Positions 1-35,954 of a stretch of DNA of 35,954 nt are shown here, piece after piece. The stretch comes from Thermoplasmata archaeon. Its GTDB lineage: Archaea; Thermoplasmatota; Thermoplasmata; UBA10834. Each line of letters begins with the position of its first letter. The first letter of the stretch is position 1. The DNA lies in NCBI GenBank assembly GCA_021789945.1, contig JAJYIS010000008.1:1-35954 (forward strand). Direction: 5' to 3'. The position numbers and the translations under genes were made by a program. The notes under the pieces are model-generated. The model saw nothing but the letters and a program-made list of their open reading frames with translations. It did not search any database and had not been told where the DNA came from.

Positions 1-1
1 C

Positions 2-256
2 CCGAAGCTGAAGGACATGCGGCAGTCGGCGGGAGAGACCGAGCATGTGGGAAGCACCGCTGTGGCGGACAAGATCAAGAAGTACCAGCCGTTCTTGGGA
101 CTCCACGGGCACATCCACGAGTCGCGCGCGGCCCAGAAGATCGGCCGCACATTCTGCGTGAACCCGGGGAGCGAGTACGGGGAGGGAGTCCTCCGGGGAG
201 TGATCCTCACGGTCGCAGACACGAAGATGAAGAGCTATGTGTTCACGTCTGGCTGA
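2..256 (+). CDS. Metallophosphoesterase, C-terminal part (5' end outside window)
   Basis: The reading frame is open from the first bases of the window and ends at TGA 254-256, so only about the last 84 residues are present. They contain HGHIHES followed by a conserved NPGSEYGEG stretch, the metal-binding end of calcineurin-like phosphoesterases (the last His pair binds the dimetal centre). The N-terminal metal ligands lie outside the window. The architecture resembles small stand-alone archaeal phosphoesterases with a short final beta strand (VILTVADTKMKSY). Substrate cannot be told. The next gene starts 42 bp downstream on the same strand and may be cotranscribed. Confidence 0.8.
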   Translation, partial: PKLKDMRQSAGETEHVGSTAVADKIKKYQPFLGLHGHIHESRAAQKIGRTFCVNPGSEYGEGVLRGVILTVADTKMKSYVFTSG

Positions 257-298
257 TGTAACGAGAGAGAAGAAGATGGGTACGAACGGTGGTGTCGC

Positions 299-1102
299 AT
301 GACAGTCAGACTTCCAGCAGACATTCCGATTGAGGAGTACCCGAAACCCGAGGTGTTCATCGAAGAGGCGCACGCGCTCGTGGACGAGGCCGGCAGGAAG
401 GGTCTGACCCTGCGCGTGATGGGCGGCATGGCGATATACATGCACAGCAAGGACCAGGAGACGCTATGGCGGAACCTGGCAAGGCTCGGGTCGAAGGTGT
501 TCACGGATATCGACCTCGTGGCCTACGGCAAGCAGAGGAACGATCTCTACGAGTTCGTCCAGGGAAGGGGATACAAGACGGACCCGAGGTTCCTATACCA
601 GTTCGGAAAGAAGAGGCACATATTCTTCCAAGGTCGGGTGCCCATGGTGGAGATATTCTACGACCAGCTGGAGATGAACCACACGGTGCCGTACGCCGGG
701 AGGCTCGAGAAGGACTCGCCGACCGTGCCCCTGGGCGAGCTGATGATGCAGAAGCTCCAGGTCGTCAAGATAAACGAGAAGGACCTCAAGGACCTGATCG
801 TGCTCATACGGGCGCATGAAATCGGCGAGGATGACAACGAGAAGATCAACATCAATGTCTTCGACTATGTGGACCTGTTCAACGATTGGGGCTGGTACCA
901 CACCGCAACGATGAACCTGAACAACATCAAGAAAAAGGCCGGCGAGTACACGCAGCTCTCAGAGGACGATAGGAGGATAGTCAATCAGAGAGTCGACAAG
1001 ATGCTGGCGCACATCGAGGGCAAGCCCAAGTCGTTCAAGTGGAAGATGAGGGCGAAGATGGGCGAGAAGACCATGTGGTACAATCCCGTCGAGGATTGGT
1101 GA
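299..1102 (+). CDS. Nucleotidyltransferase-fold protein (AbiEii-like)
   Basis: A 267-residue protein. Residues 41-48 read MGGMAIYM and residues 69-74 TDIDLV: the Gly-Gly and Asp-x-Asp signature of the DNA polymerase beta-like nucleotidyltransferase fold, with the longer spacing (about 27 residues) and intervening Arg seen in AbiEii/MNT-type members. A possible third acidic position lies in VEIFYDQ (about 117-123). The C-terminal half is helical, charged and Lys-rich. The ATG at 299 is the first in frame; no strong ribosome binding site precedes it. No antitoxin-like partner lies next to it, so a toxin role is not supported; a house-keeping nucleotidyl transfer to an unknown target is as likely. 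It ends 3 bp from the convergent deoxyhypusine-synthase-like gene. Confidence 0.65.
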   Translation: MTVRLPADIPIEEYPKPEVFIEEAHALVDEAGRKGLTLRVMGGMAIYMHSKDQETLWRNLARLGSKVFTDIDLVAYGKQRNDLYEFVQGRGYKTDPRFLYQFGKKRHIFFQGRVPMVEIFYDQLEMNHTVPYAGRLEKDSPTVPLGELMMQKLQVVKINEKDLKDLIVLIRAHEIGEDDNEKININVFDYVDLFNDWGWYHTATMNLNNIKKKAGEYTQLSEDDRRIVNQRVDKMLAHIEGKPKSFKWKMRAKMGEKTMWYNPVEDW

Positions 1103-1105
1103 GCC

Positions 1106-2203
1106 TCACACCGCCTTCCGCCTTCTCGAAGCCGCCGGTTTCCTTCCCAGGCGCTCCATGACCGCCTTGACCACCAAGGGCCATGCGATCGTGGCATCGG
1201 AGAAGACCTCGACATACCTGCCGCCTTCGGACAACGGGCGGATCTTGCCCCAAGAGACGCCCTCAGAGTAAGTGCATCCGGATAGGCCGCCCCAGTGTAC
1301 AGGCTCAGGGCATATCCTGATGGCGTAGTCGAACCTCTTGAACCCGCCCCCGCTCCCAACCCGCTTCTGGATGATGTCGAGATACGGGCCGACCTGCTGA
1401 GCCCAGTTCCTCGGTACGCCGCCCCCGATCGTGAGCACACCGAGCTTCTTCGACGCCAGCACTCTCTCGGTGTAGTCCTCGAGGTCCGCGAACGCGTCGT
1501 ATCTGACCGGCTCGCGCCCCTGCAGGCTCATGCGGCGCATGTACACCCCGAAGTCGAGCCCGAGCTCCGAGTCGGTGAACGCCGGGACGTAGACTGGCAC
1601 GTCCTTGAGATAGGCCGACTTCAGGATCCCCCTGTGGCCCTTTCCGGTGTGCTTTGCCAGATAGGCGCCTATCAGCCTGTTCAGCTCGAAGCTCCCAAGG
1701 AAGGGCGTCCCGTCGATGGACTCCATGACCTTCCTGAAGATGAGCTCCATGTCGTCGAGGCTCTGCTCAAGCTCGATCGTGTCATAGATCCTGTTGTATC
1801 CTCGCTCATAGAGCTCTATATCGTTCATTGACGGGCGGTGTTTGAAGTGCGCCCGTCCAGTGGTTTCGACCATTCCGTGTGCCATGATCGCGCCTGTGGA
1901 GATGACGGCGTCGGTCATGCCCATGTCGATCATGTCGCAGACGACCAGCCCCATCTTCGCTGGAGTCATCGCGCCCGACAGCGTCAGGACCTTGAAGCAA
2001 TCCCTGTCCCTGACCATCGCCTCGAGGACCTCTGCCGCCTCGCCCACGCTCCTCGCGCCGAAGCTGCACTTCGCCATCCCCGCCACGAGGTCCGAGACGG
2101 ACCTGTACTTAGTGAGGTCAAGCGGCTGTAGCGGCTCGAGCCCGTCGCTGAAACCGTCGTGGAAGTTCCCGACCTTCCGGATGCCTGCGTCATGTCTTCC
2201 CAT
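1106..2203 (-). CDS. Deoxyhypusine synthase-like protein
   Basis: Family enzymes move the aminobutyl group of spermidine to a lysine, of aIF5A in true deoxyhypusine synthase, using NAD. The C-terminal motif GVSWGKIR holds the lysine that carries the enzyme-imine intermediate (Lys320 with the start used here), preceded by WGGLSGCTYSE and followed by the DATIAWPLVV strand. The GGG-V segment is followed by Arg-Asn-Trp where human DHS has the catalytic His288 region (Lys-His-His), so this belongs to a divergent clade that may make another polyamine product. The ATG at 2203 was chosen because AGGAGG (2211-2216) lies 7 nt upstream; a longer frame to 2236 lacks this. Length is 365 residues, normal for the family. 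It follows pdaD (45 bp gap) in the same direction, a polyamine operon. Confidence 0.85.
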   Translation of the reverse strand: MGRHDAGIRKVGNFHDGFSDGLEPLQPLDLTKYRSVSDLVAGMAKCSFGARSVGEAAEVLEAMVRDRDCFKVLTLSGAMTPAKMGLVVCDMIDMGMTDAVISTGAIMAHGMVETTGRAHFKHRPSMNDIELYERGYNRIYDTIELEQSLDDMELIFRKVMESIDGTPFLGSFELNRLIGAYLAKHTGKGHRGILKSAYLKDVPVYVPAFTDSELGLDFGVYMRRMSLQGREPVRYDAFADLEDYTERVLASKKLGVLTIGGGVPRNWAQQVGPYLDIIQKRVGSGGGFKRFDYAIRICPEPVHWGGLSGCTYSEGVSWGKIRPLSEGGRYVEVFSDATIAWPLVVKAVMERLGRKPAASRRRKAV

Positions 2204-2248
2204 TCTGCTTCCTCCTGATTCGGAGAGGCTGGGCACGGATGTCCATCA

Positions 2249-2842
2249 TCACGCCTTCTCGTGCTTCGTCTCGGCCGCGTCCTCCGCCTCGACGGTCGTG
2301 ACGAACACCGCCGCGGCGATCACGGTCGTGTAGAGGCCGTTCTTGTCCCCCTCAGCGGTCTTGGTCATGTTGAACGACTGCACTATCCTCCCGCTCATCT
2401 TGTAAAGATCCTCGCGCTCGTCCCAGTCCTGCTCAGCGTCGAACGGTATCCCGAGCGCCGTGGCCAACATGGTCGCGGCGAGGTCCTCGGCATAGTGGCC
2501 CGCATGCTCTGCGTTCGCGCCGTAGGCATGGTGTTCCGAGAGGTAACCGTACTGAGAACGGTCAGCTGGCACCGCGCACCCCACGGACGCCGCGACCATC
2601 CTGTTCGGCTCGTTCGTCGAGTTCCTTGCCATGACGCAGAACACTATCTGACCCGGGACGAGCCCCTTCAGGCCCTCCTCGGGGGTGACGATCGCACACC
2701 CCGGAGGAAGGATGCTCGACACGGAAACGATGTTGAATTTCTCAATTCCTGCATCCCTGAGCGCGAGCTCGAACGACTGCAACTCGTGCTTGTGTCTTCC
2801 CACGCCCTTCGTGAAGAAGAGCTTCTTCGGAATCACGCGCAT
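2249..2842 (-). CDS. pdaD: Pyruvoyl-dependent arginine decarboxylase
   Basis: Converts arginine to agmatine, the first step of archaeal polyamine synthesis. The proenzyme cleaves itself at a Ser-Ser bond to form the pyruvoyl group: VSSILPPGC is the family cleavage motif. Further family features are the SVGCAVPAD strand and the C-terminal [13 protein letters not shown] strand. At 197 residues it is somewhat longer than the methanogen enzyme because of an insert rich in Tyr, His and Glu near the middle. The ATG at 2842 was chosen since the conserved domain begins there and a TATA box (2871-2878) sits about 32 bp upstream, which implies a leaderless message; upstream in-frame codons look non-coding. 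The deoxyhypusine-synthase-like gene follows. Confidence 0.9.
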
Positions 2843-2870
2843 GTCGTGGTATATTGTCAATGACTTGCAC

Positions 2871-2878
2871 TTAAAAGT
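2871..2878 (-). promoter_or_regulatory. TATA box for pdaD
   Basis: On the reverse strand this reads ACTTTTAA, centred about 32 bp upstream of the pdaD ATG, the spacing expected for a leaderless archaeal transcript. Confidence 0.5.
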
Positions 2879-3167
2879 GAGCCCGCAGGATGCAGAACGT
2901 CCGCTCGGGGAAAGTAGAACAAGAAAAAGAAAGAGGGGGGAAGATTGAGTAGCAATCTGTCTTCCTGACCTTATATAAGCATTTCTTTTTGGCCCCGGGC
3001 GGGCCCCTTCCCTTGGCATCAACTTCATATACTGCCTATGTGCCAGGCCGCGTTTTCCAGGCTGCGGGGGGCACGCGACCGGAGGGGCCATGGGATCGGA
3101 AATCACCGTCGCAAGAACTCATAGGAGAACGGATCGAGAGCGATCCTCCGCTCCGCGGCGCGGAGAT
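2879..3167. other. Intergenic stretch with several GC-rich hairpins and a TATA palindrome
   Basis: No convincing gene. A palindromic TTATATAA lies at 2971-2978. After it come inverted repeats: GGCCC/GGGCC around 2991-3005; GTGCC/GGCAC (3040-3044 with 3070-3074) enclosing CCGC/GCGG; GGATCG-AGAG-CGATCC (3131-3146); CTCCGC-GGC-GCGGAG (3151-3165). The last two lie directly beyond the stop of the reverse-strand ATPase gene and could end its transcript. Read on the forward strand, the same block could be a small RNA of about 160 nt driven by the TATA site. Neither reading is proven. Confidence 0.3.
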
Positions 3168-4976
3168 TCAGGTCTGCTTGCTCAGAGCCCCCTGAGAGAC
3201 CATGCGCATGACCCTGTACAGGACCTTCGGGATCTCGTCGAAGCTGGCCACCGAGTACATCTTCCCTCTGCCGCTTGCGGCCATAGACTCACAGGTCCCA
3301 GGCTGGCAATCGTGGCTCTCGGTCATTATGACGAACAGGCGCTTGTATCTCGAAGCGGCCTCGGCGGGGTCGTCCCCCACCGTGAAGTTGCCGTCAGTGA
3401 CCATGATCCCGACCCTGTTCCTAGTGGACGCGAGCCCGAGCTCCTCCTTTCCCCGCGTCAATGCCCACTCGATGTTGGTGTATCCCCCGGCGCGCGCGTC
3501 CAGAAGGTCCGAGATGATGTCGTCCAGATTCCTCGCCTGGTTCACCTTCTTCAGAACGCTCGGGCGGTCGTTGAAGGTTATGAGCAGATAATCGATCGTC
3601 TTGAGACGATATGCGAGCACCGCGACCGCAGCCGTCGCGATCGCGAGCTTGTCCCCGCTCATCGACAGGCTGGCGTCGAGCATCAGCGCGACCGCGAGCT
3701 TTCGGGGCTCCCGCCTCTCGACGATGATGTCCCTGGGGTCGACATGGCCCTTCTCGACCATGCCGTCCAAGGTCGACTCGATGTCTATCTCGGCCTCCTC
3801 GCCCAGCCTGTACTCGTTCCTCGAGATGAAGTTCGGGAGCGAGACCGGCCCAAGTAGCTGGAGCACCCTTCTGATGGTCGCCTTGATTGCGATCCGTTTG
3901 GCCATCTCTATTAGCCCCTGGTCATCAAGGCTGATCCTCAGCTGAGCGTAGTTCTGCGCGATCGCCCAGCCTATGTCATCGTCGCCCGAGAGCGGCTCCT
4001 CCCCGTTCTGCTCAAGGATCCTGATGAGGTCGGGGATGTCCCTGCTCCTGAGCCTTTCCTCTTCCGACCTCCTGCGGCGCTCGAACTCCTCCTTCTTCGC
4101 GTCCTCAAGCCTGCGGGCCGCGGGGGACTGCGTGATGGAGAAGCATTCCATTACGATCTCCTCGATCACCTCGTCCGCGGTCTTCTTGGACTCCTCCCTC
4201 ATCTCTATCCTGGTGGGCAGTGCCATGTGGGCGGCCTTGCCCACGCCCTCAATGAGGTCCGAGGAGAGCGTCTCGGACATCCTCACGATGCTCATCGCGG
4301 CCCTGACGCTCGCGCCTCTCCGGATGTTCGGGTGGCTTCTAGTCCGCCTCGTGATCCATACGGCCCGATCGATGAGCTCCTCAGACGCCTTGGGGAAGTT
4401 CTTCCTCACGATCTCGACCTCCTCGGCCTCGGACTGGTAGTCCAGGAGCAGTAGCTCGAAGCGGTCGGAGAGCGCCTCGGATAGGGCCGTCGTTGCGACG
4501 AACTCCCTCGGATTCTGAGTCCCGATGACCACGAACCCCGGAACCGAGCGCACGGTGCCTATCCTCGGGATCTCGATGATGCCTTCGTCCATCGCGGGAA
4601 GCAGTATGTTCTGGACGCCCTCGGGCATGCGGTTCATCTCGTTCATGAACAGAACCCCGCCCTCCCTCATCGCGCTCGTCAGCGGGCCTGGTATGAAGGC
4701 CTCTGGAACGTATCCCTTCTCGAGCACTATCGGCGGGTCGAACCATCCGGACAGCTTCTGCTCCGTGTAACGCTCGTCCCCGTCCACTCGGAAGATTGGC
4801 CGCCCGAGATGTTGGGCGACAGCGACGGCGAGAATCGTCTTTCCAACGCCGACCGGACCTTCGATCATGAGGTTCTTGCCTGAACTGACGGCGGCGAGTG
4901 CCTTCTCGATCTCCTTCTCCCTGCCGACGATCCGGCTCTCTCTCTGAATAGCCGCGACGCCGCTCATTCTGGCCAT
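3168..4976 (-). CDS. MoxR/ChlI-type AAA+ ATPase fused to a VWA domain
   Basis: A 602-residue single chain. Residues 40-47 (GPVGVGKT) are Walker A; 106-113 (GGVLFMNE) is Walker B, with Asn replacing the usual Asp before Glu; IGTQNP is sensor 1. The C-terminal third is a von Willebrand A domain with a complete metal-ion-dependent adhesion site: DASLS at 434-438, Thr500 in GGYTN and Asp528 in VTDGN. The middle region is charged and helical. The layout resembles magnesium-chelatase I/D subunits or MoxR-VWA pairs merged into one protein; these act as ATP-driven chaperones or metal-insertion machines. No chelatase H subunit or cobalamin gene is nearby, so a chaperone role is more likely. The ATG at 4976 is chosen; a TATA box lies about 38 bp upstream. 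Confidence 0.85.
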   Translation of the reverse strand: MARMSGVAAIQRESRIVGREKEIEKALAAVSSGKNLMIEGPVGVGKTILAVAVAQHLGRPIFRVDGDERYTEQKLSGWFDPPIVLEKGYVPEAFIPGPLTSAMREGGVLFMNEMNRMPEGVQNILLPAMDEGIIEIPRIGTVRSVPGFVVIGTQNPREFVATTALSEALSDRFELLLLDYQSEAEEVEIVRKNFPKASEELIDRAVWITRRTRSHPNIRRGASVRAAMSIVRMSETLSSDLIEGVGKAAHMALPTRIEMREESKKTADEVIEEIVMECFSITQSPAARRLEDAKKEEFERRRRSEEERLRSRDIPDLIRILEQNGEEPLSGDDDIGWAIAQNYAQLRISLDDQGLIEMAKRIAIKATIRRVLQLLGPVSLPNFISRNEYRLGEEAEIDIESTLDGMVEKGHVDPRDIIVERREPRKLAVALMLDASLSMSGDKLAIATAAVAVLAYRLKTIDYLLITFNDRPSVLKKVNQARNLDDIISDLLDARAGGYTNIEWALTRGKEELGLASTRNRVGIMVTDGNFTVGDDPAEAASRYKRLFVIMTESHDCQPGTCESMAASGRGKMYSVASFDEIPKVLYRVMRMVSQGALSKQT

Positions 4977-5009
4977 GATGCAAGACCATCCTGCTCATGC
5001 GGGTGAGGG

Positions 5010-5018
5010 ATATAAATG
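5010..5018 (-). promoter_or_regulatory. TATA box for the MoxR-VWA gene
   Basis: Reverse strand ATTTATATC about 38 bp upstream of the ATG at 4976, implying a leader of roughly 10 nt. Confidence 0.5.
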
Positions 5019-5043
5019 GTTCGCCAGACCAGTCAAGCGACTC

Positions 5044-6969
5044 TCACGGCAGCGGCAGGATGAAGCAGAACATGCTGCCTCTCGATGAGTCGTCATACAC
5101 TCGATTCTCGACCCAGACCTTCCCGCCGTACCTCTCGACGAGCGTCTTGACGAGCACCAGTCCCATCCCGGCCCCCCTCGACTTCTGAAGGATCGGCCGG
5201 TCAGGCCTCACGAGCTTCCTGAAATCGCGAGTGAACACCTTGTCCTTGAACTCGTCAGGTATGCCGATCCCCCGGTCGGCGACGACGACCTTCGCGTGCT
5301 TCCTGCCCTCGAAGTCGACGGTCGACAGCTCCACGTCGACGATGATCTCATCGTGCTCGTCGTACTTGATGGCGTTCGTGAGCAGGTTGTACAGCACCTC
5401 GTCCAGGAAGCTGTCGGCCATGACATAAACCTCGTGCTCTGGCAGGACGAGATCGATGTCGATCTTCTTCGAAACATAGGCGCTCCTCGAATCGGCCGCC
5501 GTCTGCCGGATGGACTTCGTGAGGCTGGTCGGGACCAGCTCGCCCCCGCTCGTCTCAAGCATCTGGGCAGAGCGCCGGACGTTCCTGACCAGGTGGGTGA
5601 TGCTTCTGGCGGCCTCCTGCGCGGACGAGAGGTACCTATGCTGTATAGGAGACAGCTCTGTGGTTCCCATGACGACCTCCAGGTACGCGTTAACAGGGTT
5701 CACGAGGTTGCCCACATCGTGCGTGAGAAGGTCGAGGTACATCTTGACCTGGGTCTTCGCGTCCTCCGCTTCCTTGAACATCGAGGAGTTCTCGACGGCT
5801 ATGCCGGCGATGCTGGCGTATGCCTCCATCATCTCCATTGACTCCTTGGTCGGAATCTTGCCGTCCTCGGGATAGTCCAGCTGAATGTATCCGAGGATGT
5901 TCCCGTCCCTGTCGTACAGGCCGAAGTACAGGAGGTCGAGCTCGTGCCAGCTATCGGGGCTCTTCCTGGCCTGGCGGGCCTTGTCGGGAGTTTCTATGAA
6001 TACGAAGTCGGACCCGCTCCCCTGCTTCTCACCGGGAACGAAGTACCCGGTCTTGGTCACCCTGAAGACCTCCTTGAAGTCGGAGAGCACCACGCTCCTG
6101 AGGATCATGCTGGACCTGACGGCCTGCTCCTCCTCCTCAGTGTAGCCGGTCAGCGCGTGCACCGTCACGCGGTTCGAGCCCTTCGTGAATATGGATACTC
6201 CAGTCTTCCTGAAGCCGAACGTGAGCGCCATGGAGTCGGAGACCTTCTGGAGCACGATGTCCAGGTCGTCAACCCTTAGGACGCTCCTCAGGAGGTCGAG
6301 GATCTTCTGGATCCTGGTCGTCTTCAGCTCATTCTCCTGGAAGAGGTCCGACACTCGCCTGTACATATTGTGGTTCTCGATGGCCACGGCCGCCAGGTTC
6401 GCGAAGAGCTCCATCTCGCGCACGGACTGCAGCGAGGGGAGCCTGCCGCTCTGCGGATAGTCCACCTGCATGTATCCGATGAGATTCCCGCTACGCGTCA
6501 TGAGGGCGAAATACAGTAGGTCGAGCTCGTGCCAGGAGTCCGGGGACGGCCTGGGCTTCCGCGCGGCGTCCGGGTCCCTGACGAGGACGAACTCCTCGGG
6601 TTTGCCGTTCTGCTTCTCCACTGGGACGAAGTACGTGGCTCTGGACAGCTTGCAGTCCTCTCGAAGGTCGGAGATGATCTCATCGTGTGCGAAGGCCTTG
6701 GGGGATGCATCCAGCTCCTTGCGGTCAGCCTCTGAGTATCCCGCCATTGCGTGTTGCGAGAACACCTGGCTCTTGTCGTCGAGCATCGATATGTGGACGA
6801 GGTCGAAGCCGTATATCTCCCTCACGGACTCGCATATCCGCGTGAGAAGAGCGTTGACGTTCTCCACATTCATCAGGCCAGAGGTGAGCTCGTAGATACG
6901 CTCCAGGCTCTTGATGTGACGATTCGTCATGTCGTCCGATTCCGAAGGGAGAGTCGGTGGTGCGGACAT
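5044..6969 (-). CDS. Double-GAF sensor histidine kinase, soluble
   Basis: Two tandem GAF domains (about 30-200 and 225-395) clearly duplicated from each other: each ends with SPDSWHELDLLYF and a Gly-Tyr-(Met/Ile)-Gln strand. Then a phosphoacceptor helix with His417 in LLTHDVGN, and a HATPase domain with N box (YNLLTNAIKYDE), G1 box (DRGIGIP) and G2 box (GAGMGL). No membrane segment, so it senses a cytoplasmic ligand or binds a cofactor. No response regulator is next to it. ATG 6969 (641 residues) was chosen because a TATA box (6995-7003) is 30 bp upstream; an in-frame ATG at 6981 would add four residues, and one at 6930 is also possible. A paralog with one GAF domain lies at 18.3-19.6 kb. Confidence 0.88.
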   Translation of the reverse strand: MSAPPTLPSESDDMTNRHIKSLERIYELTSGLMNVENVNALLTRICESVREIYGFDLVHISMLDDKSQVFSQHAMAGYSEADRKELDASPKAFAHDEIISDLREDCKLSRATYFVPVEKQNGKPEEFVLVRDPDAARKPRPSPDSWHELDLLYFALMTRSGNLIGYMQVDYPQSGRLPSLQSVREMELFANLAAVAIENHNMYRRVSDLFQENELKTTRIQKILDLLRSVLRVDDLDIVLQKVSDSMALTFGFRKTGVSIFTKGSNRVTVHALTGYTEEEEQAVRSSMILRSVVLSDFKEVFRVTKTGYFVPGEKQGSGSDFVFIETPDKARQARKSPDSWHELDLLYFGLYDRDGNILGYIQLDYPEDGKIPTKESMEMMEAYASIAGIAVENSSMFKEAEDAKTQVKMYLDLLTHDVGNLVNPVNAYLEVVMGTTELSPIQHRYLSSAQEAARSITHLVRNVRRSAQMLETSGGELVPTSLTKSIRQTAADSRSAYVSKKIDIDLVLPEHEVYVMADSFLDEVLYNLLTNAIKYDEHDEIIVDVELSTVDFEGRKHAKVVVADRGIGIPDEFKDKVFTRDFRKLVRPDRPILQKSRGAGMGLVLVKTLVERYGGKVWVENRVYDDSSRGSMFCFILPLP

Positions 6970-6994
6970 CTGCGGGTGCATATAGATGGCCTGT

Positions 6995-7053
6995 CAATAA
7001 AAGCCTTTGTCGCGCGGTTCGATCCCGAGAATTCAGCCTAGGAAGCTTTAAGG
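6995..7053. promoter_or_regulatory. Divergent promoters between histidine kinase and DppA genes
   Basis: Reverse strand CTTTTATTG (6995-7003) serves the kinase gene; forward strand CTTTAAGG (7046-7053) is about 32 bp upstream of the dppA-like ATG at 7082. Both spacings suit leaderless or nearly leaderless messages. Confidence 0.45.
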
Positions 7054-7081
7054 CCCAATCCCGCAATCGACTGGCGAGACG

Positions 7082-7915
7082 ATGAAGGTCCACATAACGG
7101 CTGACATGGAGGGAATTGCGACCATCTCGCACGACGAGCAGGCTGACTACAAGAGTCAGGAGTATCCGCGGATGCGGGAGATCATGACCGACGAGGTCGA
7201 GGCCGCGATACAGGGAGCGAAGGACGGCGGCGCGGACAGCATCATCGTCTGCGATGCCCACGACACGGGCAGGAACCTGCTTGTCGAGAAGCTGGATCCG
7301 GAGGTCGAGGTGGTCCAGGGGAACCCCTACGAGCTCGGGATGATGAACGGCATCTCGAAGGGCTTCGACGCCTCCCTGCAGATCGGGTACCATTCAATGC
7401 GGCACACCCACGAGGGCACCCTCGGGCACACCTACACCTACAACGTGGCTCAGCTGAGGTTCAACGGCACGGTCATCGGAGAGTCTGGGCTCAGCGCGGC
7501 GATAGCAGGCCACTTCCGGGTGCCCCTGGTGTTCGTCTCGGGGGACGCGCACGCCGTGAAGCAGGCCCAGATGCTCGTGAGCGACATCGTCGGCGTTCCG
7601 ACGAAGACTGGCGTCGGAATCTACGCGGTTCGGTCGCTGACCCCGAAGAAGGCCTGCGACCTGATCAGGAAGGGGGCCAAGAAGGCCGTCGAGAGGAGCA
7701 ACGAGATCAAACCCTTCATCGTCGGGAAGCCGGTCGTCATGCAGGTCGAGCTCGAACGGCCCCTCATGGCGCAGTACGCCTCGAAGATACCGATGGTGAA
7801 GCGGGTGGATATCAAGACCGTCTCGTACAAGGCGCGGGACGTCATCGAGGCCTTCGACGTGTTCAATGTGATCAACCAGCTGGCATCCTATGCGAAGAGC
7901 GAGGGCCCGCTCTGA
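7082..7915 (+). CDS. dppA: D-aminopeptidase DppA family (peptidase M55)
   Basis: A 277-residue zinc peptidase of the M55 family; Bacillus DppA removes N-terminal D-amino acids from short peptides as a self-compartmentalising decamer. The metal ligands of that enzyme are all in register: Asp8 and Glu10 (TADMEG), His60 (CDAHD), His104 (GYHS) and Glu134 (IGES). The length is usual. ATG 7082 is the natural start (MKVHITADMEG is the family N terminus) with a TATA box about 32 bp upstream. No Dpp transporter genes are adjacent, so the source of its substrate is unknown; recycling of cytoplasmic peptides is the simplest guess. A weak hairpin AGACC/GGTCT (7926-7947) followed by T residues comes after the stop. 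Confidence 0.92.
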   Translation: MKVHITADMEGIATISHDEQADYKSQEYPRMREIMTDEVEAAIQGAKDGGADSIIVCDAHDTGRNLLVEKLDPEVEVVQGNPYELGMMNGISKGFDASLQIGYHSMRHTHEGTLGHTYTYNVAQLRFNGTVIGESGLSAAIAGHFRVPLVFVSGDAHAVKQAQMLVSDIVGVPTKTGVGIYAVRSLTPKKACDLIRKGAKKAVERSNEIKPFIVGKPVVMQVELERPLMAQYASKIPMVKRVDIKTVSYKARDVIEAFDVFNVINQLASYAKSEGPL

Positions 7916-8046
7916 GTCGATTCGGAGACCCGGTCCTGTACAGGTCTTTCCGGGAGCCCGCATGTCTGCAGCGAGAAGTCACGTCCGAGTGCGGCTCAAT
8001 CCAGAAATATCCGGCGATGCCTAGTCCTACCTAGGAGGCAGATACA

Positions 8047-8223
8047 ATGGGAAAGGCAAACAAGGGAAGTGAGTATGTGTGCGGAGTCTGCGGCACGACT
8101 CTGGTCGTGACGGAGTGCGGGACCGGATACCTTGAGGACATCGTCTGCTGCTCGCAGCCGATGAAGGTCAAGGCGGCGAAGGCCAAGAAGAGCAAGCCGA
8201 AGAAGGCCGTCAAGAAGAAGTAG
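8047..8223 (+). CDS. Desulforedoxin-type iron protein with lysine-rich tail
   Basis: A 58-residue protein. Residues 10-40 match the desulforedoxin / desulfoferrodoxin N-terminal domain: Cys12-x2-Cys15 (YVCGVCG) and the vicinal pair Cys34-Cys35 (VCCSQPM) would bind one Fe(Cys)4 centre; an extra Cys24 is present. The neelaredoxin (superoxide reductase) domain is absent, so it is an electron carrier or a sensor rather than a reductase. The last 18 residues are mostly Lys, Ala and Pro, like a nucleic-acid-binding tail. AGGAGG at 8033-8038 lies 8 nt before the ATG. A T5 run follows at 8253-8257. Unrelated genes flank it. Confidence 0.85.
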   Translation: MGKANKGSEYVCGVCGTTLVVTECGTGYLEDIVCCSQPMKVKAAKAKKSKPKKAVKKK

Positions 8224-8252
8224 CCGCGAAGGTCTCAAAGAAAACCATTCCG

Positions 8253-8257
8253 TTTTT
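8253..8257 (+). terminator. Oligo-T terminator after desulforedoxin-type gene
   Basis: A T5 run (CGTTTTTCTC context) 30 bp after the stop, the usual archaeal termination signal. No clear hairpin. Confidence 0.35.
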
Positions 8258-8312
8258 CTCATGTCGCGCCGGGCGACGCGTGAAGATAATTAACCGGCGC
8301 GACCATCTACGG

Positions 8313-8771
8313 ATGACAGATATGGCAGCCAGGACCAACAGGCCGCGGATCAGACAGATGCGCCGCCAGGAGGTCTCAGATCTCCCAATCCTCTGGACCA
8401 ACGCGGGACTCCCTTTCAGGCCCAAGGGGAGAGACTCGATGAGGAACCTCTTGAGGCAGCGGGACAGAGATCCCGAACTGTTCATAGGGGCATTCATGAA
8501 AGGAGAGATGGTGGCTGCGGCGATTGCCAGCGACGACGGGAGGAAGGCTTGGATAAACCGCCTGGCGGTCGTGCCAGAGCATCGCCACCGGGGGCTGGCG
8601 CTCGCCATGATAAGGCGGTGCGAGTCCGTGATGAGGAGACGAGGGCGGCACGTGTTCTGTGTCCTCATAGAGGACTACAATGACGAGTCGATGAACCTCT
8701 TCGGAAAGGCTGGCTACATGCGCGAGGAGAGCATCCACTACTACACGAAGAGAGACAGCGGGGACTACTGA
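8313..8771 (+). CDS. GNAT family N-acetyltransferase
   Basis: About 152 residues. The acetyl-CoA binding motif A is RLAVVPEHRHRGLALAMI, preceded by the strand holding AAAIASDDG and followed by NLFGKAGYM near the C terminus, the classical GNAT ending. The frame is open back to a GTG at 8280, but a TATA-like GATAATTAA (8284-8292) overlaps that region, so the ATG at 8313 (or 8322) is the likely start. Very Arg-rich. It resembles RimI/ribosomal-protein-type acetyltransferases, but the substrate cannot be assigned. A second GNAT gene follows 67 bp downstream with its own promoter. Confidence 0.8.
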   Translation: MTDMAARTNRPRIRQMRRQEVSDLPILWTNAGLPFRPKGRDSMRNLLRQRDRDPELFIGAFMKGEMVAAAIASDDGRKAWINRLAVVPEHRHRGLALAMIRRCESVMRRRGRHVFCVLIEDYNDESMNLFGKAGYMREESIHYYTKRDSGDY

Positions 8772-8838
8772 TTGGCTGCGGTCCTCTCCGATATCCTCTC
8801 AGAAAGGCCTAATACGCTGAACCTCATAGACAGCAGGC

Positions 8839-9282
8839 GTGACTGGCGGATCCCCCAAGTACGTCTTCCGAGACACCGATGCGTTCGAGGTGATGAGGGC
8901 GCTTGCCCGGAGATCAGGGCTCGAGGAAGGCGGAAACGACCCGTTCGACGATGCCCACGGATGCTTCCTTGGAGACGAGCTCATAGGCTGCGCTGGGCTC
9001 AAGATGTCCGACGGAGTCTTCACGGTCGAGAACCTGGCCGTCGACGAGAGGTTCAGGGACGAGGGCATTGGTACAATCCTCGTGCGAATGATCGAGCAGG
9101 ACGCGCAGAGGAGGGGCGCGACGGGCATATGGGCGCTCGCCAGGGCGCCCGAATTCTTCAAGAAGCTCGGCTACGCAGAGGCGGACCCTCCTGCGGGCGG
9201 AAAGCCTTCGATGCTAGGCTGCCTGAGTTGTCCTCAATACAAGAAGAGCTGCAACCCTGCGCTCATGTTCAAGGCGCTTTAA
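8839..9282 (+). CDS. GNAT acetyltransferase with Cys-rich C-terminal tail (NAGS-like)
   Basis: A 147-residue protein. Motif A is NLAVDERFRDEGIGTILV, then APEFFKKLGYAEAD, the pattern of the short ArgA-type acetylglutamate-synthase-like GNATs. The tail carries Cys128-x2-Cys131-Pro and Cys138, a cluster seen in some archaeal members and perhaps metal binding. The start is GTG 8839; a TATA-like CCTAATACG (8808-8816) lies about 27 bp upstream, so the message is leaderless. No arginine biosynthesis genes are nearby, so acetylglutamate synthesis remains a guess. Confidence 0.78.
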   Translation: MTGGSPKYVFRDTDAFEVMRALARRSGLEEGGNDPFDDAHGCFLGDELIGCAGLKMSDGVFTVENLAVDERFRDEGIGTILVRMIEQDAQRRGATGIWALARAPEFFKKLGYAEADPPAGGKPSMLGCLSCPQYKKSCNPALMFKAL

Positions 9283-9302
9283 GGAGACCGTCAGAGGACG
9301 GC

Positions 9303-9920
9303 CTATTCGCAGAGCTTTGCTCCCTCTATCCTGGCCTTTTCGAGCGCCACGTTCTTCCTCGGGGCGAGCGCAGGGTCATCAGTGTTCGCGAGAAGCACTT
9401 CACCGACATACTCGTAGTCAATCGCCGAGAAGAACGATTTCACGATGTGCAGGGCGGGCTCGAACACAATGGGCCTTTGGCTCCCCGCACATGACACGAA
9501 CAGGCCCTTCGGCCTTCTCCGGCCGACGTATGCCCTCTTCTTGTGGACGAAGCGCTCGACCCAGTAGTTCTGGCACCTGTCGATCATCGCCTTCGTCTGC
9601 GCGGTGACCCCCATGAAGAAAATGGGCGATGCAAGGGCTATGGCGTCGACCGCGCGGATCCTGGAGTATATCTCCCTCATGTCGTCGTCCGCCATGATGC
9701 ACATGTCGTCGGGACCGCATCCGGCGCATTCCAGGCAAGGGCTGAACTCCATCTCTGCGAGGTTGAGCCTTTCGGTCTGCGCGCCCTTCGACCGCGCCCC
9801 CGCCAGGACGGCCTCGAGAAGGTCCGCAGTGTTGCCTTTCAAGGCAGGGCTGCCGAGGATGCCGAGCACCTTCGTGACCGTCGTAGTACCTCCTGGGACG
9901 AACGATTGACTGCCAAACAC
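9303..9920 (-). CDS. Iron-sulfur flavoprotein (Isf-like, flavodoxin fold)
   Basis: A flavodoxin-like NAD(P)H:FMN reductase family protein. The GILGSPALKGNT loop binds FMN phosphate, ASPIFFMG is the second flavin loop, and Cys62-x2-Cys65-x2-Cys68-x5-Cys74 is the compact 4Fe-4S motif of archaeal iron-sulfur flavoproteins. Isf proteins pass electrons from ferredoxin and can reduce oxygen or peroxide. Numbering is for the longest frame starting at GTG 9920. That start is doubtful: a TATA box (9925-9935) sits directly before it, so transcription should begin near 9905, and a perfect AGGAGG (9889-9894) lies inside the frame. The natural N terminus KVLGILGSP would then need an ACG codon at 9875 or 9881, or GTG 9869. 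The gene ends with TAG. Confidence 0.85.
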   Translation of the reverse strand: MFGSQSFVPGGTTTVTKVLGILGSPALKGNTADLLEAVLAGARSKGAQTERLNLAEMEFSPCLECAGCGPDDMCIMADDDMREIYSRIRAVDAIALASPIFFMGVTAQTKAMIDRCQNYWVERFVHKKRAYVGRRRPKGLFVSCAGSQRPIVFEPALHIVKSFFSAIDYEYVGEVLLANTDDPALAPRKNVALEKARIEGAKLCE

Positions 9921-9935
9921 TCATCCTTTATATCT
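9889..9935 (-). promoter_or_regulatory. TATA box and Shine-Dalgarno of the flavoprotein gene
   Basis: Reverse strand AGATATAAAGG at 9925-9935 and AGGAGG at 9889-9894, about 40 bp apart. Together they put the transcript start near 9905 and translation start at about 9869-9884, where no ATG exists in frame. Confidence 0.45.
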
Positions 9936-10002
9936 AATTGGCGGGTCAGACAGTACGCAAGGTTAATTCGAGCTTCGCGAATACAGTTCAGGTCTGATCG
10001 AT

Positions 10003-10776
10003 TTGGCGCAGAATAGGTTCGAAGGGATGCGAGTGCTCGTGACCGGCGGCGGCTCCGGGATAGGACTGGCCACCGCGCAGGCATTCCTCGAGGAAGGAGC
10101 CAGTGTCGCGATCCTGGACGTCTCGAAGAGGAACGGGGAGAAGGCGTTGGCCCGCCTGGTCAAGGAGGGCCACAAGGCGCTCCTGTTCACGGGGGACGTC
10201 TCGAGGCAGGCAGATGTCAGGCGGATGGTGAGAGCGGCCACGGGAAAGCTCGGAGGGGTCGACGTCCTCTTCAACAATGCTGGAATACTCGTCGAGGGCA
10301 CCGTCGAGAAGGTCTCGGAGAAGGACTGGGACAGGATCATGGGCGTCAACGTCAAGGGAGTCTTTCTCATGTCGAAGGAGGTCATCCCCATCATGCTCAG
10401 GAAGGGAAAGGGCGTGGTCGTAAACAACGCCTCCTGCAGCGGCCTGGTCGGGGACAGGAATGCAGTCGCGTACAACGCATCGAAGGGCGCCGTCGTGCTG
10501 ATGACGAAATGCATGGCCCTCGACTACGCGCAGAAGAACATTCGAGTGAACTGCGTGTGTCCTGGCGAGATCGAGACCCCGATGTTCCTCCAGGAGGCGA
10601 GCGCCAGGAGGATGTCCGTCGAGGAGTACAGGAAGGAACTCTCCGCATGCCACCCGATTGGCCGGCTCGGCGTTCCTCGAGAGGTCGCCAATGCCGTCCT
10701 ATTCCTTGCCTCGGACGACGCCAGCTTCATCACTGGGGCGGCGTTCTCAGTCGACGGCGGCTACACCTGCCAGTGA
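10003..10776 (+). CDS. Short-chain dehydrogenase/reductase (SDR)
   Basis: A 257-residue classical SDR: TGGGSGIG nucleotide-binding motif near residue 15, NNAG at about 90, Ser in NNASCSG, and the catalytic YxxxK (YNASK), ending with the usual SVDGGYT. Such enzymes oxidise or reduce alcohol or keto groups with NAD(P). The acidic residue after the second strand (ILDVS) suggests NAD rather than NADP. The start is TTG 10003; a TATA-like GGTTAATTC lies about 38 bp upstream. It closely resembles the SDR at 17.5-18.2 kb. Substrate unknown. A GAGCC/GGCTC hairpin (10775-10791) overlaps the stop. Confidence 0.88.
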   Translation: MAQNRFEGMRVLVTGGGSGIGLATAQAFLEEGASVAILDVSKRNGEKALARLVKEGHKALLFTGDVSRQADVRRMVRAATGKLGGVDVLFNNAGILVEGTVEKVSEKDWDRIMGVNVKGVFLMSKEVIPIMLRKGKGVVVNNASCSGLVGDRNAVAYNASKGAVVLMTKCMALDYAQKNIRVNCVCPGEIETPMFLQEASARRMSVEEYRKELSACHPIGRLGVPREVANAVLFLASDDASFITGAAFSVDGGYTCQ

Positions 10777-10938
10777 GCCCGGATGTGGCTCGCGCTGCCG
10801 AGGGACCCGAGGAATACGTTCCGGAGCCTTCCTGAACCACTTCGCGGAAAGTATTATGCTAGGCAACCGTATTCAAAGGGACGCTCAGAGATTGACCCGG
10901 CAGGCCGGCGAAAGGTTCTCTGACGAGGAGGAATAGGA

Positions 10939-11364
10939 TTGACGTCACAGAAGCTCAAGGACATGTTGAACGCGGCGATTGCGAGGGAGATCCAGGTCTC
11001 CATCCAGTACATGTGGCAGCACGTGCAGTGGATGGGAGTCGACCACTTCTCCGTCAGCGACAAGTTCCAGGAGGTCGCCGTGGAGGAGATGAAGCATGCC
11101 GAGAAGATCGCCGAGAGGCTATGGTACCTCGGCGGGGTACCGACCACGAAGCCGTCGCCGATAGACGTGGGCAACAGCCTCTGGGAGATGGTCGACAACG
11201 ACATCAAGGCCGAGCTCGAGGCGATTGAGATGTACAAGAAGATCGAGAAGCTCGCGGACTCGGAAGGCGACCCGACCACACGGTTCATCTTCGAAGGCAT
11301 ACTCGAGGACGAAGAGGACCACCACGACTTCTTCACATCGCTGAAAGAAGGGAAGAAGAAGTAG
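10939..11364 (+). CDS. Bacterioferritin-like diiron protein
   Basis: A 141-residue four-helix ferritin-like protein. Diiron ligands match bacterioferritin: Glu17 (REIQ), Glu50 and His53 in EEMKHAE, Glu92/Glu94 in the third helix, and Glu125 and His128 (DEEDH). Met51 corresponds to the haem-ligating Met52 of E. coli bacterioferritin, so haem binding is possible. It is shorter than true bacterioferritin (158 residues) and lacks its fifth helix, so a 24-mer is uncertain. The start is TTG 10939 with a GAGGAGG element about 8 nt upstream. A terminator hairpin follows at 11381. Likely role: iron storage or peroxide detoxification. Confidence 0.82.
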   Translation: MTSQKLKDMLNAAIAREIQVSIQYMWQHVQWMGVDHFSVSDKFQEVAVEEMKHAEKIAERLWYLGGVPTTKPSPIDVGNSLWEMVDNDIKAELEAIEMYKKIEKLADSEGDPTTRFIFEGILEDEEDHHDFFTSLKEGKKK

Positions 11365-11380
11365 TCTGGGGCATCCGGAC

Positions 11381-11415
11381 GGGCTGTCGCGTCCAGCGAG
11401 ACAGACGCCCTTTTT
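11381..11415 (+). terminator. Hairpin plus T5 terminator
   Basis: GGGCTGTC pairs with GACA-GAC-GCCC (three extra bases bulged) and is followed by TTTTT at 11411-11415. It lies between the convergent bacterioferritin-like gene and sdhB. Confidence 0.5.
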
Positions 11416-11451
11416 CTTCTGATTGCACAGCCGTCGCGAGAGCCTGCCCGA

Positions 11452-12186
11452 TCAGGCCTTCCTCTTGCGGCCGAACAGCTTCCGCTTTATGAGCTTGATC
11501 TTCTGCCGCTGGATGGCCTCTGTCGGGTTCAGCTTCTTCGGGCACGACTCGACGCAGTTGAACTGCGTGTGGCAGCGATAGACGCCGCTCTCTGACTCGA
11601 TCAGGTCCAGGCGCTCATCAGGTATCGAGTCCCTCGTGTCCACGAGGAACCTGTAGGACTTGAGGAGCGCTGCCGGTCCCAGGTACCCAGGGTCGAGCCA
11701 AGCCATGGTGCACGAGCTGGTGCAAGAACCGCACATGATGCAGTCGATCGGCTCGTTGATCGGCACGCGCTCCTTCGGCATCTGGATGTACTCCTTCTCC
11801 GGATACGGCTCCTTGCCCACAAGATACGGCTTGACCGACTTCAGCCTCGAGAAGAAGAGGTCGTAGTCCACCGCCAGGTCCTTCACGACCTTCTGGTGCG
11901 GCAGCGGGCTGATCGCGATCTCCCTCTTGTCCAAGAGCGTCGCTACCTGGGTCTCGCAGGCAAGCCTGACCTTCCCCGCGATCATCATCGCACACGAGCC
12001 GCACACGCCGGCCCTGCAGCAGAACCTGAACGCCAGGGTGCCATCCTGATGGTTCAGGACCTCGAAGAGCGCGTCCAAGACCGTCATGCCCGGCTGCGTC
12101 TTCACGGTGTACTTCTGCCAGTACGGTTCCGTGTCTGCCGACGGGTCGAACCGTTGCACTTTCAAGGTGATGTCAACGTCGGCCAT
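11452..12186 (-). CDS. sdhB: Succinate dehydrogenase iron-sulfur subunit
   Basis: A 244-residue subunit carrying electrons from the FAD subunit to quinone. 2Fe-2S ligands: Cys57, Cys62, Cys65 and Cys77 (CRAGVCGSC, then C). 4Fe-4S: Cys149-x2-Cys152-x2-Cys155 with Cys159 joining the next cluster. 3Fe-4S: Cys159, Cys205/Cys211 region and Cys215 (CHTQFNCVESC). The 4Fe-4S motif has Thr where most have Pro after the fourth Cys. The C terminus is strongly basic. The ATG at 12186 follows the sdhA stop by 1 nt, with AGGAGG (12193-12198) inside the end of sdhA, so translation is coupled. Last gene of sdhCDAB. Confidence 0.95.
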   Translation of the reverse strand: MADVDITLKVQRFDPSADTEPYWQKYTVKTQPGMTVLDALFEVLNHQDGTLAFRFCCRAGVCGSCAMMIAGKVRLACETQVATLLDKREIAISPLPHQKVVKDLAVDYDLFFSRLKSVKPYLVGKEPYPEKEYIQMPKERVPINEPIDCIMCGSCTSSCTMAWLDPGYLGPAALLKSYRFLVDTRDSIPDERLDLIESESGVYRCHTQFNCVESCPKKLNPTEAIQRQKIKLIKRKLFGRKRKA

Positions 12187-12187
12187 G

Positions 12188-13897
12188 TCAGTACCTCCTT
12201 GCTTCTGGCTTGTACTTGGAAACGTCCACAGGAGAGTACGTGATGACCGGCCCGAAGGGCGTGTAGGTCGCGATCGTGTGCTTCAGGAACTTGAGGTCGT
12301 CCCTGTCCTTGAAGTCCAGCCGCGAGTGCGCTCCCCTGCTTTCCTCACGCTTGAGCGCCCCAATGGTGATCGCCTCAGCGACATCGAGCATACCCTCGAG
12401 CTCCAGCGCACGGATCAGGTCGACGTTGTACCCCTTGCCCTTGTTCTGGACGGTTATGGCCTTGTACCGCTCCTTGAGCTCCTTGATCTTCGCCAGGGCC
12501 TCGTCCATGAGGCTCTTCGTCCGGAAGATGCCGACCTTGAGGAACATGGTCTCCTTCATCTCTGTCCTGATGTCCGCGTGGTTCTCGGTGCCGTTCCTCG
12601 CGAGCAGGCCGTCTATGCGCTCCTTGGTTTCCCGCATGCACTTCATGATCGCGGCCTCGCCCTGCTTCTGGTCCTTCTTCGCGAGCACGAAGTCTGCAGC
12701 GACCCTGCCGGAGATCTTGCCGAAGACGACAGTATCGAGGAGCGAGTTCCCGCCTAGCCTGTTGGCCCCGTGAACGCTAACGCACGCGCACTCGCCCGCG
12801 GCGAAGAGCCCCTTGAACTTGGTCGCGCCGTGGATGTCGGTGTCTATGCCGCCCATCGTGTAGTGCTGGCCTGGCTGGATGGGCACCGGCTTCTCGATCG
12901 GGTCGACCCCGACGAAGTTGATTGCCAGGTCCCTGATCCCAGGCAGCCGCTCGAGGATCTTCTCCCTGCCCAGATGCCTGAGGTCGAGGTACACGTAATC
13001 CTTGCCGTCGATCCCGCGTCCCTCGTTGATCTCCGTCTGGATGGACCTCGACACGATGTCCCTCGGGCCGAGCTCCATCGCCTTCGGGGCATACTTCGAC
13101 ATGAACCTCTCGCCGAGGCTGTTGATGAGGTACCCGCCCTCTCCTCTGGCGCCCTCGGTCATCAGTATGTTCGTGCCAAGAAGCGACGTCGGGTGGAACT
13201 GTATGAACTCCATGTCCTTCAACGGCACGCCGCGCCTGAAGGCGGCCGCGAGGGCCGAGCCGGAGCTGATAAGCGCGTTCGTCGACCTGCCGTAGATCTG
13301 ACCGCTCCCGCCAGAGGCGAAAATGACCGCCTCGGCCATGAACGGCTCGAGCTCGCCCGTCTTGAGGTTCCAGCAGATCACTCCCCTGCAGGAGTCCCCT
13401 TCGAGGACCAGGTCGACGAGGACCCTGTCCTCGTAGAGCGGCACGTTCAACTTGACCGAGCGCTCCCAGAGCGTGTGCAGCATGTAGAGCCCGGTCTTGT
13501 CTGCCGCGAAGCAGGTCCTCGGATAGCCCGCGCCCCCGAACGGCCGCTGGGCGATCTTTCCGACGTCAGTCCTCGAGAACGGGCACCCCCAGTGCTCGAT
13601 CTCGTAGATGCATCCCGGGGCCTCCTTCGTCATCAGCTCAGCGGCATCCTGGTCCGCGAGATAGTCGCTGCCCTTGATTGTGTCGAAGCCGTGCTTCTCC
13701 CAGGTGTCGTCCGCTCCCTGGGGATTGTTCGCCAAGGAAGCGTTCACCCCTCCCTGTGCCGCTCCCGAGTGGGACCTCACGGGATGGACCTGCGAGATTA
13801 TCGCGGTGTCCACCCTCGGTGCTGACTCTATGGCCGCGCGAAGGCCTGCCAGGCCCCCGCCGATTACGAGAATCTTGTGGTAGTACATCTGTCCCAT
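12188..13897 (-). CDS. sdhA: Succinate dehydrogenase flavoprotein subunit
   Basis: A 569-residue FAD subunit that oxidises succinate to fumarate. The N-terminal GGGLAGL is the dinucleotide-binding loop; His43 in [10 protein letters not shown] is the covalent FAD attachment site; FHPTSL and [12 protein letters not shown] are substrate and FAD motifs of the family. The C-terminal helical domain (ESRGAHSR and the following basic stretch) is complete. The length is normal. The ATG at 13897 is 4 bp downstream of the sdhD stop. Complex II of a respiratory chain; direction (succinate oxidation or fumarate reduction) is not decided by sequence. Confidence 0.96.
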
Positions 13898-13901
13898 CTC
13901 C

Positions 13902-14270
13902 TCACCCGTGTATGAAAGGCCACAAGATGACGATACCCCAGACCAGCATCGCGATGCCGAGGATCCATAGGCCGATGTCCACGGCCTTCCTCCTCTTGAC
14001 GAACATCTCGAAGTCGAAAAGGACGGTCCTCGTGCCGTTCAGCCCGTGGAAGAGCACCAATGCCAGCATGGAATAGTCGACCGCGATGTACAGGACCTGT
14101 CCCAGGCGCTCATGCACCCAACTCACGGTGATGTCCGCGCCGACCTGCGCGTAGTGGTCGAGGAATATGTGCGTCGCGAGCAGTATGACCAGCAGCCCTG
14201 CGGACAGCCTCTGCAGGAACCAGGCCCATGTGCCCGCGACCTTGCTCGTTGCGATCCTCTGCTCCGCCAT
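13902..14270 (-). CDS. sdhD: Succinate dehydrogenase membrane anchor subunit D
   Basis: A 122-residue membrane protein with three helices. [19 protein letters not shown] holds the Arg21/Ser23 quinone-site pattern, and [14 protein letters not shown] holds His75, a haem b ligand candidate; His34 in the first helix is another. It starts at the ATG overlapping the sdhC stop (ATGA, 14269-14272 region), so it is translationally coupled. Related to SdhC by the shared H-x2-NG-x-R-x-VLFD motif. Confidence 0.88.
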
Positions 14271-14683
14271 CAGAACCACGCCCCGTCGAACAGGCCGTGG
14301 CTGAACAGGACGTAGAACGCGCCCACGACCAGCACCGCCGCGATGGCCATCATTATCCAGAAGACCTGCTTCTGCCTTCTGATGCCTATCCCCATGTCGA
14401 ACAGGACGACCCTGAACCCGTTCATGGCGTGGTAGATCACCGCGCAGACGAGCAGGAAGTCCATGAACACGAAGGCGGGCTCTGCCGTAACCTTCATGAG
14501 GTCTGCGAAATTCTTGCTGCCAATCGATGCCTGAGACAGGAACGACAAGTGCAAGAAGACGTACACCACGAGTAGGAGACCGGTCAGCCTGTGACCGACC
14601 CATGCCCACATTCCCGTCTTCATGTTAGTGGGCCAGAACTCGCTGTTCCTGCCGAACAACCATTTGAAGCTGCTCATCTTCAT
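14270..14683 (-). CDS. sdhC: Succinate dehydrogenase cytochrome b subunit C
   Basis: A 137-residue three-helix membrane anchor. WVGHRLTGLLL (His31, Arg32) is the SdhC signature, His45 lies in helix 1, and His85 in YHAMNGFRVVLFD is the usual haem ligand of helix 2. First gene of sdhCDAB. The ATG at 14683 has GGTG 8 nt upstream; an in-frame ATG two codons later is possible. The promoter TATA is at 14774-14784, giving a leader of about 65 nt. Confidence 0.9.
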   Translation of the reverse strand: MKMSSFKWLFGRNSEFWPTNMKTGMWAWVGHRLTGLLLVVYVFLHLSFLSQASIGSKNFADLMKVTAEPAFVFMDFLLVCAVIYHAMNGFRVVLFDMGIGIRRQKQVFWIMMAIAAVLVVGAFYVLFSHGLFDGAWF

Positions 14684-14773
14684 TCAAACACCTGACCATT
14701 GTGCGCTAACCAATGTGTCTGACTCGAAGGCGATTTCCGCCCCCGCGTCCCCCGGACGCCTAGACTGGGTAGA

Positions 14774-14784
14774 ATATACTTAAG
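14774..14784 (-). promoter_or_regulatory. TATA box of the sdhCDAB operon
   Basis: Reverse strand CTTAAGTATAT, about 95 bp upstream of sdhC; no nearer candidate was seen. Confidence 0.45.
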
Positions 14785-14785
14785 C

Positions 14786-15045
14786 ATTCCTCTTCGAACA
14801 AATATCAGGCGTGTTTCCTGCCTCTAGCTTCAATTTTCGATGCATATTCGTGACGATATTTTCGAAATTCGTACTAAACTGCTGAACAAGTTTTAGTGTG
14901 CCGAACCCGCCGCCCCCGCCGCGCGCCCGTGCCTGTCCCCACTGGTCGAATCTCATCGCGAAGAGAAGTGGTGTCATCCAGCCCTCGCGCAATTCAGACA
15001 ACAAATAAAGTAGTGAAATCAAGATACAGCAGCAGAGGAAGACCC
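14786..15045. other. Divergent intergenic region, no gene seen
   Basis: AT-rich from 14790 to 14900 (several TTCGAA-like and ATATT stretches), then a GC-only block with CCGCCGCCCCCGCCGCGCGCC near 14909. It separates the sdh operon from rubredoxin. A forward TATA-like ACAAATAAAG (15001-15010) lies about 40 bp before the rubredoxin ATG. No gene fits: an open reverse frame crossing it has unusual composition. Confidence 0.4.
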
Positions 15046-15204
15046 ATGGACAAGTACCAATGCAACGTGTGTGGCTATGTCTACGACCCGGATATAGGCG
15101 ACCCCACCCAGAACATACCGCCTGGGACCGCGTTCGAGGACCTTCCTGACGACTGGACATGTCCGGAGTGCGGGGCCAGCAAGGACGAGTTCACGAAGGT
15201 CTGA
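15046..15204 (+). CDS. Rubredoxin
   Basis: A 52-residue rubredoxin, a one-iron Fe(Cys)4 electron carrier. Ligands are Cys6 and Cys9 (CNVCGY) and Cys39 and Cys42 (CPECGA); the aromatic core YxYD and PDDWTCP are typical. The ATG at 15046 is preceded by GAGGAAG. It would pass electrons to rubrerythrin-like or oxygen-reducing partners; a rubrerythrin-like gene lies 1.2 kb downstream. Confidence 0.96.
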
Positions 15205-15331
15205 AGGCACCGCATCGTCGGCCGCGCATGGGTCCGCACCTCGCTGCATAATCCTGGTACTGAGAGCGCCTCGGGCAACGCAGGCCGGACGGTCGGCCGA
15301 TGAGTCAAACGCTCGTCTGGGGATGTGTTGC

Positions 15332-16378
15332 ATGATACTCAGAATCGCCATGATAGGTTTCGGGAACGTCGGGCAGGAGTTCGCCAGCATGCTCCTGGCG
15401 AGGAGAGAATGGCTTCTGAAGGACAGAGGGCTCGACGCTGAGGTCCTCGCGATCTACACCAAGAGCAGAGGCGCTCTGCTGTCTAAGAGGGCTCTGGACC
15501 TCGGCAAGTGCCTCGAACTCGTCAGGGGCGGAAGGAACCTGTCCGAATACGGCCCTGAGTCCACCTCCCTGAGCCCGGTGGAGCTGATCTCGAAATGCAA
15601 CGCGGACGTGTTGATCGAGCTCTCGCCCCTCAACATAGAGTCAGGCCAACCAGCGATCGATCACATCGTCGCCGGGATCGAGAATGGCATGGACGTCGTG
15701 ACCGCGAACAAGGGGCCGGTCGCATTCGCGTACAAGCGCCTTAGGAACCTGGCGCGGTCCAAAGGGATTCACTTCAGGTTCGAGGGGACCGTCATGGACG
15801 GCACGCCGATATTCAACCTCGTCGAAAAGACGCTCCAAGGCTGTGAGGTCCTCGGCCTCGAGGGCATCCTGAACAGCACCTCGAACTACGTGCTGACCGA
15901 GATGACCTCGGGGAAGACCGTAGAGCAGGCCGTCAGAGCGGCCCAGAAGGGAGGGTTCGCCGAGGCCGACCCGTCCCTCGACCTCGAAGGCTGGGATGCG
16001 GCAGCCAAGATCACGGCGCTCGCAAACGTTCTGATGGACGCCGATACGACTCCGAAGTCCGTCGACAGGCAGGGCATCGGCGGGATCGAGGCAAAGGACA
16101 TCGAAAGGGCCTCCAGCCTGAACAAGAAGTACAAGCTCATCGCGCGCGCGGAAGCGGCCGGAGAAGGCATCAGGCTCTCCGTCAGGCCTGAGATGATCGG
16201 ACCCGACAGCACCTTCTGGTCAGTCGACGGGACATCGAGCGCTCTGACGATCAGGACCGACCTCATGGGAGACCTCACGATATTGGAGACCAACCCGCGC
16301 GTCACGCAGACGGCCTACGCCGTCTTCTCCGATATTCTGTCCGTTCTCGAATCGATCCGAGCAGGCACGGCGCACTGA
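15332..16378 (+). CDS. hom: Homoserine dehydrogenase
   Basis: Reduces aspartate semialdehyde to homoserine in threonine and methionine synthesis. About 348 residues without an ACT domain. GFGNVG (residues 9-14) binds NAD(P); TANKGP holds Lys127; GTVMDGTPIFN, GILNSTSNYVL and AEADPSLDLEGWDAAAK (about 210-226, with the catalytic Asp and Lys) are diagnostic. The ATG at 15332 was chosen because MILRIAMIGFGNVG is the natural N terminus; ATG 15323 would add three residues. It stands alone: no aspartokinase or homoserine kinase gene is beside it. Confidence 0.93.
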   Translation: MILRIAMIGFGNVGQEFASMLLARREWLLKDRGLDAEVLAIYTKSRGALLSKRALDLGKCLELVRGGRNLSEYGPESTSLSPVELISKCNADVLIELSPLNIESGQPAIDHIVAGIENGMDVVTANKGPVAFAYKRLRNLARSKGIHFRFEGTVMDGTPIFNLVEKTLQGCEVLGLEGILNSTSNYVLTEMTSGKTVEQAVRAAQKGGFAEADPSLDLEGWDAAAKITALANVLMDADTTPKSVDRQGIGGIEAKDIERASSLNKKYKLIARAEAAGEGIRLSVRPEMIGPDSTFWSVDGTSSALTIRTDLMGDLTILETNPRVTQTAYAVFSDILSVLESIRAGTAH

Positions 16379-16381
16379 CTC

Positions 16382-16912
16382 CTACTCGACCTCCAGGCTG
16401 AACTCCATGTTGTCGTAGTAGAATCCCGATTTCGTCCTGTAGTCGTATTCCGAGCTCAGGATGGTCAGGTGGCCGGCCTCCTGGCCAACCAGCCAATTAA
16501 AGACCTCCATTGCGGCCTTGTCGCTGGCGCCTGCGCCCGCCGCCCTGTAGTACTCTATCGACTTCTTCTCCACCTCGATTCCGAGCTTGAGCGCCTCAAG
16601 CTCGCCGGCATCGGGGTTGAACTTCAGCCGCCTGAACTCTCTGTCTTGGAAGACCGAGATCTTCGGGTAGCTCTCGTCATGGCCCTTCAGGCCGCTGAGC
16701 GACGCGAACCCCATGCCTTTCTGCAGCCTTCCCAGCTCCTCGACCAGGATTTCCACGTGCTTCTGCTCCTGCTTCACGAGGCTAGCGAAGGTGTCCCTGG
16801 TCCGCTTGCCCTTTGCGTTCTTGGCCACATCGTCGAAGAATGACTTGCCCTCCAGCTCCATCTCGATCGCGTTGGTCAGTATGCCCGTGATTCCTTCAGC
16901 TCCCTCTCCCAT
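16382..16912 (-). CDS. Rubrerythrin-like ferritin-fold protein
   Basis: A 176-residue protein with two ferritin-like helix pairs. Likely metal ligands are Glu in AIEMELEGKSFF, Glu and His in KQEQKHVE, Glu in GIEVEKKSIEYY, and Glu and His in GQEAGHL, the E-(EH)-E-(EH) pattern of diiron rubrerythrins. No rubredoxin domain is attached, so the separate rubredoxin nearby may serve it. Expected function is peroxide reduction. The ATG at 16912 was chosen because GGGAGG (16921-16926) lies 8 nt upstream; the frame extends to a GTG that overlaps this ribosome binding site. It ends 3 bp from the convergent homoserine dehydrogenase gene, with TAG. Confidence 0.8.
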   Translation of the reverse strand: MGEGAEGITGILTNAIEMELEGKSFFDDVAKNAKGKRTRDTFASLVKQEQKHVEILVEELGRLQKGMGFASLSGLKGHDESYPKISVFQDREFRRLKFNPDAGELEALKLGIEVEKKSIEYYRAAGAGASDKAAMEVFNWLVGQEAGHLTILSSEYDYRTKSGFYYDNMEFSLEVE

Positions 16913-16984
16913 GATGAGCACCTCCCGCGTAGATGAGCAGGACCTCGGAATATAGGATTTTCCACTGAATGCCCCCGGACCCCC

Positions 16985-17012
16985 GGAATATAACGGTGCG
17001 AAAGTATCTTAA
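16985..17012. promoter_or_regulatory. Divergent promoters of rubrerythrin-like and membrane protein genes
   Basis: Reverse strand GTTATATTC near 16986-16994 points to the rubrerythrin-like gene; forward AAAGTATCTTAA at 17001-17012 is about 30 bp upstream of ATG 17037. Confidence 0.45.
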
Positions 17013-17036
17013 CCCGTGAGCCATTCGGAATCCCCC

Positions 17037-17462
17037 ATGACCGCAGCACCGTTCATAAGCACCTTCATAGCGTTGGCATTGATTCCGGTGGCGTTCCTGT
17101 TCACGCACGCGTTCTTGAGCGGACGCCGGGGACTGCCCTACCACAAGGTCACGGGCACCGTTGGTATTCTGTGGGACCTGAGCGCATCAGTGTTCTACAT
17201 GCTCTACAGGCTGGTGGGCGGGAACGTCGACAGCCACATACTCGACATCTCGCCCAACATGGTCGCCTACTTCGCGGTCCACGGGATCGTGGCAGTCGTG
17301 GTGATCGCGCTCGAGCTGACCATGCTGGCGACGGGGCTCCTCCAGTGGAGGCTGAAGAAGAAGTTCAAGCTCCACAGGAAGCTGTCCATACCCTTGTATG
17401 TGTTCTGGTTCGGGGCGTTCCTGTCCGGAGAGCTGGTGTACATCGCGTACTACCTACTCTGA
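17037..17462 (+). CDS. Four-helix membrane protein, DUF420-like
   Basis: A 141-residue protein with four membrane segments (about 7-25, 38-58, 77-103, 115-140). It looks like two copies of a helical hairpin: PYHKVTG before helix 2 and KLHRKLS before helix 4. Histidines 24, 36, 82 and 113 sit at helix ends, which would allow haem or metal binding, as proposed for DUF420/YozB-like proteins; assignment rests on the LHRKLSIPLYVFWFGAF pattern only. The ATG at 17037 is 30 bp from a TATA box, so leaderless; an upstream GTG at 17016 is less likely. Possibly linked to respiration or haem handling. Confidence 0.6.
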   Translation: MTAAPFISTFIALALIPVAFLFTHAFLSGRRGLPYHKVTGTVGILWDLSASVFYMLYRLVGGNVDSHILDISPNMVAYFAVHGIVAVVVIALELTMLATGLLQWRLKKKFKLHRKLSIPLYVFWFGAFLSGELVYIAYYLL

Positions 17463-17466
17463 GGGA

Positions 17467-18225
17467 TCATTGCGCGGTGGAGCCGCCGTCGACCGAGAGA
17501 GTTGCGCCCGTCACGAAAGAAGAATCGTCCGATGCGAGGAAGAGCACCGCTGACGCCACCTCCTCTGGCCTCCCGATGCGGCCCATCGGCTGCATCGCCC
17601 GGCTCTCTGCGAGGTACCTTCGAGGATGGTCCGACCTCTTGACCTCCTTGGCGAGCATCGGCGTGTCGATGACCGCAGGGTTGACGCAGTTCACCCTTAT
17701 GTTGGAGCTCGCCAGGTCGAGGGCCATCGCCTTGGTCATGATCGTGATGGCGCCCTTCGAGGCGCAGTAGGCGGGGCAGGACCTGTTGCCGATCAGGCCG
17801 GCGTCAGAGGAGTTGTTCACGATGACCCCGCTGCCCTGACGCTTCATATGCGGGATCGCGGACTTCGACACGAGGAACGTGCCCTTGAGGTTCACATCGA
17901 CCACGCGGTCGAACTCCTCTTCCGTGGTGTCCTCTGCCGTCTTCTCGAGATAGATCCCAGCGTTGTTGAACAGGATGTCGATCCTTCCGAACCTGCTGAC
18001 GGTCTTCTCGACCATACGCTTGGCGTCCGAGGCTCTGGACACATCGCCTTTGACGAAGTCCACCTCTCCGAGCGGGCGGAGCTCTCGCAACGCGCGCGCG
18101 CCCTTCGCCTGAGACCTCCCCGACACCATCACTCGCGCCCCCTCTCTCAGGAACAGCGAGGCCGTCGCCAAACCCATCCCTTCGGTACCGCCCGTTATCA
18201 GCGCGACCTTCGACCGCAGTTTCAT
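17467..18225 (-). CDS. Short-chain dehydrogenase/reductase (SDR)
   Basis: A 252-residue classical SDR: TGGTEGMG nucleotide loop, NNAG, Ser in NNSSDAG, YCASK catalytic pair, SVDGGST end. After strand 2 it has SGRS, with Arg, which suggests NADP, unlike the paralog at 10.0 kb (ILDVS, NAD). The two share the NNxS-x2-GL(V/I)G-(D/N)R stretch and the length, so they are recent relatives with perhaps opposite redox roles. The ATG at 18225 lies about 33 bp from a TATA box (GGTATTTTGG, 18253-18262), so leaderless. It ends 4 bp from the convergent DUF420-like gene. Confidence 0.88.
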   Translation of the reverse strand: MKLRSKVALITGGTEGMGLATASLFLREGARVMVSGRSQAKGARALRELRPLGEVDFVKGDVSRASDAKRMVEKTVSRFGRIDILFNNAGIYLEKTAEDTTEEEFDRVVDVNLKGTFLVSKSAIPHMKRQGSGVIVNNSSDAGLIGNRSCPAYCASKGAITIMTKAMALDLASSNIRVNCVNPAVIDTPMLAKEVKRSDHPRRYLAESRAMQPMGRIGRPEEVASAVLFLASDDSSFVTGATLSVDGGSTAQ

Positions 18226-18274
18226 CGGACCGGTAGCGGAATGCGCGCCGCCCCAAAATACCTTGCCGGTGCGG

Positions 18275-19600
18275 TCACTTCGCGGCGGTCATCGGCAGCG
18301 CCACCCTGAACACGCTGCCCTTCGAGGAATCGCCGGGCACCCTGTCCTCGACCCAGACCATGCCGTGGTAGGCCTCGACTATCGCGCGAACGATGGACAG
18401 GCCCAGTCCGCCCGCGGGGGCGCCGACCTCGTCACCCCCGAACCTGCCGAAGACTATGTTCTTCTTGGAATCGGGGATGCCAATCCCATTGTCCGCGATT
18501 GAGACGCACCAATACTTCCTCGGCTCGACCGTGAACTCGCCGATGCTCACGTCGACGACCACCTGGTCGTGCGGGTCGTAGTCTATCGCGTTGCTGATCA
18601 GGTTCGTGAATATGTCGTTCGCCAGCTCGTTCCCGAGGACGAAGTACCTGTGGTTGCCCAGCTTGAGGTCCACCTTGACATTGCTGCTGTCGGTCGAGCG
18701 CTTGACCTCATCTATGCTCTCCCTGAGCACCTCTCCGAGATCCATAGGCCCGAGGTTCTGAGCGCCCTCCTCCTCGATCTTCATGAGCATGTTGGCCCTC
18801 TGGATCATCTCGCTGATCCCCCAGGCCGCGGCTGCCGCCCTCTCGAGGTAGCTTGCGGTCTTCTCCTTTGCGGGCTTGTCCGCAAGCGCCAGCTGGAGAT
18901 AGCTCGTGATGGCCTGGTTGTAGTTGTTGATGTCGTGCGCGACCACGTCCGACAGGAACTTGGACCTCTTGACCATCTCGACCTGGCTCTGGAACATCGT
19001 GGCGTTCTCTATCGCGACGGCCGCCAGCTGGGAGAACAACCGCATGGCCTCGATCGTCGCAGCATCCGGGAGGTTGGACGAGAGCGAGTCGTTGATCTCC
19101 ATGAATCCAATCGGCTTCCCCTCACGGTTTCTGAAGACGAACCTGATGTAGTCCAGCTCGTGCCACTTGGCAGGATCCGTCCTCGGCTCGCCGATCTTGC
19201 CCAAGTTCTCGTAGAAGGCCTCCTCCCCCTTGATGATCTCGCCGGGCTTCGGCCTCAAGAGGTAAACGTTCTCAGCGATCTTGTTCTTGTCATCGATGTC
19301 CAGATAGAGGCGCTCGGCCGTATACGTGAATTTCTTTATCCTCTTCGACCGCTCAGCGTCGTATCCGTAAGTTGCCTTGACCCTGAAGATGAGTCCCTTC
19401 TCGTCCCGCACTCCGATCACAAGGGCCTTCATGGAGAAGAGCTCCGCTACGGTCTCGGCGATCGTCTGGAGAACTGTGTCCACGTTCTCGACCGTCATCA
19501 TGTAGGAGAGCACGCTCAGCATCTCGCCTGCGAGTCGCGGAGGCGTCGTGTCTCTCCTCATCACCGGCCTGTCTTTTCCCTTCAGCGCGGAGTTCTGCAT
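18275..19600 (-). CDS. GAF sensor histidine kinase, soluble
   Basis: A 441-residue kinase: one GAF domain (about 25-200) with the motif DPAKWHELD (Trp146) followed by a Gly-Phe-Met-Glu strand, a phosphoacceptor helix with His222 (VVAHDINNYNQ), and a HATPase domain with N box (FTNLISNAIDYD), G1 box (DNGIGIP) and G2 box (AGGLGLSIV). No membrane segment. The GAF domain is a third copy of the module in the kinase at 5.0-7.0 kb. No response regulator is adjacent. The ATG at 19600 is preceded by GGTGATG-type complementarity; GTG 19603 is the alternative. A TATA box (19653-19664) gives a leader of about 30 nt. Confidence 0.87.
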   Translation of the reverse strand: MQNSALKGKDRPVMRRDTTPPRLAGEMLSVLSYMMTVENVDTVLQTIAETVAELFSMKALVIGVRDEKGLIFRVKATYGYDAERSKRIKKFTYTAERLYLDIDDKNKIAENVYLLRPKPGEIIKGEEAFYENLGKIGEPRTDPAKWHELDYIRFVFRNREGKPIGFMEINDSLSSNLPDAATIEAMRLFSQLAAVAIENATMFQSQVEMVKRSKFLSDVVAHDINNYNQAITSYLQLALADKPAKEKTASYLERAAAAAWGISEMIQRANMLMKIEEEGAQNLGPMDLGEVLRESIDEVKRSTDSSNVKVDLKLGNHRYFVLGNELANDIFTNLISNAIDYDPHDQVVVDVSIGEFTVEPRKYWCVSIADNGIGIPDSKKNIVFGRFGGDEVGAPAGGLGLSIVRAIVEAYHGMVWVEDRVPGDSSKGSVFRVALPMTAAK

Positions 19601-19652
19601 CACCCATCACTGGACTGTGTCCTGGAACGATTATTGAGTGAAAACACCCTCT

Positions 19653-19756
19653 CCTATTATAAGTTGTCGAGATTGATATGGCAAAGGCAGCGCCGCCAGG
19701 CGCGCGCAGCCATAGGAGTCAACCAGGCTCCCTAATCCCCCTAGTCCATAAATATC
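19653..19756. promoter_or_regulatory. Divergent promoters of kinase and EF-like genes
   Basis: Reverse strand ACTTATAATAGG (19653-19664) for the kinase; forward CATAAATATC (19747-19756) about 35 bp before ATG 19787. Confidence 0.45.
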
Positions 19757-19786
19757 TGGAACGTCATTTCAACTCCGGGGAAAGCG

Positions 19787-20047
19787 ATGGCAGAGGAAGT
19801 TGAAGTGGGGACCGTGACCATATTCTTCGCGAAGCCGAGCGTCGCGGCGATTGACATCACCTCGGGGACCCTTTCGATGGGAGACACTATCAGGATCCGG
19901 GGCGCCACGACGAACTTCGAGCAGAAGATCGAGTCCATGGAGATAGACCGCAAGCCCGTCCCGAGCGCCAACACAGGCCAGTCCGTCGGTGTCAAGGTGA
20001 AGGAGAGAGTCCGCCCGCATGATAAGGTTTTCAAGCTAGTGGGATGA
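19787..20047 (+). CDS. Translation elongation factor-like small protein (EF-Tu domain 2 type)
   Basis: An 86-residue beta-barrel protein resembling domain 2 of EF-Tu/aIF2-gamma: VGTVTIFFAKPSVAAIDI, then LSMGDTIRIRG, FEQKIESMEID and SVGVKVKERVRPHD. Stand-alone forms of this domain are known in archaea and bacteria, often beside U32 peptidase-type genes; none is here. GGGGAAAG precedes the ATG. Function unknown; binding of tRNA or ribosome is a guess from the fold. Confidence 0.8.
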   Translation: MAEEVEVGTVTIFFAKPSVAAIDITSGTLSMGDTIRIRGATTNFEQKIESMEIDRKPVPSANTGQSVGVKVKERVRPHDKVFKLVG

Positions 20048-20087
20048 GAATGGACGGGGTCCGAGCTTCCCCCATCGATTGGCGGGG

Positions 20088-20975
20088 CTATTCGCCGACC
20101 TGGTCCCGGACCAGTCTCATCGCCTCCTTGAGCAGGTCCTTCTCGTTCAGGTGAGGGCCGCAGATCGCGGTTTCGACCTCCTTCAGGAGCTCCTCATGCT
20201 CCTTTCTGGAGATCCTCATCACCCTCCGCAGACCCTCAAGGATCTCCTCCTCCGGACCGGAGATGATCCTGTCCGCAAGCGCGACCTCGAGGACGGTCCT
20301 GTATATTCTCCTGAACTCCATGTGGTCCATGGCGAGCCTCTTGACGATCTCTAATTCGAGCGCCCTGTGCTGCTCTTCGGTGATTTTCAGGTGCTTGCGC
20401 AGCTCCTCGACGAGAAACCGTTCCGTCGCGGTCACCTTGCCATCGTTCCAGGCGGTCTGAAGAGCCCGCCTGTAGGTTTCGGTGTCCTCGTCCTCGCTCT
20501 CGACTGCCTCCCTGCGCTTTCGTTCCATGTCCTCCAGGTCGGACATGTCCAGAGACCCTCTGGATATCGCCTCGCAGACGATGTCGCACAGCTTTATGTG
20601 ATGGGAGGTGAGGTCGTCGATGTCCGCCACCTTCATCTCCGTGACCTTCCCGAGGTTGTGAACCGGCACGACACACTGCTCGACCTTTGCCCTCAGGTTC
20701 TTCGCAATTGAGAGCCCGCCCGGAGTGAGATAGTATCCGTTCATCCTCTGCCTCATGCCCTGGATGTGAGCCTTTCGCTCCTGGATGAGCCCGTCGCCGA
20801 GCAGGTCCTTGAGATACTGGGAGAGGTGTTTCCTCTGGATCCCAGTCCCGAGCGAGACGGACTCCTGGGTCAGCCCCGACGGGAGCTCGAACCTTTCGTC
20901 CATGTTGGTGAATTCTGAGAGGTATAGCAGGATGCGCTCCTTGCTCGTCAATGCTGTGAGCTCGTCGATTGGCAT
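20088..20975 (-). CDS. Winged-helix regulator with C-terminal TerB-like repeats
   Basis: A 295-residue protein. The N-terminal 95 residues are a winged helix (LTSKERILLYLSEF, LTQESVSLGTGIQRKHLSQYL, then a basic wing RMNGYYLTPGG), as in archaeal regulators with ligand or protein interaction domains. The rest is helical with two acidic EF-hand-like segments, DGKVTATERFLVEEL and ADRIISGPEEEILEG, the signature of TerB-like domains. So it likely links stress or metal sensing to DNA binding. Start ATG 20975, with a TATA box (ACAATATACC, 20999-21008) 28 bp upstream, leaderless. Ends with TAG. Confidence 0.75.
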   Translation of the reverse strand: MPIDELTALTSKERILLYLSEFTNMDERFELPSGLTQESVSLGTGIQRKHLSQYLKDLLGDGLIQERKAHIQGMRQRMNGYYLTPGGLSIAKNLRAKVEQCVVPVHNLGKVTEMKVADIDDLTSHHIKLCDIVCEAISRGSLDMSDLEDMERKRREAVESEDEDTETYRRALQTAWNDGKVTATERFLVEELRKHLKITEEQHRALELEIVKRLAMDHMEFRRIYRTVLEVALADRIISGPEEEILEGLRRVMRISRKEHEELLKEVETAICGPHLNEKDLLKEAMRLVRDQVGE

Positions 20976-21079
20976 GAGCGGTGGAATCCCCCTATCCGGT
21001 ATATTGTGCTTTTCGGTGAATCCGACCCCGGAAGCGAAAGTGATTAGGTCTAGGATGCCCTAGTCGGCACGGGCGATGC

Positions 21080-21178
21080 ATGATCGACAAGAGGGCCGTG
21101 ATCTTCCTGTTCATTCTTCTCATAGGGATCGTCGTCGCGCTCGGAATAATCATCGCGCTCTCGGGACAGCACCTCTAG
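21080..21178 (+). CDS. Predicted 32-residue single-pass membrane peptide
   Basis: MIDKRAV followed by about 21 hydrophobic residues (Ile, Leu, Val, Phe) and a short SGQHL end: a plausible single-pass membrane microprotein with positive-inside N terminus. No clear ribosome binding site and no TATA box were seen, so expression is uncertain. It lies divergent to the winged-helix regulator, which could control it. Not recognised. Confidence 0.4.
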   Translation: MIDKRAVIFLFILLIGIVVALGIIIALSGQHL

Positions 21179-21264
21179 ACGACCTGCCGACATTCGCCCC
21201 GGATGACGAATTCGGATGCTTCCGCTTCGAACTTCGGCGCTACACAACTTTAAATTCGGCGCAT

Positions 21265-21301
21265 AGAATATAATCATTATTCTGAAAATGTTGATATATA
21301 A
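21265..21301 (+). promoter_or_regulatory. Inverted repeat next to a strong TATA box
   Basis: AGAATA (21265-21270) and TATTCT (21278-21283) form an inverted repeat with a 7-bp spacer, followed 10 bp later by GATATATAA (21293-21301). A candidate operator and promoter; transcription would start near 21325. Confidence 0.45.
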
Positions 21302-21319
21302 ATCAGTAATGCCTCGGTG

Positions 21320-21353
21320 TTGCCAAGTGACGGCTGGCAAAGTCGATTTTTGA
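21320..21353 (+). other. Hairpins downstream of the first promoter
   Basis: TTGCCA/TGGCAA (21320-21325 with 21335-21340, 9-nt loop) is followed by GTC-GATTTTT-GAC (21342-21354). The T5 run lies in the second loop, so this may be an attenuator or the end of a very short transcript. Confidence 0.3.
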
Positions 21354-21376
21354 CAGCGGCAGTCCGAATCCTTGTG

Positions 21377-21407
21377 CATTCATTATTTATATATAAATAT
21401 GTGAATG
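21377..21407. promoter_or_regulatory. 31-bp near-perfect palindrome centred on a TATA box
   Basis: CATTCA (21377-21382) and TGAATG (21402-21407) flank the perfect palindrome ATTTATATATAAAT (21385-21398). The core is a symmetric TATA box that could fire in both directions; the outer arms look like a repressor half-site pair. Forward transcription would start near 21418, at the beginning of the structured leader. Confidence 0.5.
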
Positions 21408-21417
21408 AACTGATTGT

Positions 21418-21599
21418 GTAGCGGGAAAACCCTAATATATCGCTCAATGCTCAGTAGATACTCGATAGGTATGCACGCACACTTCCGCAAAGGAAAGGAT
21501 TGTTCGCCCGCGCATAGCGGGAACGCGCGTGCATTCCACAAGTGATGGGCTGGCTAGGCGCGAAAGCGGGACCAGCCGGAATTCACTTTTGAGGAGGTG
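21418..21599 (+). ncRNA. Candidate structured leader RNA (riboswitch-like), undescribed
   Basis: Between the palindromic promoter and a small gene lie at least five helices. AGCG/CGCT (21420-21443) around GGG-AAAA-CCC. ATGCACGC with GCGTGCAT (21471-21478 with 21527-21534, 8 bp), extended by GG/CC across a mismatch, enclosing TTCC-GCAAA-GGAA (21483-21495) and CCCGC-GCATA-GCGGG (21507-21521). Then AAGTGA/TCACTT (21540-21545 with 21583-21588) enclosing GGCTGG/CCAGCC (21548-21553 with 21572-21577) capped by CGC-GAAA-GCG, a GNRA tetraloop. The Shine-Dalgarno GAGGAGGTG (21591-21599) follows 2 nt after the last helix, and CACTTCC (21480-21486) could pair with GGAGGTG by six Watson-Crick pairs and one G-U. 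It matches none of the riboswitch classes I can recall (TPP, fluoride, cobalamin). Existence as RNA is inferred. Confidence 0.5.
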
Positions 21600-21605
21600 C
21601 AAGAG

Positions 21606-21728
21606 ATGGCAATGAGCATAATCTGGAATACCTACAGGTCGATACACCTGGACAAGGTCAACGGACGCACTCCGAGGGCCGGCAGGAGGGTATCGAGGAA
21701 CCATGTCTCCAGCAAGAGAAAGCTATGA
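21606..21728 (+). CDS. 40-residue basic protein behind a structured leader
   Basis: MAMSIIWNTYRSIHLD then a tail of mostly Arg, Lys, Ser and Asn (ten basic residues, one Asp) ending KRKL. The ribosome binding site GAGGAGGTG is perfect and 6 nt from the ATG, one of the strongest in the window, so it is probably translated. The first third is weakly amphipathic; the tail suggests RNA or ribosome binding. Not recognised from any family. It ends 54 bp from the convergent transporter gene. Expression is probably set by the leader at 21418-21599. Confidence 0.6.
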   Translation: MAMSIIWNTYRSIHLDKVNGRTPRAGRRVSRNHVSSKRKL

Positions 21729-21782
21729 GACGGGCAGCAAACCCCTTAATTGAGTCTTTATCACATTCTCTGGCAGCCCGCT

Positions 21783-23147
21783 CTAGCCAACGGTCAACAT
21801 CCGCTTCCAGCGCCGGAGCGTCTTCTTCGTCAGCCCAGTCAGCGTCTCCGGATACTTCACCGGATCCTTTAGTTTGAAGAACCACATGGCCCCGGCCGTC
21901 CTCCCGAAAGCGGAAATCGCGTAAACCACCCCAAGTCCGAGCACCCAGTCCGAGTACCTCGCGTAGAACACTGTGACCAGATACCCGCCGATGATCGAGC
22001 CGATGAAAGTCGCGACGCCTATCAGGGTGTTGTAGACGGCGAAGTACTCCGCCTTCTTCTCTTCGGGCGCGACGTCCAGGATGTACGCGAAGAAGGCGAC
22101 GTTGGCCATCGCGTTAGCGAAGCCGAGGGCCGCGTTGATCAGGTAGATGTGCCACACCTGCGTGGCGAGGGCGTAGACTATCGGAACGGAGATGAAGGCG
22201 AACCTCGAGATCAGGATCTGCGGCATCGGCCCGATGAGGTCCAGGAGCTTTCCGACCTTTATCTGCGACAAGAGGGTGGCCCCGGTCGATATGACCGTCA
22301 TGATGGCGTACTCGAGGAGCGTCGCATTAAGGACCTTGAAGTAGGTGAAATACATGGCAGGCCAGATGATCGACATTATGAAGTTGAAAGCCGTGTTCAG
22401 GATGACGAGGTCGCGGAACGGCTTGTTCTCCTTGAGCTCGTGCGTGAACAGATAGGACTTCAGCCCGAACGTGAAGATGCGCCGTGGAGAAGCATAGAGT
22501 TGGCGCTTCTGCTCTTTCACCTTCAGGATCATCAGGGAACCGATGATCCCGCTCAGGCCAGCCATGAAGAACGGGAGCGCGAATACGACCAGGGTCTCGT
22601 TCTTCTGCTCCACGCTCGCCCCCGGCATGAGCGTGTTCGCGAGCAGGCCGGAAATCAGGGTCCCGAGGAGGCCCGCGATGGAAGACACCGCGAAGAACCT
22701 AGACATGACAGAGCCCCGGTCCCTGGCCGTCGTGCGGTCCCCCACGAGTGCGGACCATGTGGGTATCATCATGGACCCCACCGCGAGCTGAATGGAGACC
22801 AGGACGATGAGCTGCCAGGGCTGGATGACCCCGATCATGAAGAAGTACATCACGAAGGAGATGACGCCCCCGACAACCAGGAACGGTATCCTTCGCCCGA
22901 ATAGGTCGCTGAACTTGCCCCAAGGGACCTGCATCACCGCGGGGAAGAGATTGATGACCGCCTGGAGCCAACCGATTTCTGCCGCGGAGGCCCCGATGTT
23001 GATCGCGAGGGCGGGCACGAACGGGTCGGCCAGGCCTCTTCCGAAGCTCACGCCCACCTGGTTGGAGTACATCGAGGAAATGGCTTCCTCGCGCTCCTCG
23101 GTCGCAGCTTTCCCGGCTGCAACGTGCTCATCAGTCAAGCTGCCCAT
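21783..23147 (-). CDS. Major facilitator superfamily transporter
   Basis: A 454-residue protein with about 12 membrane helices. GKFSDLFGRRIPF between helices 2 and 3 is the MFS motif A (G-x3-D-x2-G-R-R), and GDRTTARDRGSVMS lies in the next cytoplasmic loop. The first 25 residues are polar and cytoplasmic. The ATG at 23147 has GGGTGAAG upstream and a TATA box (GATATAC, 23176-23182) 32 bp away. Substrate cannot be told; the fold is like drug/proton antiporters. Ends with TAG. The neighbours give no pathway. Confidence 0.88.
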   Translation of the reverse strand: MGSLTDEHVAAGKAATEEREEAISSMYSNQVGVSFGRGLADPFVPALAINIGASAAEIGWLQAVINLFPAVMQVPWGKFSDLFGRRIPFLVVGGVISFVMYFFMIGVIQPWQLIVLVSIQLAVGSMMIPTWSALVGDRTTARDRGSVMSRFFAVSSIAGLLGTLISGLLANTLMPGASVEQKNETLVVFALPFFMAGLSGIIGSLMILKVKEQKRQLYASPRRIFTFGLKSYLFTHELKENKPFRDLVILNTAFNFIMSIIWPAMYFTYFKVLNATLLEYAIMTVISTGATLLSQIKVGKLLDLIGPMPQILISRFAFISVPIVYALATQVWHIYLINAALGFANAMANVAFFAYILDVAPEEKKAEYFAVYNTLIGVATFIGSIIGGYLVTVFYARYSDWVLGLGVVYAISAFGRTAGAMWFFKLKDPVKYPETLTGLTKKTLRRWKRMLTVG

Positions 23148-23175
23148 CCCTTCACCCCGGAATCAACTAGCATCC

Positions 23176-23217
23176 GTATATCTGCCTTTCGGCTGGAAGG
23201 GGCGCCTACGAGGCGCC
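23176..23217. promoter_or_regulatory. Transporter promoter and adjacent perfect hairpin
   Basis: Reverse strand GATATAC (23176-23182) is the likely TATA box. Just upstream of it, GGCGCC-TACGA-GGCGCC (23201-23217) is a perfect inverted repeat that could bind a regulator. Confidence 0.35.
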
Positions 23218-23287
23218 ACGCTCAATTCCCGATGCCAGCAAGGTGAAAATCGCGGCCCGGGGCGGTGGACTGGAAATCATCCAAAAG

Positions 23288-23298
23288 ACTATATATTA
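23288..23298 (+). promoter_or_regulatory. TATA box of the DUF5679 gene
   Basis: CTATATATTAA about 27 bp upstream of GTG 23320, which implies a leaderless message. Confidence 0.5.
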
Positions 23299-23319
23299 AC
23301 ACGAGCCGATACAGGGACG

Positions 23320-23469
23320 GTGGGAAACCTGACAAAGGCCTACTGTGTCAAGTGCAAGAAGTCCGTCGAGATGAAAGACCCGAAGAAAGTGAAGCTGAAG
23401 AACGGCAAGCCGGCGACCAAGGGCTCGTGCCCGAAGTGCGGCACCAAGGTCTTCAGAATCGGCGGCTGA
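23320..23469 (+). CDS. DUF5679 zinc-ribbon protein
   Basis: A 49-residue protein: AYCVKCKK and CPKCGTK give two Cys-x2-Cys knuckles around VEMKDPKKVKLKNGKPATKG, which is the DUF5679 pattern. It should bind one zinc; the family function is unknown, and homologs are small stand-alone proteins. The start is GTG 23320 because the TATA box lies about 27 bp upstream; no ribosome binding site precedes it. Confidence 0.85.
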   Translation: MGNLTKAYCVKCKKSVEMKDPKKVKLKNGKPATKGSCPKCGTKVFRIGG

Positions 23470-23494
23470 AGTCAAACCCTTCAGAAACAGGTTC

Positions 23495-23541
23495 CAGAAG
23501 ACCCGGGATGACCACTCCGAGCATCTCCCGAGCGTCTTCTG
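23495..23541. terminator. Long hairpin between convergent genes
   Basis: CAGAAGAC (23495-23502) pairs with GTCTTCTG (23534-23541), enclosing GGGATG against CATC-T-CCC. On the forward strand it is followed by a T-rich ACTTTATTT. It sits between the DUF5679 gene and the acyl-CoA synthetase gene and may end both transcripts. Confidence 0.5.
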
Positions 23542-23549
23542 AAGACACT

Positions 23550-24944
23550 TTATTTCCGCATATTCAGGTGTGAGCCTCTTCTGGCCAGCGCCCCCAAGGA
23601 CCTGACAGCCCTCCAGATTGTCGGATATGCCAGCACGCCGTGCTGACCGAAGACCTTGACGACTTCGTCCGTCCGCTCCCCGGCGAACACGCTCACGACT
23701 ATCGGCGTCCGCCCGGAGCGGCATCGTCTCTCTGCGACCTCCAGCAGCCTGTCGGTCACGTTCGGGGGCTGCAGCTCGAGGGACATGATGATGGCGTCGA
23801 CGCCCGGGTCGTCCTGGATCACGCCTAGCACGGAGTCGTACATCTCATCGGTCACCAGCGACGTGAGGTCGACCGGGTTAGCGACCGAGGAGAACCCAGG
23901 CATCACGCCCTTCAGCGAGCGCTGCGTCGTCTCCGCAAGCGCAGCCATGGAGAGCGCGGCCCCGCGCTCGACTGACTCGATGAGGTCTGCCGCGATGACC
24001 CCGTATCCCCCCGCACTCGCGACGACGCAAATCCTGTCGCCGGAGATCTTGCCTAGGACGGCGAGAGCCTTGGCGGTATCGACGAGCTCCTCCTCATCGT
24101 AGACGCGCGTGGCACCAGCCTGGGCAAGTGCGCCGTCGACCAACGCCTCTGACGATGCTGAAAGGGAGCCGGTGTGAGAGCTTGCCGCCCGCTTCCCAGC
24201 CTGGGTTCGGCCTGACTTGAGGATCACAACAGGCTTCCTCGGGCTGATCCTCTGGACGATGTCCACGAACGCCCTTCCGTCGGAGAACGACTCGAGGTAT
24301 ATCGCTATGACGCGGGTGTCCTTGTCGGAGGCCAGGTAGCCGAGCAGCTCGTTCTCGTCTATATCGGTCATGTTCCCGAGCCCGACGCACGAGGAGATCC
24401 CGACTCCTGCGCCTCTCGCCCTCTCCAGGAAGGAGACCGACACCGCCCCGCTCTGAGACAGCAGAGCGACGCTCCCCGCGGTCGGCCGCTCGCTCCTGTC
24501 GCGCGGGATGAAAAGCGTATCGAGCCCGATGGACGGCACCAGTATGCCCATCGTGTTCGGCCCCAGCAGCCTCGTCTCGGAGCCGCTCACCGCCTCGACG
24601 AGTTCCCTCTCGCGCCGGGCGCCTTCGTCCCCGGACTCGCGGAAGCCAGAGGCGGTCACGATCACCACGCCGACCCTCTTCCGGACGCACTCCTTGAGGG
24701 GCTCGAGCGCGAGCTCCGCGGGCAGAGATATCAATGCAAGGTCGACCTCGTCCGGGATGTCCAGCACGGACGGGTAGCAGCGCAGGCCGAGTATCTCCTG
24801 GTTCTTGGGGTTGACTGGATAGAGCCTGAAATGGCCCGTCGAGAGGTTCTGGAGCGCCACATGGCTGAGCTTTGACGGGTTGGCAGACGCTCCGACGAGC
24901 GCGACCGACCTGGGCCTGAACAGAGCGTCCAGCTCTCGCTTCAT
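23550..24944 (-). CDS. Acyl-CoA synthetase (NDP-forming), alpha subunit
   Basis: A 464-residue protein with CoA-binding domain (SVALVGASANPSKLSHVAL), two ligase-CoA domains, SQSGAVSVSF, and the phosphohistidine loop ASSHTGSL; the His is residue 257, matching the phosphorylated His257 of the Pyrococcus alpha subunit. SAGGYGVIAADL follows. The family converts acyl-CoA plus ADP and phosphate to acid, CoA and ATP at the end of amino-acid and sugar fermentation. The ATP-grasp beta subunit is neither fused nor adjacent. The ATG at 24944 has a TATA-like CTGATAATAG about 28 bp upstream. Ends with TAA. Confidence 0.88.
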   Translation of the reverse strand: MKRELDALFRPRSVALVGASANPSKLSHVALQNLSTGHFRLYPVNPKNQEILGLRCYPSVLDIPDEVDLALISLPAELALEPLKECVRKRVGVVIVTASGFRESGDEGARRERELVEAVSGSETRLLGPNTMGILVPSIGLDTLFIPRDRSERPTAGSVALLSQSGAVSVSFLERARGAGVGISSCVGLGNMTDIDENELLGYLASDKDTRVIAIYLESFSDGRAFVDIVQRISPRKPVVILKSGRTQAGKRAASSHTGSLSASSEALVDGALAQAGATRVYDEEELVDTAKALAVLGKISGDRICVVASAGGYGVIAADLIESVERGAALSMAALAETTQRSLKGVMPGFSSVANPVDLTSLVTDEMYDSVLGVIQDDPGVDAIIMSLELQPPNVTDRLLEVAERRCRSGRTPIVVSVFAGERTDEVVKVFGQHGVLAYPTIWRAVRSLGALARRGSHLNMRK

Positions 24945-25070
24945 CGCAGGACGATTGGATTAGGGGCTATTATCAGTTAGGCTCCAACGGTCCACATCGG
25001 CCTCAGGAAAGATCAGAAGATAAAGGGTTTCGTCGAAGAGGCCCGGGGGCATCTTCGGCTCAGGTCTGGA

Positions 25071-26252
25071 TCAGTAGTACTTTGTCGCGGACGTTATCTG
25101 CTCGTCCACCAGGATCTTCCGCTTGCCCAGCTCCTTGAAGAAGGCCTCGGGGTCGACGGTCGCCTCAGCGGGGAACACGCCGGAATCCTTGATCTTCTTC
25201 GTGTGCTGCCAGTGCGCGACGATCGCCGGCGGGACCGAGGTGTCCCTTGCAGAAGACACGCCGCGGGCAGGGTCGTTCCATGTCACGATGAAGTATGTGA
25301 CAGTCCTCGGCATGCCGTCCTTGGTGCCAGTGCAGTCGACCCTGAACATGTCGTACTCGAACTTCTCCTTCGGCGGAGCCCCTCTGCCGGCCTCGACGCC
25401 CTTCTGGTACATCCTCGTGAGGTAGTCCAGGGGAGATATGTTGTACGGGTCCAGGGGCTTCGCGTCCGCGAATCCGAGGCCCCTCAGGGTCAGGAACGTG
25501 TTCATGTCGCTCGCCGGAAAGCCGATCCTGAACGTGACCCTCTTCGCCTTCAGATACTTGCCCATTGTCGCTGGCTCTGAGTGCTTGATGAAGTAGGCCT
25601 TGACCTTCCCTATCGGGTCGGGCATCGTGACCTCGGTCTCGCCCCCGAGTATCGGCTGCTTTTCGTACTTGCCGTTGATCCATTGCACGGACTCCTGCGT
25701 GAACTCATCAAGGACCGTCCTGATGGAGTACCCAGGCCAACCAGCCTCCTTCACGGGGAGCGTGTTGCCCCAAGCACACACGATGTCTATGTTCTCGACG
25801 GAGTCGAGCCGCTTCGCGCCCGCGGCGCCCGCAACGTTCGTCATGCCCGGAGTGCTCCCGAGGCCGACGGTCGCGTTGATCCCCGCATCCTTCCATTTCT
25901 TGTGCAGGTCGATCTGCTTGAGGCAGGTGTCGAAGAAGCCGCCCAGGTCGGTGTACGTCGCGCCGCCCTTGAGGCAGGCGTCCATCACGCCGAGGTTCGT
26001 CTGATACCACGCGCAGTTGATGACGCTCTCGACCTTCTCCTTCTTGATGGTCTCGAGGACCTTCGCAGTGTTCGTCGCGTCGAGCTCCATTAGCTTCAGC
26101 TTGCCCGAGATCTTCAGGTCGTCCATCGCCTGCTTCACATTCGCCATCTTCCTGCTCGAGGCGATGATGTCCTTCTCACCGCAGAACTCGATCAGGTCCT
26201 GCACGGTGTATGCACCTATCTGCCCCGAGGCGCCCAGTACCAATATGCTCAT
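25071..26252 (-). CDS. Saccharopine dehydrogenase family protein
   Basis: A 393-residue oxidoreductase with an N-terminal Rossmann fold (SILVLGASGQIGAYT), NCAWYQTNLGVMDACLKGG and GLGSTPGMTNVAG, as in the saccharopine dehydrogenase / carboxynorspermidine synthase-like group. The substrate is uncertain: lysine metabolism or polyamine-related reductive coupling are both possible. The ATG at 26252 was chosen because GGGAGGTGG lies about 6 nt upstream; the frame extends to 26276 without such support. A TATA box (GTTTAAGTAG, 26331-26340) gives a leader near 60 nt. Confidence 0.82.
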   Translation of the reverse strand: MSILVLGASGQIGAYTVQDLIEFCGEKDIIASSRKMANVKQAMDDLKISGKLKLMELDATNTAKVLETIKKEKVESVINCAWYQTNLGVMDACLKGGATYTDLGGFFDTCLKQIDLHKKWKDAGINATVGLGSTPGMTNVAGAAGAKRLDSVENIDIVCAWGNTLPVKEAGWPGYSIRTVLDEFTQESVQWINGKYEKQPILGGETEVTMPDPIGKVKAYFIKHSEPATMGKYLKAKRVTFRIGFPASDMNTFLTLRGLGFADAKPLDPYNISPLDYLTRMYQKGVEAGRGAPPKEKFEYDMFRVDCTGTKDGMPRTVTYFIVTWNDPARGVSSARDTSVPPAIVAHWQHTKKIKDSGVFPAEATVDPEAFFKELGKRKILVDEQITSATKYY

Positions 26253-26330
26253 CGATTCCACCTCCCAGTATCTCACTTGTTCATGTCCAAAACCGACTCA
26301 AGGATTAGACACTCTCCGTACAGCCACATT

Positions 26331-26340
26331 CTACTTAAAC
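26331..26340 (-). promoter_or_regulatory. TATA box of the saccharopine-dehydrogenase-like gene
   Basis: Reverse strand GTTTAAGTAG, about 80 bp upstream of ATG 26252. The rest of the 213-bp gap (26253-26465) holds a T-rich tract on the reverse strand (TTTTCCCCC near 26408-26420) that may end the upstream transcript. Confidence 0.4.
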
Positions 26341-26465
26341 CTTGTCTGGAAAATCAGAACGAACCAGCAAGGATTGGTCCCGAAGTCGAATCAAGGATAA
26401 CAGAAGGGGGAAAACACGCAACGAATTGCGAAACCGACAGCGTCTATGAGAATCGCCTGCTTCTC

Positions 26466-26927
26466 TCAGGCCCGCTTCGCCTTCGGGCGCGTCTTCTTGG
26501 CCTTCGCGACCTTGATCTCCAGGGTGTTCCCGACCATCTTCGTCTTCGCGGAGTCCCGGTCCAGGACGCCCTTGGATTCGACCTCCAGAAAGTGAGGTCT
26601 GCACACCTGGTCGCTAGAACATGCGAACAGCTGCACGCCGTTCCTGCCGACGCTGACCCGGATGTTCTCCCTGACCACCTCTGGCAGGAAGACCCTCAGC
26701 TTGAACTCGGCATCCGTCTCCGACAGCTCAAACCTGGGAGTCATCGGGAGCGGGCCGGCCCAGGATGTGACGCGGTGCTCCTCGAAGTCCCATATCATGT
26801 GGCCTCTGCCCTGCTCGATGTTCGACATCTCCTCGTCGAAGTTGCGGAGCAGGTCCTCCGCGTCCCAGAACCGGGACATTTCCACGATGTCGCTGATCTT
26901 CCGGCCCTGCAGGTCCTTCTTAGCCAT
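26466..26927 (-). CDS. Hsp20/alpha-crystallin-like protein
   Basis: A 153-residue protein. Residues about 60-145 look like an alpha-crystallin beta sandwich: LRVFLPEVVRENIRVSVGRN, then a Cys-containing loop, and GNTLEIKVAK as the final strand. The tail is Lys/Arg-rich. Small heat-shock proteins hold unfolding proteins; the similarity is moderate, so CS-domain or ArsA-associated Hsp20-like forms are alternatives. Its ATG overlaps the end of the PAC2 gene by 8 nt (ATGGCTAA), so the two are translationally coupled. Confidence 0.65.
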   Translation of the reverse strand: MAKKDLQGRKISDIVEMSRFWDAEDLLRNFDEEMSNIEQGRGHMIWDFEEHRVTSWAGPLPMTPRFELSETDAEFKLRVFLPEVVRENIRVSVGRNGVQLFACSSDQVCRPHFLEVESKGVLDRDSAKTKMVGNTLEIKVAKAKKTRPKAKRA

Positions 26928-27669
26928 ACATGTATGACTTCCCCAGGCGTTCCGCCTGACTCTGTCTTGCAGCGAGCAGCTCCTTCGTGCGCTCGACCGT
27001 CGCCTTCACGTTCTCGTCGATCTTCTCCGCCTCTTCGTAGAGCTCGGCCAGATCGATCTTGACGGCTGGAAGGAGCTTGGTCACGGCCTCGACAAGCTTC
27101 GCCGCCCCCCGTGCGTCAGGATAGAGCGCGTTCGCGCTTACCAGGAGCACGATTATGTCGTCTCCGAGCCGCTCCCCCTCGCTCAGGAGTGCTCCCGAGA
27201 CGCCCGTGATCATGCCTATCTTGAACTGCTCGATGCCGGCCTTCTCGATCATCTGCCGGGCGCGCACGGTCGACCCGACGCCGAACACCCGCACCTCGGC
27301 CTCGGGTTCGACCCCCTGCTCCGTCATGAGCCCTTCGAGACCTATTATGACCTCGTAATTGTTCTGCTTCGACCACTCCATCATTGTCTTCGCCATCTGC
27401 CCAGTGAGGATGAGCGGCAGCTGGAACTCCGATGTGAGGATAGAGAGATTCTTGTAGCCCATCACGCGCATGGGATAGGTCGGGACGCCTTCCTGGACCA
27501 GGGCCGCGGGCGGCATGTCGTCAGACACGACATAGGCCATGCGGGTCATCTTCAGCGATTCTGCGATATAGCTGCCAGCTATGGATCCGACCATGCCGAC
27601 GCTCGGGAACGCAGACACAAGCGCTCCGCCACCGGCAGAGGCACCTTTCACTAGCTTAATCTCGAACAT
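26920..27669 (-). CDS. PAC2 family protein with C-terminal HbYX motif
   Basis: A 249-residue PAC2/PbaA-PbaB family protein: ALVSAFPSVGMVGSIAGSYIA at the N terminus, MPPAALVQEG, and VIIGLEGLM are family motifs. The last three residues are Met-Tyr-Gly, a hydrophobic-Tyr-any (HbYX) ending, which in proteasome activators and PbaB docks into pockets of the 20S alpha ring. So a role in proteasome assembly or activation is likely. A coiled-coil-like helix (ELYEEAEKIDENVKATVERTK region) precedes the tail. First gene of a two-gene unit with the Hsp20-like gene. No proteasome subunit gene lies in the window. Confidence 0.85.
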   Translation of the reverse strand: MFEIKLVKGASAGGGALVSAFPSVGMVGSIAGSYIAESLKMTRMAYVVSDDMPPAALVQEGVPTYPMRVMGYKNLSILTSEFQLPLILTGQMAKTMMEWSKQNNYEVIIGLEGLMTEQGVEPEAEVRVFGVGSTVRARQMIEKAGIEQFKIGMITGVSGALLSEGERLGDDIIVLLVSANALYPDARGAAKLVEAVTKLLPAVKIDLAELYEEAEKIDENVKATVERTKELLAARQSQAERLGKSYMYG

Positions 27670-27734
27670 CCACTCAGCCCTTTCACGACTCGGAAAGCCA
27701 TCACACTTCTAGTAACTTTCCACGAACGGGTTCA

Positions 27735-29330
27735 TCAACACCGAGGCGCGGTGCATGCGCCAGCCCGTCTGGTTCGTCGGTGGCGACCGAACACGACTTC
27801 GCCGCCGATGATCGTCTCCAGAATCCCCATCGAAGAGATCCGCTCAGGGCCATCGAAGGGGTCGTCTGAGAGGACCACGAAGTCCGCCAGCTTCCCCACG
27901 GCCAGGGTCCCCTTGGAGGCCTCGTCAAAGGAAGCGTGTGCGGCTTCCTTTGTGTACGCAGTGATTGCCTCATGTACCGATATCCGCTGCGAAGGGTAGG
28001 GCGCGCTCACCGCGGAATGCACGCCATAGAGCGGCCCCATCGGCATGCAATCAGAACCGAATGCCAGCCTAACCTTCGCGTCCAGGACCTCCCGAAAGGG
28101 ATTGTTCCGGCTCGCTCTCGCCCTGCCAATTCGAGAGACATACATCCCCTCGGTTCCACCCCACTCGCCTATGAAGTTCGGCTGCATTGAGGCGATGATT
28201 CCGAGCTTGCTCATCTTCTTGAGCTGGACGCGGGTCGGCAACTCGAGATGTTCGATCCTGTGCCTGTGGTCGGGCCGCGGATCATTCTTGACGGCGGACT
28301 CTATCGATTGCAGAGCGGATTCGATGCCCGCATCCCCTATCGCATGGATCGCGAGCTGCATCCCAGCCTCGTGGGCCCGGGATGCGATCTCGTCGAGTTC
28401 CGACTGCTCGTGCACGAACATGCCCTTGTTTCCAGGGTCGTCGGAGAACGGAGCGCTCAAGGCTGCGGTTCGGGCGCCAAGAGCGCCGTCGCAGAACGCC
28501 TTGACCCCGCCGATCTTCAACAAATCGGAGCCGATCCCCGTGGGGACGGACAGTCTCAGCCTCGAGTCCAGGACGCTTGCCGGAGTGTTGAAGTTCACCC
28601 TGACCTTCAGCCTCCCCGCAGACTCGGCCGCTCGGTAGACAGAGAGATGTTCTGCCTCGCCGTTGTCCGTAATCGACGTGACGCCGAGCTAGTGCGCCTT
28701 CTTGGTGGCCAACGTCAGACCCTTCATCATCTTCTCCTTGTCCGGGGCTGTCGCGGACCGCACTATCGACACGGCACTCTCGCGCAGTACACCCGTGAGC
28801 TCGCCCGAGGCATTGACGTCCACGTCAGGAGTCTTCTCCGAGATGCCCAGGACCGATACCGCCTCGCTGTTGACGGAAGACAAGTGGCCGCACACCCGAT
28901 GTGCGACGGCCGGATGGCCAGGGCATGTCATGTCGAGGTCGCTTGCCGTGATGAACCTACCGTCGGTCCATCCGCTCTCCTTCCAGTTCACAGCGATGAC
29001 CCACTCGCCCTCGGGAATTCGCTTCGTGCCCTCTCTCAGGAGCGCCAAGGCCTCGCCGATCGTCCTCGTTTCCGACAGGTCGATCGTCGTCGAGTCCACC
29101 CCCATTGAGATGAAGTGCGTGTGGCAGTCGATGAATCCTGGAAAAACCGCTCGTCCGCGGAGATCCTGCTTCTCGCAGCCCCTCGGCGCGCTGCGCCTGA
29201 CCTCGTCATCGTCCCCCAAGGCCACGATCTTGCCGCCCTCGGTCGCGAGCGCGCGGACCTTGCGCCGCTTTCCATCGAGTGTGTACACCCTGCCGTTTGT
29301 GAACAGCGACGCCAGACATCTCATCGCCAT
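27735..29330 (-). pseudogene. YtcJ-type amidohydrolase interrupted by one in-frame TAG
   Basis: Metal-dependent amidohydrolase of the Amidohydro_3 / YtcJ group, 530 sense codons if read through. Metal ligands are intact on both sides: GFIDCHTH (His70, His72), then HAIGDAG, RIEHLEL and FGSDCMPMGPLYG. Codon 214 (28689-28691) is TAG in an otherwise unbroken frame: KKAH, TAG, LGVTSITD, a place where relatives have an ordinary residue. Either a fresh nonsense mutation, a sequencing error, or amber readthrough (for example pyrrolysine). About ten other genes in the window stop at TAG, which speaks against routine readthrough. The second half could be restarted internally but no good start was seen. 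Start ATG 29330; a TATA-like CTAATATCTC lies about 38 bp upstream. Confidence 0.8.
28689..28691 (-). other. In-frame amber codon within the amidohydrolase
   Basis: Reverse-strand TAG between His213 and Leu215 of the amidohydrolase frame. Family motifs continue directly after it in the same frame. Confidence 0.85.
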
Positions 29331-29395
29331 GAACAGGTCTCAGGTTGCGGTATCATCCACAAGAGATATTAGGCTTGACCCAGGAGCGCCCGGCG

Positions 29396-29935
29396 CTACG
29401 GATAGAGCATCTTCTCCACTATGGACGTGAACGCCTGCTCGACATTGTATCCCGTCTTCGCCGACGTCAACATCGCCTGCGCCTCGTTCTTCGTGGCGAA
29501 CATCTCGAGGTCCTGATACGGGACACGCGTCTCCTCCCTGAGATCGCATTTGTTGCCGAGGAAGATGATGGGGACCTTTCCGGTGGTCGACGTCATCGCC
29601 TTGATCCAGTATCGGAGCTCGCCGAGGCTCTCCTTGCTGGTGACATCGCAGACGGCCATCGCCCCTTGCACCCCGTAGAAATAAGCCTCGCGGAGCACCT
29701 CGCGGAAACTCGGCTGGCCCATGATGTCCCATATCAGGAGCATCACCCGCTCGGGGTCGCCTGTCTTCGGGTTCTTGACCTCGATCTCCTTCTTGGTGAC
29801 CTTGGTGCCAATCGTCGCGATGTACTTGTCATCGAAGACGTCCATGACGAAACGCCGGATCAGGCTCGTCTTCCCGACCCCCGCGTCCCCGATGAGACAG
29901 ATCTTCAGCTTCCGCAAATCGTCGCTCTGTGGCAC
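29396..29935 (-). CDS. Ras/Rab-like small GTPase
   Basis: A 179-residue small GTPase. G1 GDAGVGKT (16-23), G2 YIATIGT with Thr near 41-44, G3 WDIMGQ (69-74, Asp70 and Gly73 with Gln74 kept, but Ile-Met instead of Thr-Ala), G4 GNKCDL (127-132), G5 TSAK (157-160). Archaeal relatives are cytoplasmic; no C-terminal Cys for lipid attachment. The start was set at GTG 29935: GGAGAG lies 9 nt upstream and a TATA-like CTATTTTTAC (29977-29986) fits a leader of about 22 nt. The frame stays open further upstream to 30250, but that part looks non-coding. Ends with TAG. No GAP/GEF-like (roadblock) gene adjacent. Confidence 0.88.
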   Translation of the reverse strand: MPQSDDLRKLKICLIGDAGVGKTSLIRRFVMDVFDDKYIATIGTKVTKKEIEVKNPKTGDPERVMLLIWDIMGQPSFREVLREAYFYGVQGAMAVCDVTSKESLGELRYWIKAMTSTTGKVPIIFLGNKCDLREETRVPYQDLEMFATKNEAQAMLTSAKTGYNVEQAFTSIVEKMLYP

Positions 29936-30219
29936 TTGCTGCAGCTCTCCTTGTCTGGACAATGTATGGAGAGGTGTGTAAAAATAGCTTTCCTCTCGAT
30001 TCGCTCGACACAGTCCTCGATTCATCGCTGCGCTCGCCGAATTCTCCCGACTCATCAGAGAGAATACAAAGACACTTATGGATTGAATGCGCTTACGTAA
30101 TCTAGGATGCGTCTTAGTAGGAGCAAACCAGAGCTGTGACCAAGGCTCCCGGATGGGGATGATGCACCTCGTGACGGAAACGCTGTAATGCGTTAGACGC
30201 AAAACAGGAGGAAAGCAAT
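29936..30219. other. Divergent intergenic region with leader for microproteins
   Basis: Reverse promoter at 29977-29986 for the GTPase. Forward candidate TATA ACTTATGG near 30074-30081. The forward leader of about 115 nt has GAGC/GCTC pairing near 30131-30149, a minor ORF of 11 codons (30153-30188) without ribosome binding site, and a small hairpin GCGT-TAG-ACGC (30190-30200) just before AGGAGG (30206-30211). Confidence 0.35.
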
Positions 30220-30285
30220 ATGTCCTGCGGAAAGTGCGGTGCGAAGGCAAAGAAGAAGGCTAAGAAGGCAAAGAAGAAGAAGTAA
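30220..30285 (+). CDS. 21-residue lysine-rich microprotein with CxxC
   Basis: MSCGKCGAKA followed almost only by Lys and Ala. Cys3-x2-Cys6 could bind a metal together with a second copy; the tail resembles the Lys/Ala tails of histone H1-like proteins. A perfect AGGAGG lies 8 nt before the ATG, which makes translation likely despite the size. Not recognised. Followed 40 bp later by a second Lys-rich microprotein in the same direction. Confidence 0.55.
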   Translation: MSCGKCGAKAKKKAKKAKKKK

Positions 30286-30325
30286 TCCGGTCCGCGGATG
30301 AATACCTGACTCTGGAGGGTCTCTC

Positions 30326-30427
30326 ATGGCTGTGAAGAAGAAGAAAACCTCGAAGAAGGCCGGAAAGGCTGCCAAGAAGAAGGGGTACTACCGAGGGAAG
30401 GAAGTCCTAGCGGACCGCTCGAGATGA
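30326..30427 (+). CDS. 33-residue lysine-rich microprotein
   Basis: MAVKKKKTSKKAGKAAKKKG then a short YYRGKEV segment. Eleven Lys in the first 20 residues suggest nucleic-acid binding. GGAGGG lies about 8 nt before the ATG. Its last 21 bp overlap the end of the convergent primase-like gene. Together with the preceding microprotein it forms a small operon of Lys-rich peptides. Not recognised. Confidence 0.5.
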   Translation: MAVKKKKTSKKAGKAAKKKGYYRGKEVLADRSR

Positions 30428-31210
30428 CCTCAGGAACCTTGGTGTTACTGCACCAGAAGTGCGCGGATCGAATCTTAACAAATCTTTTCCCCATTTCATT
30501 ATCATGCATTTTCTTGAAACCAGACCGTTCAGCGAACGCGGGAGCCTCATCAGCCGCGATCCACCCACGGTGACCCATTCGTCGATGTCGTATCTTCTGG
30601 CGAACCTTCTCGCGATCTCGGCCCTCTGCCTTCGCGTCAGCTCGTAAGCGCTGCTATCGTCGACGACGACGTGGAAGCCTCTTCCTGAGAACACGATGCT
30701 CACGCAGTCGTACTGTTCCATTAGCTCCCCGAAGAGCTCGTAGGCCTGCCTCCTGGCCGCCTTGAACTCTAGCATGCAGAACGAGAGCCCACGACCCGCC
30801 TGGATCTTCTGTCCTATGTGGCCATGGACGGGACAGTCGACGTTCTCGGGGTCGATGTCGAACGCGAGTTGCTGGCCGTCGTAGTTGTAGCACCCGCTGC
30901 AGCCGCGCCGACCCCTGGAGCAGCCGGAGCATTCGGCGATGTCGACGTACCTGTTCCGGTCATAGTAGACGGCCTCTGGCAGATACCGCACCGCATAGGA
31001 CCTGAGGTCGGCCGCGCTCCTCCACCGGTCGACGATTATCACATTGTCCTTCTCTCTCTCCCGGGCTGGAAGAACGATCCCCGTGTGTCTCCCGAGTATC
31101 ATCGCGAACTTCATGTGCTCCTTCCGGTCGCCTATCCATCTCTGCACGCCACGCACATCAAACTCCGATGTGTAGAACTCGCGGCGCTCGTCCAGTGTGG
31201 AAGGCCTCAT
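30407..31210 (-). CDS. Compact DNA primase small subunit-like protein (AEP/PriS)
   Basis: Archaeo-eukaryotic primases make RNA or DNA primers. Residues 118-120 (DID) give the two-Asp metal motif, 175-180 (SGRGFH) is the nucleotide-binding motif, and MRLPRSLNGLVSRK (about 221-234) is the family C-terminal motif. At 267 residues it is 60-100 shorter than usual: the helical insert between SGRGFH and RLP is nearly absent. A four-Cys cluster CxxC-x6-CxxC (94-107) lies before the DID motif, while in well-known PriS the zinc knuckle follows it. The third catalytic Asp, usually just before RLP (VTVD), is Gly here (VTVG). ATG 31210 fits the PriS N terminus; a TTG at 31270 would add 20 atypical residues. 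TATA at 31255-31262. PriL is not nearby. Confidence 0.8.
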   Translation of the reverse strand: MRPSTLDERREFYTSEFDVRGVQRWIGDRKEHMKFAMILGRHTGIVLPAREREKDNVIIVDRWRSAADLRSYAVRYLPEAVYYDRNRYVDIAECSGCSRGRRGCSGCYNYDGQQLAFDIDPENVDCPVHGHIGQKIQAGRGLSFCMLEFKAARRQAYELFGELMEQYDCVSIVFSGRGFHVVVDDSSAYELTRRQRAEIARRFARRYDIDEWVTVGGSRLMRLPRSLNGLVSRKCMIMKWGKDLLRFDPRTSGAVTPRFLRSSRAVR

Positions 31211-31254
31211 TCCGTGAGGAAACCGCAGCACGGAGACACAACGCGCGGGAGCGA

Positions 31255-31281
31255 GAATAAAGCTTTTCAAATATGATTAAT
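31255..31281. promoter_or_regulatory. Divergent promoters of primase-like and transporter genes
   Basis: Reverse CTTTATTC (31255-31262) for the primase-like gene; forward CAAATATGATTAAT (31268-31281) for the transporter, about 40 bp before ATG 31315. Confidence 0.4.
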
Positions 31282-31314
31282 AACAGAGGAGGTTCTCGCC
31301 CCTCGACAGGAACA

Positions 31315-32499
31315 ATGCCGGCTGAAAGGAGGCTCCTCTGGGCGATCAGTTTCCATCACCTCTGCAATGATGGCACGCTGATGGCGCTCGTCGCGCTGAT
31401 CCCCGTGCTCAAGGATCAGATGAACATATCCTACTACGATGTCGGCCTCCTAGGCCTTGGGCTCCTGGTCACCGTGGTGGTCCAGTATGCGGTCGGCTCG
31501 TACGCGGACAAGCACTTCTCGAGATACCTGCTGGAGGTCGGCGCGGCTCTTATGGCGGTCTCGTTCGCGCTACTGCTGCTCGTGAACGACTTCACGGGCA
31601 TATTCACAGTCGTGATAGTGATGAGGGTCGGGGCCGCCTTCTACCACCCGGTCGGCATCAGCTGGATCACGCGCGCGTTCGGCGGCACGACCCTGGACAC
31701 CGCCCTTGGGATACAAAGCGGTGTCGGCAACCTGGGAGTCATAGTCGCTCTCGCCTCATCGGGCTTCCTCGGCGAGACCTTCACATGGAAGGTCCCGTGC
31801 GTGTTGTGGGCCGTCCTGAACATGGCGGCGGTCATCGGCGGACTGATTGCGATACGCGAGACCGGCCTCAGGCCGCCGGACAGCTCGAAGCGGGAGGCGA
31901 TCAGCCCTCTCGCAACCTTCAGAAAGATTGGCCTCCTGGCAGTGCCGATCGTCTGTGGCGGGGCGCTCTATCAGGTCTCGAGCTACTTCGGGCCGCTGAG
32001 CCTCACGGGCCGCGGAGGATGGACCCCTGGGAGCGCCGACTTAGTGTTCGCCATATGGATAGGCATCGGGACGATCACATCGTACTCGTACGGCAGGATT
32101 AGCGCACGGATCGACAGGGGCACTATCCTGAAGCAGGCGTACCTTGTGTCTCTCGTTTCGGTCATCCTGCTCGGTCTCGTGAGCGCATGGTACCTCGTCA
32201 CGCCCGTGCTCGTGTTGTTCGGAGCGTTCCTGTATCTGACGTATCCGGCTCTCTTCGCGATAGTCACTGCTGCGACGGAGGAGGACGAGCGTGGGACCGC
32301 CTTCGGGATACTCTTCGGGTTCCAGCTGGGCGGCGGCGCGGCCACCGTCTACGTGTGTGGCATTGTATCCAAGTTGCTGGGAGACCCAGCATACTCGTTC
32401 GATGTGGTTGCCGTGCTCACGGCCGTCTCGGTCGCATCGTTCATCATTTGGGACAGGAACAAGAAGGGCGTCGCGGCGAGGGCAGGCGATTCGGTCTAG
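31315..32499 (+). CDS. Major facilitator superfamily transporter
   Basis: A 394-residue transporter with about 12 helices. It starts with LLWAISFHHLCNDGTLMALVALIPVLKDQM, a pattern (H-x3-D near helix 1) of fosmidomycin-resistance-like and related MFS members; YADKHFSRYLLEVG is motif A-like, and RVGAAFYHPVG is the other conserved part of that group. The frame also starts at ATG 31273 with AGGAGG after it, but the TATA box there supports ATG 31315 (AGGAAC upstream). Substrate unknown. Its TAG stop overlaps the stop codon of the convergent gene by 3 bp. Confidence 0.85.
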   Translation: MPAERRLLWAISFHHLCNDGTLMALVALIPVLKDQMNISYYDVGLLGLGLLVTVVVQYAVGSYADKHFSRYLLEVGAALMAVSFALLLLVNDFTGIFTVVIVMRVGAAFYHPVGISWITRAFGGTTLDTALGIQSGVGNLGVIVALASSGFLGETFTWKVPCVLWAVLNMAAVIGGLIAIRETGLRPPDSSKREAISPLATFRKIGLLAVPIVCGGALYQVSSYFGPLSLTGRGGWTPGSADLVFAIWIGIGTITSYSYGRISARIDRGTILKQAYLVSLVSVILLGLVSAWYLVTPVLVLFGAFLYLTYPALFAIVTAATEEDERGTAFGILFGFQLGGGAATVYVCGIVSKLLGDPAYSFDVVAVLTAVSVASFIIWDRNKKGVAARAGDSV

Positions 32500-33260
32500 A
32501 GCCGGCCCTTCGGCCCTGGCTGGAGGGTCGGCGCGGGCTTGAACTCCTTCGTGGCGGGAGCGACCCCCGGCCCCTTCTGGAATTCCACTGTCTCCTTGGC
32601 TATCCCGTACTTGGCCTCCTGCTTCCGGATCCAGAAGACGATGACATCGACGACGACCGCGACTATGCCGGTCATGTAGACCATGTCGAAGATGTTCGCC
32701 CCTCCGATGCTCAGGATAGAGGTGTTGCCTGTCGGCGCTGGGAAAGACAGCATCGCGGAGAGGTGGAACACGTCCGCGCCGAGGATCGTACCCAGTATGC
32801 CCGCCGAGTACGCAAGAGGGGCGGCCTTGCTGACGTCGATCCAGAACGCTGAGAGGGAGAACAGGCCGGCGGCCAGCGCAGGGGCGAGGGCCGCGGGAAA
32901 GTCGGCCACTATGCCGACGTTCTGCTCAGGCCTCGTCACAAAGTACGAGATGAAGGAGACTATCACGACCCCCATCAGGAGCTCTGCCAGGTCCACGCGC
33001 TTGGACCACAGCAACGATGCGCAGAGGAGCAGTGGGATGATCGCGCCGCCGATGCTCAGGCCGATCCACCAACCGTTGTACTTGAAGATCGGAATGGTGA
33101 TCGACCCGAGGAACAGGGTCACGAACACAATTACCCCGACCTCGGAGCCTGTGAACCCCACCTTCTTGAGTACCTTCCAGATCAGCGTGACGTACGCGTA
33201 GATCAGGAGCACCGCCAGTGCGCTTATCACCAGCAAAATGAGGGTCGTCTCGTCTGCCAT
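32496..33260 (-). CDS. DUF1614 family membrane protein
   Basis: A 254-residue protein with about seven membrane helices. GGAIIPLLLCASLL, the NVGIVADFPAALAPALAAGL segment, PLAYSAGILGTILGADVFHL and SIGGANIFDMVYMTGIVAVVV match DUF1614. The family occurs in archaea and bacteria and has no known function; the Asp and His in GADVFHL and the Asp in NIFDM are conserved polar residues within the membrane. The C-terminal 35 residues are soluble and Pro-rich. ATG 33260 is about 28 bp from GGTTTTATC, so leaderless; the longer frame to 33278 is less likely. Confidence 0.82.
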   Translation of the reverse strand: MADETTLILLVISALAVLLIYAYVTLIWKVLKKVGFTGSEVGVIVFVTLFLGSITIPIFKYNGWWIGLSIGGAIIPLLLCASLLWSKRVDLAELLMGVVIVSFISYFVTRPEQNVGIVADFPAALAPALAAGLFSLSAFWIDVSKAAPLAYSAGILGTILGADVFHLSAMLSFPAPTGNTSILSIGGANIFDMVYMTGIVAVVVDVIVFWIRKQEAKYGIAKETVEFQKGPGVAPATKEFKPAPTLQPGPKGRL

Positions 33261-33335
33261 TCGAGCATGTAACCGCACACAGCCGATAAAACCCTATTCC
33301 CTCACCGGCGCGTCTGGAGTCCGAGGAAGCCCGAA

Positions 33336-33770
33336 TCACGCTCCCTCAGAGTAGACATCCGGCATCATCGATATCCTCATGGCCAGCTCCTCGATGGCCC
33401 ATTCCACCTCCGAGTCGCCAAGGTAGACCAGGTGAGCTACGCACGAACAGTCCGAGGACCCGAAGCCGGGAACAGGCACTGTGACTCCTTCGCAACTTAT
33501 GAGAGATCTCGCGACCGCACACTCAATCGACTTCCTGTCGGTCGGGATGGAGATGACTGACATCACATTCGCCTTCGCCAGCAGGTAGTCGATGTGCCAC
33601 CTGGGCTTCTTGGCCCGTCTCCTGTGCCGCCCCACTCTCCCTTCGATCCCAGAGAGCGCAGAGCCGACGTATGCGTAGACGCCGGGGCCGAAGTCGAACG
33701 TGCCCAATGCGCCAATCCTGATGCGGGCCTTCTCCTCGAGGCTCATCAGGATGCAGTATGCGCCCCTCAT
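33336..33770 (-). CDS. GIY-YIG family protein (DUF123)
   Basis: A 144-residue protein: GVYAYVGSALSGIEGRVGRH is the GIY-YIG core (Tyr, Tyr and Arg of the nuclease motif), WHIDYLL follows, and the C terminus has the DUF123 signature VPGFGSSDCSCVAHLVYLG. This domain is sometimes fused to archaeal endonuclease III; here it stands alone. Probably a DNA-repair nuclease or a degenerate form. ATG 33770 was chosen because GAYCILMSLEE is the family N terminus; a TTG at 33800 is the alternative. Reverse TATA at 33835-33844. Confidence 0.85.
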   Translation of the reverse strand: MRGAYCILMSLEEKARIRIGALGTFDFGPGVYAYVGSALSGIEGRVGRHRRRAKKPRWHIDYLLAKANVMSVISIPTDRKSIECAVARSLISCEGVTVPVPGFGSSDCSCVAHLVYLGDSEVEWAIEELAMRISMMPDVYSEGA

Positions 33771-33834
33771 GACACCACACAACGCATCTCGGAGGTTCAA
33801 CCTATGCCGCGCGCGTCGCCCATGATGCGGAAAC

Positions 33835-33844
33835 CAATATATCG
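33835..33844. promoter_or_regulatory. Shared symmetric TATA element
   Basis: CAATATATCG between the divergent GIY-YIG and cation exchanger genes; symmetric enough to serve both, giving leaders of about 40 and 20 nt. Confidence 0.4.
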
Positions 33845-33886
33845 CAGGATGCCATAATAGGCATCAGAACTCAGGGATGGGACAAA

Positions 33887-34882
33887 GTGGACGCAGCCTC
33901 GCTACTCTACGTTCCACTGGTTGCTGTCGGCTTCGTAGTGCTTAACCAGGGAGCGAAGTTCATCACGGACAACGCCGTCGCGGTGTCCAAGAACCTGGGC
34001 ATAAGCAAGTTCGTCGTCGGCATGCTCATAGTCTCGACACTCGCCGCGATGCCAGAGGTCATGATATCGATCATCGCGCTCGAGGAAGGCTCGTCACAGA
34101 TCGCGCTCAGCAACGGGCTCGCCTCGCACGTCGTCACGATCTCGTTCGTCATCGGCATGACCGCAATCATGGTGCCCCTCAAGGTCACGCGGGAGGTAAT
34201 CATGCGCGACGCGGTCTTCCTCATGACGGTGACGATCGTCGCGTCCGTCCTACTCCTGGACGGGAACCTGACGTTCCTCGAGGGTATCGCACTGATGGTC
34301 CTGTTCATCCCGTATACGATGAACCTGCTGATGATTGAGCGGAACGCCGACCCGAAGGAGCTGGCGGAGTCGATGGAGGACGCGACGATACAGCTCGAGC
34401 TCATGGGGCATCTGGTCGGCAGGAAGATCGAAATCCGGGCGGGGCTGCGCTGGCTCCTTTTCGGCATCCTGTGGACCGTCATCGGGGCGGAGCTGGTCGT
34501 CCGGAGCATCATGGGCATGACTAATAGCTTCTCGCTCAACCCATGGCTCGTCGGGGTGACGGTGGTCGCAATCGGGTCGACCCTTCCGGACATCGCGGCC
34601 TCGTACCATGCGGCGAAGAGGGGCTTTGGGGACCTGGCCCTCGGGGAAGGTATCGGGGCGAACATCGTCACGCTGCTCCTGACCTTCGGGCTGATGGGGA
34701 TCATAAGGCCGTTCAGCTTCAGCTACGGGAATGTGATGCCGCTCCTGGTGGTGGTGAATCTCTCGACGTTCCTGGTCCTCGCGTTCATGATAAAGAACAT
34801 GAGGATATCGCAGGTCGGCGGCATAGTCCTGGTCAGCATCTACATGGGCATGGTGCTCGCGGTGGTGCTCTTGGGCCTCTGA
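33887..34882 (+). CDS. Cation/Ca exchanger (CaCA) family protein with altered alpha repeats
   Basis: A 331-residue, about ten-helix protein with two inverted alpha repeats. Repeat 1: GMLIVSTLAAMPEVMISI (about 45-62) keeps Glu57 but replaces the usual Gly-Thr-Ser by Leu-Ala-Ala, and has SNGLASH for GN-x2-GSN. Repeat 2: GVTVVAIGSTLPDIAAS (222-238) has Asp234 for the usual Glu, and LGEGIGAN has Glu253 for Asn. Such changes in the ion-binding residues suggest different ion preference from classical Na/Ca exchangers. The start is GTG 33887 with GGGATGGG upstream. A soluble loop lies between the two halves (150-185). Confidence 0.85.
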   Translation: MDAASLLYVPLVAVGFVVLNQGAKFITDNAVAVSKNLGISKFVVGMLIVSTLAAMPEVMISIIALEEGSSQIALSNGLASHVVTISFVIGMTAIMVPLKVTREVIMRDAVFLMTVTIVASVLLLDGNLTFLEGIALMVLFIPYTMNLLMIERNADPKELAESMEDATIQLELMGHLVGRKIEIRAGLRWLLFGILWTVIGAELVVRSIMGMTNSFSLNPWLVGVTVVAIGSTLPDIAASYHAAKRGFGDLALGEGIGANIVTLLLTFGLMGIIRPFSFSYGNVMPLLVVVNLSTFLVLAFMIKNMRISQVGGIVLVSIYMGMVLAVVLLGL

Positions 34883-34972
34883 GGCCGTGCAGAGCCATCC
34901 TTACCGGCCGCTCCATCGAGCTTATCTAGGACCTAGCTGCATTCCGAATCTGGGTCACGAGAGGCGGTAGCG

Positions 34973-35794
34973 TTGGCAAGTCAGATGATAACGGGCCTTG
35001 AGGTCGGAGATGTCGCCAAGTACGTGTTCCTGTGCGGCGAGCCGGAGCGCGTCCCAAGGATCGCCGATGGATTCTCGGACGCCAAGGAGGTCGCTCGCCA
35101 CCGCGAGTTCTGGGTCTACACGGGGAAGCTCGGGGGAACGCCCGTCACCGCCGCATCCACTGGCATAGGAGGCCCGTCCGCGGCCATACTCATCGAGGAG
35201 CTCGCGAACCTGGGCTCTGACACCTTCATCAGGATAGGGACCAGCGGCGCCATCGCGGACGGCCTCGAGAAGGGCGACTTCGTCATCTCGACCGGAGCGA
35301 TCCGCGCGGACGGCACGACCAGGAGTTACGCGTGGCCAGAGTTCCCCGCGGCGGCGAACCACGAGGTCGTCGTCGCCCTCGTCGCGGCCGCGAAGAAGAT
35401 GAAGGCCAGGTTCGACGTCGGGGTCTGTCTTTCGGTCGACGGATTCTACAGCGAGAACAAGGTCATCTCAGGGGGGAAGCTGGCCCCGATGTCCGGCTCC
35501 GGATACATGCCGTCCTTCATGGACCATCGACTCGAGGACGCGAAGAAGATGGGCGCGAAGAACATGGAGATGGAGAACGGGACTATCTTCACCCTGGGCT
35601 CGCTCTTCGGGCTTCGCACGGGCGCGATATGCACGGTCTCCGATGTCGTCCCGTGGCATCCGACCGAGAAGGTATTGGACTTCGAGAAGAACATGGCGGA
35701 CTGCATCAAGGTCGGCATCGAGGGCATGAGGAACCTGATGGCGATGGACTCTGCGAAGGCGGGGTCGAAGTTCTGGTCCCCAAGCTTCGAGTGA
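34973..35794 (+). CDS. Uridine phosphorylase-like nucleoside phosphorylase
   Basis: A 273-residue PNP/UDP-family protein: LCGEPERVPRIA (phosphate-binding Gly-Asp/Glu-Pro-x-Arg type), STGIGGPSAAILIEEL, FIRIGTSGAI, and a purine/pyrimidine pocket with MEMENGTIFTL. It cleaves nucleosides with phosphate to base and sugar phosphate. Ser-Tyr-Met residues near GSGYMPSFMD are not typical, so the exact nucleoside is open. The start is TTG 34973 with GAGAGGCGG upstream; ATG 34985 is possible. A TATA-like CTTATCTAGG lies near 34921. Confidence 0.88.
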   Translation: MASQMITGLEVGDVAKYVFLCGEPERVPRIADGFSDAKEVARHREFWVYTGKLGGTPVTAASTGIGGPSAAILIEELANLGSDTFIRIGTSGAIADGLEKGDFVISTGAIRADGTTRSYAWPEFPAAANHEVVVALVAAAKKMKARFDVGVCLSVDGFYSENKVISGGKLAPMSGSGYMPSFMDHRLEDAKKMGAKNMEMENGTIFTLGSLFGLRTGAICTVSDVVPWHPTEKVLDFEKNMADCIKVGIEGMRNLMAMDSAKAGSKFWSPSFE

Positions 35795-35810
35795 GCTCGG
35801 CGATCGAGGC

Positions 35811-35954
35811 CTATCTAGAGGACCTCGACCTTCTCGCCGGCTTCTCAACTGGCTTCTCCTGAGGCGCGCTTGCCTTCTCCAGCTCGGCGAACGGTGCTGG
35901 CCACGGGACCGAGTGGATGCTCGGGGAGCCCTCGCGGTCCCTGAAGTACTGCTG
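35811..35954 (-). CDS. C-terminal fragment of an unknown protein
   Basis: The reverse frame is open from the window edge to TAG at 35811-35813, 47 residues. It reads YFRDREGSPSIHSVPWPAPF, then a charged tail (ELEKASAPQEKPVEKPA) ending in Arg and Ser. The tail composition looks like a disordered C terminus. The rest lies outside; function not known. Its stop is 16 bp from the convergent uridine-phosphorylase-like gene. Confidence 0.5.
   Translation of the reverse strand, partial: QQYFRDREGSPSIHSVPWPAPFAELEKASAPQEKPVEKPARRSRSSR

Follow-up and report, generated by a model that had tools for sequence, protein, structure and literature searches.

A family-restricted structured mRNA leader linked to a basic microprotein in uncultured Thermoplasmatota

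A stretch of 35,954 nt, here called the window, from contig JAJYIS010000008.1 (C30) of a 2.0-Mb, 88%-complete metagenome-assembled genome (MAG; Candidatus Thermoplasmatota, uncultured archaeon), contains on its forward strand a leader of ca. 188 nt (21418-21605) directly before a 40-codon open reading frame (ORF). The question raised by this locus is whether the leader forms a genuine RNA structure and, if so, what this structure does for the small protein encoded behind it. A reading of the sequence by itself had proposed a translational riboswitch or protein-binding autoregulatory leader, consisting of several helices, a perfect Shine-Dalgarno (SD) sequence and a CACTTCC segment (21480-21486) that could pair with the latter. 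The features as they stand after comparison with relatives are collected in the table.

Features of the leader-ORF unit and its left neighbour (positions in the window)
Feature	Positions	Strand	Basis or remark
TATA box TTTATATAT	21386-21394	+	Pattern match; starts at -32 from the first conserved RNA base
5'-terminal conserved element GTAGCGGGAAAACCCTAATATATC	21418-21441	+	Predicted transcript start; consensus GTANC..NAAAN..T..ATA
P1 5' strand	21471-21478	+	Pairs with 21527-21534; extension 21468-21469 with 21536-21537; pair counts and swap test
P1 3' strand	21527-21534	+	As for P1 5' strand
P2 5' strand TTCCGC	21483-21488	+	Pairs with 21517-21522; swap test
P2 3' strand GCGGGA	21517-21522	+	As for P2 5' strand
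Terminal loop of P1/P2 arm	21489-21516	+	Core GGATT..TTC.CCC...GAT strongly conserved (17-sequence alignment)
P4 5' strand AAGTGA	21540-21545	+	Pairs with 21583-21588; pair counts and swap test
P4 3' strand TCACTT	21583-21588	+	Ends 3 nt before the SD
P3 stem GGCTGG/CCAGCC	21548-21577 (strands 21548-21553 and 21572-21577)	+	Pair counts
Shine-Dalgarno AGGAGGTG	21592-21599	+	GGAGGT invariant, 17/17
40-aa basic microprotein ORF MAMSIIWNTYRSIHLDKVNGRTPRAGRRVSRNHVSSKRKL	21606-21728	+	Translation; profile match in 17 family genomes
AAACCCCTT, probable transcript end	21739-21747	+	Recurs after the ORF in nearly all relatives
Winged-helix-like neighbour, weak ENT/TerB-like C-terminus	20088-20975	-	Pfam scan; adjacent to the leader in most relatives

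A DNA search of relatives returned four alignable homologues from the same genus, each with leader, SD and ORF. The covariance model R1, trained on these four homologues and the window, gives one strong match per genome in 17 of the 19 genomes of the family, so that the leader and ORF occur as a single copy in all three genera; the two genomes with no match are incomplete MAGs. R1, which comes from one genus, gives 20-48 bits for the ten copies in genera 2 and 3. In the reverse direction, a model made from genus 3 only (R3) scores 39 bits (E about 6e-7) on the leader of the window and matches nothing outside the family at E<=0.01 among 380 genomes. A sequence-only model of the 17 leaders (R2) retrieves the same 17 copies from 400 genomes of the class, all further matches being at chance level. 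Independently of the leader, a protein profile finds the same 17 loci (E 1e-15 to 1e-22), always right after the leader, which in the genomes searched never stands before any other gene. Helices and small ORF are kept together in homologues. Within the host genome a DNA search for the leader returned only the locus itself; structural mimicry of an rRNA binding site, a mark of ribosomal-protein leaders, lies outside the reach of such a search. Weak matches outside the family (E 0.003-0.05), together with locus L100, were set aside, their numbers fitting chance and the layout being wrong in those inspected. In the sister family, locus L030 (G019:C12:7616-7823) is a possible distant copy of the leader, with GTAGACGGAAAAGGTTATTATATCCCC at its 5' end and differing neighbours; it scores 21 bits with R1, 15.9 with R2 and has no match with R3, and its layout is correct, including a 41-aa basic ORF, but this ORF has no match to the protein profile.

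Of the 17 family leaders, 14 have their best TATA-like octamer starting at -32 or -30/-31 (at -35 in L024, ambiguous in L016 and L025), and because of this constant spacing in most copies transcription is expected to start at the conserved GUANC. Nine columns of the 5' element are invariant in the 17-sequence alignment (G2, T3, A4, C6, A12, T17, A21, T22 and A23). The leader shows an identity of 0.61-0.68 and the ORF one of 0.62-0.66, whereas the flanks reach 0.39-0.47; conservation thus sets in where the transcript is predicted to start and does not extend beyond the ORF. The motif AAACCCCTT, found twice in the window where 0.3 occurrences are expected, probably acts as a terminator. An AAACCC motif lies immediately 3' of the stop codon in genera 1 and 2. 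In genus 3 (loci L017, L018, L019, L021, L023, L024 and L025) ca. 75 nt with extra hairpins, e.g., CCCTTTGACAAAGGG and GTCCGGAGTCAGCTCCG, are placed between the stop codon and AAACCC. The ORF appears to be the sole gene of its transcript.

Taken by itself, the single-sequence fold of the leader is unremarkable (z -1.4 to -1.7, with 13-14 of 200 shuffles folding as well), and evidence for structure comes from comparison. Among the seven sequences of genus 1, seven pairs show two-sided changes against 2.4 in shuffles (reached in 0 of 500), with at most four in slid controls. Genus 3 shows eight such pairs against 5.0 in shuffles (16 of 500), and 12 cells changed on both sides against 6.2 (0 of 500). 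An RNAalifold consensus over all 17 leaders is empty, probably because MAFFT leaves exchanged helices unaligned; genus-wise pair counts and a swap test stand in its place. The latter, used because helices have been exchanged wholesale between genera, compares the duplex energy of the two strands of each species with that of strands taken from other species. For P1 the own strands reach -17.7 kcal/mol, compared with -15.7 within the same genus and -11.3 in other genera (p<=5e-5 overall; p=4.5e-4 within genera), and the corresponding P4 values are -8.9, -8.1 and -6.0 (p=1.5e-4 overall; 0.05 within genera). P2 gives 0.0036 overall and 0.10 within genera, and the short Hb hairpin 0.023 and 0.009, while the values for control pairings are 0.95 and 0.48. 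A helix formed within the 5' element was rejected, since its own strands pair no better than those swapped within the genus.

The fold is thus real for P1 and P4, and that of P2 is probable from the sequence comparison. In genus 1, 92.9% of P4 cells are paired, and in the other genera this helix is swapped for UAGG/CCUA-type and AAGC/GCUU helices; P2 takes the forms CCUGC/GCAGG, GUCCGC/GCGGAC, GCCC/GGGC and AGACCC/GGGUCU. The 8-bp closing helix of the first description (P1) and its 6-bp helix (P4) around a GAAA-capped stem (P3) are both borne out, the first by covariation in relatives as is the second, together with the SD that follows. The GAAA loop itself (21562-21565) is not conserved in sequence. 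The two inner hairpins described within P1 (TTCC/GGAA and CCCGC/GCGGG) proved specific to the window, relatives supporting the single helix P2 instead, for which covariation is weaker. Chance folding, or conservation at the level of DNA as promoter or operator with no functional RNA structure, would agree with the modest stability of the single sequence. It is contradicted by the way in which the strands of P1, P4 and P2 compensate each other between genera, measured against null controls, and by pair counts above both shuffles and slides, which make this explanation hardly tenable.

Whether the structure switches access to the SD is a separate matter. Across leaders the SD is not less accessible than with shuffled upstream sequence (mean unpaired 0.36 vs 0.29), and in the ensemble of the window it is mostly free (0.74 unpaired), so that no switch is evident. 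General sequestration of the SD was accordingly rejected as no better than in shuffles. The proposed CACTTCC partner is absent at that place in relatives and is not among the main SD partners in the ensemble of the window; of the earlier proposal, the conserved structure and the link to a small basic protein stand, and this specific switch falls as not conserved. An alternative hairpin that takes up the SD, UCACUUUUGAGGAGGUG, is clearly seen in genus 1 and in part in genus 3, while genus 2 has a different form of it. In genus 1 the P4 3' strand has two possible partners, its own 5' strand and the SD (UCACUU...AGGUGG), which resembles a switch. Two further candidates were discarded, namely pairing of the loop UUCUUCCCCC with the SD, which is not conserved in genus 1, and, for genus 3, a long-range duplex between the 5' element and the SD, which is strong in energy but hardly better with own (-15.2) than with swapped strands (-14.4). 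Control of translation is likely and a switch unproven, since SD access is no lower than in shuffles and the alternative pairings differ between genera.

The ORF spans 40 codons in most members and 41 or 43 in three, has no internal indels and starts with ATG or GTG. The protein is basic throughout (pI 10.6-12), the copy in the window having a pI of 12.0 and a net charge of about +8.7, in keeping with the 40-residue basic protein first described, and the consensus reads roughly MRPSRxWxTxRxxQLEKxLxxVPRxxRxxLRxYxAGRR. Differences at codon positions 1, 2 and 3 number 292/323/348 in genus 1 and 217/289/358 in genus 3, and pairwise dN/dS is mostly 0.3-0.9, with a few values above 1. That the ORF is coding is supported mainly by the conservation of its frame, its length and the SD and by the profile matches; its residues are under weak purifying selection. 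The copy in the window is only 20-43% identical to the others. AlphaFold2 predicts two helices at low confidence (pLDDT 62). No relative of the microprotein was found in Pfam, NCBIfam, PHROGs, the PDB or phages. The Pfam and NCBIfam searches gave single-member chance matches only (best E 0.014), one member touching uL22 at E 0.032. With respect to described ribosomal proteins, the downstream gene matches none in Pfam or NCBIfam and has no credible PDB match.

Searches against known RNAs were equally empty. None of 4227 Rfam 15 families matches the leader at gathering score or at E<=5, which agrees with the initial impression that no described class has this architecture; one unrelated sub-threshold match lies elsewhere in L006. 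RNase P RNA (RF00373) was excluded as the identity of the leader, being located elsewhere in the genome (G000:C127), and it occurs elsewhere, above the cut-off, in 14 of the 19 family genomes. No paper on riboswitches in Thermoplasmatota was found in the open-access literature searched. The closest parallels are the archaeal leaders of S15, eL15 and L4 (PMC7247131), likewise lineage-restricted structured 5' leaders in one copy before a constant gene for a small basic protein, but the microprotein matches no ribosomal protein (Pfam, NCBIfam, PDB) and no r-leader of Rfam matches. The k-turn leader of L7Ae (PMC5539422, PMC6298567) is likewise a case of archaeal translational control through an RNA structure close to the beginning of the regulated mRNA, as proposed here. 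The microprotein, however, is different from L7Ae, and inspection of the P2 junction by eye showed no kink-turn consensus (a 3-nt bulge with tandem G.A pairs). With translational riboswitches the leader has in common covarying helices and conserved loop bases that end just before the SD, and differs in the lack of metabolic target genes, the single copy and the absence of a supported anti-SD switch. The orphan small-protein mRNAs of Methanosarcina mazei (PMC11456600) likewise carry a tiny ORF, translated according to Ribo-seq there and predicted here, whereas in the present case a long conserved structured leader accompanies it. The leader is a new RNA family of a known kind, the structured mRNA leader.

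The reading preferred here, at a probability of roughly 0.6, is a new structured mRNA leader that is specific to this lineage and serves a single basic microprotein, whose translation it most likely controls, possibly in an autogenous manner. It builds on homologous loci with a conserved structure, present once per genome and always linked to the same gene, on the promoter position and on the end of conservation at the ORF; regulation by the leader, and what it may sense, we infer. A standalone transcription unit would yield an mRNA of about 330 nt, whose first ca. 188 nt would form the 5' GUANC...AUAUA element, a long P1/P2 arm carrying the conserved UUC-CCC-GAU loop, and a P4/P3 arm stopping a few nucleotides before the SD. 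The leader would control translation initiation of the 40-codon basic protein, with the P4/P3 arm setting the state of its ribosome-binding site, while recognition would fall to the P1/P2 arm together with the 5' element. The partner recognised would most likely be the protein itself, and less likely a small ligand or another protein. Judged from sequence, the protein may plausibly bind the leader of its mRNA, given that each genome has a single copy, that the gene behind it is always the same and that the product of this gene is very basic.

Against this, a metabolite- or ion-sensing riboswitch with the microprotein gene as sole target would explain the conserved covarying structure that the leader does have, and covarying helices next to an SD, combined with conserved unpaired bases in the loop and at the 5' end, are typical of aptamers. 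Yet a single copy per genome with one target gene is no metabolic regulon, no riboswitch of Rfam matches even at E up to 5, and alternative SD pairing is not demonstrated, SD access being not below that of shuffles; the explanation is improbable. A general metabolite riboswitch is also made less likely by the lack of a second copy before any other gene, and autogenous control is favoured over metabolite sensing because a single copy with a single target follows the 'only gene' principle as applied to r-leaders (PMC7247131). The main alternative, a dual-function RNA, would have the ca. 190-nt RNA act in trans, with the 40-aa protein from the same transcript as its partner in a ribonucleoprotein (RNP). 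The about equal conservation of RNA and protein speaks for it, and it would suit the constant 5' end and length of the RNA, its own promoter and end, the one copy per genome, the strongly basic protein and the genus 3 transcript, which seems to run ca. 75 nt past the stop codon with further hairpins. The perfect SD and start codon always within a few nucleotides of the RNA suit a leader instead, and the RNA is unlike RNase P RNA, so that a trans-acting role is rated rather unlikely. Only tentatively may the unit be described in broader terms as a family-specific RNA-microprotein module, in which the own-promoter RNA would both encode and bind the 40-aa protein, autoregulated or as a trans-acting RNP, unlike described archaeal RNAs.

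The dedicated leader matters as few cis-regulatory RNAs are known in archaea, where four r-leader motifs were counted as a significant increase (PMC7247131), and it adds an RNA family with solid homologues and covariation. The linked microprotein could easily escape gene callers, and a defined RNA and a defined protein are now available for binding tests. Should the protein bind the leader, the pair would form a minimal autoregulatory RNP; should it not, the leader would be an orphan sensor in an uncultured archaeal lineage.

The unit is flanked on the left by the winged-helix-like gene and, in genera 1 and 2, on the right by a convergent MFS gene, both identified by Pfam scan. The wider surroundings, named from sequence reading by the author, include a GAF-type histidine kinase, an SDR dehydrogenase, and ADP-forming acetyl-CoA synthetase-like, CBS-domain and Hdr-like proteins. 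Neighbour gene order is kept across genera, and the conserved neighbours indicate no pathway. With its leader in single copy and its neighbours conserved, the unit lacks the marks of a mobile or viral element, and a viral or plasmid-like origin was rejected, no phage, PHROGs or viral-contig relative having been found. A second microprotein ORF of 32 aa with one transmembrane segment, MIDKRAVIFLFILLIGIVVALGIIIALSGQHL, lies at 21080-21178 (+), and most members of genera 1-3 have 29-30-aa versions of it (MIDRRALWFLF...LSG) at a distance of ca. 310-350 nt on the upstream side of the leader. Counted over both strands, the window has five cases of GGAGGTG with a start codon 4-9 nt behind it, against 1.1 expected, and strong SDs may for this reason be in use in the lineage.
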